Source: Pelagimonas phthalicica (GTDB taxonomy: Bacteria > Pseudomonadota > Alphaproteobacteria > Rhodobacterales > Rhodobacteraceae). From it: a DNA stretch of 64,000 nucleotides. The stretch covers positions 1 to 64,000 of the forward strand of contig NZ_SOAP01000005.1 of the NCBI RefSeq assembly GCF_004364805.1, written 5' to 3'. Below, piece after piece: positions 1 to 64,000 of the stretch. A program made the translations under genes and the position numbers. The first letter of the stretch is position 1, and each line of letters opens with the position of its first letter. The notes beneath the pieces were generated by a model, which worked only from the letters and a program-made list of their open reading frames with translations, made no database searches and was not told the DNA's origin.

Positions 1-96
1 CGAAAAGCATAGGCGCGATGGCAGTGGAATCTCATAATTAAGGGCAAAAAATATCCCCGAACGCGTCGTGTCTCAGATTTAAGGGCAACGCGACAG

Positions 97-195
97 CGGG
101 ACTGGACGGCTGGATGCATCTCGGTCACCGATCGGCAGGTCGAAGATGTCTATGCAATGGTGCGCGATGGGACACCTATCGAGATTTATGCCTAG
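97..195 (+). pseudogene. 3' remnant of an L,D-transpeptidase (YkuD) gene
   Basis: The frame ending in TAG at 193-195 reads RDWTAGCISVTDRQVEDVYA and then a DGTPIEI tail. This matches the catalytic-Cys segment and C-terminus common to YkuD-type L,D-transpeptidases (consensus RDWT-GCIAVT). Upstream in this frame there is no start codon back to an in-frame TAG at 10-12, and the preceding residues do not look like a YkuD domain, so only the C-terminal ~33 codons survive. It converges on the transporter operon at 228. The Cys of the GCI motif is still present. It is a gene fragment rather than a working enzyme, unless a frameshift joins it to sequence before the window. Confidence 0.55.
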
Positions 196-227
196 CAGCT
201 TCTGAGACTCACTGAAGCTCAACCGGA

Positions 228-986
228 TCAGGCAAACCGGCGGCGCAGCGCAACATTGATCCCTTCAATGGCGATCACCATGATGACCACTGCAATCGTC
301 ACGCTTGCGGCCTTGTCGTATTGGAACGAGCGCACATAGGTCTGAATGTAGAACCCGATTCCACCTGCCCCGACAATGCCAAGGATCAGAGACTCGCGCA
401 GGTTCAGCTCGAACCGAAAGATCGTGTCCCGCGCTACAACAGGGGCCATTTGCGGCCAGATCGCATGGCGTAAACGCAGCAACGGCCCGGCTCCGGCACT
501 TTCCAAAGCGGAAATCGGAGCGCGGGACACACCATCGATCGCTTCGGCGTAGAATTTGGCCAGCATGCCTGTCGCGTGGAGCGCCACCGCGATGATGCCG
601 GGCAATGGCCCCAGCCCAACCGCGCCCACCATCAGCATTGCCACCAGGATCAGCGGGATCGCGCGAATAAATGCCAGAACAGTGCGGATCGGCCGGTGCA
701 CCGTTGCCGACACCATCGTCTCGGAGGCGAGGATGCCAAGCGGAACGGAAAGGATCACCGCACCGACAGTACCGAGGATCGCGATCCGCAGCGTCTCGGC
801 GCTCCCCTTCCAGATCTCATCCATAACGGTCGGATCCGGCGGGAACATGCGGCCAAGGAAATCCGCAATGCGAGGGCCTGCAGACAGCAGTCGGGACAGT
901 TCGACATCGGTGGTGATCAGCGACCACAGCACCACACCGGCAACCAACATCCCGGCCCAGAACCCGCCCAGATTGCGCGACCGCAT
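228..986 (-). CDS. PhnE-like ABC transporter permease
   Basis: Inner-membrane permease of a binding-protein-dependent ABC importer, 252 aa with about six hydrophobic segments. The cytoplasmic coupling loop (EAA-like, ESAGAGPLLRLRHAIWPQ) lies near residues 160-180. The sequence resembles the PhnE/PtxC family (phosphonate, phosphite and related oxyanion importers). It is the last gene of the run peroxidase-phnD-phnC-phnE and abuts the ATPase gene at 986. No C-P lyase (phnG-M), phosphonatase or ptxD gene is visible nearby. The upstream MntR-type operator makes the substrate uncertain, so I do not assign the phnE symbol. Family call is firm; substrate is unknown. Confidence 0.85.
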   Translation of the reverse strand: MRSRNLGGFWAGMLVAGVVLWSLITTDVELSRLLSAGPRIADFLGRMFPPDPTVMDEIWKGSAETLRIAILGTVGAVILSVPLGILASETMVSATVHRPIRTVLAFIRAIPLILVAMLMVGAVGLGPLPGIIAVALHATGMLAKFYAEAIDGVSRAPISALESAGAGPLLRLRHAIWPQMAPVVARDTIFRFELNLRESLILGIVGAGGIGFYIQTYVRSFQYDKAASVTIAVVIMVIAIEGINVALRRRFA

Positions 987-1771
987 CAGCTTACGACCTT
1001 GAGCCGTGCGCCGGATGCCGGGTCGGTGTCGTCATAGAGCGCCGCCGTCGCGTCATCCGTCAGATCGTGCGTCGCGACATCAAAGACGATCCGCCCGTTG
1101 CGCATTCCGATGATACGGTCGGCAAAACGCCGTGCCAGTTCCGGTTGATGCGACGAGAACACAGTCGTTGCCCCACGTGCCTGGGCGGCGCTGGTGAGAA
1201 GTGTCAGGATGTCCGCTGCTCTGGACGGATCAAGGTTGCTGACCGGCTCGTCCGCGAAGATCAGCTTAGGCTCTTGTGCGAGACAACGGGCAATTGCCAC
1301 CCGCTGGCGCTGGCCGCCACTGAGCGAGTCCACGCGCCGGTCTGCGAGGTCCGCGATGCCGCAGTCGGAGAGTGCCGATCGGGCTATGTCCATGTCGGAC
1401 TTCGACACGTTGCCAAGCAACGCGCGCCAGCCGGGCATCCGGCCCAGCCTGCCGTTCAAGACGTTGCGCATCACTGTCGATCGTTCGACAAGCGCAAACT
1501 CCTGAAAGATGAAACCTGTTTCAGCGCGCTTTTCCAAGGGCAGCGCACGGTTGGGTTCGAATGGTACACCAAGGACAGAGACCCGCCCTTGCCAATCGCG
1601 CAACCGTCCATCCAGCAACGTCAAAAGCGTGGTCTTGCCTGCTCCGGAAGGACCAAGAAGGGCAACGCACTCCCCGGCGGCTATGTGCAGGGACACCTGA
1701 TCGATGGCGCGCTGCTCAGCACCGTGATGGCCGAAGCTCAGATCGTCGATGTGAATGGCGTTCTGCATCAT
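986..1771 (-). CDS. PhnC-like ABC transporter ATP-binding protein
   Basis: ATPase of the same importer, 261 aa. Walker A (GPSGAGKT) is at residues 40-47, the signature LSGGQRQRVAIARCL and Walker B (LIFADEP) follow in the second half, and an H-loop (SSHQPE) is near the end. The start is the ATG at 1771, which gives an ATGA overlap with the upstream phnD-like stop. A longer in-frame extension to 1990 exists but lies inside the binding-protein gene and has low-complexity Arg-rich sequence. Similar to PhnC/PtxA ATPases. It should energise the 228-986 permease. Confidence 0.88.
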   Translation of the reverse strand: MMQNAIHIDDLSFGHHGAEQRAIDQVSLHIAAGECVALLGPSGAGKTTLLTLLDGRLRDWQGRVSVLGVPFEPNRALPLEKRAETGFIFQEFALVERSTVMRNVLNGRLGRMPGWRALLGNVSKSDMDIARSALSDCGIADLADRRVDSLSGGQRQRVAIARCLAQEPKLIFADEPVSNLDPSRAADILTLLTSAAQARGATTVFSSHQPELARRFADRIIGMRNGRIVFDVATHDLTDDATAALYDDTDPASGARLKVVS

Positions 1772-2640
1772 AGTAATCCGAAGCGCTGCGCCATAGTCCG
1801 CACACCGTCGAACACCGAAGGGTCGGCTTCGACATAGCCATCCGGGCCGTAGAGATAGCGGAGTTTGTCGCGGTGTTCTGGCATGTTGAGCTTCATCATC
1901 GCGGCAACGAAGTTCTCGCGAAGCTCCGCGTCCAGTTCGGGACGTGCGATGACGACATGGCTTGGAATGGCATCGCTTTCCGCGATCCAAGTAACCTGAG
2001 ATTGCTGCTCGGGGGTGAGAAGAAGGTCGGCGTATTGGCTGGCCCCGGCTGCATCGACCAGGCCCTCCGCCATCGCCTGCATTGCCTGTTGGTAGCCACC
2101 GGCAAAGAAAATGCGGCCAAAGAAGTCCTCTGCCGCATCCGGGCTGGATACCAGGCCTGCGCGCTCAAACTCGGCCAGGGGGTACATGTATCCCGATTCC
2201 GAAATCGGGTCGGCAAAGGCGATGTCGCGACCTTCCAGATCGGCCAGCATCTTGAAGCCGCTGTCACGGCGCACAAAGACGCGGCCCGTATAACTGGGCG
2301 TATCGCGGTAGACCTCTGACAAGAGCGGGATGGCACCGATTTCCCTTTCGGCCAGAACGAAGGGTAGGGCACCCATAAAGGAAATATCGGCATCGCCGTT
2401 GCGCAATGCTTCGACGGCCGCCGCGTGGTCGATGGTAACGAACCCTTCGACTGGCACACCGATTTCAGACGAAAGCCAGGCGGTGATCGCCTTGATATCG
2501 CCCAGAAGCTTGTCGGGGTTCTCCTGCGGTATAAAGGCCAGGCGCAACGGGTCAGACTGCGCCAGAGCAGGCATCGGCTGCGAGACAAGACCGGCCGCTG
2601 CGAGAATAAGAAGGTGACGGCGATTCAAGCGAGGCATCAT
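1768..2640 (-). CDS. PhnD-like periplasmic substrate-binding protein
   Basis: Solute-binding protein, 290 aa, PhnD/PtxB/AioX superfamily. It has a signal sequence with an NRRHLLIL twin-arginine-like start and a likely cleavage after PALA-Q. The mature part shows family features: IPQENP near the N-terminus, the D(I)SFMGALPFV segment, and FADP-SESGYMYP, which corresponds to the conserved anion-binding loop (usually DP-STSGY/LVP). The start at 2640 gives an ATGA overlap with the di-heme protein gene; the in-frame extension to 2691 is inside that gene. Members of this family bind phosphonates, phosphite, hypophosphite or arsenite. The MntR-like operator upstream leaves the ligand open. Confidence 0.85.
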   Translation of the reverse strand: MMPRLNRRHLLILAAAGLVSQPMPALAQSDPLRLAFIPQENPDKLLGDIKAITAWLSSEIGVPVEGFVTIDHAAAVEALRNGDADISFMGALPFVLAEREIGAIPLLSEVYRDTPSYTGRVFVRRDSGFKMLADLEGRDIAFADPISESGYMYPLAEFERAGLVSSPDAAEDFFGRIFFAGGYQQAMQAMAEGLVDAAGASQYADLLLTPEQQSQVTWIAESDAIPSHVVIARPELDAELRENFVAAMMKLNMPEHRDKLRYLYGPDGYVEADPSVFDGVRTMAQRFGLL

Positions 2641-4520
2641 CAAAACGCCTTTTCTTCTATGGCGGCGGCATCCGTCTTGAACAGACTCCAACTCGTTTCC
2701 GCGGCCGCCCAGTTCTCTGCCCGAACGGCTGCGCCGACCTCTGCCAAGCGCTCGGCCAGTGCGTAGACCTCGGGCCGCGACGAAAGATTGGCCATCGTGC
2801 CTGCATCGGCCGCAAGATCGGCCGCAACCGTGTCGGTCAGGACCAGGATGTGCTGCGCATCGCGTTTCGGTAGAAGCGTGTCGAGCGTCGAGGCAAAGGT
2901 CGTGAGTTCGGCGAAGGCCAGACGGAAGGGCGTGTTCGCGGTATCGAAAGCCTCGTATGGCTCATCGGCTGCGCCAACCGTTTCCAGATAGGCGGTCAGG
3001 TCCGACCGCTCGGCATCGGTCAGGCCAAGGTTCTTTGTCTCGTCGAACCAATCCACAACACTTGCCAGCGTCGGCAGGGCACCGTCGTGGAAATACGGCG
3101 CTGTGTAGAGCGTACCGAGCAAGGTGGGCGTGTCGAGGGCACCTGCATGTGACCCTTCGTAAGCCGCAGCCACCGATCCGATGTCGTGCGATTTGCGATC
3201 AAGAAAGTTGCCGGATGGCGTATGGCAGCTGGCACAGGATTGGTTGCCCATTCCGACGAAGGGGCGGTTGAATACCTCTTCGCCACGCCGCGCAGCATCC
3301 GGCGCGGCCTCCGTCAACTGGCCGTCGCCGGTGACCAGGGAATTGGGCAGGAAATCGAACTCGGTCATGTAGGCCACGAGTGCGTCCAGCATGAAGGGTG
3401 TGGGTTCTTCGCCAGCGAATTCATTGACGATCACGTTGCGGGAGAAATCCCGCAGCGACGCGAAACGACCGTCTCGCCCGTAAGGTCCGGTAAAGCGCAG
3501 CCCGCGCAGGCTTGGGATATCGATCGGATCATCGCGGCGGTCGTTGAACATCGGGTTGAAGAAAGCGCCATCCACGTCGACTGCTCCGGGCTGGTGACTG
3601 GCACCGGGAATGAAAAATCGCTGATTGATGTCCGAGCGATTGTGACAAGTCGAACAGGCTATGCCCAGATCGCGGGCCGGTCCGCCGAATATCTCGGCAC
3701 TGTCGAACAGCATGTCACCGTAGGCGATGAGGGGCAGGTCGGTTTCGTCGATCCCCTGCTCCTCGAAATTGAGCACGAGAAGTGGTAGAGGGTCCTGATC
3801 GAAGATGTCTGAGCCGGGGGGCAGAGCGGCGGGCAATTCAACCGGCTGTCCGGTTCGGGCAATCGCCTCGGGCACGGCAGTCAGCGTCTGGCGCGGGGCA
3901 GGATCCGCGACGAGGTAATTTTCTGCCAGGTAGGCTGAAATCACCGCGCGCGCGGTGGTCATTGCGTCGCTATCCTGTTCCTTGGCACCGGCACCGAGCA
4001 CGCCCGCCGAGCCTGTGGCATTGTTGAGTTCCAACCACGCCCGACCCAATGTCCGGGCCGCATCAGGGTCCGCGGCTTTGATATGGTCAGCGAACGCGCG
4101 GTAGAGCTCCTTGGCAGTTGCCACTGCCCGTTGCGATACCGCCGGGTTGTCTGCAGCAGTGGCCGCGTCCAGCTCTTCTTCGATTCTCAGCGCAATGAGG
4201 CGGGTGGCCGCCACATGAACGGCATGCCGATCCTGCCAGCCGATAGCGTCGGTCAAGTCACCGACATCAACGGCGCTTTCTCGGTCCAACCAGGCAAGTG
4301 CTCCGAGGCGATACTCCGAGCCATGATAGGGCTCGGACCAGGCTTGCTCCACCTTATACCACGGGACCGGCGCGAGATTGCCCAGAAACAGCGTCAACCG
4401 ATAGGCTGCCGCTTCGGGCAGCCAGGGGGCTTCCTTGGCTGGTGTTGCAAAGGACGGACCCGTCACCGCCAAAGAGGTGACAATCACGAACAGGATCACG
4501 CGCAGGACGTGCTGGATCAC
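2640..4520 (-). CDS. Large di-heme cytochrome c peroxidase / MauG-family protein
   Basis: Secreted protein of 626 aa with an N-terminal Sec signal (cut after SFA). Two c-type heme motifs, CSTCH near residues 289-293 and CASCH near 429-433, sit in a CcpA/MauG-type fold (PSLRGLRFTGPYGRDGRFASL and TPTLLGTLYTAPYFHDGALPTL, typical of bacterial di-heme peroxidases). Usual family members are 330-400 aa. Here about 240 extra residues precede the first heme and about 110 helical residues follow the core. First gene of the operon with the PhnD/C/E-like importer; its start is 18 nt from a palindromic MntR-type operator. It may oxidise or reduce a substrate or metal for the importer, which is inference. 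Confidence 0.85.
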   Translation of the reverse strand: MIQHVLRVILFVIVTSLAVTGPSFATPAKEAPWLPEAAAYRLTLFLGNLAPVPWYKVEQAWSEPYHGSEYRLGALAWLDRESAVDVGDLTDAIGWQDRHAVHVAATRLIALRIEEELDAATAADNPAVSQRAVATAKELYRAFADHIKAADPDAARTLGRAWLELNNATGSAGVLGAGAKEQDSDAMTTARAVISAYLAENYLVADPAPRQTLTAVPEAIARTGQPVELPAALPPGSDIFDQDPLPLLVLNFEEQGIDETDLPLIAYGDMLFDSAEIFGGPARDLGIACSTCHNRSDINQRFFIPGASHQPGAVDVDGAFFNPMFNDRRDDPIDIPSLRGLRFTGPYGRDGRFASLRDFSRNVIVNEFAGEEPTPFMLDALVAYMTEFDFLPNSLVTGDGQLTEAAPDAARRGEEVFNRPFVGMGNQSCASCHTPSGNFLDRKSHDIGSVAAAYEGSHAGALDTPTLLGTLYTAPYFHDGALPTLASVVDWFDETKNLGLTDAERSDLTAYLETVGAADEPYEAFDTANTPFRLAFAELTTFASTLDTLLPKRDAQHILVLTDTVAADLAADAGTMANLSSRPEVYALAERLAEVGAAVRAENWAAAETSWSLFKTDAAAIEEKAF

Positions 4521-4537
4521 AGATGGCTCCCCTCAAA

Positions 4538-4557
4538 AAGTTAGACGCGTCTAACTT
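4538..4557. promoter_or_regulatory. MntR/DtxR-type operator palindrome
   Basis: Perfect 20-bp inverted repeat AAGTTAGACGCGTCTAACTT between the divergent di-heme peroxidase and mntR genes. The TTAGAC half sites resemble published boxes of DtxR/MntR regulators (TTAG...CTAA). Its position 18 nt before the peroxidase start and about 55 nt before the mntR start fits repression of the importer operon and autoregulation. Confidence 0.75.
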
Positions 4558-4612
4558 ATCTACCCAAAGCCAACTTGTTGTCAATCCATCAACCTTCAGG
4601 CAAAGTCCTGTC

Positions 4613-5074
4613 ATGTCGCCCGGCGCATCACAGACGCGTGAAGATTTCATGCCTGATTCCCGCGATCCCGAAGCCCAGGCCGACGGGTTCGCGCATGTGC
4701 GCAATGCGCATGAAAGCGAGATGGCGGAAGATTATGTGGAGCTGATCGCGGAGTTGATTGAAGCCCATGGGGAGGCGCGACCGGTCGACATTGCCGAACG
4801 GCTGGGGGTCAAAGCACCGACGGTGACCAAGAACATCTCGCGCCTGAAGCAAGCAGGGCTGGTGCGCCGTGAAAAATATCGCTCGGTTTTCCTGACCGAA
4901 AGAGGCCAGGCTCTCGCTGAGGCCTGCCGCCGGCGCCACAGGATCGTGGTCGCATTTCTGCAAAGCCTCGGGATTGACGAAGTAACGGCCGAGCGTGATG
5001 CCGAAGGCATCGAACACCACGTCAGCGAGGCGACGCTGTTGGCGTTTGAGAAACATATTAAGAGGCCCGGTTGA
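4613..5074 (+). CDS. mntR: MntR family manganese-responsive regulator
   Basis: DtxR/MntR-type metalloregulator, 153 aa from this start. The winged helix is at residues ~40-95 (ARPVDIAERLGVKAPTVTKN as recognition region), followed by the metal-binding dimerisation domain with the conserved RRRHRIVVAFL and RDAEGIEHHVSE segments that carry the Mn ligands of E. coli MntR. Starting at 4613 reproduces the 26-residue spacing before the EGF-like DGF seen in E. coli MntR (155 aa); an in-frame extension to 4523 would run through the operator. Divergent from the peroxidase/ABC operon and separated by a palindromic operator, so it probably represses that operon when Mn (or Fe) is replete. Confidence 0.88.
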   Translation: MSPGASQTREDFMPDSRDPEAQADGFAHVRNAHESEMAEDYVELIAELIEAHGEARPVDIAERLGVKAPTVTKNISRLKQAGLVRREKYRSVFLTERGQALAEACRRRHRIVVAFLQSLGIDEVTAERDAEGIEHHVSEATLLAFEKHIKRPG

Positions 5075-5114
5075 TCCTTGGCCAAAGACAGGCTGTGCCA
5101 TCAAATCGCGGTGT

Positions 5115-6080
5115 TCAGTAAAGTTGCAGCACGGTTATCGCCGTCGCCAGAACAATCGCGAACATCGAAAGGGACCCGATCGCAAGGGTTCGCCCCATCC
5201 TTCGATTGGGCCCGGCGGTCTTGAGTTTCAACTCATACGCTGTTTCAGGAAACTCCAGCACGGCCGAATTGGAATCACGCCGTTCATGCCGACGCTGCCA
5301 TCGCACCTCTTCAAACTTGTTCCATCCATTCATGATGAGCAGAACCGTGACGATCATGAGCATGGAAGAGGGGACCCAGATGATATAGCCACCTGTGGTT
5401 TCGTCCGACAATCCGAAACGCGTGCCAGCCGAAAATGACATCGGTGCGCCGCTGTACAAAGAGACCTCTTTCAAAGTGATTAGTGCGCCAAGAAGTATGT
5501 TCGATACAATGACCACGAATGCAGTAATCAGTCTCGCGCCATAGGGCCAGCCGCCGACAACGCTACCGGGACCGAATACTGCTGAAAAGTATGATATTCC
5601 AGCTGCAACCATGCCGAAATGAGCGACGAATTCTAGTGTCTCACGGGCTTGGGCAGATGAATAGGCCCCGGGCAGCTGCCAAATATAGAGTGACGCGATG
5701 AGCAGAAACGTTGCTGGGACTGGACTTCGCACTGCACGCACCACCTGCGAGCACAGAACTCTGTTGATCTGACTCCGCCATCTTCTTGAAAGACCGGCGG
5801 CTAACCAACCGCCCGGCTGCGACAAGGCGATGAGCATCGGTCCTAGCAGCCTTGCCACCAAGTGTTCGGCTTGATGCACGAAGAAGTATTGATGACCAAG
5901 ATCAGGGAGGGGACCAAAAAAAGCACCACCTGCTATGCCTAGACCCGCCAAAAAAAGACCGAGGCGCACATGCGACTTTGGCCTGACCGAACGACTGTAA
6001 ATAGGATATCCGCGTATTGTAAGAACGACCAACACACTCAAACTTACGAGGGTTGCTAGAAGCGCTCCAAAATGGTCCAT
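5115..6080 (-). CDS. CtaG-type cytochrome c oxidase assembly membrane protein
   Basis: Polytopic membrane protein, about 321 aa, of the caa3-type CtaG family (Pfam CtaG_caa3). Seven or so hydrophobic stretches; conserved HQAEHLVARLLGPMLIALSQP and HFGMVAAGISYF segments carry histidines near membrane faces. In other bacteria it helps Cu insertion into heme-copper oxidases. I chose the ATG at 6080 because a longer in-frame start (6158) would overlap the preceding small membrane protein gene. Last gene of the Sco/PCuAC operon, which fits copper delivery to cytochrome oxidase. It is unrelated to the Cox11-type CtaG. Confidence 0.8.
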   Translation of the reverse strand: MDHFGALLATLVSLSVLVVLTIRGYPIYSRSVRPKSHVRLGLFLAGLGIAGGAFFGPLPDLGHQYFFVHQAEHLVARLLGPMLIALSQPGGWLAAGLSRRWRSQINRVLCSQVVRAVRSPVPATFLLIASLYIWQLPGAYSSAQARETLEFVAHFGMVAAGISYFSAVFGPGSVVGGWPYGARLITAFVVIVSNILLGALITLKEVSLYSGAPMSFSAGTRFGLSDETTGGYIIWVPSSMLMIVTVLLIMNGWNKFEEVRWQRRHERRDSNSAVLEFPETAYELKLKTAGPNRRMGRTLAIGSLSMFAIVLATAITVLQLY

Positions 6081-6106
6081 GTCCACAACGCCGCCCAACG
6101 ACCAGA

Positions 6107-6274
6107 CTATCCTAGAGCCCGGGCGATCATGATCGTGGCGAACAATCCGATCAAACAAAATAGGATTGCGCAGCTCGCCGCATGTTGAGCAATATCAAGT
6201 CGATTGCCTTTGCGTTTTTTTGCGAGGTATGCGCCCCAAAACGCCCCTAACAATGTCATGACGATTACAATCAC
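6107..6274 (-). CDS. Small two-helix membrane protein in copper operon
   Basis: 55-aa open frame starting with GTG at 6274, overlapping the lnt stop as GTGA and preceded by a strong AAGGAGG Shine-Dalgarno. The translation has a hydrophobic N-terminal helix (VIVIVMTLLGAFWGAYL), a basic loop (AKKRKGNRLD), then a second helix with two Cys (SCAILFCLIGLFATIMIARA). It ends 27 nt before ctaG. The tight coupling on both sides and the good ribosome site argue that it is translated. I do not recognise a family; its place between Lnt and CtaG suggests a small assembly factor. Confidence 0.6.
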   Translation of the reverse strand: MIVIVMTLLGAFWGAYLAKKRKGNRLDIAQHAASCAILFCLIGLFATIMIARALG

Positions 6275-7863
6275 GTCAGCCTCCTTTCCAAGTGGCTAAA
6301 AAACCGCATTGTGAGAGACGGGATCACGCGGAGGCCGACAAAAAGAAACCAACATGCCAAAACCAGTGGCAAAAGTGTCCAGTCACCGAAGCGCGCATAA
6401 AGTGTACGTGGCAGGGCAGGGGGCAGAAGTAGGTCTAGGACTCCCGTCTGTTCAAGGCCCAGACTGGCCAAGACGCGGCCTCTGGCATCAATGACTGCGG
6501 AAATGCCAGTGTTCGCGGCGCGAAGCACTGGTAAGCCTTCTTCGACGGCGCGCATCCGTGCGGCCGCCATATGCTGCTCCGGTCCGATCGATGTTCCGAA
6601 CCATGCATCGTTTGTGGCATTGAATATCCAATCCGGTCGAATGGCATCGTCGACCACGTGACCCGGAAAAATGATCTCGTAGCAGATCGCAATGCCAACA
6701 AAAGGTATTCCAGGCAAGGCTAAGGTGCGTGGCCCTGGGCCCGGTGTAAAATCTCCAAGACTTTTGGTCAGACGCTCAAACGGTAACCACTCTCGAAAAG
6801 GAACATACTCGCCGAAAGGAACCAGTTTGTGTTTCGCATAGCCACCAAGGCTGCGCCCCTTTGTGTCATATGCCTGGACGGTATTGAAGTAGAGGGTGTT
6901 GGCGCCCGACGCGACCCGGTCTGGCACACCGGTCATGAGGATGCTTGATTGGGGGAGCGCGCGCATGATCCTCTGACGATCTGCTTCAACTTCGTCCAGA
7001 AATCCCGGATAGGCCGTTTCAGGCCACAATACGATGTCAGGAACGTCACCCTGGCTCGACAGGTCAATGTACCGTGATACGGTTTCTTCTCGCAGTTCCG
7101 GACGCCACTTGTCTTGCTGCGGCACGTTTCCCTGAACAATCCGAACAGTGATGTTCGTCGGCTCTTCTATGCCAAGCCAGAGACGGGTTTGCCCTGCACC
7201 CCAAAGGCTTGCGGCAAACCCAAGCGCCAAGACCAGGCCCCACGGACGTCTACTATTGCGACTGGCAATCAGATGGGTTGGCAGAACAACCAGAAAAACA
7301 AAGAGAAAGCCGAGACCGTAACTGCCAATCCACGCCGCCGGTTGCCGCAGCGGCTCATATTCGACGAGCGCATAACTTGACAGGTTCCAGGGGAATCCCG
7401 TCAGGACATGCCCGCGCAACCATTCGGCGGCGGTCCAGCATGTTGCAAAGAGCAGAGGGCTGGCCAGACCTTCAGACAATCGCGACCGCGCCAGCAGAGC
7501 AAACGCGAACGAGGCCAGCGCGGGAAAGAACGCAAGCAGCGCGTTCAACCCAGCGACGGCAGGTATGGCAAGCAGACCAAAGCGATCCGCATCCACAAAA
7601 AAGCTCTCCGCGATCCAGAAGATCCCACCGGCGAAATATCCCAGACCAAAAGTCCAACCCGTGACCGCAGCGCGAAATGGGCGAAGCCCTCGCAAAATAA
7701 AAAATAAGCCACCGTAGGTCGCCGGAGCAAGTATCAAAAATGAGAAAGGCGGAAGGGTCAGGACGGTCAGCGCACCAAGACAAACAATTGCTGCGGCGTG
7801 AGCTAGCGAAAGCACAAGGGCGACCTTCCGAAATGCGGCCTTCTCTCCGGCGGTTTCTGTCAT
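6271..7863 (-). CDS. lnt: Apolipoprotein N-acyltransferase
   Basis: Inner-membrane enzyme (530 aa) that adds the third acyl chain to lipoproteins. An N-terminal membrane domain (~residues 1-190) is followed by a periplasmic nitrilase-fold domain. The catalytic triad positions are visible: Glu in LWPETAYPG, Lys in AKHKLVPFGEYVPF, and the nucleophile Cys in VGIAICYEIIF. Start at 7863 gives ATGA overlap with lspA. It is unusual for lnt to sit in a copper-delivery operon; in most proteobacteria the housekeeping lnt lies with ybeX/corC. This is probably a second copy, but that cannot be proved from this window. Confidence 0.92.
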   Translation of the reverse strand: MTETAGEKAAFRKVALVLSLAHAAAIVCLGALTVLTLPPFSFLILAPATYGGLFFILRGLRPFRAAVTGWTFGLGYFAGGIFWIAESFFVDADRFGLLAIPAVAGLNALLAFFPALASFAFALLARSRLSEGLASPLLFATCWTAAEWLRGHVLTGFPWNLSSYALVEYEPLRQPAAWIGSYGLGFLFVFLVVLPTHLIASRNSRRPWGLVLALGFAASLWGAGQTRLWLGIEEPTNITVRIVQGNVPQQDKWRPELREETVSRYIDLSSQGDVPDIVLWPETAYPGFLDEVEADRQRIMRALPQSSILMTGVPDRVASGANTLYFNTVQAYDTKGRSLGGYAKHKLVPFGEYVPFREWLPFERLTKSLGDFTPGPGPRTLALPGIPFVGIAICYEIIFPGHVVDDAIRPDWIFNATNDAWFGTSIGPEQHMAAARMRAVEEGLPVLRAANTGISAVIDARGRVLASLGLEQTGVLDLLLPPALPRTLYARFGDWTLLPLVLACWFLFVGLRVIPSLTMRFFSHLERRLT

Positions 7864-8330
7864 TGCTCGGTCTGGGTTTTCTTCAACCCCGGCCAGGCCA
7901 GCAGCAGGGCGACACCGCAAAAAATAGCGGTGTCTGCGAGGTTGAAGGCTGGCCAATGCAGATCCCAAACATAAAAGTCCAGAAAATCGGTGACGGAGCC
8001 TACTCTGATCCGATCAATAACATTCCCCAAGGCTCCGCCAATGATCAGGCCATGGGCCACGGCCTCGCCCTCTTCTTTCGTTCTGAACATCAGGACTACG
8101 AGCCATAGGCATACAACCGTTGCCAGTAATACTAGCCCCCACCATGGCGCACCATTTAACAGACCAAAAGTCACGCCATCATTGCGATGGTAGACTAGAT
8201 TGAAACCAGGAAAGACGGAAACACCGGAGCTCAGTGTAGAAGCGTTTGCGACGACAGCCATTTTACTCGCCTGATCCACGACGACAGCACTGAGTGTGCT
8301 CACCAGCCCGAGAGTTATCGTGTGTTTCAT
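7860..8330 (-). CDS. lspA: Lipoprotein signal peptidase II
   Basis: 156-aa membrane aspartic protease with four hydrophobic segments. The two catalytic Asp are in GNVIDRIRVGSVTDFLD and FNLADTAI. The start at 8330 is the first Met with a proper N-terminal helix; a longer frame to 8591 runs through the DUF411 gene. It overlaps lnt by ATGA, so both lipoprotein-processing enzymes are translationally coupled. An lspA homologue (pbrC) is known in the lead-resistance operon of Cupriavidus metallidurans, so lspA in a metal operon has precedent, whereas paired lspA-lnt does not to my knowledge. Confidence 0.93.
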   Translation of the reverse strand: MKHTITLGLVSTLSAVVVDQASKMAVVANASTLSSGVSVFPGFNLVYHRNDGVTFGLLNGAPWWGLVLLATVVCLWLVVLMFRTKEEGEAVAHGLIIGGALGNVIDRIRVGSVTDFLDFYVWDLHWPAFNLADTAIFCGVALLLAWPGLKKTQTEQ

Positions 8331-8406
8331 GCTCTGGCCTTCACGCTGCTCAGGGACCGCAAAGTGACGCGGGAATGGGCGTCTTTGAATTGAATAGTGC
8401 GAGCCC

Positions 8407-8856
8407 TCAATCGCCGGGATAGCTGGCAAACACTTCCGTCGTTCCATCGTTGTTGATGAGAAACACGTCATAAGCTTCGCGCCAGCGGCTCTGGTCCATG
8501 CCGGGGGAGCCAAGCGGCATCCCTGGCACCGCGAGGCCGACAGCGTCCGGTCTCTCGCTGAGCAACCTGCGAATATCATCTGCGGGCACATGGCCCTCGA
8601 TCACGTACCCGTCGATAAGGCCTGTATGACAGGACACCATGCGTTGGGGGACTCCGCTGTCGAGTTTGAAACGAACAAGCAGCCCTGCAAACATATCTTG
8701 TCCACTCGGCGCAAATCCGTTCTCCTCAAGATGATCCATCCAGGCGAGGCAGCACCCGCAGCCATTGGTCTTTTTGACATCAATCGGCGTGGCTTCGGCG
8801 ATCGCCTGCGCGGCGAGGCTGAGTGAGAACACTGTGGCAAACGTGAATAGTTTCAT
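8407..8856 (-). CDS. DUF411 periplasmic metal-binding protein (copy 1)
   Basis: 149-aa secreted protein with a Sec signal (cut near AIAEA). DUF411 hallmarks: KKTNGCGCCLAWMDHL near residues 28-43, SCHTGLIDGYVIEGHVPADDI in the middle, and GLAVPGMPLGSPGM. The Cys pair, His and the Met-rich segment are potential Cu ligands. DUF411 proteins are commonly found beside Cop/Cus genes, sometimes called CopG-like. It lies between the M23 peptidase and lspA genes in the same operon. A second copy is at 38131-38577. Confidence 0.88.
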   Translation of the reverse strand: MKLFTFATVFSLSLAAQAIAEATPIDVKKTNGCGCCLAWMDHLEENGFAPSGQDMFAGLLVRFKLDSGVPQRMVSCHTGLIDGYVIEGHVPADDIRRLLSERPDAVGLAVPGMPLGSPGMDQSRWREAYDVFLINNDGTTEVFASYPGD

Positions 8857-8859
8857 GAT

Positions 8860-10233
8860 CTACAGTCTTTCTGAAGTCGCGGCGGCAACTTCCTGGTCAA
8901 GCAAACCCGTGAACTGCGCGCGAACAGTTTCAAGACGGACCAAAATGCTGGTGTTGGTCTCGACTTGGCTTGCCGCCGCGGCAAGCCGTTCTTCTGACAT
9001 CGGGTCTGTCGGGCGACCGTCTACGCGCACTTCGTAGTGCAGGTTTGGACCAGTCGCGGTCCCGGTGGCGCCGACACTGCCAATATTGTCACCTGCGGCG
9101 ACTCTATCTCCAACGCCCAGTCCCTCCGGGACGTCGCTGAGATGTGCGTATCGTGTCATGGTGTCTGAACCATGTGCAATCTCGACCACGCGCCCATAGC
9201 CGCGGCGTCGCCCAATAAACGAGATGCGGCCCGGTGCCGTTGCGTAGACTGGCGTCCCTTGGGGCGCCGCAAAATCAACCCCGGTGTGCATGCGCACATC
9301 CCCAAAAACCGGGTGCCTGCGATTGCCGTATACCGAACTCAGCCGCGCGCCCTTCACGGGTTGTGCAAACACCCGTAGCAATTCCCCATCAACAAAAATC
9401 GTCGCGTTTCCGGATTTGTCGTCGGGCCAGACGACTTCATAAAGCGTCTCCTCGATCGTCAGCGCGGCGAAGGACAGGCTGGGTTGCCTAATCTCTTCAT
9501 CCTCGAACACCGTTTCACGCCACATCAATTGTAGCCGTTCGCCCCCTTTCAGATCCCGTCGGAAATCCACGGTGCCGCCCAGCATCTCGGCGAGGTCCAC
9601 TGCAAACCGAGCCGGGACATCCGCTGACGCAAGGGTGGCAAAGATCGAATTCTGAACGGTGGTATCGGCGGCGCGAACAATCAAGTCTGGCTCGGGAACA
9701 ATCCTGCGTGTCGCAATCTCATCTGTAAACGTGGCTTCAATCCGAACTCCTTCGTCCACCGAAAGCGCGACGCGGCGTGGGGTGCCCGACAAGGAAGTTT
9801 CGACTTCAATGCCGTATCCGGGTTTCAGTTTTCGCAGATCGTATTCTGCAGCCAAGGCAAGCGCGACCTCAGCGCGGTCGCTTGCAGTAAGACCTGCTTT
9901 GGAGAGCAGTGCATCCAAGGTTTCGCCGGCGGACAATGTCCCTGACCAGATTTCAACTGGGGGCTTTACTTCAGGCAAAGCGACACTGGCCAATTGCAAG
10001 GCAGGGGGCTCTGGCCTCCATGCGACTGTCACTGGTTCAAAAGTCTCGTTCGAATAGATTGAAAGCAATTGATCCGGCGGTGCGGGCATCCGCATTGGTG
10101 ACGGTTGCCAATCAGACACTGCTGCCAGCGCCTCCGGAACGGGAGCCTTTCTCCAGTCGGTTTGGAAACCAAACATCAATGCGATGGCAAGGCTTGTTCC
10201 GGCGATACTTGCGACGAGATATCTCAGCTTCAT
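8860..10233 (-). CDS. M23 family peptidoglycan endopeptidase
   Basis: 457-aa envelope protein with an N-terminal signal anchor, a long N-terminal region that includes a LysM/OapA-like segment (AGETLDALLSKAGLTASDRAE), and a C-terminal LytM/M23 Zn-peptidase domain (MHTGVDFAAPQGTPVYA..., YAHLSDV, NLHYEVRVDGRPTDP). The HxxxD and HxH zinc ligands are intact, so it should be active, cutting cross-bridges or acting as a regulator of cell-wall hydrolysis. Its start overlaps the sco stop (ATGA). A wall hydrolase inside a copper operon parallels the three L,D-transpeptidases elsewhere in the island. Confidence 0.87.
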   Translation of the reverse strand: MKLRYLVASIAGTSLAIALMFGFQTDWRKAPVPEALAAVSDWQPSPMRMPAPPDQLLSIYSNETFEPVTVAWRPEPPALQLASVALPEVKPPVEIWSGTLSAGETLDALLSKAGLTASDRAEVALALAAEYDLRKLKPGYGIEVETSLSGTPRRVALSVDEGVRIEATFTDEIATRRIVPEPDLIVRAADTTVQNSIFATLASADVPARFAVDLAEMLGGTVDFRRDLKGGERLQLMWRETVFEDEEIRQPSLSFAALTIEETLYEVVWPDDKSGNATIFVDGELLRVFAQPVKGARLSSVYGNRRHPVFGDVRMHTGVDFAAPQGTPVYATAPGRISFIGRRRGYGRVVEIAHGSDTMTRYAHLSDVPEGLGVGDRVAAGDNIGSVGATGTATGPNLHYEVRVDGRPTDPMSEERLAAAASQVETNTSILVRLETVRAQFTGLLDQEVAAATSERL

Positions 10234-10856
10234 GATGTTTCTTCTTCGGTTCTTGCGAGGACACGGCGGATCTTCGGCACCGCAAATTCTCTTGGTTCAT
10301 GATAATCGATTGTGCCGGCAAACTGTCCCTCAGCATCGAACATGAAGACGCTCGCCGTATGGTTCATGGTATAGTCATCACCACCGGTGGCGACCTTTTC
10401 ATAACTCGCGCGAAATCCCTCTGCGGCCCGCATTGTTTGATCCTGTGAACCCCTCCAACCCTGGATGGCTGGATGGAAGTAGCTGACATATTCCGCCATA
10501 GCCGCAACAGTGTCGCGTTTTGGATCGACCGTGATGAACACGACGTTCATGTCCGCAACATCATCTCCAAGGTCGTCGAGCCAGCCAGAGATATCCGACA
10601 ATGTGGTGGGGCACACATCGGGGCAGTATGTGAAGCCAAAAAACACCATGGATGGATTGCCCAGAAGCGACGCAGGTCCGACAGTTTCACCGCCTTGATC
10701 GGTCATCTGAAAGTCCATCTGGGTGAGCGGCAAGGGTCGCTGAGCTACAGGTTCAGGCGCGCCGGGACCATCCACCTGCCACCAGCCGATGAACAGCGCC
10801 AGCGCAGCCACTCCGGCAATTGCGGCACCATAAGCAAGGAGAGTTCTTCGGCTCAT
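10230..10856 (-). CDS. SCO1/SenC copper chaperone (copy 1)
   Basis: 208-aa membrane-anchored thioredoxin-fold protein. One N-terminal transmembrane helix, then CPDVCPTT as the CxxxC Cu site and a downstream His in TMNHTASVF. These three ligands define Sco proteins, which metallate or reduce the CuA site of cytochrome c oxidase. ATGA overlaps on both sides (PCuAC upstream, M23 downstream) show strict co-translation. Paired with the second Sco at 12427-13023. The family call is certain; target oxidase is not visible in the window. Confidence 0.92.
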   Translation of the reverse strand: MSRRTLLAYGAAIAGVAALALFIGWWQVDGPGAPEPVAQRPLPLTQMDFQMTDQGGETVGPASLLGNPSMVFFGFTYCPDVCPTTLSDISGWLDDLGDDVADMNVVFITVDPKRDTVAAMAEYVSYFHPAIQGWRGSQDQTMRAAEGFRASYEKVATGGDDYTMNHTASVFMFDAEGQFAGTIDYHEPREFAVPKIRRVLARTEEETS

Positions 10857-11320
10857 CAGCCCTCCGGCCCACGTGCCGCAATGCCAAGAATGGGCACATC
10901 AACGGTCAGCGTCCCGCCATCGGCAAAGGTCAATGTCAGCGGAAAGGTCTCGCCTTCCACCATCTTGGTTTGCAACCGCATCAGCATGGCATGCATGCCA
11001 CCTGGTTCCAGCGAAACACTTTCGCCCGCTGGGATGGTGATTTCACCGACTGGGCCCATGGAACTCACACCATTGGCGTCCGTCTTGGTCTCATGAATGT
11101 CAGGCATCATGGCGAGCGGCGTTTCCAGCCCCACCAATGTCACTGGATCGGTGCCGGTATTGCGCAGTGTCATGTAGGCCGCACCTGGACGGTTGATGCC
11201 GATGGACGCGCGGGCCCATGCGTCGTCAACGACAATATCCTCAGAGCCAGCAGAAGAGGTGGTCGGTAATCCGACAATCGCACTGAATGCAAGTGCGATG
11301 GCTGCAACGGTTGAGTTCAC
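10856..11320 (-). CDS. PCuAC periplasmic copper chaperone
   Basis: 154 aa, secreted (signal ends near TTSSAG). Carries the H-x-M Cu(I) motif of the PCuAC/DUF461 family: His in PDIHETKTD, Met in GVSSMGP, and GGMHAMLM. PCuAC hands Cu(I) to Sco or CuA. The start is GTG at 11320 with an AGGAG ribosome site; the longer frame to 11428 intrudes into the upstream gene. Immediately precedes sco with ATGA overlap, the classic PCuAC-Sco pair. Confidence 0.9.
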   Translation of the reverse strand: MNSTVAAIALAFSAIVGLPTTSSAGSEDIVVDDAWARASIGINRPGAAYMTLRNTGTDPVTLVGLETPLAMMPDIHETKTDANGVSSMGPVGEITIPAGESVSLEPGGMHAMLMRLQTKMVEGETFPLTLTFADGGTLTVDVPILGIAARGPEG

Positions 11321-11348
11321 AGGTTTGCTCCTAAAGTCAGTCTTTTGA

Positions 11349-12008
11349 TCACGACCCGACCGCCGCGACTTCGGCCGCAACCAAGGCGCGCAGCTCGTCG
11401 GCTCCGAACGGGTCAAGCGGTTTGCCATTCACATAGAACGTTGGTGTCTGACGCACGCCCATTGTCTCCACATCCGCACGATCCTGATTAAGGATTGCGA
11501 GCGTCTGGGGCGCTTTCATCTGGTTTTGTGCGGCTTCTACGTCCAGACCGGCCTGCTCTGCAATGCCAAGGATCAATCCCGGCGCTGGTTCACCGTGGGA
11601 TGCCCATCGTGGCTGAAATTCGAGGATCGCTTCTTTGACCGGAATATATACGTTCTGCATGCGCGCCGCTTCCATCACCCGGATCGCCTCTTCCGATGCA
11701 GCGCCATGAAATGGGGTGTATCGCAATACGACGCGGACCTGATCGCCGTGTTCCGCCATGATGTCCTTTATGATCGGATAGAAAGCACGGCAAGCTTCGC
11801 AAGCGGGATCGAAGAACTCCACAATTGTAACCGGCGCGTCTTCTGGTCCCATGATGGGTGAGTAGGGACGCATGAGTGCTTCGGCGATTTCGGGTTGGAC
11901 CGGATCAACCTGAGCGACCGGGGCAGGGCGGGACTGATACCAAACGGCGGCGGCAAAGACTGCAAGGCCGACAAGTAAGACCGACAGAACGATGGATTTG
12001 TTTTTCAT
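11349..12008 (-). CDS. DsbA/ScsC-like thioredoxin-fold protein
   Basis: 219 aa with an N-terminal signal anchor. The thioredoxin active site is PACEACRAF (CxxC), with the cis-Pro region at RQTPTFYVNG. It resembles the Com1/DsbG-like thiol oxidoreductases. Start at 12008 overlaps dsbB (ATGA), and the in-frame extension to 12323 is within dsbB. A DsbA-DsbB pair in a Cu operon would repair or form disulfides, and could control the redox state of the Sco and PCuAC thiols. Confidence 0.85.
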   Translation of the reverse strand: MKNKSIVLSVLLVGLAVFAAAVWYQSRPAPVAQVDPVQPEIAEALMRPYSPIMGPEDAPVTIVEFFDPACEACRAFYPIIKDIMAEHGDQVRVVLRYTPFHGAASEEAIRVMEAARMQNVYIPVKEAILEFQPRWASHGEPAPGLILGIAEQAGLDVEAAQNQMKAPQTLAILNQDRADVETMGVRQTPTFYVNGKPLDPFGADELRALVAAEVAAVGS

Positions 12009-12430
12009 GGACGGGGCTCCTTCAGGGAGAAAAATGACAAGAAGCCGATAAACGCAAAGGCAATCAGCGCCAAGAGCGGGATAGGGATTCCAAGAAACAG
12101 CTGATTGTCGCCGGTGCAGGATGGGCCAGTCGCCGTGCAGGGTTGGATCGGCTCGGGCAAAACTCCAGTATAGAGACCAAGATGCCAAAGCGCGATGGCA
12201 GCGCCACCGAGGGCGAGCGCAACGCCGTAGCGACCGACCCGTTGATCCTCCCACCAGAGACCGAGGCCCAACACGACGGCCAGAGGGAACATAAACGCAC
12301 GCTGAAACCAGCACAGACTGCACGGAGCCTGCCCCAGAACCTCACCGATATAGAGCACGGCCAAGGAACTTCCCAAAGCGACGATCCACGCGGCGGCCAA
12401 AGCCGTCTCTTTTGCCATCAACCGGCTCAT
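12005..12430 (-). CDS. dsbB: DsbB-type disulfide bond formation protein
   Basis: 141-aa four-helix membrane protein with CSLC in the first periplasmic loop and a second Cys pair CTATGPSC in the second loop, as in DsbB/DsbI, which reoxidise DsbA using quinone. It overlaps both neighbours by ATGA (12005-12008 and 12427-12430). It most likely serves the DsbA-like protein encoded immediately downstream. Another DsbB-like protein is at 52886-53392. Confidence 0.9.
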   Translation of the reverse strand: MSRLMAKETALAAAWIVALGSSLAVLYIGEVLGQAPCSLCWFQRAFMFPLAVVLGLGLWWEDQRVGRYGVALALGGAAIALWHLGLYTGVLPEPIQPCTATGPSCTGDNQLFLGIPIPLLALIAFAFIGFLSFFSLKEPRP

Positions 12431-13023
12431 AGCGACATCCGCGCCTTCAGATCGGCAAGGATCTCCTCTGCCGGCGTGCCATATGTCCAGGCCCCCACAT
12501 ATCCGCCTTGCGGATCAAAGAGGAACAGCTGAGACGAATGCCCCATCGTGTATCCGTCGGGCGAAGCCGCCTCCTCGATCTTCTCAAAGTACACGCGGAA
12601 GGTTTCCGATGTTCGCTTGATCTGATCTGCCGTACCCGTCAGCCCAATGATGTTTGCGTCAAACGCTGGGACAAAATCCGCCAGTTGTTCGGGTGTGTCA
12701 CGTTCTGGATCAATTGATATAAACAGAGGCTGAACCTCCACTGCATCTGAACCGAGTGCGTCCATGACGGCGGCAACTTCGGCCAGGGTCGTTGGGCACA
12801 CATCAGGGCAATTCGCAAAGCCGAAGAACACGAGCATCCAGCGCCCGGCGAAGTCTTCGTCCGTCTGCACCATGCCTTGATGATCGGTCAGTTCGAAATC
12901 CGCCCGGAACGCAGGATCATCAGCCCGCGGTTCGCTTCTGGTAGAAACCTGCAGCCAAATGAACCCAACAATCGCGATTGTGACGAGTCCCCAAAGCATT
13001 TTTTGTAACGTAGAAAATCTCAT
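12427..13023 (-). CDS. SCO1/SenC copper chaperone (copy 2)
   Basis: 198 aa, one N-terminal membrane anchor, CPDVCPTT Cu site and TMGHSSQLF His ligand. First gene of the eleven-gene operon that runs to 5115. A MerR-type promoter (13061-13091) points at it with a leader of about 30 nt. Differs clearly from the 10230 copy, so the two may have separate roles (CuA loading versus thiol reduction), as suggested for paired Sco proteins elsewhere. Confidence 0.92.
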   Translation of the reverse strand: MRFSTLQKMLWGLVTIAIVGFIWLQVSTRSEPRADDPAFRADFELTDHQGMVQTDEDFAGRWMLVFFGFANCPDVCPTTLAEVAAVMDALGSDAVEVQPLFISIDPERDTPEQLADFVPAFDANIIGLTGTADQIKRTSETFRVYFEKIEEAASPDGYTMGHSSQLFLFDPQGGYVGAWTYGTPAEEILADLKARMSL

Positions 13024-13060
13024 TGGTCGTATTGCGCCCGATTCCGCCCATTTTTACAGC

Positions 13061-13091
13061 AGTCTAAATGTTCTAGCTGCTAGAGGTTCAA
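13061..13091 (-). promoter_or_regulatory. MerR-type promoter for the sco-ctaG operon
   Basis: On the minus strand: -35 TTGAAC, 19-bp spacer holding the dyad CTCTAGCAGCTAGAA, -10 TAGACT. The over-long 19-bp spacer with a centred dyad is the hallmark of MerR-family activated promoters. The dyad resembles the one at 18785 more than the CueR-like TTCC...GGAA boxes. Confidence 0.7.
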
Positions 13092-13195
13092 GCTATTTCT
13101 TGGCTAAGAAGCAGCCCTTCACGGACCTGTGATTACAGTGCTGGCTTGCGCATGCCAATAGCTATAGCTACCAACACTATAGATATGGAGGTTGC

Positions 13196-13624
13196 ATGCT
13201 GACAATTGGAAGCTTGGGAAAGAAGACCGGAACAAAAGTCCAAACCATTCGATACTATGAACAGATCGGCCTGATGCCCGAACCGGGTCGGACAGAAGGG
13301 GGGCAACGGCGTTACGGTGACGCCGAAGTCGATCGCTTGTCCTTTATTCGACACGCGCGCCAGTTGGGATTTCCGCTGGAGGCGATCCGCGAACTTCTCG
13401 ATCTCAGTGACAATCCGGATCGATCTTGCCATGAGGCGGATTCCATCGCCCGGCGACAACTCAAACAAGTAGAACTAAGGATGGATCGGCTGAAAGCGCT
13501 TCGCACCGAGCTGAAGCGCATGATCCACGAATGCAGCGGAGGCAATACGGCGGACTGCAAGGTTCTCGAGGTCTTGCGCGATCACTCAGAGTGTCTGACC
13601 GACCACGATGCAATCGGCGCATAG
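13196..13624 (+). CDS. MerR family Zn/Cd/Pb-type regulator (CadR/ZntR-like)
   Basis: 142-aa MerR regulator. Winged helix at residues 1-70, dimerisation coiled coil ~80-110. Cys78 (SCHEAD), Cys113 (ECSGG), Cys121 (DCKVL) and Cys133 match the Cys pattern of divalent-metal members (CadR, ZntR, PbrR); a Cys rather than Ser at 78 argues against CueR-type Cu(I) sensing. Strong GGAGG just before the ATG. Two CTATAG half sites lie at 13162-13182 just upstream, and a related dyad precedes the CDF exporter operon (16464-16494), its likely target. Divergent from the sco operon. Confidence 0.8.
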   Translation: MLTIGSLGKKTGTKVQTIRYYEQIGLMPEPGRTEGGQRRYGDAEVDRLSFIRHARQLGFPLEAIRELLDLSDNPDRSCHEADSIARRQLKQVELRMDRLKALRTELKRMIHECSGGNTADCKVLEVLRDHSECLTDHDAIGA

Positions 13625-13697
13625 TCGCGCCAATTGCTCGCATTCCAAAACGGTGTGTAAAACCACAATGGTCGGTCGTACTTGGTTACTAATTACC

Positions 13698-14378
13698 TTA
13701 GGCAGGTTGATAGAGCCGGGCGTGCGGAAGGCCTGTGTTCTCGAACCTCCGGAATGTCTTTGCCAAAGCCAGAGCACCAAGGTCAATGATAGGTTCAAGC
13801 AATACAACGATGATGTAGACTGAGGCGAATGCACCTGCATTTGCTAAGGTCTCTGCTGTAAATCCTTGCCCGTAGAATACCCAGAATGCCACCCATGCGA
13901 CAATTCCACCTTGGAACACCGCAGATAGCTTCGCGGCTTGGCCATAGGTTACTTCAGTGTAAGGGGTGTCGGCCGGTATAATTCGTTGAGCCAATGCCGC
14001 CATCGCCAAAACTGGTAGAATGAGCGTAGTCAAGTTCATTCCCAACTGCGGAATGTCGGAAGGTGAAAACAGGAAGCTTTGCGCGACAAGACCAAAGATC
14101 AGACCAATAGCTGTTGGAACTGTGCCGAGGATCAGGAAAAGTGTGGTTCCAAGTATCAAATGTACTTCTGACACTCCAACAGGTGGATGCGGCAGAAATT
14201 CAAAGAATCCGAGCACCATCGCGCTTGCCGCAGCGGAGCGTCCGACCAAAGCTAAGATGTTACCGTTCTGCTTCACGTGATCAACAGCGAGCTTGGCGAC
14301 AATTCCAACTGAGGCAACGCCAGTCGCGGTTCCCAGTACGAGTTTTGCGCCGTCCACGACGCCAGGTTCAATATGCAT
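13698..14378 (-). CDS. CbiM-like cobalt transporter permease, solitary
   Basis: 226-aa membrane protein with six or so helices. The N-terminus MHIEPG matches the invariant MHI-(D/P)-G start of CbiM/NikM, where Met1/His2 and a later His coordinate Co/Ni; PVGVSEVHLILG provides the later His. For this reason I place the start at 14378 (AAAGGA ribosome site), not 14408. No CbiN, CbiQ or CbiO gene is adjacent. A cobalamin riboswitch sits directly upstream, which supports cobalt import for B12. Family homology is moderate in the second half, so substrate stays an inference. Confidence 0.78.
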   Translation of the reverse strand: MHIEPGVVDGAKLVLGTATGVASVGIVAKLAVDHVKQNGNILALVGRSAAASAMVLGFFEFLPHPPVGVSEVHLILGTTLFLILGTVPTAIGLIFGLVAQSFLFSPSDIPQLGMNLTTLILPVLAMAALAQRIIPADTPYTEVTYGQAAKLSAVFQGGIVAWVAFWVFYGQGFTAETLANAGAFASVYIIVVLLEPIIDLGALALAKTFRRFENTGLPHARLYQPA

Positions 14379-14429
14379 TAGTTCGTCCTTTCTGCACCCA
14401 TCGTGCAAGATGCCTCCCTAGAGGCGTCA

Positions 14430-14650
14430 CAGTGTACCTGGCAGGTTTCCTGACTCGCGCTTCATCGCGGCAATTTCCACCTTCCCGGATCTCTCCAGTG
14501 GTATTCGGAATGCAGCTAACGCTCACAGTTGCGTGGGCAGTCTCGGATCAGGACAGGACTTGATGTCCCTACCGCGTTCCCATTTACCCCGCCGCCGCAA
14601 ATCGGCTTTGGGACCAAGTCCGAGCACCTGATATCCTCGGCCTGCATGAG
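14430..14650 (-). ncRNA. Cobalamin riboswitch
   Basis: On the minus strand, upstream of the CbiM-like gene, the leader contains the B12 box AGTCAGGAAACCTGCC (near 14436-14451), the preceding CCACTG element, the AAATGGGAA segment, and GCCCACGCAACTGTGAGCG, in the order expected for the AdoCbl riboswitch core. The RNA should lower expression of the cobalt transporter when cobalamin is abundant. Boundaries are approximate. Confidence 0.88.
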
Positions 14651-14835
14651 TCAAGATGGTTTGTAGAATGCAGTTGGTGCGTAGTCGCTGTGGTGACCAC
14701 ATTTAGCCCTAGTATGATGCGAGATAACACAAAACTACTCCATCAAACAGCTAGTTACATCAACTCATCTTTTCAACTTTCCGAGAAAAACTAAGCCCAG
14801 GACGGATCTCCCTGGTCTTCATCCGAAAAAGCAAA

Positions 14836-14866
14836 ACATCCCCAAGAGCGGAACTCTTGGGGATGT
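14836..14866 (-). terminator. Rho-independent terminator after phoA
   Basis: Perfect 13-bp stem (14836-14848 with 14854-14866) and 5-nt loop, followed on the minus strand by TTTTGCTTTTT. Located about 20 nt after the phoA stop. Confidence 0.85.
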
Positions 14867-14886
14867 CGTGATCAGACCAAATCAGA

Positions 14887-16362
14887 TTATTCGGCCGTCG
14901 CGGCATAGTTCATGATGTGAAAAATCATGTTCTGTTCAATTGTGCCATCGACAAGGTGTGCCCACGGGCCTTTGGCATAGGCGGCGACATCCTCACCCGA
15001 ATGGGTTTCGGAGGACTTGGGAACCACCGCCTGCTGCAAATAGTCCAGGTCTGTCGCGGCCTCTTCGGTGAGCGCCGGACGCGTACCAAAGAAAGAACCA
15101 TCCGCTTGTTCGGTCAGAACCGATCCCGCACCGTTCAGGTAGCCGGCGACGGTGAACGGCTTATTGTCGGCTCCCAATTCGGGCTCTCCGGTATGCGCCA
15201 CGCCTTCGCCGTCGATGCCCATGCACAGGCCAAGGATGTCCGACCCACGCCCGCAATAACCATTGAAGGCAAGCGCATGTTCATGATCAGCCGTCACGAT
15301 GATCAGGGTGTCGGCATCGTCCGTCAGTTCATCAGCGATCGCGACGGCGTCGGAGAACGCCTTTTGGTCACGTACCGCGCGTGCAAGGTTGCCGCCGTGG
15401 TTGGCATGGTCCACGCGACCCGCTTCGACCTGAAGAAAGAAGCCATTGTCCCCCGATTTTGCCTGAAGCGCCTGGATGGCCGCACCGGTCATGTCGGCCA
15501 GGCTGGGTTCGTCTTCGCGGTCAGCTTCGTACATCATGTGGCTGCTTTCAAACAACCCGAGGATCGGGGTCCCATCCAAAGGGGTGTTTTCGAAAGACGC
15601 CTGATCGGTCGCCAAATGAGCGCCTAGTTCGCTTTGGGCTACGTCCATCAGATTGACCCCGTCTTCGCGGCGCCCGCCTTCGTCACCATGAAAGTTGCGC
15701 ATGCCGCCGCCCATGGCGACGTCGATCATCCCGGAACGCATGGCCTCGATCAGCTGCGTCGCAATGTCAGTCTGGGTGTCGCAACCTTCAGGCACTGACG
15801 CCTCGAAATTGCGGTCCACTGTCTTTGCGTAGGCCGAGGCCGGTGTCGCATGTGTGATGCGCGCTGTGGAGACAATGCCGGTTTCTTTTCCCATCTCACT
15901 CATAAGTTCGTTCATGGAGGAAACGGTATTGCCCGGCAGCGTCGAACAGTCGCCGCGGTTCACGTTTTCATTCACACCGATGATGCCTGCCTTGGTTTTG
16001 ATCCCGGCCATCATGGCCGTGCCCGTGCCAGCGCTGTCCGGTGTCTGGGCGTTGACGTTGTAGGTCTTGACCAGAGCGAGGTTTGGAAAGGCCTCCTGGG
16101 GTTGAACATACTCATCACCAAAGCCGCCCTCTTGCTGGCCTGCAAACAGACGCGATGCGTAGTTTGTACCAACGCCGTTGCCGTCAGAGATCATCAAAAT
16201 GATGTTGAGAGCCCTGTTAGTATTGGGCTGCTTTGCCAGTTCTTCGGCCAGACGCTCCTGTCCGGATACGAACCATTCGTTTTCGGCCTGAGGCAGGTCT
16301 TGTGCTGTCGCCATGCCTGATACCGCGATAGCAAGGGCAGATACCGCTGTTAATGTCTTCAT
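14887..16362 (-). CDS. phoA: Alkaline phosphatase
   Basis: 491-aa periplasmic enzyme with Sec signal (cut after MATAQ/D). Metal and nucleophile motifs of the PhoA superfamily: MISDGNGVG, the active-site Ser in TPDSAGTGTAM, HATPAS, EAGRVDHANHGGN and TADHEHALAF. It releases phosphate from monoesters, using two Zn and one Mg. Monocistronic: own upstream region with a possible Pho box and its own terminator. No direct link to the metal genes other than metal content. Confidence 0.93.
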   Translation of the reverse strand: MKTLTAVSALAIAVSGMATAQDLPQAENEWFVSGQERLAEELAKQPNTNRALNIILMISDGNGVGTNYASRLFAGQQEGGFGDEYVQPQEAFPNLALVKTYNVNAQTPDSAGTGTAMMAGIKTKAGIIGVNENVNRGDCSTLPGNTVSSMNELMSEMGKETGIVSTARITHATPASAYAKTVDRNFEASVPEGCDTQTDIATQLIEAMRSGMIDVAMGGGMRNFHGDEGGRREDGVNLMDVAQSELGAHLATDQASFENTPLDGTPILGLFESSHMMYEADREDEPSLADMTGAAIQALQAKSGDNGFFLQVEAGRVDHANHGGNLARAVRDQKAFSDAVAIADELTDDADTLIIVTADHEHALAFNGYCGRGSDILGLCMGIDGEGVAHTGEPELGADNKPFTVAGYLNGAGSVLTEQADGSFFGTRPALTEEAATDLDYLQQAVVPKSSETHSGEDVAAYAKGPWAHLVDGTIEQNMIFHIMNYAATAE

Positions 16363-16414
16363 TCTTTCGCTCCAGTAACGAGGGTTGGGTCTGGGTCGAA
16401 AATGCTACTTTTTC

Positions 16415-16432
16415 GCATCAGATTTGTGACAG
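16415..16432 (-). promoter_or_regulatory. Possible Pho box upstream of phoA
   Basis: Minus strand CTGTCACAAATCTGATGC, 53-70 nt before the phoA start. The first 7-mer matches the PhoB half site CTGTCAT in six positions and the 11-bp period is right; the second half is a poor match. Tentative. Confidence 0.35.
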
Positions 16433-16463
16433 CGTGTTGGAATCGTCGCGAGAATATTTAAGC

Positions 16464-16494
16464 TTGAACCTACAGTCACTATAGCAATTACATG
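16464..16494 (+). promoter_or_regulatory. CadR-like MerR promoter for the CDF operon
   Basis: -35 TTGAAC, 19-bp spacer with dyad CTACAGTCACTATAG, -10 TACATG. The dyad resembles the CadR operator (CTATAG...CTACAG type), unlike the CueR boxes elsewhere. Points to the transglutaminase/CDF/methyltransferase operon; the probable activator is the MerR protein at 13196. Confidence 0.68.
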
Positions 16495-16523
16495 TTGCGT
16501 CAGACGATTCGAGGAGATGACAG

Positions 16524-17294
16524 TTGACCGCCAGTGACCCGCTTGTTGCAGCCACCCCAATCCTTAATTTCGACCATCCGTCGATTGCACGACTGGTTGA
16601 AGACAAAGGATGGAAAACTCTTTCGCCATATGACCGGATCGGCGCCGTTTATGATTTCGTGCGCAATGAAATTGCCTTCGGGTACAACCGCGCAGACAAC
16701 ATCTCGGCCGCCGAAGTCCTCGCTGACGGTTTTGGTCAATGCAACACCAAGGGCACGCTTCTTATGGCCCTGTTGCGTGCAGTCGGTGTACGGTGCCGCC
16801 TTCACGGCTTCACGATTCATAAAGAGCTGCAACGGGGCGTCGTACCTGAACTCGTTTATCCGATCGCCCCGGAAGAGATCATTCACTCATGGGTTGAGGT
16901 GGAGACCAAGACGGGTTGGGCAAACCTCGAAGGGTTCATTCTGGATTCAGAGTTTCTCTCGGCACTCCAATCCACATTTTCCGATACACTCAGCCTCTGC
17001 GGTTATGGGGCAGGGACCGGTTGCCTGCAGGCGCCGCCAGTGGAGTGGACAGGTGGCGACACCTACATCCAGAAGACTGGTATTGTTCAGGACTTCGGCA
17101 CCTTCGACGCGCCTGACGACTTTTACGCGAACCATGGGCAATCGTTCAGCTTCGTAAAGGGCTTGTTGTACCGCCACATCATCCGCCATTGGATGAATGC
17201 CCGCGTGCGCCGGATCAGGTCCGGTAAAGTGCCGCAAATCCCCGGCTTGGCTTTGCCCAATCATCAGCACGAGGAATCCCGGCATGCCTCATGA
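16524..17294 (+). CDS. Transglutaminase-like domain protein
   Basis: 256 aa, no signal peptide, so cytoplasmic. The transglutaminase/peptidase fold is at residues ~30-150, with the Cys in FGQCNTKGTLLMALLRAVG, His in EIIHSWVEVE and an acidic residue in the WANLEGFILD segment, so the Cys-His-Asp/Glu triad may be intact. The start is TTG at 16524, seven nt after GAGGAG; the nearby ATG at 16516 is out of frame and terminates at once. First gene after a CadR-like promoter and overlapping the CDF exporter by 11 nt. Why a cysteine-protease-like protein is in a Zn/Cd efflux operon is unknown. Confidence 0.75.
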   Translation: MTASDPLVAATPILNFDHPSIARLVEDKGWKTLSPYDRIGAVYDFVRNEIAFGYNRADNISAAEVLADGFGQCNTKGTLLMALLRAVGVRCRLHGFTIHKELQRGVVPELVYPIAPEEIIHSWVEVETKTGWANLEGFILDSEFLSALQSTFSDTLSLCGYGAGTGCLQAPPVEWTGGDTYIQKTGIVQDFGTFDAPDDFYANHGQSFSFVKGLLYRHIIRHWMNARVRRIRSGKVPQIPGLALPNHQHEESRHAS

Positions 17295-18204
17295 TCACGG
17301 CCACGCGCATATAGATCCTGCGTCAGGCGACCGCCGTGTCTCCATCGCGATCTGGGCCAACGCTCTTCTGACGCTTGCGCAGATTGTCGGTGGGATCTTG
17401 TCCGGCAGTCTCGCGCTCATTGCCGATGCGCTGCACAATTTCTCGGACATGGCATCCTTGGTGATCGCCTTCGCGGCACGAAAGATCGCGAGACGCCCGG
17501 CCGACGAGCGCATGACCTTCGGCTATGGCCGGATCGAAGTTGTGGCCGCCTTGATCAACTACACCACCCTCATCCTCGTCGGCGTCTATCTGATCTACGA
17601 GGGCGGGATGCGGCTCATCGAACCGACCGAAGTCGCCGGTTGGACTGTGGTGATTTTGGGCTCAGTGGCGCTGGTCGTGGACACGCTGACAGCGCTACTG
17701 ACGTATTCGATGCAAAAGGGCAGCGTGAACATCCGAGCTCTCTTCCTTCACAACCTTTCGGACGCACTAGCCTCTGTTGCTGTGATCATCGGCGGCTCAC
17801 TCATCCTGCTCTATGACATGTGGTGGGTCGATCCTGCGATCACCATCGGCATCGCGCTCTACATCCTTTACCTCGCTCTAACTGAAATCGGCGGCCCCGT
17901 TCGCATCCTGATGCTGGGAAGTCCACCTGACCTCGACAATGACGCGGTTGTTGCCGCAATCAGAGACGTCGACGGGGTCCATGACGTCCACCACGTTCAT
18001 CTGTGGCAGATGCAAGAGAACGAGACGGCACTGGATTGCCATATAGTGACCATTGATGGCGCATCCGGCGAAGGGCTCAAGGCTGCCGTGAAAGCGCGCC
18101 TCACCGAAGAGTTCGGCATCCAGCACTCCACGCTCGAATTGGAAGATCGGAAGAATGCTCACAAAGGCGCTCAACTTTATGGACATCAAGAGGCCGGAAC
18201 GTGA
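17284..18204 (+). CDS. CDF family Zn/Cd/Co efflux protein
   Basis: 306-aa cation diffusion facilitator with six helices and a His-rich N-terminus (MPHDHGHAHID). Transport site residues appear in ADALHNFSD (TM2) and LHNLSDALAS (TM5), the HxxxD pairs associated with Zn selectivity. A C-terminal ferredoxin-like cytoplasmic domain follows (VDGVHDVHHVHLWQMQ). It exports divalent metal to the periplasm by proton antiport. The ATG at 17284 follows a GAGGAA ribosome site; the frame to 17197 is within the transglutaminase gene. Regulated with it by the CadR-like box. Confidence 0.92.
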   Translation: MPHDHGHAHIDPASGDRRVSIAIWANALLTLAQIVGGILSGSLALIADALHNFSDMASLVIAFAARKIARRPADERMTFGYGRIEVVAALINYTTLILVGVYLIYEGGMRLIEPTEVAGWTVVILGSVALVVDTLTALLTYSMQKGSVNIRALFLHNLSDALASVAVIIGGSLILLYDMWWVDPAITIGIALYILYLALTEIGGPVRILMLGSPPDLDNDAVVAAIRDVDGVHDVHHVHLWQMQENETALDCHIVTIDGASGEGLKAAVKARLTEEFGIQHSTLELEDRKNAHKGAQLYGHQEAGT

Positions 18205-18752
18205 TGGAAAGCACCCTGATTTTCGTGGGTTTGGGAATTGCTGCAGCCACGCTTGGCTCGATCCTTTGGTCGATCGTTTACCCAGAACGTCGTATCTGGC
18301 CGCCCCAACGTTACACGGCGATCACGCCAATTTTGGTCTGGGTGCCAACGTTTTCGTTGTTTGGCGTACTCATTTTGCTTGGCGTCTTGGGGTGGGGCAT
18401 TTTGGTGCTTCCCAACTGGCTTCGGTTCGGGGTCGGGATACCTCTCATTCTGTTTGGCAATTTTGTCGTCTGGACTGAAGTCGCTCATTTCGGGTTAGCG
18501 CAAACTGGCGGAGCTAAAGGCACGTTGAGGACTACCGGCATGTATCGCTACTCTCGAAACCCTCAGTACATGGCCGATATGGCAATTGTCGGTGGGTGGA
18601 TGATCCTTACATCTTCACCCTCGGCGCTCACTGTAGGAACAGCCGCCATCCTTGTTCTGATAGCCGCGCCATTCGCAGAAGAGTCGTGGCTAAAGGAACT
18701 GTACGGTTCTGAATTTGAAGAGTATCGGGCTTCAACCCGCCGCTTTCTCTAA
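18204..18752 (+). CDS. Isoprenylcysteine methyltransferase (ICMT/PEMT)-like membrane protein
   Basis: 182-183 aa with four to five helices. The C-terminal motif GMYRYSRNPQYMADM and the end segment EESWLKELYGSEFEEYRASTRRFL are typical of the ICMT/PEMT family, which uses SAM to methylate lipids or thiols at the membrane. ATG at 18204 overlaps the CDF stop; a GTG three nt earlier is in frame. Bacterial relatives are often next to heavy-metal exporters (for example in Co/Zn/Cd operons), where their function is not established. Confidence 0.8.
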   Translation: MESTLIFVGLGIAAATLGSILWSIVYPERRIWPPQRYTAITPILVWVPTFSLFGVLILLGVLGWGILVLPNWLRFGVGIPLILFGNFVVWTEVAHFGLAQTGGAKGTLRTTGMYRYSRNPQYMADMAIVGGWMILTSSPSALTVGTAAILVLIAAPFAEESWLKELYGSEFEEYRASTRRFL

Positions 18753-18784
18753 ATCGCTTCACAAAAATGTCATTCCCGGATCGC

Positions 18785-18815
18785 TTGACCCTCTAGCTAC
18801 TAGAGGTCTTACGAC
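18785..18815 (+). promoter_or_regulatory. MerR-type promoter for an L,D-transpeptidase
   Basis: -35 TTGACC, 19-bp spacer containing the dyad CTCTAGCTACTAGAG (7-bp arms), -10 TACGAC. Followed by a GGAGGAAAG ribosome site and the GTG start of the L,D-transpeptidase at 18837. Confidence 0.7.
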
Positions 18816-18836
18816 TCAAAAAAATGGAGGAAAGCT

Positions 18837-19415
18837 GTGAGCAGAATAATTAAGAACCGCAGGCAGTTTCTATCAACAACAGCCGCCGCCGTCATCGGAC
18901 TTCCGGCCTTGGTAAAGGCCCAGTCTGTGGAGCAACCGACCGGAACGGCGGTACGCAGGAATATCTCGTCCTTCAGCGCTCAGCCATGGCAAGACCACTT
19001 TGACAATCTCGAGCATGGGGCGATCCTCTGCGACATCAATTCAAGAGCCGTTCAGTTCTGGTCTGAGGACGAAAGTATTTACAAGCTCTACCCGTCGAGC
19101 GTACCTCAATCAGAAGAGCTGACCCGGCGGGGATACACAAGGGTCGTTCAAAAAGTGGAAGGTCCGAGTTGGAGACCGACACCTTCGATGAAGGAGCGTA
19201 ATCCTGAATGGCCTGACTACTGGCCACCGGGCCCGGACAACCCTCTCGGCACACACGCGCTCTATCTTTCCTGGCAATATTACCGTGTCCACGGGACCGG
19301 CGACACACGCAAGATCGGGCGTCAGTCTTCCAATGGGTGCATTGGGCTGTACAACGAGCATATCGCAGAGTTGTTCGATCTGGCGGAAGTCGGCACCCAA
19401 GTCAGACTCTTTTAG
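18837..19415 (+). CDS. L,D-transpeptidase (YkuD), Tat-exported, copy 1
   Basis: 192 aa. N-terminal twin-arginine signal (NRRQFLSTTAAAVIGLPALVKA). The YkuD domain holds the catalytic motif HGTGDTRKIGRQSSNGCIGL near residues 152-171 with His and Cys intact. L,D-transpeptidases make 3-3 peptidoglycan cross-links or attach proteins to the wall. GTG start with GGAGGAAAG ahead. It has its own MerR-type promoter, so it should be metal induced. Close paralogue of the protein at 41607-42173 (shared RRN-SSF start of mature chain, ELTRRGYT, PTPSM, PPGP-NPLG segments). Single-domain enzyme without LysM. Confidence 0.9.
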   Translation: MSRIIKNRRQFLSTTAAAVIGLPALVKAQSVEQPTGTAVRRNISSFSAQPWQDHFDNLEHGAILCDINSRAVQFWSEDESIYKLYPSSVPQSEELTRRGYTRVVQKVEGPSWRPTPSMKERNPEWPDYWPPGPDNPLGTHALYLSWQYYRVHGTGDTRKIGRQSSNGCIGLYNEHIAELFDLAEVGTQVRLF

Positions 19416-19574
19416 TTCACTGATTGCCCCGTGATAGCAGCGGGCGACTTGGCCGCCAATCTCAAGTGTATTGCAAAGATCTTATGCACTGCGAAACAGC
19501 CAAGGGTTCATGATAGAAACTGCCGTGGATCGACGTTGCTCTACCTCTTTCTTGGAGGCAGAAGTTGATGCAAG

Positions 19575-19706
19575 GTGACAGCGACGGGACGACAACCATA
19601 TTCACTATTTGGCATCACATGGGCGGCTTTTGTATTCGCTGTGATTTTGGCTCTGTTTTGTGTCTTTTGGATCTGCAAGCGATGGAAAGACCGAAACCGG
19701 AAGTAA
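19575..19706 (+). CDS. Possible small single-helix membrane protein
   Basis: In the 430-bp gap between the L,D-transpeptidase and the acylase gene, this 43-codon frame encodes a clear transmembrane helix (FGITWAAFVFAVILALFCVF) followed by a basic tail KRWKDRNRK. The start is uncertain: GTG at 19575 has no close ribosome site, while GGAGG at 19553-19557 is well placed for the ATG at 19568 in a neighbouring frame. A small indel near 19585 would join them. The rest of the gap shows nothing I recognise. The amphipathic pattern is suggestive, but translation is not demonstrated. Confidence 0.35.
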   Translation: MTATGRQPYSLFGITWAAFVFAVILALFCVFWICKRWKDRNRK

Positions 19707-19848
19707 TCGCCATATTGAACTCGCCAGCCGACGCCCGATCTTCAAGACGGAGCTGTGACCTCGCGTATAAAAAGAACTGGAAGTCGACCTTTTTCGGTAC
19801 GCGCTTTACTGAAAGGACGAATGTTCTGCGAAGCTACCGTCAGCGGGC

Positions 19849-22329
19849 ATGGTACGGATGAGACGTCTATTCCGACTTTTGCTTAGAGGGTTCATCGCCG
19901 CAGCAATCATAACAATAGTTGCGACCGCGTTGGCGATTTGGCTGATGACTCGATCAATTCCAGACTACACGGCAAGTTTCAATGTTGAGGGTCTATCGGC
20001 ACCGGTCGATATCGTGAGAGACGCTTACGCAGTTCCACACATTTTTGGAACGAACGACCCCGATGTCTTTTTTGGGCTTGGAGTCGCTCACGCGCAAGAC
20101 AGGCTGTGGCAAATGACCCTTCTGAGAAGAATTGCCCAAGGACGCTTGTCTGAACTCTTCGGACGAAGCACTTTGGCCTATGACGATTTCATGCGCAGAC
20201 TTGATCTGGCCGAGGCCGCTCGTTCTTCGCTTTCCGCCCAGGACGACAAAACGCGTGAAGCTCTCAACGCCTATGCGGAAGGGGTGAATGCGTGGATTGA
20301 GGAAATCAACAAAGGTGCGTTGGGGCGAGGTGCACCAGAATTCTTTCTGTTTGAAAGCTCCATCGCGCCATGGAGACCAGAGGACAGCATCGCAATTCTC
20401 AAGCTTTTTGCTTTACAGAGCTCGGGTCAATTCCAAGAAGAGGTTTTGAGGGCTCGCCTCTCTATGCTCCTTCCTCCCGCACGCGTTTCTGATCTTCTCC
20501 CGGCGTCATTTGCCAATGATGATCGCAACATACCAAGGTACTTTGACCAGTTTCCGAATGCTCGTCTCGGCGCCATCCGATTTGAACCCGCTGAACTGAG
20601 CAGATTGTCGCCTCTTAGAAGTCCCAATCTCAATTCGTCGATGCTTGCCTGGGCTGCCACCCGCAACCGAACCGTTTCAGGCAACGCGGTAGTTGCCGGT
20701 ATTTTCGACACTCAGCTGGCCATACCTTCGCTCTGGTACCTCGCTGGGTTGGAGCTTCAAGTCGGTGGCGTCATCGGTGCGACAATACCTGGGTTGCCGG
20801 TCATACTGTCAGGTCGTAACAGCAGTCTGGCATGGTCTGGAACCACATCAAACATCGACGACCAGGATCTTTTTATTGAGAAGCTACTCGACACAGGCTC
20901 TCGTGAGGTACTGACACCGGCGGGACCCCGGCCAATCGTTTCGCGCCCCTCCGTTATACGCATTCGGGGCGAAGCGCCCGTGACTATTCGCTTGGAGCGA
21001 AGCGAAAACGGTCCGATCGTTCAATCTGACTTGTTCGGTTTATCGTCGGTCATTCCAGAAGGGCACATTGCCTCTCTGGCATGGACCGGCCTGTCCACAA
21101 ATGACACTTCCATAAGTGCGCTCATGGGTTTGATGACTGCAAAGAGTACAGATCAAGGGTTCTTGGCAATGCGATCCTTCATCGCACCCGCTATGAAGAT
21201 GATCATTGCAGACGAGGAAAATCTCGCAAGTCAGTTTGTTGGCGTCCAACCAATTCGAGATCCTCGAAATGCGTTTGCGGGGTCTATGCCAGCACCTGGA
21301 TGGCTGTCGGAAAGCCGCTGGCTTGAGACTGGCCCAGGTGACACCTCGGAGGACGCCGAGTTATCCGATCCAAACTCCCAGACACAAATTGATCGCGACA
21401 TAGACAATCAAGCGCCCTCTCCCGAATTTGTTTGGGCAGACGGACGAAGCTTTAGGTTAGGTCGCCTTACGAGGCTGCTTGAGGCGCGCGACGTCCACAC
21501 CCGGGACGGTTTCGTTGAGTATCAGAAAGACACTATCAGTCCGGCCGCAAGGGGCCTGTTGCCACTCATCGCCAAGAACTTGTGGTTTTCAGAACCACCC
21601 GCGCCCCAAGGAACTCTTGCCCGACGGCGTGCCGAAGCTCTGCAAATGCTGGCAGATTGGAACGGCGACATGAACGAGCACATGGCGGAACCCCTGATCT
21701 ATACCGCTTGGATGCGCGCCCTCCAGCAACGGTTGATAAACGACGAGTTGAGCAAAATGGCTGAGGGATTGCCTGTCATTCAGACACTTTTTCTCGAGCG
21801 CGTGTTCCGCGATGTCGATGGTGCCTCAATCTGGTGCGACGTAGTTCAATCGGAAGAAATCGAGACCTGTGATCAGATCGCTAGCCTCGCGCTCGACGAT
21901 TCACTGTTATGGCTCGAAGAAACATTTGGGCGTGGCGATTTGAGTACTTTGAGGTGGGGAGATGCCCATCAAACCGCACTTGATCATCCTATCCTGAGTT
22001 GGTCTCGAGGTTTCAGTTTCATGTCAAACATTCGACTTCCGTTCTCAGGCGGCGACACCACTCTTTTCCTTGGATTTTCTGCGGGTGCATCCGAGGACCC
22101 GTTCCAAGCTGATTTTGGATCGACTTTCCGTGGGGTCTATGACCTTTCTGATCCAAACAGTTCGGTATACATAGCATCAACCGGACAGTCGGGCCATTTT
22201 CTCAGCCGCTTTTACGATGATCTTGGTCGATTGTGGCGGCGTGGAGAGTATGTCCCTATGTATCTTGAGCGACAACTCGTGAATGCCGGGTCGGTGGGAA
22301 CGACAAGTCTGCTGCCACAGCGCAACTGA
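19849..22329 (+). CDS. Penicillin acylase family N-terminal nucleophile hydrolase
   Basis: 826-aa exported enzyme with an N-terminal hydrophobic signal/anchor. Family features in order: VDIVRDAYAVPHIFGTNDPDVFF and GVAHAQDRLWQM (alpha chain, residues ~50-85), a Ser-containing junction NSSMLAW (~264-270) where autocleavage would expose the nucleophile, IPSLWYLAGLE, and GRNSSLAWSGTTSNIDDQDLF (oxyanion region). The family includes penicillin G acylase, cephalosporin acylase and N-acyl-homoserine lactone acylases. The junction is less canonical than the usual GSNNW, so activity needs testing. ATG 19849 or 19858 both possible. Solitary gene, convergent with copA. Confidence 0.85.
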   Translation: MVRMRRLFRLLLRGFIAAAIITIVATALAIWLMTRSIPDYTASFNVEGLSAPVDIVRDAYAVPHIFGTNDPDVFFGLGVAHAQDRLWQMTLLRRIAQGRLSELFGRSTLAYDDFMRRLDLAEAARSSLSAQDDKTREALNAYAEGVNAWIEEINKGALGRGAPEFFLFESSIAPWRPEDSIAILKLFALQSSGQFQEEVLRARLSMLLPPARVSDLLPASFANDDRNIPRYFDQFPNARLGAIRFEPAELSRLSPLRSPNLNSSMLAWAATRNRTVSGNAVVAGIFDTQLAIPSLWYLAGLELQVGGVIGATIPGLPVILSGRNSSLAWSGTTSNIDDQDLFIEKLLDTGSREVLTPAGPRPIVSRPSVIRIRGEAPVTIRLERSENGPIVQSDLFGLSSVIPEGHIASLAWTGLSTNDTSISALMGLMTAKSTDQGFLAMRSFIAPAMKMIIADEENLASQFVGVQPIRDPRNAFAGSMPAPGWLSESRWLETGPGDTSEDAELSDPNSQTQIDRDIDNQAPSPEFVWADGRSFRLGRLTRLLEARDVHTRDGFVEYQKDTISPAARGLLPLIAKNLWFSEPPAPQGTLARRRAEALQMLADWNGDMNEHMAEPLIYTAWMRALQQRLINDELSKMAEGLPVIQTLFLERVFRDVDGASIWCDVVQSEEIETCDQIASLALDDSLLWLEETFGRGDLSTLRWGDAHQTALDHPILSWSRGFSFMSNIRLPFSGGDTTLFLGFSAGASEDPFQADFGSTFRGVYDLSDPNSSVYIASTGQSGHFLSRFYDDLGRLWRRGEYVPMYLERQLVNAGSVGTTSLLPQRN

Positions 22330-22489
22330 ATGAAATGAAGGCAATCCGGCTTTCCTGCACCACAGATACTTAGAGCTATTGTGCCGCACAATGGCAATCT
22401 GGACCATGAAGGCGGGATTGGACCTGTCCTTCTTGAGTTGCGGCTTGGTGGAAAGCTCAAGAATCTGATGACAATTTCGCATACAGGGG

Positions 22490-24835
22490 TCAAAGTTCGG
22501 CACGCCGCAATCGAAGCGCATTCGCAATGACCGATACTGACGACAGGCTCATGGCTGCGGCAGCGATCATTGGCGAAAGAAGCAACCCGAAAATGGGGTA
22601 GAGAATGCCAGCCGCGACAGGAACACCTGCAGTGTTATAGGCAAACGCAAAAAATAGGTTCTGTTTGATATTTCGAACCGTTGCTTTTGCGAGCCTGCGG
22701 GCTCTGACAATGCCTACCAGATCGCCTCCCAATAGTGTGATGCCAGCGCTTTCGACGGCAACGTCGGCACCGGTACCCATCGCAATCCCGACATCGGCAG
22801 CCGCTAGGGCAGGCGCATCGTTTACGCCATCTCCGGCCATGGCAATCTGGGCGCCTTCATGCCTCAAGTTTTCCACCAGGGCTTTCTTGTCTTCCGGCAA
22901 AACCCCTGCATGAACTTCATCTATTCCAAGCTTCAAAGCGACGGCTTCCGCCGTCTTTTGATTGTCACCAGTCGCCATGATGACCCTGAGCCCGAGGCGA
23001 TGAAGATCGTCAATGGCACCGGCCGTGGTTTCTTTGATCGGGTCAGCGACTGCCACGATCCCGGCGAACCTACCATCGACTGCTATGAACATGGCAGTCT
23101 TTCCAGAAGCCCTGAGGTCATTTGCAGCATGTTCAGCAACCGAATGGTCCACATTGATTTCGTCCATCAGTGCTGGATTTCCGAGAGCGACATCATGGCC
23201 GTCAACTTGACCTCTGACACCTTTGCCAGTGATAGCCTCGAAGTTTGTTGCTTCAAAAAGCGACAGGCCTTGCTCTCGTGCACCCTCCACAATCGCCTCC
23301 GCAAGGGGGTGCTCTGAGCCTCGTTCTAAGGCTGCAACAAGGGTAAGAACATCATTTTCAGAGTGCCCACCCGTGACCACCAAATCTGTGAGCTTCGGAC
23401 GCCCTTGGGTGAGGGTGCCAGTCTTATCAACAATGACCGTATCGACGCGCGCCATCCGCTCCAGTGCCTCTGCATCCTTGATCAAGACACCTGCTTGTGC
23501 CCCGCGGCCCGCAGCTGTGGTGATCGAGATCGGTGTTGCGAGACCCAATGCGCAAGGGCAGGCGATAATAAGTACAGAGACCGCAGCTGTTATCGCAAAT
23601 GCAAGTGCTGGATCTGGCCCGAACATGAGCCAAACGATGAATGATGTGACCGCAATGAGAACGACCGTTGGCACGAATACTGACGACACACGATCTGCTA
23701 GTCCCTGAATTGGCGCGCGCGACCGTTTCGCTCCAGCGACCATATCCACGATCTGAGAAAGGACTGTGTCCGCCCCGACTTGTGTGGCCCTCACCATCAA
23801 TGTGCCGTTTTTGTTGATTGTCCCGCCCGTGACCCGGTCCCCTTGTGTTTTTTCAACGGGAAGCGGCTCTCCAGTAATCATGCTTTCGTCGATTGATGAA
23901 CGCCCCTCAAGCACGTCAGCGTCCACTGGGATGCTGTCACCGGGTCGCACGCGTAACGTATCGCCAGCAATGATATGCTCCAGCGGTGCGTCGTATTCGG
24001 TCCCGTCCGGCATGATACGGCGGGCTGTTTTCGGTGCGAGATCAAGCAAGGCGCGGATTGCATCACCCGTTCGTTCCCGTGCACGCAATTCAAGCACCTG
24101 ACCGACAAAGATCAATGTGACGATCACAACTGCGGCTTCGTAATAAGTCCCGACGCCTTCGCCGGTTTGGTACGCCGCAGGAAAAATTCCAGGCAAGAAG
24201 GTCGCGGCAAGCGAATAGGTGTAGGCGGCTCCGACCCCGAGCGCGATCAGCGTCCACATGTTTGGGGATAGAGTCCTTATGGAATCCCACCCCCTTTTGA
24301 AGAACGGGAGCGCGGCCCAGAGAATGATCGGCGTTGCGAGGAGGAATTCGATGTAGACTGCAGTCTGATGACCGATCCACGCGCGCACGGGCAGACCGAC
24401 CAGTTCGCCCATAGTCAAGATGACCAGCGGAACTGCGGCTGCCGCGCTGATCCACATGCGCTTCGTGAAATCGGAGAGTTCTTCGGACGGCTCATCCGAA
24501 GGGAGCATTGGCTCAAGCGCCATACCACAAATCGGGCACGCGCCGGGCTCGTCCCTGAGGATTTCGGGATGCATCGGGCACGTCCATTGAGTACTTACCT
24601 CGCTATGCGTTTGCGCCTTTTGCGCATGTCCCGAGGCGTAGTAATATGGGTCGCTGCGAAACTTCGTTTCACAGTTCTCTGAACAAAAATGGAAGGTCTC
24701 CGCTCCAAATTCAGTATTCCGGGGATTTTCGTTGACCTCAACGGTCATGCCACACACCGGATCGATCACTGTCGTGGCGTTCGAAGCGGTCGCGGCCTGC
24801 ATGGTGTTGTGGTGTTGATCTTGATCCGTGCTCAT
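22490..24835 (-). CDS. copA: Copper-exporting P1B-type ATPase, copy 1 (YHS type)
   Basis: 781-aa P-type ATPase. In place of N-terminal HMA domains it carries a YHS/TRASH-like domain ([11 protein letters not shown]...[12 protein letters not shown], residues ~26-60) and a heavy-metal-binding CPMHPEI...CPICGM domain (~86-110). Then eight helices with the CPC motif in [22 protein letters not shown] phosphorylation site, HPLAEA in the N domain and [14 protein letters not shown] ATPases pump Cu(I) out of the cytoplasm. A canonical CueR-type promoter lies 33 nt upstream. The second CopA (46799-49309) has two HMA domains instead. Confidence 0.95.
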
Positions 24836-24867
24836 CGTCTCAATCCTTGATATTCAAGACGATCAGA

Positions 24868-24898
24868 CAACTAGCTCCTCCAGTAGCTGGAAGGTCAA
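24868..24898 (-). promoter_or_regulatory. CueR-type promoter for copA copy 1
   Basis: Minus strand: -35 TTGACC, 19-bp spacer with dyad TTCCAGCTACTGGAG, -10 TAGTTG. This is close to the E. coli CueR consensus (CTTCCAG...CTGGAAG). Confidence 0.82.
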
Positions 24899-24970
24899 GG
24901 CAGACTCAACCTGCATATGTAACAATTCGTATCGGGTTCGAGATTTTTCGGTCTCCGCCCGTGAAACCCG

Positions 24971-25531
24971 CTAGCCCAGTGTCAATATCATACCTTCCGA
25001 AACCGATAATGTGGGAATGTGAAGGTTCTCTGGTGCCGGCCCTTTCCGGATACGTCCCGCAGTATCGTAGTGGGATCCATGACACGGACAGAACCAGCCG
25101 CCAAAGTCGCCGGCACCATCACCGAGGGGCACACAACCGAGATGTGTGCAAACACCAATCATAACCAGGAAATTCTCATGTCCGGGCAGTGCTCTATTTT
25201 CATCTGTGGCCGGATCTTCACCACGAATATTTGGATTTCGAGCCACTGCATCGGGCAATGACAACACGTCCTCGGAGCGCGCCTGAGCGATCTCTTCTTC
25301 ATTTCGGTGGCGGATAAAGACCGGTTTGCCCCGCCAACTTACTGTCAGTTGTGTTCCAGGCTCTACATCCGAAATGTCGACCCGGATGCTTGAGAGAGCC
25401 CGAACATCTGCAGATGGATTCATTTGATTGATCAAAGGCCAAACTGCCGAGCCAGTGGCAACTGCTCCCGCTCCGGCAGTCGCATAGTAAAGAAAATCCC
25501 GGCGATGCTGTTCGGTTTGCAACTCTGTCAT
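24971..25531 (-). CDS. Orphan Rieske iron-sulfur subunit (PetA-like)
   Basis: 186-aa Rieske protein of the bc1 complex type. Tat signal/anchor ([19 protein letters not shown]), the family flexible neck, then the [2Fe-2S] ligands in CTHLGCVP and CPCHGSHYD. In the bc1 complex it moves electrons from quinol to cytochrome c1. No cytochrome b or c1 gene follows, so this is an extra, stand-alone copy. A CueR-type promoter places its -10 only 7 nt from the ATG, predicting a leaderless or nearly leaderless mRNA. Likely a replacement for the housekeeping subunit under copper stress (inference). Confidence 0.92.
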
Positions 25532-25537
25532 GATTCG

Positions 25538-25568
25538 ACTGTAGGGGCTTCCTGCGTGGGAAGGTCAA
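25538..25568 (-). promoter_or_regulatory. CueR-type promoter for the orphan Rieske gene
   Basis: Minus strand: -35 TTGACC, 19-bp spacer with dyad TTCCCACGCAGGAAG, -10 TACAGT. The -10 ends at 25538 while the ATG is at 25531, so transcription should start at or next to the start codon. Confidence 0.75.
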
Positions 25569-25615
25569 TGTTGAGCAAGGCGGGTGAAGGAGTTGCTCTA
25601 GTCGGTAATCCAAAC

Positions 25616-26290
25616 TCAGGAAGCTTTGTTTCGGCCGGAGGGGCGCAAAATCGCCACCAGAATCAACGGTGTTGCTGTCATCACTCCGAGACCAACGATG
25701 ACCCACTCAGCGGCGTCGAAACTCCCTGACATCGCTTCTGCTCCAATATGCGCGAGCAGGAAGCTCGCAGGAAGAATTCCGGCGAGTGTTGCAATTAAAA
25801 AACGCCAAAGGTGAAGGCGGCTAAGGCCCGCAGCATAGCTCATTGCATCAAACGAGATGAAGGGCAAAAGACGGGAAGCAAACACCGTCAAAGTAAGCAA
25901 ATTTTGAGACCCGAGCAAACCATAAGCGGCCTTGTTACCTAGCCATCGCTCGACGTAGACGCGCCCTAGGTAACGCGCGATGATGAACGCGGACAATGCA
26001 CCCAGTTCCGACCCGATGGCTACATAGATGGCTCCTTCCATGTGGCCATAGGCAACTCCGCTTACAAGGGCGATCGGGGCACTGGGAATGGGGCTTGCAA
26101 CGATTGATCCCATCATCAGCAAAACAATGAGAAGTGGCCCCCAAGGACCGGCACCATCAATCCAGCCCTCGACGGTTTCCCGGGTTATGTTCGGCCAATA
26201 ATCCAAGGCCCACATGCCAGTGAGCAGCGCCGCAAGCACTGCGATCAGAACTAGTCCCAAGTGACGGGGATGCGTGTTACCCGATCGCAT
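25616..26290 (-). CDS. TVP38/TMEM64 (DedA-like) membrane protein
   Basis: 224 aa with about six hydrophobic segments. Contains the VTT/SNARE-associated domain pattern: PSAPIALVSGVAYGHMEGAIYVAIGSELGALSAFIIARYLGR and FASRLLPFISFDAMSYAAGLS. Members of this family are lipid-scramblase-like or ion-homeostasis proteins; mercuric-resistance islands often carry one, but its role is not settled. A MerR-type promoter ~95 nt upstream (26386-26416) makes it part of the copper regulon. A 26-codon leader ORF overlaps its start. Confidence 0.82.
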   Translation of the reverse strand: MRSGNTHPRHLGLVLIAVLAALLTGMWALDYWPNITRETVEGWIDGAGPWGPLLIVLLMMGSIVASPIPSAPIALVSGVAYGHMEGAIYVAIGSELGALSAFIIARYLGRVYVERWLGNKAAYGLLGSQNLLTLTVFASRLLPFISFDAMSYAAGLSRLHLWRFLIATLAGILPASFLLAHIGAEAMSGSFDAAEWVIVGLGVMTATPLILVAILRPSGRNKAS

Positions 26291-26357
26291 AGAGCGCCAC
26301 GAAAACCGCTACAACGTCGACGTGAAAAGGACGCCCGATGTTCGATCCATTATCCAT
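26277..26357 (-). CDS. Possible 26-aa leader peptide before the TVP38 gene
   Basis: ATG at 26357 behind a GAGGGAT ribosome site, ending in TAA 14 nt inside the TVP38 start. Predicted peptide MDNGSNIGRPFHVDVVAVFV plus six residues, hydrophobic at its end. It may couple translation into the TVP38 gene, as the overlap suggests. Evidence is limited to the ribosome site and the overlap. Confidence 0.35.
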   Translation of the reverse strand: MDNGSNIGRPFHVDVVAVFVALYAIG

Positions 26358-26385
26358 TTTGATCCCTCAATAAAGGCCAAGCACA

Positions 26386-26416
26386 ACTGTCATGGTTCCA
26401 GCGAGTAGAGGGTCAA
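26386..26416 (-). promoter_or_regulatory. CueR-like promoter for the TVP38 gene
   Basis: Minus strand: -35 TTGACC, 19-bp spacer with imperfect dyad CTCTACTCGCTGGAA, -10 GACAGT (weak). Lies just downstream of the multicopper oxidase stop and directs transcription into the TVP38 gene. Confidence 0.6.
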
Positions 26417-26428
26417 GCACATTCTTCA

Positions 26429-27877
26429 TCATGAGACACTGAATTGTCCCATCATGCCGCCGTCTTCATGTTCAAGAATGTGACAATGATACATATACGG
26501 TGCCGACGATGGCGCCGGTTTTTCGAACGTTATCGCCAGTTCAACCTCGCCAGCCACGAGAACGGTGTCTTTCCAGCCCCTGTTCTCTGCCCGCGGCTGG
26601 CGTCCGTTGTCGGACAAGACTTGAAAGCGCACCCCATGAATATGGAACGGGTGCATCATCATGTCGCCGCGGACAATCCAGCGCTCGGTGCTGTTGAGCT
26701 TGGTAGAGAAATTGAGGGCGTTTTGATCATAGGGCGCGCCATTGATTGAAAACTGATTGCCGGAGCGGGACATCATCATGCCCATTCCCATCGACATGTC
26801 TAGAGTTAGACGCCGAACTGGGATATTGTTGGAAGAAAGGTCAGGCAACGGGCCATCCATGGCATCGGGCAGGGTGTCGATACGGACGGGGAGGGTTGTA
26901 TCGACGGCGAAGTGCAGCACCGTAAAACGACCGCCAGAACCACTTCCCATCATTCCACCCATGGCGGAGTTTGCAATATCGTCGGACACCAGGACGCTGT
27001 CCCTGCCATCCGTGAAATCAATGAGAACTTCGACCCTTTCTCCTGGCGCAAGCACCATCCGAGTGAGTGCAACCGGTCGATCCAGGAATCCGCCATCCGT
27101 CGCCACGAGGTGAAGTGGCCGATCGTCGGCCAAGGACAGTCGGTAAATCCGCGCATTCGAACCGTTAACAAGACGGCACCGCACGACCCCCTTGGGAACC
27201 GCAGCTGAGGCTCCTGCCTGCCCGTTCACGAGCATTGTGTCACCTCGAAAACCATTCATCGATTGATGCATGCCGACATCGTATGTCATGCGACCGCGCC
27301 AATTAAATTGACGGTCCTGCAGCACGAGGGTCAAGTCATCAACCGCATAGGTGGACGGCAGACCACGTTCATCGTCTTCCCCATCGGTAACATGCAGAAC
27401 ACCTGCCAGTCCGAACATGACCTGTCGGGCTGTCGAACCGTGCACATGGCTGTGGTACCATGCTGTTGCTGGAGGCTGATCAAGGTTGAGTACCGGGTCC
27501 CATGATCGTCCGGGCGCGATGGCCTGATGCGGCCCACCATCGAAGGGGCCTGGAACAAGCAACCCGTGCCAATGCGACGAGACGGGTTCGTCCAGAGTGT
27601 TTTGCACCTCGGCCAAAGTCTCTGCATCGGTCAAAAGCCGGATCGTTGGTCCAAGATAGCCTTGGTTGTAACCGATGGTTTCGGTCGCGGAACTGCCGCG
27701 AAATCGGGTCGCGCCAGATTGAGCTTTCAGCTGAAATCGTCGCGATGTTGTTGCATCCAGAAGCTCTGGGTATTCAAGCTTCCGCCCTGTGCCGGATAGC
27801 GCAGCAGATGGCAGCACAGCGGCGGCTCCGAAACCTGCGGCATATCCAATTGCTTCACGGCGGTTCAAGAGGCGCAC
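26429..27877 (-). CDS. Multicopper oxidase, CueO-like (copy 1)
   Basis: 482 aa with a Tat-type signal (NRREAIGYAAGFGAAAVLPSA). Three cupredoxin domains. Cu ligand motifs: HWHG, WYHSHVHG, MHPFHIHG and HCHILEHEDGGMM (T1 and trinuclear sites). A Met-rich loop (MSMGMGMMMSRSG) in the region where CueO has its substrate-binding Met helix suggests cuprous oxidase activity: Cu(I) to Cu(II) in the periplasm. GTG start at 27877, one nt after the rhodanese stop; the frame to 28003 is within the rhodanese gene. Operon order is EF-hand protein, rhodanese, oxidase. Confidence 0.93.
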   Translation of the reverse strand: MRLLNRREAIGYAAGFGAAAVLPSAALSGTGRKLEYPELLDATTSRRFQLKAQSGATRFRGSSATETIGYNQGYLGPTIRLLTDAETLAEVQNTLDEPVSSHWHGLLVPGPFDGGPHQAIAPGRSWDPVLNLDQPPATAWYHSHVHGSTARQVMFGLAGVLHVTDGEDDERGLPSTYAVDDLTLVLQDRQFNWRGRMTYDVGMHQSMNGFRGDTMLVNGQAGASAAVPKGVVRCRLVNGSNARIYRLSLADDRPLHLVATDGGFLDRPVALTRMVLAPGERVEVLIDFTDGRDSVLVSDDIANSAMGGMMGSGSGGRFTVLHFAVDTTLPVRIDTLPDAMDGPLPDLSSNNIPVRRLTLDMSMGMGMMMSRSGNQFSINGAPYDQNALNFSTKLNSTERWIVRGDMMMHPFHIHGVRFQVLSDNGRQPRAENRGWKDTVLVAGEVELAITFEKPAPSSAPYMYHCHILEHEDGGMMGQFSVS

Positions 27878-27878
27878 G

Positions 27879-28346
27879 TCAGGCCAAGCCTTCCGGAAGG
27901 GCCGCCAGGGCAGCTTCCATGCTGACAACCGGATGGCCGGCTGCAATCCAACCTTGCCCGGCGGCAGATCCCAGCATTCCTTCGGATACATCAACAAAGT
28001 CACTATACCCAGCTTGCTGGAGACTCCGCATCACACTTCCTGACCGACCACCAGTTGCACAAATGAGGGCGACAGGCCGGCCTTCAGCCATTGCACGGGC
28101 TGAAAAAAGCCGCTCGGGGAACCGGTCTTCGTGCATGCTGATCGGCCAGGCTCCTTCAGCAATCCCGGTGTCGGCCCATTCCGGCCGCGAACGGACGTCG
28201 ATCATCCGGACGCGATCTTGCCGCAGCGCATTATACGCGGAGTCAGATGACCAAATCTTGGCTGTCTGTGCGACGGCTAAAGTTGGTGAGACGGCTGCAG
28301 CGATCAAGGCTAATCCGACCGTGCGACGTGTCAGATCGGATGGCAT
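27879..28346 (-). CDS. Periplasmic rhodanese-domain protein
   Basis: 155 aa with a twin-arginine-like signal (TRRTVGLALIAAAVSPTLAVA). One rhodanese domain with active-site loop ICATGGRSGSV (Cys first, six-residue loop), and the family MIDVRSRPEWADTGIAEGAWPI segment. It could transfer sulfane sulfur or bind Cu through its Cys. Sits between the Met-rich EF-hand gene and the multicopper oxidase, with 1-nt spacing to the latter. Confidence 0.87.
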   Translation of the reverse strand: MPSDLTRRTVGLALIAAAVSPTLAVAQTAKIWSSDSAYNALRQDRVRMIDVRSRPEWADTGIAEGAWPISMHEDRFPERLFSARAMAEGRPVALICATGGRSGSVMRSLQQAGYSDFVDVSEGMLGSAAGQGWIAAGHPVVSMEAALAALPEGLA

Positions 28347-28385
28347 CGGAGGCCTCCTTTGGAATAGGCAGGCCTGAGGCTTTGT

Positions 28386-28937
28386 TTATTCATTGTCGCT
28401 ACCATGGTGATCGGCAGATCCGGACGCATCCGACGTTGTTTGCATGTCGCCCATCCGTGTACCGGCGGCGTCCATTTCTTGCTGAGTGATCTGACCATCG
28501 GCATCCGCGTCCAGATGCTGGAATCGGTCAACCATGCGGTCGCGAACGACACTCATGTGCAAGGTCTCGAATTCCTCGAGGGTCAGCGCACCGTCGGCGT
28601 CGGAATCAAATTCTCGCAACTTCACGCCCATGTGTGCGCGCATGTTCTGAGGATCACCGCTGGGCATCATCATGGCCATCATATCACGATCCATCATACC
28701 CATCATACCGCCGCGGCCACCCATCCTGGATGCGTGCATCTTCATCATGTTCTGCATCATGGACATCATGTCCCCACTCATCATACCAGTTTGCGCGGCA
28801 CCATCGCCCATTGTCATGTTGGACATTGCGCCCGTATCAGGCTGAGTTTCGCCGCCGACATGCGAATCCGCAAACGCAGCTTGCGATATGCCAAAGGTAG
28901 TCAGCACGCAAAGTGCAAAAATGCTTCTATTTGCCAT
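28386..28937 (-). CDS. Met-rich EF-hand periplasmic protein
   Basis: 183-aa secreted protein (signal cut after AAFA). An N-terminal half with a dense Met pattern (MMSGDMMSMMQNMMKMH, then GGMMGMMDRDMMAMMM) is a likely Cu(I) binding region. A C-terminal pair of EF-hands follows (DSDADGALTLEEF and DADADGQITQQEM), likely Ca2+ binding. A His tail (ADHHGSDNE) ends the protein. First gene of the operon with rhodanese and multicopper oxidase, divergent from ccmF with two TTACA-type repeats between. I know no characterised protein that joins both modules, so a Ca-dependent Cu carrier is only a guess. Confidence 0.85.
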   Translation of the reverse strand: MANRSIFALCVLTTFGISQAAFADSHVGGETQPDTGAMSNMTMGDGAAQTGMMSGDMMSMMQNMMKMHASRMGGRGGMMGMMDRDMMAMMMPSGDPQNMRAHMGVKLREFDSDADGALTLEEFETLHMSVVRDRMVDRFQHLDADADGQITQQEMDAAGTRMGDMQTTSDASGSADHHGSDNE

Positions 28938-29014
28938 CGGTCTTTCCTTTCCAACTTACTCTCGAAACATCGTTATTATGTCGGATCAGATAAAGACCGG
29001 GGGAGGGGGTGTTT

Positions 29015-29056
29015 TGTAATGATATGTCACAGGGCTCTTTGTTACAAACGGTGACA
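29015..29056. promoter_or_regulatory. Two TTACA/TGACA direct-repeat boxes (possible CopR sites)
   Basis: Between the divergent EF-hand and ccmF genes. On the minus strand, 29015-29029 reads TGACA-N5-TTACA; on the plus strand, 29042-29056 reads TTACA-N5-TGACA. The 10-bp spacing of direct half sites is what OmpR-family regulators bind. A similar TTACA-N5-CTACA is upstream of the response regulator gene (38644-38658). Confidence 0.4.
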
Positions 29057-29145
29057 AAGCAACCCCTGACGGTCTGCAGGCCGACTTGATAGGAATGGTA
29101 CGAACCGCACAAAGCGGTGAGTTCATCGAAGGGGTGGATGATCAG

Positions 29146-31146
29146 ATGACACCTGAAGTTGGTCATTTCGCGCTGGCCTTGGCCTTAGCTCTGGCGCTTG
29201 TTCAAAGTGTATTGCCAATCCTCGGTGCCAAACGTGGGAATATTCTTTGGATGCAATCGGCCCGATGGTCCGCGTTTGGACAGGTGCTCTTCGTCACCGT
29301 TGCATTCCTTGCGCTCATGCAGGCATTCATAACCAGCGACTTTACGGTCAAGAATGTTGTTGAGAATTCGAATTCACTCAAACCGATGTTGTATAAGGTG
29401 GCGGGCACATGGGGCAGCCATGAAGGCTCGCTTTTGCTCTGGACACTCATTTTGACGGTTTTCGGGGCTGCTGTTGCTTTGTTTGGATCCAATATTCCGC
29501 AAGCACTGAAGGCGCGAACGCTGTCGGTGCAGGCATGGATCAGTGTCGGCTTTCTGACCTTCATGCTGTTTACGTCCAACCCTTTTGATCGCGTCTTCCC
29601 GCCACCCAGCGACGGCCAAGACCTTAACCCGCTGCTGCAGGATGTTGGCCTCGCGATGCATCCACCGCTCCTTTATTTTGGATATGTCGGGTTTTCGATT
29701 GTTTTCTCTTTTGCCGTTGCAGCCCTTATCGAAGGACGGGTGGATGCCGCCTGGGCGCGGTGGGTGCGTCCGTGGACACTGGCCGCCTGGATGAGCCTGA
29801 CCGCGGGCATCGCCTTGGGGTCTTGGTGGGCCTATTACGAGCTTGGCTGGGGCGGCTGGTGGTTCTGGGATCCTGTCGAAAACGTCAGTTTCATGCCCTG
29901 GCTGATGGGCACGGCACTGCTGCATTCCGCAATCGTGACGGAAAAAAGAGACGCCTTCAAAAGCTGGACAATTCTCCTCGCGATCCTGACCTTTTCCCTG
30001 TCCCTCTTGGGAACATTTGTCGTCAGGTCGGGGCTGCTGACCTCTGTGCATGCATTTGCGGTTGATCCCGAAAGAGGCCTCTACATTCTGGGACTGCTGG
30101 CGGTGTCAATCGGTGGCTCGCTCGCGCTATTTGCATGGCGCGCGCCGATGATGGAACCGGGTGGGCTGTTCAAACCGATCAGCCGTGAAGCGGGCCTGTT
30201 GGTAAACAATCTGATTCTGACAACGGCCACTGGCGTCGTCCTTTTTGGTACATTGTACCCTCTGTTCTACGAAGCAATGACAGGCGGCGAAAAACTGTCG
30301 GTAGGCCCGCCATTTTTCAATGCTGCGTTCATTCCGGTCATGTTGCCGCTTGTCTTTGCAATGGGGTGTGGACCCTTCTTGTCGTGGAAGCGCGCGGATT
30401 TGCCGGGCGTCCTGCAACGTCTGCGCTTTGTCGCCCTTCTTGCCGTTCTGGGGACGCTTGCGGTCTGGTATTTGGCGGAAGGTGGCCCGGTGTTGGGCTA
30501 TCTGTCTCTGATGCTCGCCTTTTGGCTGTTCATGGCGACGGTGCGGGAATGGACGATGCGGATCAAGCTGTTTGAGGGCCCGGTTTCAACATCCTGGCGC
30601 CGGGCTTCAAATCTGCCCAGATCTGCGCATGGCATGACGTTGGCTCACGCAGGTCTTGCTGTTGCCATGTTCGGATTCATTGGCTCAACAGTTTGGAAAT
30701 CCGAGGAAATTATGTTTGTCCAGCCCGGCGCTGACATCAGTATCGGCGGGTTTGATGTAAGGTTCAACGGAGTCGAACGGGTGCGTGGGCCCAATTACTT
30801 TGCGGATCGCGGTGAATTGACCGTTTCGAGGGATGGAAAATACTTGACCGATCTCTTCCCGGAGCGGCGGACTTACCCGGTTGCTCAAAGCACCACGACC
30901 GAGAGCGCGATACGCTCCACACTGGCAGGAGATCTCTATACGTCCATCGCGAACCCGGCCTCGGAGGACGCCAGTACACAAGGCGCATGGACTCTTCGAA
31001 TTCTGTATGAACCGTTGGTCAATTTCATCTGGATCGGGTCTGCGATGCTTGTTCTAGGCGGCGGTCTTTCGCTGTCGGATCGTCGGCTGCGCGTCGGTGC
31101 ACCTCGTCGCAAAGCAGCTGTGACCGCTCGGGTTCCGGCAGAGTAA
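29146..31146 (+). CDS. ccmF: Cytochrome c-type biogenesis protein CcmF
   Basis: 666-aa polytopic heme lyase subunit with about 14 helices. The WWD heme-handling motif is GGWWFWDPVENVSFMPWL, flanked by conserved His (AMHPPLLYFGYVG; LLHSAIVTEKRD). With CcmG/H/I it ligates heme to apocytochrome c. I start at 29146 (MTPEVGHFAL), where the family alignment begins; a 20-residue in-frame extension to 29086 is less convincing. First gene of ccmFGHI. The heme export/loading genes ccmABCDE are not present here, so this must rely on a chromosomal set. Confidence 0.95.
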   Translation: MTPEVGHFALALALALALVQSVLPILGAKRGNILWMQSARWSAFGQVLFVTVAFLALMQAFITSDFTVKNVVENSNSLKPMLYKVAGTWGSHEGSLLLWTLILTVFGAAVALFGSNIPQALKARTLSVQAWISVGFLTFMLFTSNPFDRVFPPPSDGQDLNPLLQDVGLAMHPPLLYFGYVGFSIVFSFAVAALIEGRVDAAWARWVRPWTLAAWMSLTAGIALGSWWAYYELGWGGWWFWDPVENVSFMPWLMGTALLHSAIVTEKRDAFKSWTILLAILTFSLSLLGTFVVRSGLLTSVHAFAVDPERGLYILGLLAVSIGGSLALFAWRAPMMEPGGLFKPISREAGLLVNNLILTTATGVVLFGTLYPLFYEAMTGGEKLSVGPPFFNAAFIPVMLPLVFAMGCGPFLSWKRADLPGVLQRLRFVALLAVLGTLAVWYLAEGGPVLGYLSLMLAFWLFMATVREWTMRIKLFEGPVSTSWRRASNLPRSAHGMTLAHAGLAVAMFGFIGSTVWKSEEIMFVQPGADISIGGFDVRFNGVERVRGPNYFADRGELTVSRDGKYLTDLFPERRTYPVAQSTTTESAIRSTLAGDLYTSIANPASEDASTQGAWTLRILYEPLVNFIWIGSAMLVLGGGLSLSDRRLRVGAPRRKAAVTARVPAE

Positions 31147-31148
31147 CG

Positions 31149-31715
31149 ATGGGACGTATACTGGCATTCATCCCGCTTACGATCGCGGCGGTATTTGGCG
31201 GGTTCTTCCTATGGGGGCTGAACCCCGATCGGGATCCAAACAACATTCCATCTGTTTTGATCTCCCAGCCTGCGCCCCAGTTCGATCTGGCTGCCATTGA
31301 GGGGCTGGAGACGCCCGGCTTGTCCCGCGCCGATCTCGTGGATAACGCCGGACCGGTCATCGTGAATGTGTTTGCTTCGTGGTGCGTACCCTGCCGGGCG
31401 GAGCATGGCATACTGACCCAAATGGTCGAAAAAGATGGGCTGAGGCTGTTCGGTATCAACTACAAGGACAAGCCGGAAGATGCGACAAAATGGCTGGCGG
31501 AGCTTGGCAATCCCTATGAAAAGATTGGCTCAGACTTGAGTGGAAGGGCTGGCATTGAATGGGGCCTGTCGGGCGTACCCGAGACGTTCATTGTCGGACC
31601 CGATGGAACTGTGTTGTTCAGATACGTCGGGCCTGTTGTTGGTGATGAAGCCATTGCTAGGTTCAGAGAGGCGCTCGAACAGGCAGGCGCATTGCCGAGG
31701 GGGCAGAACGGATGA
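31149..31715 (+). CDS. ccmG: CcmG/DsbE thiol:disulfide oxidoreductase
   Basis: 188-aa membrane-anchored thioredoxin-fold protein with N-terminal helix and WCVPC active site (FASWCVPCRAEH), plus GVPETFIVGPDG (cis-Pro loop), typical of CcmG. It keeps apocytochrome c and CcmH thiols reduced for heme attachment. Two nt downstream of ccmF, overlapping ccmH by 4 nt. Confidence 0.94.
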   Translation: MGRILAFIPLTIAAVFGGFFLWGLNPDRDPNNIPSVLISQPAPQFDLAAIEGLETPGLSRADLVDNAGPVIVNVFASWCVPCRAEHGILTQMVEKDGLRLFGINYKDKPEDATKWLAELGNPYEKIGSDLSGRAGIEWGLSGVPETFIVGPDGTVLFRYVGPVVGDEAIARFREALEQAGALPRGQNG

Positions 31716-32179
31716 GGCATGTGATCATCGCGCTTTTTTTGCTTCTTCCGGTGATGGCCTTTGCCGTCGAGCCGGACGAGATGTTGCAGGATCTGGTGCT
31801 TGAAGAGCGCGCGCGGGTGATTTCAAAGGAACTGCGCTGCGTCGTCTGTCAAAATCAGGATATCGACAGCTCCAATGCTGGCGTTGCGCGGGATTTGCGG
31901 ATTTTGGTGCGTGAAAGGTTGGTCGCTGGCGACAGCGATGAAGAGGTCATCGCGTTTATTCATGCGCGCTATGGCGACTACGTTCTGATGCGCCCGCCTT
32001 TCAATGCCTCCACCCTGGCCCTTTGGTTGGCGCCCTTTGTTTTGGCTGTCGTTTCTCTCCTGGCGGGCTGGGCGATCATTTTGAAAAGCCGGCGCAAAGG
32101 CGTCGTGGCGGATTTTTCCGAAGTTGAGGAAGCCGAGATTGCGCGTTTCATCGACATTAACACTCCAAAGGACAATTGA
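31712..32179 (+). CDS. ccmH: Cytochrome c biogenesis protein CcmH (CycL)
   Basis: 155 aa: signal sequence, LRCVVCQNQDI motif whose Cys pair handles the apocytochrome CxxCH thiols, and one transmembrane helix near residues 105-128. Standard single-domain CcmH. Overlaps ccmG (ATGA) and ccmI (TGATG). Confidence 0.94.
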   Translation: MRHVIIALFLLLPVMAFAVEPDEMLQDLVLEERARVISKELRCVVCQNQDIDSSNAGVARDLRILVRERLVAGDSDEEVIAFIHARYGDYVLMRPPFNASTLALWLAPFVLAVVSLLAGWAIILKSRRKGVVADFSEVEEAEIARFIDINTPKDN

Positions 32180-33336
32180 TGATCTGGTTGGTTTTTGCCG
32201 CACTGTCCACAATTGGACTGCTCTTTGTGGGACTACCGCTCCGACGCCGGTCAGAAATGACGTCGGACATGGCGGATACAACCCCCGCCGTTCTCTTGGA
32301 CCAATTGGATGAGGTCAAACGGGACCTTGAGCGCGGTGTCATTTCTGGCGCAGAAGCCACCGCGGCAGAACAGGAGATCAAGAGACGGATTCTCATGCAG
32401 TCGCGCAAGACTGCTCAGGCGACCAAGGAACTGACATCGGGTGGTCGCTTTGCCATTGTTCTGAGTGCTATGTTCGTTCCGGCCTTCGCATTCGGTTACT
32501 ACGCGGTCATGGGATCACCGGAGATACCCGGCATTGCATTTTCCGAGCGGACAGCTGAACGTCAAGAGACGGCGAAAGTCGCAGATTTGACAAATCAGCT
32601 TTATGATCGGCTCACGACTGATCCCTCCGGAGGACCGTCAGAAGGCTGGATGCTTCTGGGACAAACCTATTCCAGAATGGGTCGGTTCGCAGATGCTGCC
32701 GAGGCCTTCGGGATTGTCGCCAAACGACCAGAAGCCACTTCGGCCGTTTTCTCCATGCTTGCAGAGGCCCTTATCTCGGCAGAGCAAGGTGTTGTGACAC
32801 CGGCTGCGGTGACCGCAATCGAGCATGCGATGGAACTGGACCCGTCCAATCCCGCGGCGGTCTTCTACAAGGCAGTCGCATTGAGACAGAAGGGCGACAT
32901 CGCGCAGGCACATGACTTGCTGATAAGACGACTGAACAACGCGGACAGTTTCTATCCCTGGATGGAAAGCTTTGTTGCTGAAGCAAACCGAATTGGCGCC
33001 GAGATCAGCAGAGCTCCGATCTCACTGGCTGATTTTGCACCGTTGGTCAGTGCACCCGGGCCTTCTCAGGAAGATATAGAAGACGCTCTAGACCTGACCG
33101 TGGAGGAGAGACAGGCGTTCATCATGTCGATGGTTGAACGGCTGGCTGCGCGTCTTGAAGATGAGCCGGATGACTTTGACGGGTGGATGCGGCTTGGCAA
33201 CGCTTTCTCCGTCTTGGGTGATAGGGAACAGGCAATCGCCGCACTTGAACGTGCTGAAGTACTGTTATCAGTAGCTCCGCAAAACGATCCGCGGCGGCAA
33301 ACTCTACAAGAGGCACTGGCCAGGATGCGCCAATAG
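32179..33336 (+). CDS. ccmI: Cytochrome c biogenesis protein CcmI (CycH)
   Basis: 385 aa. Two N-terminal helices with a cytoplasmic loop carrying a leucine-zipper-like stretch (LLDQLDEVKRDLERGVISGAEA), then a periplasmic region of TPR-like repeats (PSEGWMLLGQTYSRMGRFADAAEAF; DFDGWMRLGNAFSVLGDREQA). CcmI is the apocytochrome c chaperone. The ATG at 32179 has AAAGGA ahead. Last gene of the ccm operon, followed convergently by merR. Confidence 0.92.
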   Translation: MIWLVFAALSTIGLLFVGLPLRRRSEMTSDMADTTPAVLLDQLDEVKRDLERGVISGAEATAAEQEIKRRILMQSRKTAQATKELTSGGRFAIVLSAMFVPAFAFGYYAVMGSPEIPGIAFSERTAERQETAKVADLTNQLYDRLTTDPSGGPSEGWMLLGQTYSRMGRFADAAEAFGIVAKRPEATSAVFSMLAEALISAEQGVVTPAAVTAIEHAMELDPSNPAAVFYKAVALRQKGDIAQAHDLLIRRLNNADSFYPWMESFVAEANRIGAEISRAPISLADFAPLVSAPGPSQEDIEDALDLTVEERQAFIMSMVERLAARLEDEPDDFDGWMRLGNAFSVLGDREQAIAALERAEVLLSVAPQNDPRRQTLQEALARMRQ

Positions 33337-33361
33337 CATCTTTCCAGACCTGTTTTCGTGC

Positions 33362-33775
33362 TCATGCATCGAAAAGCGCATCAATGATGGCACAGTCGGG
33401 TGCCGCATCGCCCGTGCAGCGCGCGACGGTTTCTGATAAGACGCGTTCTATCCGTGTCAGATCGGCTATTTTTGCGCGCACTTCTCCGAGATGTACTTCG
33501 GCCATGGCTTGGACTTCGGCGCAAGTCTGGATCCGATTATCAACCAAGCCCAGCAACCCGCGAACCTCTTCTAGCGAGAAACCGAGAGCTCGGGACCGCA
33601 TGACGAACTTCAATCGTCGTACATGGGTATCATCGTAGCTTCGATAGCCCTTCGTACTGCGCGGCGGGTCCGGCATGATGCCGATTTTCTCATAATAGCG
33701 AATGGTTTCCGGGTTGCAGCCCGTCGCTCGTGCCAAATCACCCCGCCGAATTGAACTCACGCTTGTGTTACTCAT
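33362..33775 (-). CDS. merR: Mercuric resistance regulator MerR
   Basis: 137-aa MerR protein. Wing-helix at residues ~8-75, coiled-coil dimer helix ~85-120. Cys85 (TCAEV), Cys120 (ARCTG) and Cys128 (DCAII) have nearly the spacing of Cys82/117/126 that bind Hg(II) in Tn501 MerR. Divergent from merT, with a MerR-type promoter between. It should repress and activate merTPF-A. Confidence 0.9.
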   Translation of the reverse strand: MSNTSVSSIRRGDLARATGCNPETIRYYEKIGIMPDPPRSTKGYRSYDDTHVRRLKFVMRSRALGFSLEEVRGLLGLVDNRIQTCAEVQAMAEVHLGEVRAKIADLTRIERVLSETVARCTGDAAPDCAIIDALFDA

Positions 33776-33791
33776 TTCGCAAAAAAACCCC

Positions 33792-33822
33792 TTGAGCCTG
33801 TATCAACTACAGACCCTAGAAC
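33792..33822 (+). promoter_or_regulatory. mer operon promoter (PmerT)
   Basis: -35 TTGAGC, 19-bp spacer with dyad CTGTATCAACTACAG, -10 TAGAAC. Same 19-bp architecture as Tn501 PT. The dyad differs from the CueR-type boxes elsewhere in the window. Lies between merR and merT. Confidence 0.75.
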
Positions 33823-33851
33823 GGTGGAAACATCTGTTCAAGGAAGATTCG

Positions 33852-34259
33852 ATGGAACAACATTTGGCAGAACTGCCGCAATCTCAGTCGCAGAAAACTG
33901 GCGACGAAACCACCAAGGGATGGGGCGTGACCGGCCTCGGCGTCCTCGGTGCGCTGGCGATGACTTCTTGCTGCATCCTTCCATTGGTGCTGGTCAGCTT
34001 TGGCGTGACAGGCGTGTTCATCGCGCAGCTCGGGGCGCTCTATGCCTACAAATGGTACACCTTCGCGCTGAGCGCCGCGTTTTTGGGATACGGCTTCTAC
34101 AAGGCTTACAAGCCTGTAGATGCCGAGGCCTGTGCCGATGGCACCTGCGCCCGCCCCATCGACCGCCGCATCATGCGCGCAACCCTCTGGGCCGCTTCCG
34201 CGATTGTCGCTGTCGCCATGATCTTTCCCTACATCACCCCCTTCATCCTGAAATTCTGA
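33852..34259 (+). CDS. merT: Mercuric ion transporter MerT
   Basis: 135-aa inner-membrane Hg(II) importer with three helices. The vicinal Cys pair in TM1 is MTSCCILPLVLVSFGVTG, and a cytoplasmic/periplasmic loop has a second pair (ACADGTCA). ATG 33852 with AAGGAAG ribosome site; a longer frame reaching 33702 overlaps merR and its operator. It passes Hg(II) from MerP to cytoplasmic MerA. Confidence 0.93.
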   Translation: MEQHLAELPQSQSQKTGDETTKGWGVTGLGVLGALAMTSCCILPLVLVSFGVTGVFIAQLGALYAYKWYTFALSAAFLGYGFYKAYKPVDAEACADGTCARPIDRRIMRATLWAASAIVAVAMIFPYITPFILKF

Positions 34260-34268
34260 ACGAGGACA

Positions 34269-34577
34269 ATGACCATGAAGCATCTTCTGCTATCCGCCCT
34301 GACCATCGCCGCCCTCTCGACTCCGGCCCTCGCTGAAGAGCGCCAGGTCGAGATCGCCGTCAGCGAACTGACATGCCCGTCCTGTTCATTCATCGTCGCC
34401 AGCTCGATGCGTGGTGTTCCGTCGGTCGAGATCGCCGCATTCGAGGACGGCCCCGAATACGGGCAGGGGGTTTACAGCGTGACCTACGATGACGCCGAAA
34501 CTTCCATCGAAAGCATCATCGGCGCGGTGACAGCCAATGGCTATCCGGCGCAGGTGCTGCCCGACACAGCCTCCTGA
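34269..34577 (+). CDS. merP: Periplasmic mercury-binding protein MerP
   Basis: 102 aa with signal peptide (cut after PALA-E). One HMA-like fold with the Hg-binding pair in ELTCPSCSFIV (canonical GMTCAAC). In the family position between merT and merF. ATG at 34269 or 34275. Confidence 0.9.
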   Translation: MTMKHLLLSALTIAALSTPALAEERQVEIAVSELTCPSCSFIVASSMRGVPSVEIAAFEDGPEYGQGVYSVTYDDAETSIESIIGAVTANGYPAQVLPDTAS

Positions 34578-34587
34578 GCCGCCTGCA

Positions 34588-34839
34588 ATGCGTGACAATC
34601 TGATGGGTGGGCTGTTGGCCTTCGGAATATCAGCTCCGGTCGCGGTCGTCTGCTGCGGCGGCGGAACTGCCGTGCTTGCGGCCTTGTTCGGCGGGGTTGG
34701 TGCGTGGCTTTCCGGGGTAAACGGCATTGCCGTGCTGGTTTTGGCGGGTCTGACCTACCTGATCGTCCGCGCACTGCGTTGTTCACACATGAAACGGTCC
34801 TCCGGCCCCGACCCATCACAAAGAAAGATGGCCCCTTGA
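34588..34839 (+). CDS. Small MerF-like membrane protein with vicinal cysteines
   Basis: 83 aa, two helices. The first contains VAVVCCGGGTAVLAALFGGVGAW, with a vicinal Cys pair in the position seen in MerF/MerT first helices; a single Cys follows TM2 (ALRCSH). Overlaps the next gene with TTGA. It is clearly part of the mer operon. It is not MerE or MerC by motif; a second Hg importer or chaperone is likely. No close named family recognised. Confidence 0.75.
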   Translation: MRDNLMGGLLAFGISAPVAVVCCGGGTAVLAALFGGVGAWLSGVNGIAVLVLAGLTYLIVRALRCSHMKRSSGPDPSQRKMAP

Positions 34840-35221
34840 CTGACACACCTGGAAATCCCGACCGCCTGCTGAAATGGGGGCTTGGCGGTGCGATCTTCGC
34901 CGCGCTCTGCTGCTTTACGCCGCTTTTGGTCGTCATCGTCGCTGGCGTCGGATTGTCGGCCCTCACGGGTTGGCTCGATTACGCGCTGTTCCCGCTGCTT
35001 TTTTAAGCCTCGCCGTGGTGGCACAGGCCCTTTGGCTTCGCGCTGGCAAGCCGGGACCGGCCCCGAAACTTTGGGCCACCGGCCTCGCGGTGGCCCTGTC
35101 GATCCTGATCATTCTTCTCGAATTCAGGTTCGCAATACGGATCACAATCGGCGTTTTCGCCGCCACAGCACTCTACGCGGTTCTGCTGAACCGTGCGCAA
35201 AAGAAAGGAACGCTCTCATGA
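34836..35221 (+). pseudogene. merF: MerF-type mercury transporter, split by a -1 frameshift at T6
   Basis: The first part (TTG at 34836 to TAA at 35004-35006, 56 aa) has the diagnostic MerF segment ALCCFTPLLVVIVAGVGLSALTGWLDYALFPLL. After a run of six T (34999-35004) the reading continues perfectly in the -1 frame (LSLAVVAQALWLRAG...), adding two more helices and ending at 35221 with ATGA overlap to the next gene. Joined length 128 aa. The conserved protein character on both sides and the retained coupling argue for recent loss, slippage or an assembly error rather than decay. Normal MerF is ~80 aa, so the joined protein has a longer C-terminus. Confidence 0.8.
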
Positions 35222-35355
35222 TGATGGGATGTTGCACCGCCACCGGTATGTTCTTCGGTCTTCTCGGCATGCTCACACCGCTGATCGCAATCGGCGCGGT
35301 CATTTATCTGTTCGCTGCCAAATCGAACAACCCCGAGTATGGTGAGGCGCGCTGA
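35218..35355 (+). CDS. 45-aa membrane protein with N-terminal CC motif, mer operon
   Basis: Starts ATGATGATG at 35218, overlapping the frameshifted merF end, behind an AAAGGAA ribosome site. Sequence begins MMMGCCTATGMFFGLLGMLT, then one hydrophobic helix to IYLFAAKSN and a polar tail. It ends one nt before merA. Conserved order and coupling imply a genuine gene. The vicinal Cys may bind Hg(II) and feed MerA. I do not recognise a named family. Confidence 0.65.
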   Translation: MMMGCCTATGMFFGLLGMLTPLIAIGAVIYLFAAKSNNPEYGEAR

Positions 35356-35356
35356 G

Positions 35357-36787
35357 ATGAAAGACCTGAACAAAAACGACGATGGACAGGGCGGCTATGA
35401 CCTGATCGTCCTCGGGGCCGGATCGGCGGGGTTCTCCGCCGCAATTACCGGCGCGGATGCCGGAAAGCGCGTCGCTCTCGTGGGACATGGCACCATCGGC
35501 GGAACCTGCGTCAACGTGGGATGCGTGCCGTCCAAGGCGATGATCCGCGCGGCAGAGGCCGTGCACGGTGCGGGAGCTGCCAAACGGTTCCCCGGTCTAT
35601 CAGGCCACGCGCAAGTCGATGACTGGCAGACGCTCGTTCAGTCCAAGGACGATCTGGTCGAGACCCTGCGCCAGAAGAAATACGCGGACCTTCTGCCGGA
35701 ATATGAGGGTGTCGATTACATCGACGCCGGTCCCGCGCGGCTGATCGAAGGTGGCGTGACAGTCGGTGAGCGAACCCTGAAAGCACCGAGGACCATCATC
35801 GCCACGGGCGGGCGTCCCGTCCTGCCGACCATCGACGGCATCGAGGAAATCGGCGCGCTCGACAGCACCAGTCTTCTGGAGCTCGAAGTACTGCCGAAAA
35901 GCCTGATCTTCATCGGCGCGGGTTACATCGGCGCGGAACTGGCCCAGATGATGAGCCGCATGGGCGTGAAGGTCACGCTTGTTGCCCGTTCGCATCTGTT
36001 GCCCGGCGCGGAACCAGAGGTCTCGGAGGCATTGGCGGCGGCGTTCGAGGCCGAAGGCATCACCCTTCTGACCGGGTTAAGCTACGACACTGTGCGCCGC
36101 GACGACGCGGGCGTGACACTGCGCGTGATCCAGAACGGAAAGCCTGTCGAAGTGACGGCGGATCACCTCGTTTCGACCGCTGGCAGGCGGGCCAATACCG
36201 AAGATATGGGCCTGGACGCAATCGGCGTGGAAACCGACGCGCGTGGGTCCATCGTCGTCGGCGAGGACATGCAGACATCGGTGCCCGGCATCTATGCTGC
36301 GGGCGATGTGACCAACCGTGACCAGTTCGTCTATATGGCGGCCTATGGTGCAAAGCTCGCAGCCAAAAACGCAGTGCTTGGTGAGGACCATCGTTACGAC
36401 AACGCCGCGATGCCCTGGGTTGTGTTTTCCGACCCGCAGGTCGCGGGCGTCGGTCCCAGTGAAACCCAGGCTCGGGACGCGGGCTTCGACGTCAAGACGT
36501 CCATCGTGCCGCTCGATCAAGTGCCGCGCGCGCTGGCCGCACGCGACACGCGCGGATTGATCAAGCTGGTGGCGGACAGAAAGACCGACCGGCTGCTTGG
36601 TGGCCAGATCATCGCGCCCGAGGGGTCCGATACGATCCAGACCCTCGTCATGGCGCTGAAGTTCGGCATGACAACAAAGGCGCTCGGCGAGACGATCTTC
36701 CCGTATCTGACGACCGTGGAAGGGCTGAAGTTGGCGGCGCAAACCTTCGACATGGACGTGGCGAAGCTGAGCTGCTGCGCGGGATGA
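35357..36787 (+). CDS. merA: Mercuric reductase MerA (no N-terminal HMA domain)
   Basis: 476-aa flavoprotein disulfide reductase. FAD-binding GAGSAGFSAAITGADAGKRVALV, redox pair GGTCVNVGCVPSK, NAD(P)-binding GAGYIGAELAQMMSRMG, second FAD segment AAGDVTNRDQFVYMAAYGA, and the C-terminal vicinal Cys pair SCCAG that receives Hg(II). Reduces Hg(II) to Hg(0) with NADPH in the cytoplasm. Lacks the NmerA (GMTC) domain that many proteobacterial MerA have. Closes the mer operon. Confidence 0.96.
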   Translation: MKDLNKNDDGQGGYDLIVLGAGSAGFSAAITGADAGKRVALVGHGTIGGTCVNVGCVPSKAMIRAAEAVHGAGAAKRFPGLSGHAQVDDWQTLVQSKDDLVETLRQKKYADLLPEYEGVDYIDAGPARLIEGGVTVGERTLKAPRTIIATGGRPVLPTIDGIEEIGALDSTSLLELEVLPKSLIFIGAGYIGAELAQMMSRMGVKVTLVARSHLLPGAEPEVSEALAAAFEAEGITLLTGLSYDTVRRDDAGVTLRVIQNGKPVEVTADHLVSTAGRRANTEDMGLDAIGVETDARGSIVVGEDMQTSVPGIYAAGDVTNRDQFVYMAAYGAKLAAKNAVLGEDHRYDNAAMPWVVFSDPQVAGVGPSETQARDAGFDVKTSIVPLDQVPRALAARDTRGLIKLVADRKTDRLLGGQIIAPEGSDTIQTLVMALKFGMTTKALGETIFPYLTTVEGLKLAAQTFDMDVAKLSCCAG

Positions 36788-36844
36788 CAGATCGGCAAAA
36801 AAACTGGAGGCTCTGGCAACCACTACAGCGTGTTGCAAGATGCC

Positions 36845-37117
36845 TTAATTGAAAGCAAACCCGCTCCTTCCATCGTCGCAGGATACTTTTTGAACGCCCT
36901 TTCCAGACAGGCCCACCAGTCGGCAACCATCGGGTAGACGCACATTGTCGGCAGCGGCCCGTGTAACCGACGGAGGCTCTAACGGACAAATCCCGCCTGA
37001 CGTCGAGCATCCGCCCAGGACAAGCAGACCGACGATGGTGGAACTGAGGGCCAGACGACGCTTAGCGCGAGCGTGCAATGTCCCGAGCAGGAACCTGTCC
37101 ATCGCGGAATTCTGCAT
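36845..37117 (-). CDS. Small putative lipoprotein
   Basis: About 90 aa. A basic N-terminus, a hydrophobic run and a lipobox LVLGGCSTSGG indicate a lipoprotein. The mature part has three Cys (GGICPLEPP, PDGCRLV, VSCDDGRSGF), which could form disulfides or bind metal. Start is ambiguous (37117 or 37099), since the 5' end overlaps the gene at 37062. Cotranscribed with it behind a CueR-like promoter. The island also carries lspA and lnt, which would process it. No family recognised. Confidence 0.6.
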   Translation of the reverse strand: MQNSAMDRFLLGTLHARAKRRLALSSTIVGLLVLGGCSTSGGICPLEPPSVTRAAADNVRLPDGCRLVGLSGKGVQKVSCDDGRSGFAFN

Positions 37118-37373
37118 CCAATGTATCCTCTTGCGCCTGCTCATCTTTTGACCCGTGGCACGACTTTCCAATCAATTTGTGCATCACAACGTGTGCCCCG
37201 AGGCAGAGTGCGATCGGCGCAAAAAGCCCGACGTTGGTCCACAGACCGGCAATTGTACCCCCAGCGACAAAGAAGGCCGCGATCGGCAACAGCATGACGG
37301 CACAACAGACCACCATGCCATAGTGCATCAGTTTCGATGACCAGGTGGGTTTTTGGCTTTGAGTGTCAGACAT
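37062..37373 (-). CDS. Small Cys-containing membrane protein (DUF2933-like)
   Basis: 103 aa, two hydrophobic helices. The first has MHYGMVVCCAVMLLPIAAFF with a vicinal Cys pair after a His-Tyr, the second ends in AHVVMHKLIGKSCHGS. The layout (H...CC, then HxxMH) resembles DUF2933 proteins found near copper genes, but the match is loose. Preceded at 26-56 nt by a CueR-like promoter. Potential Cu or Hg ligand role. Confidence 0.65.
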   Translation of the reverse strand: MSDTQSQKPTWSSKLMHYGMVVCCAVMLLPIAAFFVAGGTIAGLWTNVGLFAPIALCLGAHVVMHKLIGKSCHGSKDEQAQEDTLDAEFRDGQVPARDIARSR

Positions 37374-37398
37374 GTAGCTCTCCAGACATTCTCGGACG

Positions 37399-37429
37399 TC
37401 TGTGCAACATTCCAGTGAGGTAAGGTCAA
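37399..37429 (-). promoter_or_regulatory. CueR-like promoter for the 37373 gene
   Basis: Minus strand: -35 TTGACC, 19-bp spacer with imperfect dyad TTACCTCACTGGAAT, -10 CACAGA (weak). The right half CTGGAA and the spacing match the copper promoters of this island. Confidence 0.55.
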
Positions 37430-37490
37430 GGGTACATTTCGATACACTTGATCAGATGACGGTCTACGAATAGTTGTCCGGGTAAATCAG

Positions 37491-38129
37491 TCAGGTTGCC
37501 GAATTCAGCGCGTAAGACAAGACTGTCACACCGGGGATCGAGACCAGGCTGAAGAGCAGAGCTATATTCCTCGTTTTGGATTTGCTTGTATCAGACGTCT
37601 CGCCTGAACGTTTTGTCAGAACGGCCAGAAGCGCGATGAATGCGCCCGGCACAACGGCGTAGAGATACACGCCAGAGATGTTGTGAAAAATGAACGACCG
37701 CTCAAGCGTTGGTCCAACCACGCTTACTGCGGTTGCGCGATTGCCGCTGAAGGAGCCAAACAAGTCAGCCGACAGTACATAAACGAGAATGTGAATCGCG
37801 ATGAAAGTGGCGCTTCGAAGGAGGCCATCCAGAACGATATACCCGATCTCCGAGCGGTCGGGATTATTCAACGTGTTATGTGCGAAGACAAACCCGATAT
37901 AGTTGACAATAAATACAACCGGCAGCCCGTTTGTCATCACCTGACGCAGAAACCGCCCGAGCGCTGTGGAATTCGTCACGAGCATCGCCGCAAAATTGGG
38001 CGTGCTGACGACGTAGACAAACAGAAACGGCAGGATGCTTGCCATGCTCAGAAGGGATACGTTCCAACAAAACCTACCAAATGGCAGCGCGGGAGAATAG
38101 CTTTGTCGGAACGTATCGGGAGAAAGCAC
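37491..38129 (-). CDS. Unrecognised multi-pass membrane protein
   Basis: 212 aa with about five hydrophobic segments (for example SILPFLFVYVVSTPNFAAML, VVFIVNYIGFVFAHN, AIHILVYVLSADLFG, YLYAVVPGAFIALLAVL, IALLFSLVSIPGVTVLSYAL). GTG start at 38129, one nt after the DUF411 stop; the longer frame to 38177 overlaps that gene. No motif I can name. Its link to DUF411 (copy 2) and the adjacent copper two-component system suggests a role in copper handling at the inner membrane. Confidence 0.6.
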   Translation of the reverse strand: MLSPDTFRQSYSPALPFGRFCWNVSLLSMASILPFLFVYVVSTPNFAAMLVTNSTALGRFLRQVMTNGLPVVFIVNYIGFVFAHNTLNNPDRSEIGYIVLDGLLRSATFIAIHILVYVLSADLFGSFSGNRATAVSVVGPTLERSFIFHNISGVYLYAVVPGAFIALLAVLTKRSGETSDTSKSKTRNIALLFSLVSIPGVTVLSYALNSAT

Positions 38130-38130
38130 G

Positions 38131-38577
38131 TCAGCCGTGTGTCGCGAAAACCCGGGTCGATCCGTCCATAAGCACAAGCATCACATCATACGGATCGCCC
38201 CTGGTGCCCATACCGGGCGACCCCATAGGCATGCCCGGCGCTGTCACGCCGCGCGCCGCAGGCTTTTCCTGCAGCAACCGCGCGATGTCGGAGGCAGGCA
38301 CGTGGCCCTCAACGAAGTAGCCACTCACAGAAGTCGTGTGACATCCGGCGAGCTCTGGCGCGATGCCGTATTTCTGCTTCAACACTTGAAGGGTGTCATA
38401 GTCGACGTCTTCAACTGATGCTTTGAACCCGGCAGAGATCATCTCATCAACCCACGCACCGCAGCAGCCGCAGGTCGGTGTTTTGGTTACCTGCAACATC
38501 GGGGTAGCAGTCTGTGACAATGCGGGACCTGCTGCAATCGCACTGGCGACCGTCAAGACAAATTGGCGTCTGTCCAT
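38131..38577 (-). CDS. DUF411 periplasmic metal-binding protein (copy 2)
   Basis: 148 aa with twin-arginine-like signal (DRRQFVLTVASAIAAGPALS). DUF411 landmarks: KTPTCGCCGAWVDEM, GCHTTSVSGYFVEGHVPASDI, GVTAPGMPMGSPGM. Paralogue of 8407-8856; this copy has the Arg-Arg signal and denser GM motifs. Divergent from the response regulator gene with a TTACA-type repeat between, so it may be a target of that two-component system. Confidence 0.87.
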   Translation of the reverse strand: MDRRQFVLTVASAIAAGPALSQTATPMLQVTKTPTCGCCGAWVDEMISAGFKASVEDVDYDTLQVLKQKYGIAPELAGCHTTSVSGYFVEGHVPASDIARLLQEKPAARGVTAPGMPMGSPGMGTRGDPYDVMLVLMDGSTRVFATHG

Positions 38578-38643
38578 TTCGAACTCCTTTTTCTCTTGGT
38601 TCTGATACTTGACATGCGTTCGGGAGTCGACCGGTAGACGTTG

Positions 38644-38658
38644 TTACATTTGGCTACA
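38644..38658 (+). promoter_or_regulatory. TTACA-N5-CTACA direct repeat (possible CopR box)
   Basis: TTACATTTGGCTACA, 46 nt before the response regulator start and between it and the divergent DUF411 gene. Same half-site type and 10-bp period as the pair at 29015-29056. Confidence 0.38.
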
Positions 38659-38703
38659 ATCACGGGATGGGCGTTCCTGAGCCGGAATGTCTATAAAGAC
38701 AAT

Positions 38704-39423
38704 ATGAAAGAGCAACCACGTATACTGGTCGTCGACGACCATTCAGAGATCAGAAAATCCGTAACAAGTTATCTGGAACGGAACGGACTACGTGCATCTG
38801 CGGCAGAGAATGCCGAACAGATGGACAGTAAGCTCGCAGAAGCCAATTTCGATCTCATCGTGTTGGATGTCATGATGCCGGGGGAAGACGGGTTGTCCGC
38901 GTGTCGGCGGCTGCGCAGGGAAGGACATACACCGATCCTGATGCTGACCGCATTGGGAGACGATGACGACCGCATAGCTGGTCTGAACGGCGGGGCGGAC
39001 GACTACCTTGCGAAGCCCTTCAACCCCAAAGAACTGTTGGCGCGGATTAATGCAATTCTGCGACGAACGCAGCAAATCCCGCAGATCGACGACTTTGCCG
39101 GGAAGACAGTCAAATTTGCGCATCTTGAGCTAGATGTCGACGGTCGCACTCTGATTGACCAAACTGGGTCCCGCACGCAACTCACGTCCGGGGAACTGAA
39201 ATTGCTAACGCTGTTCCTCAAAAGGCCGAGGGCCGTCCTCGACAGAGACCAGCTTCTTGAACTCAGCACAGGACGCATAGCGGGGCCACTGGATCGAACA
39301 ATAGACAATCAGGTGAGTCGATTGCGCCGGAAAATCGAGCAGGATGTATTGCGGCCCAGGGTCATCGCGACTGTGCGTAATGGTGGATACAGCCTGTCTT
39401 GCGATGTCGAGATATGCGCATGA
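38704..39423 (+). CDS. OmpR-family response regulator (CopR-like)
   Basis: 239 aa. Receiver domain with Asp12/Asp11 pocket, phospho-acceptor Asp55 in LIVLDVMMPGEDG, Thr/Lys switch residues (MLTALGDD, LAKPFNP), then an OmpR/PhoB winged helix (LTSGELKLLTLFLKRPRAVLDRDQLLEL; RTIDNQVSRLRRKIE). ATG at 38704 follows a weak site; the frame to 38641 would include the repeat box. ATGA overlap with the kinase gene. Position within copper genes argues for copper control. Confidence 0.88.
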   Translation: MKEQPRILVVDDHSEIRKSVTSYLERNGLRASAAENAEQMDSKLAEANFDLIVLDVMMPGEDGLSACRRLRREGHTPILMLTALGDDDDRIAGLNGGADDYLAKPFNPKELLARINAILRRTQQIPQIDDFAGKTVKFAHLELDVDGRTLIDQTGSRTQLTSGELKLLTLFLKRPRAVLDRDQLLELSTGRIAGPLDRTIDNQVSRLRRKIEQDVLRPRVIATVRNGGYSLSCDVEICA

Positions 39424-40862
39424 AGATGTTACCACGGACGTTGCGCGCGCAGATTGCGCTTCTGGTCCTCGGCGTATTGTCCCTCGCACAGGCCCTAAGC
39501 ATGTGGTTCTTTGTTGATGAAAGATCGCTTGCCGTACAGGCTGCGATCGGTGCCGAAGCAGCGGCGCGCGCGGCAAACGTCGCTCAGTTGATTGAAGGGG
39601 CTCCCCCGGAACTGCACGCGCAGATCATTCGCGCTGCAACCTCACCGCTTGTGCGTTTCGATCTGGCAAATGCTCCTACGGTCCCCCATGGAGATCATGA
39701 TGAAGGCGGGGCGGTTGAGGCACGGATCCGGGCATTGCTGGGAGAGAGTTACAGCCGTGATATTCGGGTTGAGGTTCATGAAATTGAAGGAGGCCTGCTG
39801 CCACTTCCAAATCTGTCACCGGAAATGGCGGAAATGCATGCTGAAATGATGCAAGGCAGCCTTGCTGCCATTGAAATGGAGCTTTCTATTGCATTGGCAG
39901 GTGGAAGTTGGCTCAACGTCGGTACGCGATTTGAAAGGCCGCCGCTGCAATGGTCCCTCGCCTCCAACATATCATTTGCTGTGACTGCGGGCCTTCTCTT
40001 GGTTGCCAGTTTCTGGTTTCTTCTCTCCAGATTGACCGGCCCGCTCAACAACCTGGCAAACGCATCCGAACGCTTGGGGCGTGGTGCCGGAGAGGGGGAC
40101 TTGCCGGTTGTGGGACCGAAGGAAGTGCAAGACCTGACCCATGCGTTCAATACTATGCAGGATCGCCTGACGCGTTTTGTCAGTGACCGAACCCAGATGC
40201 TTGCGGCGCTTGCGCACGATCTCCGGTCCCCTCTGACCGCTCTTCGCGTGCGGGCAGAGATGGTAGATGATGAGGATACACGCGCATCCTTAGTGACATC
40301 GAGCGAAGAGATGCAACAGATGGTCGATGCAACTCTGGATTTCGCGAAGGGTGTGGGCCAGCATGAAGACGTCCAATCCATTGATCTTCATGATCTGATT
40401 ATCGGTATGGGGTTGGACAAGGTTCAAATGAACAGCGAAGGGCCCCTGATCGCATCTGTGAAGCCAAGTGCGATGGGGCGCGCCATGAGAAACCTGATTG
40501 AGAACGCGATCCGCTATGGGGACGAGGCCAGAGTATCTTGGGAAAGGTCGGGCAATGAGGTAGTGATCGCCGTTGACGACAATGGGCCCGGCATCCCCGA
40601 AAATCAACTAGAGGCCGTCTTCGGGCCTTATGTCCGACTTGAGACGTCGCGATCACAAGAAACGGGCGGTCATGGTTTGGGGCTATCAATTGCGCGAAGT
40701 ATCATCCTTGAGCACGGCGGTTCCATTTTGTTGAAAAATCGCGTTGATGCGGGGCTCCGCGCAGAAATCACGCTGCCAATCAGGCCGGGTGCCGGCACCT
40801 CGCGACAAGAGTCACTTTCGCCACGTATAGCGCATGCTATAACTAAACTCAAAACACAATAA
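39420..40862 (+). CDS. Sensor histidine kinase (CopS-like)
   Basis: 480 aa. TM1 (residues ~8-30), a periplasmic sensor of ~140 residues, TM2 (~185-205), HAMP (LSRLTGPLNNLANASERLGRG), HisKA with phospho-His in LAALAHDLRSPLTALRVRAE, and HATPase_c (NLIENAIRYG, DNGPGIPE, GHGLGLSIARSI). The sensor contains PHGDHDEGG and SPEMAEMHAEMMQG, a His/Met-rich pair of segments that could bind Cu(I). Overlaps the regulator gene by ATGA. Confidence 0.88.
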   Translation: MKMLPRTLRAQIALLVLGVLSLAQALSMWFFVDERSLAVQAAIGAEAAARAANVAQLIEGAPPELHAQIIRAATSPLVRFDLANAPTVPHGDHDEGGAVEARIRALLGESYSRDIRVEVHEIEGGLLPLPNLSPEMAEMHAEMMQGSLAAIEMELSIALAGGSWLNVGTRFERPPLQWSLASNISFAVTAGLLLVASFWFLLSRLTGPLNNLANASERLGRGAGEGDLPVVGPKEVQDLTHAFNTMQDRLTRFVSDRTQMLAALAHDLRSPLTALRVRAEMVDDEDTRASLVTSSEEMQQMVDATLDFAKGVGQHEDVQSIDLHDLIIGMGLDKVQMNSEGPLIASVKPSAMGRAMRNLIENAIRYGDEARVSWERSGNEVVIAVDDNGPGIPENQLEAVFGPYVRLETSRSQETGGHGLGLSIARSIILEHGGSILLKNRVDAGLRAEITLPIRPGAGTSRQESLSPRIAHAITKLKTQ

Positions 40863-40878
40863 ATCCCAAGGTACGAAT

Positions 40879-41472
40879 ATGAAACGAAGATATTTTTTGA
40901 CGTCTGCTGTTGCTCTTTCGGTGTGCGGAAAAACTGCGTTTGCACATAGTGACGCAGAGCATGATCGCCGCATCGGACCATCTGTCGTGCCTCCTGAGCA
41001 TTTGCCGCGCGAAGTTGAGTATTCCGAGGCAGGGAAGCCGGGAGAAATACATGTCGATCCGAACCAGTTCGCGTTGTTTTGGACTTTGCCGAACCATCGG
41101 GCGGTCAGGTACACGGTCGGAATTGGCAGGGAAGGCCTCTATGAATCCGGCGAGTTCTATGTCGCGCGCAAGCAAAAGTGGCCGCGCTGGACGCCGACAC
41201 CTGCAATGATAAGCAGAGAGCCTGGCCGATATCTTCGTTTTGCCGGCGGCGTTCCTGGGGGACTGAAAAATCCACTGGGTGCAAGAGCGTTGTACCTCTT
41301 TCAACCGGGTCGAGGAGACACATACCTAAGGATTCACGGAACCACGGACCCGAAGACGATCGGTCGACGCGTCTCGAACGGTTGCGCGAGGCTTACGAAC
41401 AACCAAATTGTCGAGTTATACGAGCAAGTCCCGCTCCAGACGCGTGTTGTGCTCAAACCTTTCGCCACGTGA
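40879..41472 (+). CDS. L,D-transpeptidase (YkuD), twin-arginine signal, copy 2
   Basis: 197 aa. MKRRYFLTSAVALSVCGKTAFA is a twin-arginine type signal. YkuD domain ~60-190: active motif HGTTDPKTIGRRVSNGCARL with His and Cys. Conserved RYTVGIGREGLYESGEFYVARKQKWPRWTPTPAMI as in ErfK/YbiS-like enzymes. Sits directly behind the sensor kinase gene (16-nt gap), so probably in its operon. Divergent in sequence from copies 1 and 3. Confidence 0.9.
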   Translation: MKRRYFLTSAVALSVCGKTAFAHSDAEHDRRIGPSVVPPEHLPREVEYSEAGKPGEIHVDPNQFALFWTLPNHRAVRYTVGIGREGLYESGEFYVARKQKWPRWTPTPAMISREPGRYLRFAGGVPGGLKNPLGARALYLFQPGRGDTYLRIHGTTDPKTIGRRVSNGCARLTNNQIVELYEQVPLQTRVVLKPFAT

Positions 41473-41606
41473 GAATAGCAAAAACGCTCGCAGAGCCTTG
41501 ATAGCGATACATATAGTTACAAAAAACCAACCGCCCAGCTATTCAGGGAAACCATGCGATTGGGTAATCTAACGCGGAAGCAGGTACCCTAATCGAGGTT
41601 GGTTCC

Positions 41607-42173
41607 ATGACCCAAAAACAAACAGTTTTGACACGTCGCTCATTCTCTACCGGGGTAGGGGCGGCAGCATTCGCAGCGCCTTCTATTCTGGGCGCTCAAG
41701 AACAAGCTCCGGTTCGGCGCAACATGTCTTCGTTCCGAACGCATGCTTGGCAGGATCACTTTGATCGGCTCGGAAATGGCATCATCATTTCGGATACGGT
41801 CTCACGTGTTCTGCAGCATTGGACGGCAGACGGCGAAATGCGTATATATCCAACGTCCGTGCCGATGACAGACGAGCTGACGCGGCGCGGATACACCGAA
41901 ATCGTCTTCAAGGATCCAGAGCCGGACTGGGCGCCAACACCGTCCATGCTTGAAAGAGACCCCACTCTGCCATCCTATGTGCCCCCCGGACCGGAAAACC
42001 CTTTGGGCATCCGGGCCATGCATTTGACATGGCAGTATTACAGAATCCACGGGACAAACGATACACGCAAGATCGGGCGGCGCTCATCAAACGGCTGCAT
42101 TGGTCTGTTTAACGAACAAATCATCGAAGTGTATGACCGGACGCCAGTTGGCACTCAAGTCAAGCTAATCTGA
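41607..42173 (+). CDS. L,D-transpeptidase (YkuD), twin-arginine signal, copy 3
   Basis: 188 aa; signal LTRRSFSTGVGAAAFAAPSI. The mature enzyme parallels copy 1 (18837): WQDHFDRLGNG, ELTRRGYTEIV, PTPSMLERDP, PPGPENPLG, and the active motif HGTNDTRKIGRRSSNGCIGL. It is followed, with ATG overlapping the stop, by a tiny coding frame at 42173. ATG start with a weak site. With copies 1 and 2 and the fragment at 97-195, four YkuD genes or remnants are in the window. Confidence 0.9.
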   Translation: MTQKQTVLTRRSFSTGVGAAAFAAPSILGAQEQAPVRRNMSSFRTHAWQDHFDRLGNGIIISDTVSRVLQHWTADGEMRIYPTSVPMTDELTRRGYTEIVFKDPEPDWAPTPSMLERDPTLPSYVPPGPENPLGIRAMHLTWQYYRIHGTNDTRKIGRRSSNGCIGLFNEQIIEVYDRTPVGTQVKLI

Positions 42174-42330
42174 TGGCGAGATCCGGCATTTTCATCGTGG
42201 CGGTCCTGGTTGTCGGGGGGCGCCTGTGATCTGGCAGCAGTTGCAGCCGGTCGAAAGCTTCATAAACAGCGGCGTGAAAATGGCTGTTGCATATGTGCGG
42301 GAACTGCAGCGTGCAAACGGGATCAACTAA
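42173..42330 (+). pseudogene. Small secreted/anchored protein, split at a G6 run
   Basis: ATG 42173 overlaps the L,D-transpeptidase stop and encodes MARSGIFIVAVLVVGG, then a stop at 42227-42229. Adding one G to the G6 run (42215-42220) joins it to a second frame, APVIWQQLQPVESFINSGVK and about 16 more residues ending at 42330. The result is a coherent ~52-aa protein with an N-terminal helix and an amphipathic tail. Either a true frameshift, a phase-variable tract or a homopolymer error. Function unknown. Confidence 0.4.
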
Positions 42331-42343
42331 TGGAGTGCTGGAA

Positions 42344-42934
42344 ATGCGAATAAAGGTTTGGATCACATCCACGGTCATTGCGACGATCGGCGTCGCGGCT
42401 TGGGCGCATACTGGGGCTACGGGTGTTGTCCTGGAGCGCATGCAAGGCATGTCTGCGATGGGAGAATCCATTAAGACACTCACCCCGATGATGCGGGGTC
42501 AAGTTCCATACGATGCCGATCTGGTACGTCGTGAGGCAGACGCAATGGTCGGGCATTCGGGTGAACAGATGGCCCGGCTGTTTCCCGAGGGGTCGGGTGG
42601 GGGCGTGTCCAAAGCATTGCCGTCAGTGTGGGAAGACAGCGAACAGTTCGCGGCCCTCGCGGAAGACCTGAAAACAGCCGCAGAAGGATTGAAATTAAGC
42701 GCAGGTAATGGGCTGGCCACAGCACAAAGCAACGACAGTGGATCAATGATGGGCGGTACAACCGGCGGGATGGTGGGCGGTGGCGCTGCCTCCATGATGG
42801 GTGGAGGTATGATGGGATCGAACCAGGTCATGACGGGCGAGATGTTTGCCAACATGCCCGCAGACGCGGCGTTCACAATGGTTGCTCAGACATGTTCGGC
42901 CTGTCATCAGAAATTCCGCAAAGAAGACGAGTAA
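42344..42934 (+). CDS. Cytochrome c'-type protein with Met/Gly-rich insertion
   Basis: 196 aa with Sec signal (cut after AWA). Four-helix cytochrome c'/c556 pattern: LERMQGMSAMGESIKTLTPMMRG at the N-terminus and a C-terminal CSACH motif (residues ~186-190) with the family QTCSACHQKFR. Between the third and fourth helices there is a stretch rich in Gly and Met (SMMGGTTGGMVGGGAASMMGGGMMG), absent from ordinary c' proteins. This could hold Cu(I). Followed by a diheme cytochrome gene four nt later. ATG 42344 preferred; the frame to 42287 lacks signal character. Confidence 0.82.
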   Translation: MRIKVWITSTVIATIGVAAWAHTGATGVVLERMQGMSAMGESIKTLTPMMRGQVPYDADLVRREADAMVGHSGEQMARLFPEGSGGGVSKALPSVWEDSEQFAALAEDLKTAAEGLKLSAGNGLATAQSNDSGSMMGGTTGGMVGGGAASMMGGGMMGSNQVMTGEMFANMPADAAFTMVAQTCSACHQKFRKEDE

Positions 42935-42938
42935 GCAA

Positions 42939-43829
42939 GTGCGCTGGTGGCATTGGATTATTGGCGCGGGGTGCGTCGGTGGGATCGGAGTTGTCGCGGC
43001 AACGATAGCCTGGCCGATCGGAGCATCCGAGACAGAGATAAGTCTGGCCGGGGATGTTGACCGGGGATCGTATTTGGCACGGGCCAGCGGTTGTATCGCG
43101 TGCCACACCAACTTTGAATCCGGAGGTGCCCCGCTGGCCGGGGGCGCCCCTCTCAAGACAGACTTTGGCACCTTTTACCCGCCAAATCTTACAACCGACG
43201 CCGAACATGGAATGGGAAACTGGACCGTGGCGGACTTCGCAAGAGCAGTGAGGCAGGGTATCTCTCCTGACGGCGATCCCTACTATCCGACCTTTACGTA
43301 TCCGTTTTATACAAATTTCACGGATCAGGACATTGCTGACCTGTGGTCCGCATTCCAGACCGTGCCAGCCGTGAACGTGCCAGCGCCAGCCCACGACGTC
43401 CCTTTTCCGTTCGATCAACGATGGGGGATGAAGCTTTGGAGAGCGGCGTTTTTGACGGAACCCTTTACGGCACCCGAAGCCGAGAAAAGCGACGTCTGGA
43501 ACCGGGGCAAGCTGCTGGTTAACGGTGCCGCACATTGCTCTGCCTGTCATACGACGCGGAACGTTGTAGGTGCACGCATTGTGGCAGAACGGTTTTCGGG
43601 CAACGATGCCTTGCCTGGAGGCGGCAAGGCCCCATCGATCCGTTCCGGCGATCTTTTGTCAGAAGGTTGGACAGTAGACGATCTGGCTTATGCATTGCGA
43701 TCTGGCATCACGCCTTCGGGTGATGTCTTTGGAGGATCAATGGCCGAAGTTGTACGCTATGGAACGAGCTTCCTAAGCGATGCAGACCTGACCGCGATGG
43801 CCACCTACCTTATGGACAACGATATATAG
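42939..43829 (+). CDS. Diheme c-type cytochrome
   Basis: 296 aa, N-terminal membrane anchor, two class I cytochrome c domains with CIACH (residues ~49-53) and CSACH (~199-203). The fold, with YPPNLTTDAEHGMGNWT and GITPSGDVFGGSMAEVVRYGTSFL, resembles the cytochrome subunits of membrane dehydrogenases (AdhB/thiosulfate dehydrogenase-like). Starts GTG 42939, five nt after the upstream stop. Sits just before a multicopper oxidase, so it could shuttle its electrons. Confidence 0.87.
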   Translation: MRWWHWIIGAGCVGGIGVVAATIAWPIGASETEISLAGDVDRGSYLARASGCIACHTNFESGGAPLAGGAPLKTDFGTFYPPNLTTDAEHGMGNWTVADFARAVRQGISPDGDPYYPTFTYPFYTNFTDQDIADLWSAFQTVPAVNVPAPAHDVPFPFDQRWGMKLWRAAFLTEPFTAPEAEKSDVWNRGKLLVNGAAHCSACHTTRNVVGARIVAERFSGNDALPGGGKAPSIRSGDLLSEGWTVDDLAYALRSGITPSGDVFGGSMAEVVRYGTSFLSDADLTAMATYLMDNDI

Positions 43830-43845
43830 CACTGGAAATCAACAG

Positions 43846-45234
43846 ATGATCACGCTCAATCGACGGCAGTTTCTCGCCACATCCAGCGCATTTGCCGGGA
43901 TGTCAGCCTCTGCTGGTTTTGCCAATTCGCCGCCAACCAACCTGATTGCGCAAAAGAGCGACGTGCAGTTGCTGCCTGGTGACTATGGCAAAACTTCGCT
44001 TTGGTGCTTTGACGGGAGTTCACCGGGCCCGGAAATCCGTGTCGCCCAAGGAGGTCGGGTGCAGCGCAGATTGGTCAACCGGTTTTCCCAAGGAACTTCA
44101 ACGCACTGGCACGGAATCCGGATCGACAACGCCATGGATGGCGTGTCGGGCCTGACGCAGGATGCCGTCCAGCCAGGGAATGCCTTCGACTATGACTTTA
44201 TTGTCCCGGATGCTGGCACCTACTGGTATCACGCGCATAACCGTTCGTTGGAACAGGTGGCCAGGGGACTCTATGGCGCCCTGATCGTTGAAGAAGCGGA
44301 GGCCCTCGATATTGATCGGGAGGAGGTTTTGATACTTGATGATTGGCGCATCAATCCCGAAACCGCCCAGATCCAGAATGACTTTGGTGCGCCTCGTGAT
44401 CTCAGCCACGCGGGAAGGCTCGGCAACCTGATTACGACCAACGGGACTTTTAATCTCGCTTTGTCTGCGCGCAGGAATGAACGCCTGCGTTTGCGGCTCG
44501 TCAATGCCTCCAACGCGCGTAATTTCCAGTTGAGCCTCGATGGCCTCGACGGGTGGATGGTCGCCCTTGATGGGATGCCGTTGACTGCACCGTTGAAGGT
44601 AACTGACACCATGACCCTTGCACCGGCCCAACGTATTGACCTGATCGTCGATGTAACGGCAAACGTCGGAGAAACGGCCCATATCGTTCAGGTTGGTCGC
44701 GAAGAGGCCTTTAGCCAGGTCGCTTTCGAGGTCGAGGAAGGTGGCACCGTAAACCGCAGGGATGCGCCCGCGGCCCTGCCTCCGAATGACCACGCAATGG
44801 TTGATCTGCAGGACGCCACAACTCTCAGTCTGAGTATGGAAGGGGGTGCGATGGGCCGTTTGAGTTCCGCTTCTCTTGGTGGGGAAATCAAGCCGATGGG
44901 CGAGCTTGTTCAAGCCGGGTATTTCTGGTCGTTCAACGGGAAAGTTGACGGTATCGACGGCGAACCTTTCGCGCGATTGGACCGAGGGCAGAATGTGCGT
45001 TTGAAGATGGTGAACGATACGGTTTTCCCACATGCCATGCACCTGCATGGTATGCACTTTCATGAAGTGGCAGAGGATGGCACGCTTGGACCACTACGTG
45101 ATACCACGCTCCTTGAACGCGGAGAGACGCGTGAAGTCGCGTTCGTGGCGGACAATCCTGGCCAGTGGCTGCTGCATTGCCATATGTTGTCACATGCGGC
45201 CTCGGGCATGATGACCAAGATCGTTGTTGGATGA
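43846..45234 (+). CDS. Multicopper oxidase (copy 2)
   Basis: 462 aa, twin-arginine signal (NRRQFLATSSAFAGMSASAGFA). Cu motifs: STHWHGIRIDN, YWYHAHNRS, HAMHLHGMHFH and HCHMLSHAASGMM. Three cupredoxin domains. Compared with copy 1 it lacks the long Met-rich loop and resembles the CopA/CumA-type oxidases. Located between a diheme cytochrome and a monoheme cytochrome, with ATGA overlap to the latter. It may oxidise Cu(I) or a cytochrome. Confidence 0.93.
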   Translation: MITLNRRQFLATSSAFAGMSASAGFANSPPTNLIAQKSDVQLLPGDYGKTSLWCFDGSSPGPEIRVAQGGRVQRRLVNRFSQGTSTHWHGIRIDNAMDGVSGLTQDAVQPGNAFDYDFIVPDAGTYWYHAHNRSLEQVARGLYGALIVEEAEALDIDREEVLILDDWRINPETAQIQNDFGAPRDLSHAGRLGNLITTNGTFNLALSARRNERLRLRLVNASNARNFQLSLDGLDGWMVALDGMPLTAPLKVTDTMTLAPAQRIDLIVDVTANVGETAHIVQVGREEAFSQVAFEVEEGGTVNRRDAPAALPPNDHAMVDLQDATTLSLSMEGGAMGRLSSASLGGEIKPMGELVQAGYFWSFNGKVDGIDGEPFARLDRGQNVRLKMVNDTVFPHAMHLHGMHFHEVAEDGTLGPLRDTTLLERGETREVAFVADNPGQWLLHCHMLSHAASGMMTKIVVG

Positions 45235-45725
45235 TGACCCGATCTGCATATCTCGGGCTTGGACTTGTGGGTGTCGCGGCGGTTGCGGCCTTCCTTTGGA
45301 CTGAAATCGGCGACGCGCCCCTTTCGTCAAACTCCGCGAGCGCCGGCCCGGTCGACATAGCCGCAGGTGAGATCCTTTACGCGGAAAACTGCGCCGCGTG
45401 CCATGGTGCAAACCTAGAGGGCGAGGAAGACTGGCGCACGCCGCGCGAAGATGGAAGCCTGCCAGCTCCTCCGCACGACGCGACCGGACATACATGGCAT
45501 CATCCTGACAGCATGCTTTTTACCTACACCAAGCAAGGGGGCCAGGCGACGCTCGCCGCGCAAGGCATTGAATTCAACAGCGGCATGCCGGGTTTCGGCG
45601 AACAACTGAGCGACGAGGACATCTGGAACATCCTCGCATACATCAAATCAATCTGGCCGGAGCGTGAACGCGCCGCGCAGGCCGATCGAACGGCACAGGA
45701 CATAGCGTCAAAAGGAGACGGGTAA
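45231..45725 (+). CDS. Membrane-anchored monoheme cytochrome c
   Basis: 164 aa: N-terminal anchor (LGLGLVGVAAVAAFLW), single CAACH motif with conserved YAENCAACHGANLEGE, and a distal Met in SGMPGFGEQLSDEDIWNILAYIKSIWP. Class I cytochrome c. Overlaps the multicopper oxidase gene and the DsbA-like gene by 4 and 1 nt. The Trp/Met-containing distal segment fits electron transfer to or from the oxidase. Confidence 0.88.
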   Translation: MMTRSAYLGLGLVGVAAVAAFLWTEIGDAPLSSNSASAGPVDIAAGEILYAENCAACHGANLEGEEDWRTPREDGSLPAPPHDATGHTWHHPDSMLFTYTKQGGQATLAAQGIEFNSGMPGFGEQLSDEDIWNILAYIKSIWPERERAAQADRTAQDIASKGDG

Positions 45726-46444
45726 TGAAGAGATTTTTAGCCACCGCTGCACTTGTGATGCTTCCCATCACTGCGATGGCAGACGGCATGGACGAAGACC
45801 GGATCAAGGAACTGGTGCTGGAAGCCATTCGCGAGAATCCGGGCATTGTATTCGAGGCCGCCCAATTGTTCGAAGAGCAGCAACAAGCTTTGCAGGCGCA
45901 AGCCGCAGCGGAGGTTCTCGATACTGAAAAAGCCACGCTTGAAAATGATCCAAACGCACCCGTTCTGGGCAATCCCGAGGGCGATGTCACGGTTGTGGAA
46001 TTCTTCGATTACAACTGCCCATATTGCCGTAGGGTCAAACCTGAAATGGAGGCACTGCTTGCCGCCGATCCCAACGTCAGGGTTGTGTATCGAGAGTGGC
46101 CGATTTTGGGGGAGGGTTCGGTGTTTGCTGCCCGCGCGGCATTGGCTTCGCGCAATCAGGACAAGTATGAAGAATTCCACTGGGCAATGATGCAGTTAAA
46201 GCAACGCGCTGAGGAAGCAACGATTATCCGCGTTGCGGAAGACATCGGCCTTGATGTTGCACAGCTGCGTCGCGACATGAACGCACCGGAAATTGAAGAG
46301 CACATTCAAACTTCCATGCGGCTTGCGCAATCGCTGGGGTTCAGTGGCACACCTTCATTCGTGATCGGCGACAGTCTTGCGCCGGGCCTGATTCAGGCGG
46401 ACCAGATGATCGAACTTGTCGATCAGGCCCGGGCCGCCGAATAA
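45725..46444 (+). CDS. ScsC/DsbA-like periplasmic thiol oxidoreductase
   Basis: 239 aa, secreted (signal cut after AMA-D). N-terminal helix region (EDRIKELVLEAIRENPGIVFEAAQLFEEQ) then a thioredoxin fold with CPYC in FFDYNCPYCRRVK and cis-Pro region GTPSFVIGD. The helical N-terminal extension is the trimerisation stalk type of ScsC/Com1. ScsC with ScsB (49711) gives copper tolerance in Salmonella and Caulobacter. Overlaps the cytochrome gene by one nt. Confidence 0.88.
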   Translation: MKRFLATAALVMLPITAMADGMDEDRIKELVLEAIRENPGIVFEAAQLFEEQQQALQAQAAAEVLDTEKATLENDPNAPVLGNPEGDVTVVEFFDYNCPYCRRVKPEMEALLAADPNVRVVYREWPILGEGSVFAARAALASRNQDKYEEFHWAMMQLKQRAEEATIIRVAEDIGLDVAQLRRDMNAPEIEEHIQTSMRLAQSLGFSGTPSFVIGDSLAPGLIQADQMIELVDQARAAE

Positions 46445-46452
46445 GGACAAGC

Positions 46453-46665
46453 CTACGCGACTGAAGCGTCGTAGCCTGCGTCAACGATGGTTTGCCGCAC
46501 GGCGGCCTGTTCCAATGTGCTTTGGACAGTGACGAGGTAAAGGTCCAGATCGGTCGCAATGACGGCCGACGGGCCTTTCGCTTTGATTCCCTTTTCAATA
46601 GCGGAAATGCAGTGTCCACAGGTCATTTTCGGGACGGAAAAAATCATGAGGGTCTTCATTTGCAA
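46453..46665 (-). CDS. HMA-domain copper chaperone (CopZ-like)
   Basis: 70 aa, HMA fold with MTCGHC (FSVPKMTCGHCISAIEKGIK). Cytoplasmic Cu(I) carrier to CopA. A second Met is at 46659. CueR-like promoter with its -10 near 46676 leaves almost no leader. Divergent from the second copA, with the two promoters back to back. Confidence 0.85.
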   Translation of the reverse strand: MQMKTLMIFSVPKMTCGHCISAIEKGIKAKGPSAVIATDLDLYLVTVQSTLEQAAVRQTIVDAGYDASVA

Positions 46666-46675
46666 CTCGACCTGA

Positions 46676-46706
46676 CTGTTGCTGGTTCCACTGGCGGGAA
46701 GGTCAA
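46676..46706 (-). promoter_or_regulatory. CueR-like promoter for the copZ-like gene
   Basis: Minus strand: -35 TTGACC, 19-bp spacer with dyad TTCCCGCCAGTGGAA, -10 CAACAG (weak). Confidence 0.65.
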
Positions 46707-46740
46707 GACACTTTTGACCGCAAAAAATTTGGTTCCCCTC

Positions 46741-46771
46741 TTGAGCTTCCTGTAACTGGAAGCCTTAGATT
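46741..46771 (+). promoter_or_regulatory. CueR-type promoter for copA copy 2 and cueR
   Basis: -35 TTGAGC, 19-bp spacer with dyad CTTCCTGTAACTGGAAG (near-perfect), -10 TAGATT. The best CueR match in the window. Drives copA and, through short spacing, cueR. Confidence 0.85.
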
Positions 46772-46798
46772 GAAAGCAACTTGGTAGAGGATGCTTTG

Positions 46799-49309
46799 AT
46801 GACTGGTTCCAGTTCCATACAGCTTTCAATCACCGGGATGAGCTGTGCGTCATGTGTGGTAAGGGTCGAGAATGCCCTGAATGATGTACCTGGTATTTCG
46901 GGCGCAAGCGTGAACCTTGCCAATGAGGCGGCGCGGTTCGAAAGTGATGCTCCTGCCGCCACAGGTGCCGCAATCGAGGCCCTGTCAGCTGCTGGCTATC
47001 CGGCCAGAACGGCCCGGGTCACGTTGAATGTGGGGGCGATGTCCTGCGCATCCTGTGTGGGTCGGGTTGAACAGGCCCAAAAGGCCGCGCAGGGTATTTT
47101 GGACGTGGCCGTCAATCTCGCTGCCGAAACGGCGGCAGTCCGCTATCTGCCGGATGTCATCACACCTAAAGAAATCGCCGGGATCAGCACGGCTGCAGGA
47201 TACCCTGCCGAAGTTGCAGATGCAGATGCACGGGTCAGCCGATCGGAACGCAAGGCCGACGAGGCACAGGCACTGGCGCGCCGCGTCGTATTTGCCGCTA
47301 TCCTGACCGTTCCGATGTTCATTCTGGAAATGGGCAAACACACAATCCCGGGCTTCGAGGCCCTAGTCGAGCGTACAATCGGCATCCAGACCTCTTGGTT
47401 GATCCAGTTCACACTTGCTACGGTGGTTCTGTTTGGACCGGGTTGGCGCTTTTTCGAAAAAGGCATTCCGGCGTTGCTCAGACGTGTTCCGGACATGAAC
47501 AGCCTTGTCGCACTCGGCACGGGTGCGGCATGGAGCTATTCAGTCGTGGCGACGTTTTTGCCCGACCTGCTGCCCGACGGCGTTCGAGCCGTTTATTTTG
47601 AGGCGGCTGCGGTCATTGTCGTGCTTATCCTGCTGGGGCGCTTTCTGGAAGCCCGCGCAAAGGGTAAGACCGGTGCCGCCATACAGGCGCTTTTGGGCTT
47701 GCAGGCAAAGACAGCGCGGGTTCTGAGCGACGGACAGGCCAGCGAGGTTGAGATCGAGGCACTGCGGATCGGGGATCTGGTCCTGGTGCGTCCCGGTGAA
47801 AGGGTGCCCGTCGATGGCGACGTGGCAGACGGGTCAAGCAATGTCGACGAAAGCATGATCACTGGCGAACCCCTTGCCGTTCCGAAAACGGCGGGCAATC
47901 CAGTGACCGGCGGCACCGTGAACGGAATCGGTAGCCTGACCATCGCGGCCACTCGGGTCGGGGCCGATACCACGCTCGCCCAGATCATTCGTATGGTGGA
48001 AGAAGCGCAGGGCGCGAAGCTGCCTATCCAGGCGTTGGTGGATCGTGTGACGATGTGGTTCGTACCAGCCGTTTTGGTTTTGGCGATGGCGACGGTGAGT
48101 GTCTGGCTTCTGGTTGGCCCTGATCCAGCCCTGACCTTTGCCCTGGTCGCCGGCGTGTCCGTTTTGATCATTGCGTGCCCCTGTGCCATGGGATTGGCCA
48201 CGCCCACCTCAATCATGGTGGGCACCGGGCGCGCCGCTGAAATGGGGGTTTTCTTTCGCAAGGGAGATGCGCTGCAACATCTGGACGAAGTTGATATTGT
48301 TGCGCTCGACAAGACGGGAACCGTCACACAAGGTCAGCCAAGCCTGACCGATCTCATTACGACTGATGGCTTTGATCGTGCAGAGACACTCGCCCTCATC
48401 GCATCTGTCGAAGCGCAATCCGAGCATCCCGTGGCCGAAGCCATTATGAAGTCTGCGGAATACGAAGGCGTGTCCTGGCCGGATGCAACGAATTTCCGGT
48501 CCGTGACGGGATACGGCGTTGAAGCTCTTGTTCGGGGTCGCAAAGTATGTGTCGGCGCCGATCGCTTCATGGCACAGCAAGGCATCGACATTGGCCCGTT
48601 GGAAGATCGGGAGCGGGCATTGGCTGACAAGGGACGTACCGCGCTCTTTGCCGCCGTTGATAGATCCCTTGCGGCAGTGATTGCTGTTTCTGACCCGGTT
48701 AAATCCTCCAGCGCCGATGTCATCAGTGCCCTGCATGATCGCGGAATCAAAGTCGCCATGATCACTGGCGACAAGAAGGCCACGGCAGACGCGATTGCCC
48801 GCGAAGTCGGGATCGACCACGTCGTTGCAGGGGTGCTTCCAGATGGAAAAGTTGCAGCGCTGGATGAGCTTCGGGAGGGTAATCGCAAGATCGCCTTTGT
48901 CGGCGATGGCATCAACGACGCACCAGCGCTGGCCCATGCCGATGTCGGCATCGCGATCGGAACCGGCACGGATGTGGCCATTGAAAGTGCCGACGTGGTG
49001 TTGATGTCCGGGGACTTGCGCGGCGTGGTGAACGCCATTGAAGTGTCTCGCACGACCATGCGCAACATCCGGCAAAACCTCATCTGGGCCTTTGGCTATA
49101 ATGTTGCGCTTATCCCTGTTGCGGCGGGCGCACTCTATCCCGGCTTTGGGCTGCTGTTGTCACCCGTCTTTGCCGCCGGGGCCATGGCGCTGTCTTCGGT
49201 ATCGGTTCTGAGCAATGCGCTTCGTCTGCGCCGTATCAAACCGACGATGGCAGAAGGTGACGCGCCCCATCAACCTGCAACGAAACTCACAACGCAGCCA
49301 GCAGAATAG
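46799..49309 (+). CDS. copA: Copper-exporting P1B-type ATPase, copy 2 (two HMA domains)
   Basis: 836 aa. Two N-terminal HMA domains with GMSCASC and AMSCASC, eight helices with [30 protein letters not shown] and [11 protein letters not shown]. Same family as E. coli CopA; pumps Cu(I) out. ATG 46799 chosen (MTGSSS...); an in-frame TTG at 46781 lies between promoter and gene. Under CueR-type promoter and followed by cueR itself after 9 nt, the usual autoregulatory arrangement. Confidence 0.96.
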
Positions 49310-49318
49310 GAGACCAAG

Positions 49319-49708
49319 GTGAATATCGGGGAAGTATCAGAACGCGCGGGCTTGCCACCAAAGACAATCCGCTACTACGAGGATATCGGTCTTGTTCGAC
49401 CGCTGCGCAGCGATAACGGGTACCGCGCCTTTCGGGAGAGCGACATTCACAAGCTGGCGTTCCTGGGCCGTGCCCGAACACTGGGTTTTTCGATTGAAGA
49501 TTGCCGCACGCTTCTTGGTCTATATGAAGATGAGACGCGGGAAAGCGCGCAAGTAAAATCGGTCGCGAAAGAGCATCTTACGGCCATTGACAGCAAAATC
49601 GCCCAACTCAAGTCAATGCGAAAGACGCTATCGCACCTCGTTGACGCGTGCCAAGGCGATCATCGGCCAGACTGTCCTATACTGGAGGACCTCGCCAAAG
49701 GATCCTGA
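49319..49708 (+). CDS. cueR: Copper efflux regulator CueR
   Basis: 129-aa MerR family. Cu(I) site Cys111 (ACQGD) and Cys119 (PDCPI) with Ser78 at the Hg/Zn-selective position, as in E. coli CueR (Cys112/120, Ser77). GTG start with GGAGACC ahead. It should bind the TTCC...GGAA promoters in this island. Ends 2 nt before the convergent scsB stop. Confidence 0.93.
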   Translation: MNIGEVSERAGLPPKTIRYYEDIGLVRPLRSDNGYRAFRESDIHKLAFLGRARTLGFSIEDCRTLLGLYEDETRESAQVKSVAKEHLTAIDSKIAQLKSMRKTLSHLVDACQGDHRPDCPILEDLAKGS

Positions 49709-49710
49709 CC

Positions 49711-51786
49711 TTATTTGTCTACGGCGAGCGCGGCGGCGTCCAATGCGTTTAGAACAGCGTCAGATGTCAGGACTTCGGACAATATGATCCCGTCCGGCGC
49801 ATTCGGCCCATAGACGATGTTAAAGGGTATCCCAAACCTGTTGTGGGCCTCCAGATATCGCGAAATATCGGGATTGGGCCGCGTCCAGTCGGCCTGCATT
49901 GCGACGACTTTTTCGTCTCGCAATCGGCCAACGACCGGCACTCGGTCCAGAACAAGCGTCTTGTTTGCCTTGCAGGTCAGGCACCAATCTGCGGTGACGT
50001 CGACAAAGACCGTCTGGCCCTGAGAGATCAGTCTTGGGATTTCGGAGCGGTCGAATGTGACCCAATCCTGACCAATCTCTTTTATCGTTGGCGGGGGGGC
50101 CATGGTACCCGGAAGTGCAAGGCTGAGAACGGCAACGGCAGCCAGCGCGGCAGGTCGCGTAAATCTCCCTGGCAGCCGAATGGTGGCAAAGAGAACGAAG
50201 AACACTGCAAGTACTAGAACCGAGACGGCAACCCGGACTCCCGACACGCCCATCAGGACCCAGAGCAGCCAGATCGCGGTGCCCGCCAAAAGACCGGCAA
50301 GCACCCACTTAACGACAAGCATCCATCGGCCGGGCTTGGGCAACAGTCGGACCATGCCGGGCTTCCAGGCAAACAGCAGATAGGGCAGGGACAGCCCAAG
50401 GCCCAAAGCCGTGAACACAATGATGACATCAATTGGGCGACCGGACAGGGCAAAGGCCACCGCCGTCCCAAGGAAGGGGGCTGAACAGGGCGTTGCCAGT
50501 ACCGCAGCAAAGGCACCCGTCGCGAAATCCCCGATGTAACCGTCCCGACCGCTTGATCTGGCCAGCCGCGACTGTAACCCGGAAGGCAGCGAAATCTCGA
50601 ATATCCCGAACAGATTGGCGGCAAAGACAGTCAGGACCAGAAACATGATTGTCAGGAAAATAGGGTTTTGGAATTGCAGACCCCATCCCACCGTGATCCC
50701 GACGGACTGCAAGACCAAAATTCCAGCGGACAGCACCCACATGAACACCAGCACGCCAAGCGCCGACATCAGGAATCCGTTCCGAACCTCGTGTGATGGT
50801 TTGTCTCCATGATTGAGAACCGATGTCAGTTTGATGGACAGGACGGGCAGAACGCAGGGCATGACATTCAGGATCAAACCACCGAGGAGAGCAAAGGCGG
50901 CGATCGCCAGTATCTGCGCCAGATCAGGCAGGTTCGCCACAAGCTCGAAAGGCGCATCCGGGACGGTATTTGACCACTCAGGCATGGCCGTCACGGCGCG
51001 TGACCCGTCTGTCACCGTAACTTGCAACGGTGGCAATTGTTCTTCACTGGCCAAGAGGGGCAATTTTGCCCAAAGTTCCGTTCCCGCGTTATTCGTTCGG
51101 ATGTCCGGCTTTCCGAAGGTAAATGTCGGTCCCATTTCCGGGAATACGTCCGGGTTCACAAAGGCGTTTGCACTGCGCGCTGTGACGTAGAGCGCGCCAT
51201 CGGCGATTACAGCCGTCTCGACCTCGATGTCAGCCGCATCGGGACCAAGCGGCACCCGTTCGGCAAACTCGGAGATAAGCGCAGCGGAGGCCGCATCAAT
51301 TCCAGCGCCAGCCGGGATCGTCAGAGCTAGGTTGAAATCATGGGGCACGCACACGGTCGAGCAGGTTAACAGCGTGACTCCCGCCTGAAGCTCGACCGCC
51401 TGTCCGGCTGTTTCAAGAACCGCCTGGATGGGAAGGACAACACGTTTGTTGTACCCGAAATTCTCGATCCCGAATGCTGTGAAACGCTCAGGCGCAGGCC
51501 AGAGTATCTGTGCCGTCGCCAGGTTTGTCGATCCATCCCACGAGATTTCAGGCGGCAGACCGACCTCGCCGGGTGAGCGCCAATAGGCTTTCCAGCCCTC
51601 GGCCAGCTTGATGTCGAGGCCGAGTGACAAAGTTCCGGAATTCGTCGCAACGCCATTTTCGACAGAGATAAGCCGCGCTGAAATCGCCGTGTTCTCGTAA
51701 GTATCAGTTGACGCTGCGACGCTCATGGATGCCCAGAGACACGCCATCAACGCCAAAACAAGACACCACGGGGCTCGCAACATCAT
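49711..51786 (-). CDS. scsB: ScsB-like membrane thiol:disulfide interchange protein
   Basis: 691 aa. Long periplasmic N-terminal domain with a Cys pair (LLTCSTVCVPHDF), eight-helix membrane core with Cys in NVMPCVLPVLSIK and ATPCSAPFLG, and a C-terminal thioredoxin domain (DWCLTCKANK). This is the DsbD/ScsB architecture (transfers reducing power from the cytoplasm to periplasmic thiol proteins). The wide N-terminal domain matches ScsB more than DsbD (Caulobacter ScsB is known to reduce ScsC and other envelope proteins). Partner ScsC-like at 45725. Confidence 0.88.
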   Translation of the reverse strand: MMLRAPWCLVLALMACLWASMSVAASTDTYENTAISARLISVENGVATNSGTLSLGLDIKLAEGWKAYWRSPGEVGLPPEISWDGSTNLATAQILWPAPERFTAFGIENFGYNKRVVLPIQAVLETAGQAVELQAGVTLLTCSTVCVPHDFNLALTIPAGAGIDAASAALISEFAERVPLGPDAADIEVETAVIADGALYVTARSANAFVNPDVFPEMGPTFTFGKPDIRTNNAGTELWAKLPLLASEEQLPPLQVTVTDGSRAVTAMPEWSNTVPDAPFELVANLPDLAQILAIAAFALLGGLILNVMPCVLPVLSIKLTSVLNHGDKPSHEVRNGFLMSALGVLVFMWVLSAGILVLQSVGITVGWGLQFQNPIFLTIMFLVLTVFAANLFGIFEISLPSGLQSRLARSSGRDGYIGDFATGAFAAVLATPCSAPFLGTAVAFALSGRPIDVIIVFTALGLGLSLPYLLFAWKPGMVRLLPKPGRWMLVVKWVLAGLLAGTAIWLLWVLMGVSGVRVAVSVLVLAVFFVLFATIRLPGRFTRPAALAAVAVLSLALPGTMAPPPTIKEIGQDWVTFDRSEIPRLISQGQTVFVDVTADWCLTCKANKTLVLDRVPVVGRLRDEKVVAMQADWTRPNPDISRYLEAHNRFGIPFNIVYGPNAPDGIILSEVLTSDAVLNALDAAALAVDK

Positions 51787-51913
51787 TTGGGGCGCTTTCG
51801 TCGTTGTTGCTCAAAAGCAGGCGCAGATCCCTGGGCCAACCTATTGGCGGCGGAATTTTTGCGACAGTTCCTAAGGCCCCGAAGGAGACGGGCATGGCAA
51901 ATCCAATTAGGCT

Positions 51914-52696
51914 CTACACTGAAACACATACCACGCCCCAACCTTCTTCGCGTTCCAGTTCGACGATCTGTCCGATCATTTTGTCGCTGATCTGGCCTTG
52001 AACGACGGTACGACCAATCACAAGCGCAGGTGTGCCTACAAAGGCAAAGACCCGGGCAAGAGCCGCACTATTTTCCAGTTCTTGGGCAATCTCGGCGCTT
52101 TCCATGTCGGCAACCAATTGGGTGCCATCAACACCAAGATCATCCGAAAGTCGACGGAGATACTCGGGCGTTGCTTGAAATGGGCTCTTCATCAACCTCT
52201 CATGGAACGCGACGTAGGCCCCTTGTCGTTTTGCCGCTAACGCGGCTTTGGCGGCCAGGTTCGAGCTATCTCCGAGCAACGGAAGCTCATGCCATGCGAC
52301 CACAACCTCGTCATCCATCTCTTGTGACATATCCGCCAGACGTTTGGTTTGCACTCGGCAGAAAGGACAGTAATAATCTGAGAACGAGGCCATCGGAATC
52401 TTCGATGCAGTCGTTTCAAGACCCCCATAGAGCGCACCACAAATATCTTCGGAAACCCTCTTCAGGGCCGCGGCTTTCCGTGCTGTCGCCTCAGCACTGT
52501 CAACGTTGCCCAAACCTACGAATGGGTCAAATCCGCCTGAAGTCTCTCCCGCCACATATTTTCGAAAACCAATCGGAGTGTCGAGCGGAACGAGTTCGAG
52601 CCTTTCGGGCAGCAAAGAGGGCACCGTACGGAGGGCAGTGTAACCCGCTAAGATCGCACCGATCGTCAATAGCGTTGATTGCTTCTTGGTGTCCAT
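51914..52696 (-). CDS. DsbA-like thiol oxidoreductase
   Basis: 260 aa with N-terminal anchor (LLTIGAILAGYTALRTV). Thioredoxin active site DYYCPFCRVQ and cis-Pro GTPALVIG. Divergent from the DsbB gene at 52886, likely its partner. ATG 52696 preferred (GAGG ahead); 52735 also in frame. Located upstream of scsB on the same strand with a 127-nt gap. Resembles Com1/DsbA proteins rather than ScsC, since it lacks the stalk. Confidence 0.85.
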   Translation of the reverse strand: MDTKKQSTLLTIGAILAGYTALRTVPSLLPERLELVPLDTPIGFRKYVAGETSGGFDPFVGLGNVDSAEATARKAAALKRVSEDICGALYGGLETTASKIPMASFSDYYCPFCRVQTKRLADMSQEMDDEVVVAWHELPLLGDSSNLAAKAALAAKRQGAYVAFHERLMKSPFQATPEYLRRLSDDLGVDGTQLVADMESAEIAQELENSAALARVFAFVGTPALVIGRTVVQGQISDKMIGQIVELEREEGWGVVCVSV

Positions 52697-52885
52697 CCTC
52701 AGCCGTAAATTGGGGTCGCATTGGCGGTCAATCATACCGTCTCAACTTGCGACGCGTCAACTTTACAAACCGATACAATATTATTCGTGAAAACATAGCA
52801 TTGCGGAGATAGTCAAGCGATCGGAGGTTGAGTGCAAATGCATCTTCAGCCTCTGGCGATATTGCTGTCATGAACGGATTAAAGC

Positions 52886-53392
52886 TTGAGCTATTCGGGA
52901 AAACAAATTGGTCTTCTCGCGGCTGCTGGGTCGGCGGCTTTGCTCTTTGCAGCTTTCGTGTTTCAGGCTTTGGGCTATGCACCCTGCGCGATGTGCATTT
53001 GGCAGCGGTATCCGCATGTAGTTGCAATCGGCATGGGTCTGCTTTTGACGATGGGGCTACCGATAATTCCACTCTTGCTCATCGGCGCAGCTTCTGCGGC
53101 AACGACTGCGGCACTCGGCGTCTTCCACACGGGTGTCGAACGGGATTGGTGGGAAGGGCCTACGTCCTGTACGGGATCCGGGCTCGACATGAGCTCAATG
53201 TCGGCCGAGGACCTTTTGTCTACCGATGGGGCATCTAACTTAGTCATGTGCGATCAGGTGGCATGGGAATTTCTAACTTTGTCGATGGCCAGTTGGAACG
53301 CATTGTTAAGTCTGGTGCTTGCGGGGCTATGGGTGTTCGCATTCGCGATGCGTCAAAGTAACAGCGCCGGGCCAAGTCTCACTTCACCATGA
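52886..53392 (+). CDS. DsbB-like disulfide oxidoreductase
   Basis: 168-aa, four helices. CAMC in the first periplasmic loop (YAPCAMCIWQRY) and two Cys (TSCTGSG and VMCDQVAW) in the longer second loop. Likely reoxidises the DsbA protein at 51914. The start is TTG 52886 (TTGAGCTATTCG); an overlapping out-of-frame ATG at 52870 exists. Last gene before the insertion-sequence region. Confidence 0.85.
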   Translation: MSYSGKQIGLLAAAGSAALLFAAFVFQALGYAPCAMCIWQRYPHVVAIGMGLLLTMGLPIIPLLLIGAASAATTAALGVFHTGVERDWWEGPTSCTGSGLDMSSMSAEDLLSTDGASNLVMCDQVAWEFLTLSMASWNALLSLVLAGLWVFAFAMRQSNSAGPSLTSP

Positions 53393-53499
53393 CCCCTGAG
53401 GCTCAGTCGCCAAAAACACCATTCAAGTATCCCAATTTTACATAATAAACCTTATCAGTTTTTTGTTTGTGTAGCCGGCACATTCTAAACTGATGGATT

Positions 53500-54851
53500 G
53501 GATGCCCCTCCTGCCGGTTCATTATTGAACCGTCCGAGTAGTTTCTGCTCGGGTAAATTGCAGGAGGAAGAAATGACTGAACTATTCATTGTTGGTGTCG
53601 ACTTGGCGAAACGCGTTTTCCAAGTTCATGGTGTCACATCCACCGGTGAAGTTTTGCTGCGAAAAAAGCTGAGCCGTGCCCAGTTCGCCAGATTTCTCGC
53701 GGAGATACCGCCTTGCATTGTTGCGATGGAAGCATGTGCATCGGCTCACTACTGGGGTCGAGAAGCACATTCTGCGGGTCATGAGGTGCGGCTGGTACCA
53801 GCTGCTTACGTGAAGCCGTTCGTTAAACGGCACAAGAGTGATGCTGTTGATGCTGAAGCCATTTCGGAAGCGGCCTTGCGGCCATCAATGCGGTTTGTAC
53901 CGGTTAAGACCCCGGAGCAGCAGGCTCAGGCAATGCTGTTTCGCACTCGGGAGACATTCGTTCGTCAGCGAACGCAAACTATCAACGCGTTGCGTGCGCA
54001 TCTTGCGGAATTCGGGGTTATCCTTCGGCTCAGAATCCGCAATCCAGACACATTTAGGCGTGAGGTCGACGAAAAGGTCGTAGCGTTGCCGGAACTGGCC
54101 CGATCCTTGGCAGAGCGCCTATTGGAACAGATCGCAACGATTAGCGAACAGGTCTCTGCTCTCGATCTGGACATCAAGGCACATGCCAGGTCCTCTCACG
54201 ACGCACAATTGATGCAAACCATGCCCGGCGTTGGTCCGATGTCTGCGATGGCGGTTGAAGCCTTTTGCCCGCCAGTGAAGAACTTCCGAAGCGGGCGCGA
54301 TTTCGCTGCGTGGCTAGGTCTCGTTCCTCGGCAACATTCCACTGGTGGCAAGGAACGGCTGGGACGCGTGACAAAGATGGGCCAGAAGGATGTGAGGCGG
54401 CTACTGATCATCGGTGCGATGTCTGTGATCAACTCGATTGAACGACGAAAGCGTTGTGTCGAACCCTGGCTCGCCCGTATGCTTGAGACACGGCCCAGAA
54501 TGGTCGTGGCGGTCGCATTGGCAAATCGTATGGCGAGACGGCTTTGGGCAATGCTGACGACAGGCCAACAATACCGAATTCCGGGCGCTGCTGTGTAACG
54601 CAGATCCCGGATTCCGGCAGGTATGTGAGGACGAAAGGATCGAATAAGGAAAGCGGATCGACGAGATCGAGTTTGGGAAAACCAGTGCAACCCTTCGCGG
54701 CTTTGAGCCCGATAAACTGATTTGGACCCGAGCTCGCGCATCTCCATAAGGGCCAGCGGTCACTTGCACCGCACAAACAGGCCGGACACGTGACAGCACC
54801 CGATCATGCTATCCAGACCTCGAAACTTCCCTCTCATAGACCGGGGCATCC
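53500..54851. mobile_element. IS110-family element, IS1111 subgroup
   Basis: Encloses a 341-aa IS110-type transposase. Perfect 9-bp inverted repeats GGATGCCCC (53500-53508) and GGGGCATCC (54843-54851) border the element, giving ~1.35 kb, normal for the IS1111 subgroup, which has subterminal inverted repeats. Outer ends may lie a few bases beyond. Confidence 0.7.
53573..54598 (+). CDS. IS110 family (IS1111-type) transposase
   Basis: 341 aa. N-terminal DEDD RuvC-like domain (VGVDLAKRVFQVHGV; EACASAHYWGRE; KSDAVDAEAIS) and C-terminal Tnp_IS110 domain (MPGVGPMSAMAVEAF; AAWLGLVPRQHSTGGKERLG; NRMARRLWAML). GGAGGAAG ribosome site before the ATG at 53573. Uninterrupted, so the element may be active. 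Confidence 0.95.
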   Translation: MTELFIVGVDLAKRVFQVHGVTSTGEVLLRKKLSRAQFARFLAEIPPCIVAMEACASAHYWGREAHSAGHEVRLVPAAYVKPFVKRHKSDAVDAEAISEAALRPSMRFVPVKTPEQQAQAMLFRTRETFVRQRTQTINALRAHLAEFGVILRLRIRNPDTFRREVDEKVVALPELARSLAERLLEQIATISEQVSALDLDIKAHARSSHDAQLMQTMPGVGPMSAMAVEAFCPPVKNFRSGRDFAAWLGLVPRQHSTGGKERLGRVTKMGQKDVRRLLIIGAMSVINSIERRKRCVEPWLARMLETRPRMVVAVALANRMARRLWAMLTTGQQYRIPGAAV

Positions 54852-54859
54852 ACACGTGG

Positions 54860-55913
54860 GTTGCGACAAATTCCCTATCTTGCTGAAAAGCAAGGAGAAT
54901 GGAATTGGCACACACAGAGTTGGATTTGCGTGAACGTCGCGCGATTGAGGATATGTTGAATGCAAAGATGGCGGTGAGCAAGATAGCAACCCACCTGGGC
55001 CGCCATCGTTCGGCGATCTACCGTGAGATCAAACGCAATCATTTTGCCGACGGAGAACTGCCGTATCTAAGTGGGTATTACGGTGTGAATGCCCAAAGAA
55101 ATGCGTCAGATCGGCGAGCGCGGCGCCGTAAACTGATCCGCCTGGATGACCTGCGCGCTCATGTGGTTGATCGGTTGATCGAAGGCTGGACACCGGAGCA
55201 GATCGCGGGCCGTCTTGGTCACGACAACCAACCCATCCGCGTCAGTCATGAGACGATTTACGCGTATGTCTATAGCGCCGAAGGCCAATCCGCACAGCTT
55301 GCCCGCTACCTGCCCAGCCGGAGAAAGAAACGGCTGCCTCGATATGCCAGACGCCGGCGCGGCCAGGTGTTTCCGCCAGAGCGTTCGATCCATCAACGCC
55401 CAGACCACGTGAAGACCCGCACGAGGTTTGGCGATTGGGAAGGTGATCTGATGATCTTTGAGAAGAAGACCGGCAATATGAATGTGGCGTCCTTGGTCGA
55501 GCGGAAAACCCGATATGCGGTTTTGTTCAGGAACAACAACCGCAGCTCGAAACATGTCATGACGTCGATTTTGAATGTTCTGGAACCCCTGCCCCAGCCC
55601 GCGCGTAAATCGATCACATTTGATCGTGGTTTTGAGTTTCGAGACTGGCGGCGGCTGAAGACAGAAATCGGAACCGAAAGCTGGTTCTGTGATCCGCAAG
55701 CGCCCTGGCAAAAAGGATCTGTTGAAGAGCTGAACAAACGGGCGCGCAGATATTTACCGCGGGATACGCAAGTGGCGGCTCTCACAAATCGCAACATGAA
55801 GGCGATTTGTGACCGCCTCAACGAGACACCCAGAAAGTGCCTCGGATGGCGAACTCCAACGGAAGTATTCCGAGAAGAGATGATGAAACTGAGATAGCGG
55901 AAACCGTCGCAAC
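54860..55913. mobile_element. IS30 family element (a), complete
   Basis: Inverted-repeat ends near TTGCGACAAATTCCCTATC (54861) and the reverse complement of TTGCGACGGTTTCCGCTATC (ending ~55912) flank an intact transposase. Left end lies 9 bp from the IS1111 right repeat. Confidence 0.6.
54899..55897 (+). CDS. IS30 family transposase (a)
   Basis: 332 aa. N-terminal HTH (RRAIEDMLNAKMAVSKIATHLGRHRSAIYREIKRN) and DDE domain (FGDWEGDLMIF..., RKSITFDRGFEFRDW, CDPQAPWQKGSVEELNK). Complete, likely functional. Different in sequence from copies b and c. Confidence 0.95.
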   Translation: MELAHTELDLRERRAIEDMLNAKMAVSKIATHLGRHRSAIYREIKRNHFADGELPYLSGYYGVNAQRNASDRRARRRKLIRLDDLRAHVVDRLIEGWTPEQIAGRLGHDNQPIRVSHETIYAYVYSAEGQSAQLARYLPSRRKKRLPRYARRRRGQVFPPERSIHQRPDHVKTRTRFGDWEGDLMIFEKKTGNMNVASLVERKTRYAVLFRNNNRSSKHVMTSILNVLEPLPQPARKSITFDRGFEFRDWRRLKTEIGTESWFCDPQAPWQKGSVEELNKRARRYLPRDTQVAALTNRNMKAICDRLNETPRKCLGWRTPTEVFREEMMKLR

Positions 55914-55946
55914 GACCCTTGAGTCAACACCGGTGGATTCACAAAC

Positions 55947-57030
55947 GAAGTGCAAATTCTTTACGAATACAGAGAGTTGCATGGAGTATGAAGAATGGGA
56001 CACCACTACTGTCACCTGAAGCTGGACGAACGACGCAAGCTAGCAAAGTGGCTTGAAGCGAAAATGCCGGTTTCGGAGATCGCGGATAGATTGGGCCGTG
56101 ACCCTTCCACGATTTACCGAGACATCAAGCTGAACCGATACACAGACGACGAATTGCCGGAGCTGAATGGATACTACGCTCTGAACGCTCAGGACATGTA
56201 TGAGAAGCGTCGCGCTGTTCATCGCAAGATGGTCGTTCATCCTGAACTCAAGGCTGCCATCGAGGACAGGCTCAGAGCTGGCTGGTCGCCTGAACAGATA
56301 GCCGGACGCATGCGACTTGAACGCCGTCCGATCCGTGTGAGCCATGAGACGATCTATCGTTTTGCATACTCCAAAGATGGCCGCGAGGAGCAGTTCTTTC
56401 GCCACCTGCCCGAACATCGCCGACGTCGCAGGCCACGCGGCTACCGCAGGCACAATCGAACGCATATCTTCGACGTTCAAAGCCTGTCACACAGGCCTGA
56501 CCGCATCTCAGCACGCGCTGAGTTCGGCCACTGGGAATGCGATCTGATGATGTTCCGCAAGGAACATGGGAAGGTCAACGTGACGTCGCTGGTCGAACGC
56601 GTCAGCCGCTTCGCTGTCGTGATGCGTAACGAAGACCGCCAGTCCAAACCGATCATGGAGGCACTGATCCAGGGCCTGGCTCCCCTGCCCGCCGATGCGC
56701 GTCAATCGATCACCTTCGATCGCGGTACCGAGTTCTCCGCCTGGAAGCACCTCAAAGCCGGGATCGGAGCGGATGCGTGGTTCTGTGATCCACAAGCGCC
56801 GTATCAGAAAGGTACCGTGGAAAACACGAACAACAGATTGCGGCGGTATCTCCCCAGATCAACCGAACCGACGGCGCTGACAAATCGATATTTGAGGTCG
56901 ATTTGCCATCGCCTCAAGTCCACACCGCGCAAGTGCTTGGGCTACTACACCCCGGCGGAGATCTTCGAGACTAAGCTGATGGAAATTCAGAACCGATTGG
57001 AATAAATAGACATATCAGAAACTGCACTTC
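55947..57030. mobile_element. IS30 family element (b), complete
   Basis: Terminal repeats GAAGTGCAAATTCT (55947 on) and, at the right, the reverse complement of GAAGTGCAGTTTCT (ending ~57030) enclose one transposase gene. Its right end meets the truncated copy c directly, suggesting insertion into it. Confidence 0.6.
55995..57005 (+). CDS. IS30 family transposase (b)
   Basis: 336 aa. HTH DERRKLAKWLEAKMPVSEIADRLGRDPSTIYRDIKLNRY; DDE residues in FGHWECDLMMF, ITFDRGTEFSAW, DPQAPYQKGTVENTNNR. Full length. Partially similar to copy c at the C-terminal half. Confidence 0.95.
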   Translation: MGHHYCHLKLDERRKLAKWLEAKMPVSEIADRLGRDPSTIYRDIKLNRYTDDELPELNGYYALNAQDMYEKRRAVHRKMVVHPELKAAIEDRLRAGWSPEQIAGRMRLERRPIRVSHETIYRFAYSKDGREEQFFRHLPEHRRRRRPRGYRRHNRTHIFDVQSLSHRPDRISARAEFGHWECDLMMFRKEHGKVNVTSLVERVSRFAVVMRNEDRQSKPIMEALIQGLAPLPADARQSITFDRGTEFSAWKHLKAGIGADAWFCDPQAPYQKGTVENTNNRLRRYLPRSTEPTALTNRYLRSICHRLKSTPRKCLGYYTPAEIFETKLMEIQNRLE

Positions 57031-57033
57031 ACC

Positions 57034-57789
57034 GTGAGTTCACATCAGCGTGTCATCGCGCGCCTTATGAATGGCTGGACGCCCGCGCAGATTGGCAATC
57101 GGATGATCTATGAAGGTGCTAAGCTGCGTGTCTGCCAGGAAACAATCTACCGCTACATCTATTCCAAGGAAGGTATGGCACAGGAGCTGTGGTGGTATCT
57201 GCCTGAGCATCGCAAGTCCCGTAGACCACGTCGTGCCAGAAAGCGTCAGGCTCCAAAATTTGATCGAGATGTCAGCATTCTCTTTCGACCTGATGATGTT
57301 GCCCACAGACGCCAGTTTGGTCATTGGGAAGCTGACTTGATCCTGTTCAAACAGAAGCTTGGACAATCTAATGTCACATCGCTGGTCGAGCGCGTTAGCC
57401 GCTTCACAGTGTTGTTGAAGAACCCCAACAAGCGCACGAAGCCTGTCATGGGAAAGATCATGAAAGCTGTCCGTGACCTGCCCCACCTAGCGCAGAAATC
57501 CATCACGTTTGACCGCGGAAGCGAGTTTGTCAGCTGGCCGCACCTACAGGCTGAGATCGGAACGCAGACCTGGTTCTGTGATCCATCCAGTCCGTGGCAG
57601 AAAGGCACCGTTGAAAACACCAACCGCCGGGTACGAAGATGGTTGCCCCGCAAGCGTGACATCAGGACGATGAAAGATCACGACCTGAAGATGCTCTGTG
57701 ACCGCCTCAACAACACGCCCCGCAAGTGCCTCGGATGGAAGACACCGGCGGAGGTCTTCAGAGAAAAGATGTTGGAGGAATTGCGGTGA
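57034..57789 (+). pseudogene. IS30 family transposase (c), 5'-truncated
   Basis: 251 aa lacking the N-terminal HTH (~85 residues). The remaining DDE domain is intact (FGHWEADLILF, KSITFDRGSEFVSWPH, CDPSSPWQKGTVENTNRR). The preceding sequence is the right end of copy b, so insertion of b removed or replaced its 5' part. No matching 5' fragment is visible to the left of b. Confidence 0.85.
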
Positions 57790-57840
57790 TACCCCTACCC
57801 TGAAGCCAACAAAAGTCGCGGTTCAAGTATCGCTCACACT

Positions 57841-57887
57841 GGAATTTTACTCCGGCACTTTTGGGGATTTTTGCTCCGGCGTTGACA
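57841..57887 (-). mobile_element. Possible IS21-family terminal remnant
   Basis: Minus strand begins TGTCAACGCCGGAG and holds two copies of GCCGGAG(C/T)AAAAATTCC-like repeats (57841-57857 and 57863-57880). A TG-start terminus followed by tandem repeats is typical of IS21 elements. It abuts the point where the IS5 transposase sequence breaks off. Confidence 0.4.
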
Positions 57888-57888
57888 T

Positions 57889-58591
57889 TCCGTCGATCTT
57901 GCGGCGGATATCCCGCGTCAGGCGACCAAGCCAGGTGCGCATCTTTCGCAGCCAGCGCAGGCCTTGCCTGTGACCGCGACCATTGAGAAGCCGCGAGGCC
58001 GCGCGCCCGGCCTGCCGCATCAGCCTGGAAAACGACTGACGCAGCTTCACCCCGTGGCGCCTCGCCAGCCGGTTCAGCCATTCGGTAGCGCGAAGCAACA
58101 GATGGCTGTCGGTCGGGTGCGCTACAGCTTTGGTCTGAACGGTCGTGTCCACGGTGATCCGCGACAGTTGCCGCTCGCTTACTGCGCCGGTCTGCACCGC
58201 CACCGAGAGCGTCTCGGCCGGCAAGAGCTCCATCTCGTCGGCCCCGATCCGCTTGCGCCAGCGCGGCATCGAAGCTCGGTCGAAAGGCAACCGGTGCCGG
58301 AAATGCGTCTCGCCGCAGAAGGCCTGGAAATACGGATTTTCCACCCAAACCGCACAGAGTTCCTCGTCCGAGAGCCCCTTCATGTGCTTGATAAGATGCA
58401 GCCCGACCATGAGCCGGGTGCGCAAGCCACACCGACCCTTGCGGTCGTGGTAATACCGCCCGAACGCATCGTCGAAGCGATTCCAGTCGATCAGTTCGGT
58501 CAGACGGATAGTTCGTGCCGGAGTCGAGGATCGCCTCCAGCGAGGAGCGGAACAGATCGTGGCTCGACGGCTCGGGCTTCTTCGGACGCAT
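57889..58591 (-). pseudogene. IS5 family transposase, truncated and frameshifted
   Basis: ATG 58591 reads MRPKKPEPSSHDLFRSSLEA, the usual IS5-family start, then shifts frame near 58500 to continue as RLTELIDWNRFDDAFGRYYH and LMVGLHLIKHMKGLSDEE, VENPYFQAFCGE, ITVDTTVQTKAVAHPTD. It stops at the IS21-like end, so the C-terminal half is missing. A dead remnant. Confidence 0.85.
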
Positions 58592-58778
58592 GGTTTTCCC
58601 CAACATCGGTTGCTGTCCCCAGCAGCTCACCATAATCCGCGAAGGACCGGAATCCCTCTCGCGCATGCGAGTACGAAATCACAAGGTTTTCACAGAAAAT
58701 CACCCGAAACCTTGCGATTCACAATACTTCCCAGCAAGGTAAAACAGATATACATCAATGCCTTGTGAGAAAATCACG

Positions 58779-58862
58779 GGCGACTATCTCTTCTGGCTTC
58801 GGTCGCTTGTTCGCCATTCTTGGTCCTCCGTTTCCTAAACATAGGGGCGGACCAGATCAATT
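58779..58862 (-). mobile_element. IS3 family 5' remnant (orfA start)
   Basis: Minus strand: ATG at 58817 starts MANKRPKPEEIVA, the standard N-terminus of IS3-type OrfA, with GGAGG upstream and an IS-end-like GTCCGCCCC further out. The OrfA homology ends after 13 codons, where IS5 flank begins. The rest of 58667-59052 shows no gene. Confidence 0.6.
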
Positions 58863-59052
58863 GGGGAGGCCCAACCTAGGGTAGTGCCGAATTTCAGAGT
58901 CGAGGAATCACTTGCAATTAGTCTGAAGGAGTGGCATTCACCCAGTGAACCAATAGTTCATTAGGTGAGCTTAGCTACTGCTTATAGCTGGCGTTTTTAT
59001 GAATTTGCACCTTTTGAACGAACGATACCGATTAATCGAGAGGGCACTTCTC

Positions 59053-60288
59053 ATGGAGTCATCCAGCAATCACCCCAACACCGCTCTCGCAGGTGTGAAA
59101 GTACTTGACCTAAGCCGTGTCCTTGCAGGGCCTTGGGCAACACAAATTCTTGCGGACCTTGGTGCTGAGGTATTCAAGATTGAAAACCCCAAAGGGGGTG
59201 ATGACACGCGGGTTTGGGGGCCCCCGTTTGTAGACGACGAAGTCAACAATCGACGTGACGCGGCTTATTACACCTGTGCCAACCGAAATAAGGAATCTGT
59301 CTGCATTGATCTTTCCAAGCCTGACGGCGCGGAACTGATAAAACGGCTTGCTGCCGAGGCAGATATATTGGTTGAAAATTTCAAGGTTGGTGGCCTTAAA
59401 AAATATGGCTTGGACTATGACAGCATAAAAGAGGTCAATCCGAGAATTGTTTATTGCTCTGTTACCGGGTTTAGTCAGTCAGGGCCGTATGCCCACCGCC
59501 CTGGGTATGATTTCTTGCTGCAAGGCATGGGCGGCTTGATGAGTATCACTGGGAATTCTGATGAAGGCGAGCCGTTGAAAGCTGGTGTGGCGGTCTGCGA
59601 TTTGTTCACTGGCATGTATGCCGCTGTAGCAATTTTGGCTGCTCTAAACCACCAAAGGGTCACCGGTGAAGGGCAGCACCTGGACTGCTCTCTAATGGCG
59701 TCTCAAGTCGCAATGCTCGCCAATCAAGGGGCAAGTTTTCTAATTGGAGGTCAAGTTCCGAAGCAGATGGGAAACAAGCATCCTAGCGTCGTGCCCTACC
59801 AGGTTTTCCCGGTGGCAGATGGGCACGTCATCATTACTTGCGGAAACGATCGTCAATTCGCAGCGATGTGCAAGGAAATCGCTCCCCCTGGATTTGCCGA
59901 AGATCCTCGTTTTGCTACAAATGAAATGCGTATTTTGAACCGTGATGCTTTGGAAAGTGAGATCATTAATTTCCTGTCCTGCTTCACACGTTCCGAAATA
60001 CTGATGCTGCTGGAAAATTGTGGTGTTCCTGCGGGTCCGATCAACTCAATTTCAGACGTTTTCGATGATCCGCAAGTTCAGGAAATGGGAATGCGAATAG
60101 ATTTGGATCGAAAAGATGGTCAGAAAATTCCGACGGTCGCATTTCCGGTGCAAATGAGTGCAACACCTGCCGCTTACCTAAAAGCGCCGCCCACACTAGG
60201 AGCAGACACAGCTGAGGTTTTGGAACGCAGGCTGAATCTTTCAAAAAGGGAAATTTCAGAATTGCGGTCAGCGGGAGTCTTAGGTTGA
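59053..60288 (+). CDS. CaiB/BaiF family (class III) CoA-transferase
   Basis: 411 aa from the ATG at 59053 (GAGAGG upstream; an in-frame ATG at 58999 would add 18 residues lacking homology). Family landmarks: GVKVLDLSRVLAGPWATQILADLGAEVFKIENP, the catalytic Asp region NPRIVYCSVTGFSQSGPYAHRPGYDFLLQGMGG (Asp of PGYD), and YQVFPVADGHVIITCGND. Moves CoA between carboxylates. Substrate unknown. First gene past the IS scar, with less GC-rich codon use than the metal block. Followed by an IclR regulator. Confidence 0.9.
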   Translation: MESSSNHPNTALAGVKVLDLSRVLAGPWATQILADLGAEVFKIENPKGGDDTRVWGPPFVDDEVNNRRDAAYYTCANRNKESVCIDLSKPDGAELIKRLAAEADILVENFKVGGLKKYGLDYDSIKEVNPRIVYCSVTGFSQSGPYAHRPGYDFLLQGMGGLMSITGNSDEGEPLKAGVAVCDLFTGMYAAVAILAALNHQRVTGEGQHLDCSLMASQVAMLANQGASFLIGGQVPKQMGNKHPSVVPYQVFPVADGHVIITCGNDRQFAAMCKEIAPPGFAEDPRFATNEMRILNRDALESEIINFLSCFTRSEILMLLENCGVPAGPINSISDVFDDPQVQEMGMRIDLDRKDGQKIPTVAFPVQMSATPAAYLKAPPTLGADTAEVLERRLNLSKREISELRSAGVLG

Positions 60289-60375
60289 TATGCCTGGTTG
60301 GATCAACGGCGCGCGCGTAGACATGTTGCAACGGGCGTCAGGGCAAGGTCGCATCTAAAAAATTCAGGAGTGAAA

Positions 60376-61173
60376 ATGACATCATACAAACCGGTAACTG
60401 CGTCACTCCGAGTCTTGGATGTCTTGAATGCTACGAACCAACTTGGCGAAAAAGCCTCAGTGTCCAATATCGTCGAAGAAACAGGATTGGATAAGGCGAC
60501 CACGATCCGAATGCTGCAAACTCTGATTCATGCTGGCTACGTTTTGCAGGATCATGATCGAATATATAGACCTACTGGAAAAACTCTTGGACTAAGTTCA
60601 GGGTTTGTTAAACACAAAGTAATTTCTGGCCACCTTTCACTACCCCTGAAAAGCCTTTGTGAGACTATCGATTGGCCCTCAGATTTGGCAGTGCGGGATG
60701 GCGATGAAATGATGATTATTTCGTCATCCCGTTTTGGTGGTGCATTGTCGTTCAATCGCCAACCAAACCATCGCGCCCCTATCTTGCCAACGTCACTCGG
60801 GCTTGCATATCTCGCTTATTGCCCCGAAGAGGAAAGGGAAGAATTAATTGATCGGATTGGAAATGGTTTCGATTCAGGAACTGTTCTGCCTGGCGAACCA
60901 GTCGCGCTGAATACTGTTCTAAACACTGTCCGGGAGCAGGGATTTGCAACCACAGACAAAGCGTATAGGGAGCGCGAATTTCAAAATAGAATTGAAGGGA
61001 TGGGTGTGCCGATTTTGGTAAATGGGGCTGCCGTTGCTGCAATCAATGTAATTTATCTTCGGAGCGCTATAACTTTTGAGCAGGCCCAAAAGTTGCTTTT
61101 GCCAAAGTTGCAAATGGCGGCACGGGAAATGGGCCAAGTTCTGCAGGAAAGCGGATCTTTCTCAAGCCTTTAG
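60376..61173 (+). CDS. IclR family transcriptional regulator (1)
   Basis: 265 aa. HTH (SVSNIVEETGLDKATTIRMLQTLIHAGYV) and a C-terminal effector domain of the IclR type. AGGAG at the right distance from ATG 60376; the frame to 60298 lacks homology. Downstream of the CoA-transferase on the same strand, convergent with the second IclR. The effector-domain sequence is less canonical than usual. Confidence 0.87.
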   Translation: MTSYKPVTASLRVLDVLNATNQLGEKASVSNIVEETGLDKATTIRMLQTLIHAGYVLQDHDRIYRPTGKTLGLSSGFVKHKVISGHLSLPLKSLCETIDWPSDLAVRDGDEMMIISSSRFGGALSFNRQPNHRAPILPTSLGLAYLAYCPEEEREELIDRIGNGFDSGTVLPGEPVALNTVLNTVREQGFATTDKAYREREFQNRIEGMGVPILVNGAAVAAINVIYLRSAITFEQAQKLLLPKLQMAAREMGQVLQESGSFSSL

Positions 61174-61198
61174 GTGCCTCAAAATTGATTGACAATTG

Positions 61199-61984
61199 CT
61201 ATGCGCCTCCGAGCTCGGCGGCTGCTTGTTTGAGTTTTTCCCCGTAACTTCCATGCAGCATTTGAGGTTCAACCAAGAATGACGGCCCCCCGATATTCAA
61301 TCCATAAATAGACGTTCCGTCCAGGGATCTTATGGGGGCAGCAATTGCGTTAATTTCCCTTTTCCAGCCTCCGAAGCTTGTGCAATAACCATATGTCTCA
61401 TAGTCCCGAACTGCCTGATCAACGCTCTGTTCCATTCGTTGCTTGTGTTCTGGGAACTCTCTGATACCCGCAGACAAAATCTCTTCGCGCTTTTCCTTTG
61501 TTTCGCCAGCTAGTATGGCGCGCCCAACAGCCGAATAGAAAATCGGAAGTCGGCTGCCGACTTCAATAGTGATAGCGATGGCTTGTCTGGACCTGCTGGT
61601 GGCCAAATATATTGCGCGTGTTCCGCTGCGTTCCGCAAGGGCAACCGTGATATAAGGGTTGGGACCGTCACTAGCTCGATCCATGATTTCCCGACTGCGT
61701 TCTATAATGTTCACTGCGGCGATAACGCTGAATCCAAGTTCAAGAACCCGAGCCGCAAGGCGATATTCGCCGCTAGTTTCATCCCGATACAAATGCCCAG
61801 TTTTGGTCAAAGTATGTGTGAGACGCGAAACGGTGGGGCGTGCCAAACCAGTTCGTGCGGAGACCTCTAGGTTGGAGAGATAGCGATCTTCGGTCTTGAA
61901 GCACTCCAATACCGCGAGCCCGCGCGATAACGCGGTCACAAACTGCCGGTCGTTTTCTACATCCTGGTTCAGAACATTGTCCAT
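61199..61984 (-). CDS. IclR family transcriptional regulator (2)
   Basis: 261 aa. HTH (SNLEVSARTGLARPTVSRLTHTLTKTGHL) and IclR effector domain (YYSA-like FYSAVGRAILAG; GYCTSFGGWKREINAIAAPI; SFLVEP). Divergent from the thiolase gene 504 bp away; it may regulate it. Similar architecture to PcaR/PobR. Confidence 0.88.
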   Translation of the reverse strand: MDNVLNQDVENDRQFVTALSRGLAVLECFKTEDRYLSNLEVSARTGLARPTVSRLTHTLTKTGHLYRDETSGEYRLAARVLELGFSVIAAVNIIERSREIMDRASDGPNPYITVALAERSGTRAIYLATSRSRQAIAITIEVGSRLPIFYSAVGRAILAGETKEKREEILSAGIREFPEHKQRMEQSVDQAVRDYETYGYCTSFGGWKREINAIAAPIRSLDGTSIYGLNIGGPSFLVEPQMLHGSYGEKLKQAAAELGGA

Positions 61985-62487
61985 CGATCAACTGCCAACT
62001 TTCTCATAACGCAATTTTTCGCCAACCTTAACGTCAACTTAGGAAAGTGCAAGTGAATTTCGCAGTGCGAACGGGTACCTAGTTCCGAATCGGTTGTGTA
62101 AGGTGTCCGATTGCGGAGGGCGTAGGTTCTTCCGGGAAAGATTTATCCTGTTTAGGTGCGCCGTCTTCGCTTGAGTATCGTAAGTCCGTTATCAACTCTC
62201 AAATAAAATCAATAAAACCATATGCTTGGAGTCATTGGCCCAAACCAATGGTTCGAGCGAATTCTTTTTTTTGCCCTCATTATTAGAGCCGTCACTAGAT
62301 ATTTTTTCCAATGGGTTGACGTACGTGGTCGTCACAATTATCAATTTCGCTAAGCGGACACCTCGGCTGCATAGCGAAACATCATGTTTGCAATGGTTAC
62401 CTCCCTGTAATGCTGAGGTCCCGCACCTATACCGGCGATCCGTAGCGACAAAGCAGCGGCAAGCCCTACGAGAGGATTGGCTATTAG
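61985..62487. other. Intergenic region between IclR (2) and the thiolase gene
   Basis: About 500 bp, AT-rich (for example 62200-62300). I see no gene I can support; open frames here lack ribosome sites and family features. It holds divergent promoters and probably the IclR operator. Confidence 0.5.
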
Positions 62488-63678
62488 ATGCTGGAAGCAT
62501 ATATTTTTGATGGTTTGAGAAGCCCATTTGGGCGTCATGCAGGTGCGTTGTCCGGCATCCGTCCCGACGACCTAGCTGCACAGGTTATGTCTGCAGTGGT
62601 TGCGCGGTCTGAACTGCCAAGTGATCGGATCGAAGATGTTATCCTTGGTAACGTTTGCCAGTCCGGCGAGGACAGCCGAAATATTGCACGCTATGCGTCA
62701 TTGCTGAGCGGCATTCGCGTCGAGGCGGGTGGCCTGACAGTGAACCGTTTGTGCGGTTCTGGTATGTCTGCGGTACTGGATGCCGCGCGCTGCGTAACTG
62801 TCGGCGACGCCGACCTGTACCTCGCTGGCGGTGTTGAAAGCATGACGCGCTCGCCTTTCGTCGTGGCGAAATCTGAAAGCGCTTGGAACCGTGCACCAAA
62901 GATTTTTGATTCAGCGATCGGAACGCGTTTCCCAAATCCGCGCATTGCCGAAATGTTCGGTGAATACGCGATGCCAGAGACCGCTGATAATGTCGCCAAA
63001 GAGTATGAAATTGAACGCGACGCCTGTGACGCGTTCGCATTCAACAGTCAGCAAAAGTTTGAAGCCGCGCGTGCCGATGGTTTTTTCGAAGGTGAGATTA
63101 CACCGATCACGATCAAAGGTCGCAAAGGCAAGGAAACTATCGTTGATGCCGATGAGCATCCACGCCCCGAAACGTCCCTTGAGAAGATGTCCTCCCTGCG
63201 CACTCTCTATCAAGGTGGCGTGACGACTGCGGCGAATGCCTCCGGTGTCAACGATGGTGCTGCAGCACTTATGATCGGGTCAAAGTCACTCAAGGCTCAG
63301 CCGCGCGCGCGCATCGTGTCCGGTGCCGTCGCTGGTGTACCACCACGCATTATGGGCATTGGTCCGGCCTATGCTGTTCCTAAGGCATTGGAGCGTGCCG
63401 GTCTGACAATGAACGACATGGACCTGATTGAAATCAATGAAGCTTTCGCAAGTCAAGTTCTGTCTTGCTGTAAAGCGCTGGATTTGAATCCGAACGACGA
63501 ACGTCTGAACCCGAATGGTGGTGCCATTGCAGTTGGTCACCCGCTTGGCGCGTCCGGTGGTCGGATTGTTCTGACGGCTCTGCGCCAGCTCGAACGCACC
63601 GGCTGCCGGTTTGCGTGCCTCTCCATGTGTACCGGGGTGGGCCAAGGCATCGCAATGATCATTGAGCGTCTGGACTAA
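62488..63678 (+). CDS. Acetyl-CoA acyltransferase (thiolase)
   Basis: 396 aa. Active-site Cys in VNRLCGSGMSAV (residues ~88-95), NEAFASQ, GGAIAVGHPLGASGGR and CMCTGVGQG. Degradative thiolase; PcaF (3-oxoadipyl-CoA thiolase) is the closest type by length and motif (RSPFGRHAGALSGIRPDDLAA). Produces acetyl-CoA and shortened acyl-CoA. Followed 14 nt later by an enoyl-CoA hydratase type gene. Confidence 0.92.
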   Translation: MLEAYIFDGLRSPFGRHAGALSGIRPDDLAAQVMSAVVARSELPSDRIEDVILGNVCQSGEDSRNIARYASLLSGIRVEAGGLTVNRLCGSGMSAVLDAARCVTVGDADLYLAGGVESMTRSPFVVAKSESAWNRAPKIFDSAIGTRFPNPRIAEMFGEYAMPETADNVAKEYEIERDACDAFAFNSQQKFEAARADGFFEGEITPITIKGRKGKETIVDADEHPRPETSLEKMSSLRTLYQGGVTTAANASGVNDGAAALMIGSKSLKAQPRARIVSGAVAGVPPRIMGIGPAYAVPKALERAGLTMNDMDLIEINEAFASQVLSCCKALDLNPNDERLNPNGGAIAVGHPLGASGGRIVLTALRQLERTGCRFACLSMCTGVGQGIAMIIERLD

Positions 63679-63692
63679 AGGGTACTATTTCG

Positions 63693-64000
63693 ATGTCACA
63701 TTCCGAAACACAAGCGGTGCGGACCGAGGTTGTTGGCAAGGCCGGGTTGATCATTCTGAATAACCCACCTGTCAATGCTTTGGGCCTTAAGCTTCGCGAA
63801 GGTATTGTAGATGCACTGAGTGAACTGAATGGTGATGCAAATGTCGAAGCCATCGTCATTTATGGAGAAGGCAAAGCGATCTCTGCAGGCGCGGATATCA
63901 CTGAATTTGGCAAAACGCCAAAGCTGCCAACGCTGCCCGAAGTTGTGAACGCGATCGAAACAAGCGAAAAGCCTGTTGCGACTGTCCTGCACGGTGTCGC
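63693..64000 (+). CDS. Enoyl-CoA hydratase / FadB-type protein (5' part)
   Basis: Starts ATG 63693; 102 codons before the window ends. GLIILNNPPVNALGLKLREGIVDAL and GEGKAISAGADITEFGK (oxyanion loop) are crotonase features; NPPVNAL and ADI-EF are typical of the N-terminal half of FadB/FadJ-like fusion proteins. Co-directional with the thiolase. Partial. Confidence 0.88.
   Translation, partial: MSHSETQAVRTEVVGKAGLIILNNPPVNALGLKLREGIVDALSELNGDANVEAIVIYGEGKAISAGADITEFGKTPKLPTLPEVVNAIETSEKPVATVLHGV

Follow-up and report, generated by a model that had tools for sequence, protein, structure and literature searches.

A divergent mntR, di-heme peroxidase and PhnDCE-type importer module: probably an undescribed metal uptake system

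In a 64-kb stretch of Pelagimonas phthalicica DNA (64,000 nucleotides, the window hereafter), mntR is transcribed divergently from an operon (4520-228, minus strand) that encodes a di-heme peroxidase and the three parts of a PhnDCE-type ABC importer, and a perfect palindrome lies between them (Table 1). The genes and the palindrome are where a preliminary description had placed them. That description took the unit to be 2640-5074; the genes are indeed there, but this extent is too short, since the operon runs on through phnC and phnE, making the unit 228-5074. It had also given an ATGA overlap between the peroxidase and binding-protein genes. The actual stop/start is TGATG, with one base in common, and the same overlap is found at all three junctions (peroxidase/phnD, phnD/phnC and phnC/phnE). 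Window and contig start at the same base, not far beyond phnE, so the statement of that description that no phosphonate-degradation gene is adjacent extends here only as far as phnE.

Table 1. Features of the module (positions in the window)
Feature	Position	Strand	Remarks
mntR	4613-5074	+	DtxR-family regulator of E. coli MntR type, 153 aa; alternative later start possible at 4649
-35 box of peroxidase promoter, TTGACA	4579-4584	-	exact here
Probable -10, TAGATA	4557-4562	-	16-bp spacer from -35; touches operator
Operator palindrome, AAGTTAGACGCGTCTAACTT	4538-4557		exact, 20 bp; unique in genome within 3 mismatches
Di-heme cytochrome c peroxidase/MauG-superfamily	2640-4520	-	periplasmic, 626 aa, GTG start; PF03150 and two CXXCH
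PhnD-like substrate-binding protein, altered ligand pocket	1768-2640	-	PF12974, 186.3 bits
PhnC-like ABC ATPase	986-1768	-	PF00005; TIGR02315, 236.4 bits, under 266.1 cut-off
PhnE-like permease	228-986	-	TIGR01097, 245 bits against cut-off of 216.7; PF00528

The regulator passes the equivalog model for E. coli-type MntR (NF008273, 198.9 bits against a cut-off of 153), and it matches PDB entry 2h09 (E 4.3e-36). Its metal-ligand positions, mapped by ungapped alignment, are D40, E43, H109, E131, E134 and H135, which we take to be D8, E11, H77, E99, E102 and H103 of B. subtilis MntR, with Mn-type ligand roles. All 58 distinct orthologs keep these six residues unchanged. At one locus without mntR (L117, a single MAG contig), a Fur-family gene occupies its position.

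The palindrome AAGTTAGACGCGTCTAACTT is the sole perfect 20-bp palindrome in the window. By itself its length is only mildly unlikely by chance: at least one perfect palindrome of 20 bp occurred in 8% of 200 Markov-simulated windows. We accept it as real because it is conserved across orthologous loci. Among 80 loci examined, it is present in all 78 that have mntR and missing from both that do not, and over 57 distinct regions conservation reaches 1.66 bits in its half-site columns and falls to 0.73 bits in the flanks. Of 55 distinct regions, 51 have an exact TTGACA upstream, which places the operator on the -10/start of the promoter that serves the peroxidase gene. The -10 box is a weak consensus match that a generic promoter scan missed, and it was placed by its distance from the -35 box. 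The comparative evidence marks the palindrome as the putative binding site of MntR. A whole-genome search allowing up to three mismatches found no second match to the site. A degenerate operator pattern, also at up to three mismatches, gave 121 matches against 284 for a reversed-pattern control; apart from the site itself, its best matches are at five places, with two mismatches each. Judged by these searches, mntR appears to be dedicated to one operon.

The peroxidase carries a PF03150 domain (39.9 bits against a cut-off of 25.6), and every one of 70 distinct orthologs has exactly two CXXCH heme motifs. It falls below the MauG/MbnH equivalog cut-offs (36.7 against 443.85 bits for TIGR03791 and 42.8 against 362.85 bits for TIGR04039). 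Its N- and C-terminal extensions are helical, and searched separately these regions matched no Pfam family above cut-off. The structure model is poor (mean pLDDT 62.5); a likeness in fold to PsbQ, cytochrome c', EfeM and EfeO was set aside, there being no Foldseek match below E 0.001. The gene is promoter-proximal at every locus with readable gene order. This position, together with the constancy of the heme motifs, could mean that the peroxidase is the main product, serving periplasmic H2O2 defence under Mn shortage, and that the cargo of the importer is secondary. We consider this quite unlikely: the importer genes stay linked to the peroxidase gene (phnD is at 77 of the 80 loci, and two of the three lacking it stop at a contig edge), and the pocket of the binding protein is as invariant as any part of the module.

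The importer shares with the PtxB/PhnD/HtxB and PhnC/PhnE systems a common family, fold and gene order (binding protein, ATPase, permease), and these provide its best sequence and near-best structure matches. The PF12974 domain of the binding protein (cut-off 27 bits) and TIGR01098 are above their cut-offs, as is the PhnE model, and the best solved relatives are PtxB. Such a kinship would suit an ordinary phosphonate or phosphite importer brought under MntR. However, the PhnD equivalog TIGR03431 is not reached (150.4 against 261.1 bits), the PhnC equivalog cut-off is missed as well, and the residues that hold phosphite in PtxB have changed: Tyr55 to His72, Thr131 to Glu148, His160 to Tyr183 and the cap Tyr208 to His228. 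The oxyanion ligand motif STS-H (Ser-Thr-Ser and His) is replaced by SES-Y in 61 of 61 orthologs, and in these 61 distinct proteins H72, Y117, S147, E148, S149, Y183 and H228 are all invariant. In contrast, among 34 outgroup PF12974 proteins Ser-x-Ser is kept in 32 and the His at the PtxB His160 position in 31, and none has Glu148 or His72. The PtxB Tyr208 position is poorly conserved in the outgroup (Tyr in 4/34, His in one protein), so that at the cap it is the gain of His228 alone, and not the loss of Tyr, that sets the module apart. The module also differs from the PtxB/PhnD/HtxB systems in adjoining mntR and a peroxidase gene, and the incomplete gene table of 10 orthologous plasmid regions lists no phosphonate-degradation gene. 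The ligand motif led us to judge a phosphonate or phosphite importer very unlikely; the cargo is probably something else. The public annotation of the cassette, on many marine plasmids, is a phosphate/phosphite/phosphonate importer, and counting phosphonate users by it would overcount them.

The His, Glu and Tyr of the pocket resemble a metal-type ligand set and may meet at one point, though the motif stretches are modelled at only moderate confidence (pLDDT 74 for residues 141-150 and 63 for residues 41-50). Outside the PhnD family the nearest fold is that of the transferrin lobes (1iej, Z 23.2, 2.7 A over 250 residues). By sequence, transferrin is absent from the PDB matches of the binding-protein profile and of residues 196-251, and its Pfam family was not listed for any of 24 members tried with E values as high as 10, although the filters of that search remove most weak hits. 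FbpA-type ferric binding proteins are grouped with transferrin on their ligands. Glu148 presumably does not occupy the position of Asp63 in transferrin. The transferrin ligand set is Tyr, Tyr, His and a carboxylate (PMC9957567). Tyr/Tyr/His/Glu are invariant in the binding-protein orthologs, within a fold like a transferrin lobe, and might line a single cleft. One could imagine a ceruloplasmin and transferrin analogue made of unrelated parts: the peroxidase would oxidize Fe(II) or Mn(II) with H2O2, the trivalent metal would be caught at a ferric-type site (Tyr117, Tyr183, His228, Glu148 and His72) and imported by PhnCE, and MntR, or in another lineage a Fur-family protein, would turn the set on in metal shortage. 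We regard this scheme as unlikely.

The ligand may also be a metal chelate or other organic molecule (a metallophore or cationic small molecule) rather than the bare ion, MntR control then implying a part in metal supply; the preliminary description had likewise allowed for a metal-binding small molecule. PF12974 relatives bind non-phosphonate ligands, among them arsenic oxyanions for ArrX and AioX and sterols for 7t1m, and a Glu/His/Tyr pocket could conceivably fit a cationic organic ligand. On the other hand, in PtxB the changed positions enclose a small oxyanion, and the 10 plasmid regions, in their incomplete gene table, show no annotated gene for metallophore biosynthesis or a TonB receptor next to the module. 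A chelate or organic cargo is, in our estimation, improbable.

The module occurs in marine bacteria, often on metal-resistance plasmids and mostly in Cu/Zn/Hg islands. A genome scan for relatives reported 123, of which 80 peroxidase loci were kept, and our counts cover those 80. mntR is at 78 of them, and the full five-gene set is in 10 of the 10 annotated plasmid regions opened. Divergent relatives are rare (2/385 genomes of the class and 2/398 of the phylum, the window's own genome included in both; the order of genome G184 is sampled by three genomes). A P-type ATPase-like neighbour is at 52 of the 80 loci, neighbour names being judged by eye, and on several plasmids genes for SCO, PCu(A)C, DUF411, CtaG, ZIP, CDF and P-type ATPases surround the module. 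Such a setting suggests Cu, Zn and Hg more than Mn, and it raises the thought that the module takes part in copper or zinc homeostasis, as its neighbours do, with an MntR that senses another metal. We give this little credence: the sensor has Mn-type ligands, the mapped pocket positions hold no Cys or Met cluster, and in Leisingera caerulea no copper gene is annotated within 12 kb of the module.

We therefore prefer, with fair but far from full confidence, the view that mntR, the peroxidase and the importer form a self-contained, mobile, MntR-repressed Mn or Fe acquisition set. It is favoured because of the mntR linkage, the operator, the Mn-type ligands, the pocket change, the Fur-family swap at L117, the five-gene sets and the transferrin fold. 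In a metal-replete cell, metal-loaded MntR would sit on the palindrome, cover the -10/start region and shut the operon off; in metal shortage it would leave, and the operon would be expressed. The importer would then bring in Mn or Fe, as ion or simple complex, through a former oxyanion pocket turned into a His/Glu/Tyr metal-type site, and the peroxidase may clear periplasmic H2O2 or alter the redox state of the metal. The preliminary description had proposed metal-responsive control of a metal-related importer. The conserved operator on the promoter, the constancy of the MntR ligands, the pocket change and the one Fur-family swap support this in part, and its claims on binding and phenotype stand as predictions.

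With MntH and SitABCD/MntABC under MntR control, the module shares an E. coli-type MntR, Mn-type ligands and an operator on the promoter. It differs from these and from Znu in its importer, which is of PF12974 and PhnCE (PF00528) type and not an Nramp protein or an ABC-3 permease with a cluster A-I binding protein. In EfeUOB and MauG/MbnH systems a periplasmic heme peroxidase-type protein adjoins a metal-handling protein. The peroxidase here is of the di-heme CCP/MauG type, not DyP, and the importer is an ABC system; the protein is also far under the MauG/MbnH equivalog cut-offs. A Stenotrophomonas MntR module, with a TonB receptor and a thioredoxin-fold protein, is tied to Mn/Fe limitation and likewise places unusual periplasmic proteins under MntR; in the accessible part of that report these are unrelated proteins, without PhnDCE or a peroxidase (PMC13217887). 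Our literature search, in which subscription papers were poorly covered, found no description of the present cassette, and the binding protein and importer are probably an undescribed metal uptake system. If metal is moved, an unrecognised binding-protein family would join Mn/Fe nutrition, with an oxyanion pocket re-tooled for metal as an example. It would also hint at why a Mn-type sensor rides copper/mercury-resistance plasmids, as Cu- or Zn-stressed cells may need extra Mn or Fe.

Finally, we considered replacement of SitABCD/MntH by the module, comparing 50 carriers, made up of the genome of the window and 49 from the 80 loci, with 120 genomes of the family, a sample from which carriers such as G000 and G050 were not removed. 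An ABC-3 match is present in 50/50 carriers and 119/120 family genomes; a lone match is found in 5/50 and 27/120, respectively, and therefore carriers have not traded known importers for the module. Replacement was rejected, as Sit/Znu-type permeases are commoner in carriers than in the family sample, the opposite trend. Nramp is above cut-off in 6/50 carriers against 22/120 family genomes, and strong Nramp matches (E below 1e-80) are found in 3/50 against 22/120 (p 0.055).

The module, comprising mntR, a divergent operon of peroxidase, phnD, phnC and phnE, and an operator between them, most likely encodes an MntR-repressed Mn or Fe importer together with a periplasmic di-heme peroxidase, as judged from sequence. 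Within the operon every downstream junction is the one-base stop/start overlap TGATG.

The module and a large metal island in the window
Feature	Position	Strand	Remark
mntR	4613-5074	+	faces the minus-strand operon
operator palindrome AAGTTAGACGCGTCTAACTT	4538-4557		
peroxidase	4520-2640	-	first gene of the operon
phnD (binding protein)	2640-1768	-	operon
phnC	1768-986	-	operon
phnE	986-228	-	operon
metal island	14887-49309		alkaline phosphatase, CDF exporter, two P-type ATPases, two multicopper oxidases, mercuric reductase-like protein, two-component pair, CcmF/CcmI, DsbD (by eye)

The operator is the sole perfect 20-bp palindrome in the window. As at least one such palindrome occurred in 8% of 200 simulated windows, the palindrome alone is weak evidence. 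In the 4.89-Mb genome the operator is the single match at up to three mismatches, and this MntR is the single match to the DtxR C-terminal family; MntR looks like a private regulator of the operon. Named genomes were scanned once with the peroxidase, and 80 of the 123 relatives reported were kept as loci, among which L040-L043 and L111 (91-100% to the window) are not independent. The mntR gene is present in 78 of them (all except L117 and L118), and phnD adjoins the peroxidase in 77. In two of those without phnD (L096 and L106) a contig edge falls within the peroxidase gene; the third, L105, lacks phnD and phnC and has a partial phnE where the peroxidase match ends. The operator was found at all 78 loci with mntR, with 12 to 20 of its 20 bases as in the window; the locus and palindrome of the preliminary description are genuine and highly conserved. 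The half-sites TTAG and CTAA are present in 77 of the 78 operators (GTAA in L101), and half-site columns carry 1.66 bits against 0.73 for the flanks (57 distinct regions). No site with these half-sites was seen in L117 or L118 (best 13 and 11 of 20).

In 51/55 distinct regions the operator is preceded, 21-33 bp upstream, by an exact TTGACA, and so falls on the -10/start of the promoter of the peroxidase gene. A generic promoter scan detected no promoter, owing to a poor -10. The geometry fits repression, which we infer from it. The regulator belongs to the E. coli type of MntR (NF008273 above cut-off; 2h09, E 4.3e-36). Its residues D40, E43, H109, E131, E134 and H135, which we take to be metal ligands from an ungapped alignment to B. 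subtilis MntR, are kept in 58/58 distinct orthologs. At one locus, L117 on a proteobacterial MAG contig, a divergent Fur-family gene (PF01475, E 2.3e-36; under each NCBIfam equivalog cut-off listed) stands in place of mntR, and the intergenic gap contains AATGATTATCATT, which to us resembles a classical Fur box, and the perfect repeat TTGCGAATTATTCGCAA. The presence of a second metal-sensor family at this operon speaks for a metal function, with Fe as likely as Mn. No regulator was seen adjacent to the operon in L118 or L160.

The strongest argument for a metal comes from the binding protein, a PF12974 member that falls under the PhnD equivalog cut-off. In Trichodesmium PtxB, Tyr55, Tyr100, Ser130, Thr131, Ser132 and His160 hold the phosphite oxygens and Tyr208 caps the site (PMC5700983). 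By alignment, these seven correspond to H72, Y117, S147, E148, S149, Y183 and H228, all invariant in 61/61 distinct sequences (from the window and from 79 loci of usable length out of 85). For comparison, 34 distinct PF12974 proteins, drawn from the window's genome and the class sample, were aligned as a control. Glu148 and His72 occur in none of these (26 have Tyr at position 72); Ser-x-Ser is found in 32, Tyr at position 117 in 32 and His at position 183 in 31. The cap position is variable (Tyr in 4; His once, in the paralog L159, by a 22%-identity alignment), so that at this position the distinctive feature is just the gain of His228. A carboxylate at the place of an anion oxygen, together with the two histidines, makes phosphonate less likely and favours a cation, most simply a metal. 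The metal uptake proposed in the preliminary description is favoured by evidence beyond that description, above all the loss of the phosphonate motif and the new invariant pocket residues. The clade is well bounded: among the best 60 of 911 rows, at least 42 plasmid records have 60% identity or more and the next row listed has 30%, and identity along the score ranking of the class sample falls from 67% to 32%. The window's genome has five further PF12974 binding proteins (C1:293079-1747705 and C2:1350038); four keep Ser-Thr-Ser, and the fifth, L159, has Ala-Phe-Gly.

The AlphaFold2 model of the binding protein is fair to good (pLDDT 86); its weaker stretches, residues 41-50 (63) and 141-150 (74), contain part of the pocket. 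Its closest structural matches are PtxB, ArrX, AioX and PhnD, followed by transferrin as the next family (1iej, Z 23.2, 2.7 A, 250 aligned). From transferrin motifs, Y117, Y183 and H228 presumably match Tyr95, Tyr188 and His249. In transferrin, the latter three residues bind Fe(III) with Asp63 and carbonate (PMC9957567). A transferrin-type iron site in the binding protein is a lead only: transferrin did not appear in any of the sequence searches made.

The peroxidase has two CXXCH motifs in 70/70 distinct orthologs and scores above cut-off for PF03150; its long helical extensions gave no Pfam match over cut-off, and its predicted model is too poor for use. MauG and MbnH modify partner proteins. 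The peroxidase may likewise modify the binding protein, or may remove H2O2 or oxidize metal.

The module of the window, like that of many relatives, lies within a metal island (P-type ATPases, multicopper oxidases, SCO, PCu(A)C, DUF411, LspA, CtaG, ZIP, CDF, mercuric reductase); this setting favours copper and zinc over Mn. Gene names were assigned by eye for the window and for the 80-locus neighbour count; a P-type ATPase-like neighbour was counted at 52/80 loci, from crude ORFs and truncated flanks. Leisingera caerulea has no annotated copper gene within 12 kb of the module. Each of the 10 plasmid regions inspected carries the five module genes in the same order, and their gene table, which is incomplete, lists neither a C-P lyase nor a phosphonatase nor a phosphite dehydrogenase. 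Sit/Znu-type permeases are retained in carriers (50 genomes with the module), if anything more often than in the family sample (just one ABC-3 match in 5/50 against 27/120), which makes the module an extra system. Strong Nramp hits (3/50 against 22/120, p 0.055) are at best a hint of a difference. No description of the cassette was found in the literature searched, the coverage of which mostly excludes subscription papers.

Some loci deserve separate mention. L037 (8663-9467) and L038, on contigs C2 and C4 of one genome that share an identical 17,220-bp stretch, retain mntR and an intact operator (AAGTTAGACATGGCTAACTT); the peroxidase gene is reduced to its first 86 residues and the remaining module genes are gone. 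At L105 (9629-9928, Pontibrevibacter nitratireducens h42 contig) the peroxidase match stops at residue 573 and leads into the partial phnE; on the P. nitratireducens plasmid NZ_CP049815.1, unlike L105, the peroxidase and binding-protein genes are adjacent. A Martelella plasmid (NZ_CP066788.1, 246,197 bp) and a 'Dysgonomonadaceae bacterium' plasmid (CP070278.1, 246,192 bp) gave the same match and are probably one plasmid from a single cold-seep source, credited to two organisms. In L111 (Cognatishimia activa CECT 5113), mntR, phnD, phnC, phnE and ctaG are 100% identical to the window, which therefore probably belongs to that species or to a close neighbour of it. Finally, three consecutive IS30-type transposase genes, the third shortened at its start, were recognized by eye at 54899-57789 of the window.
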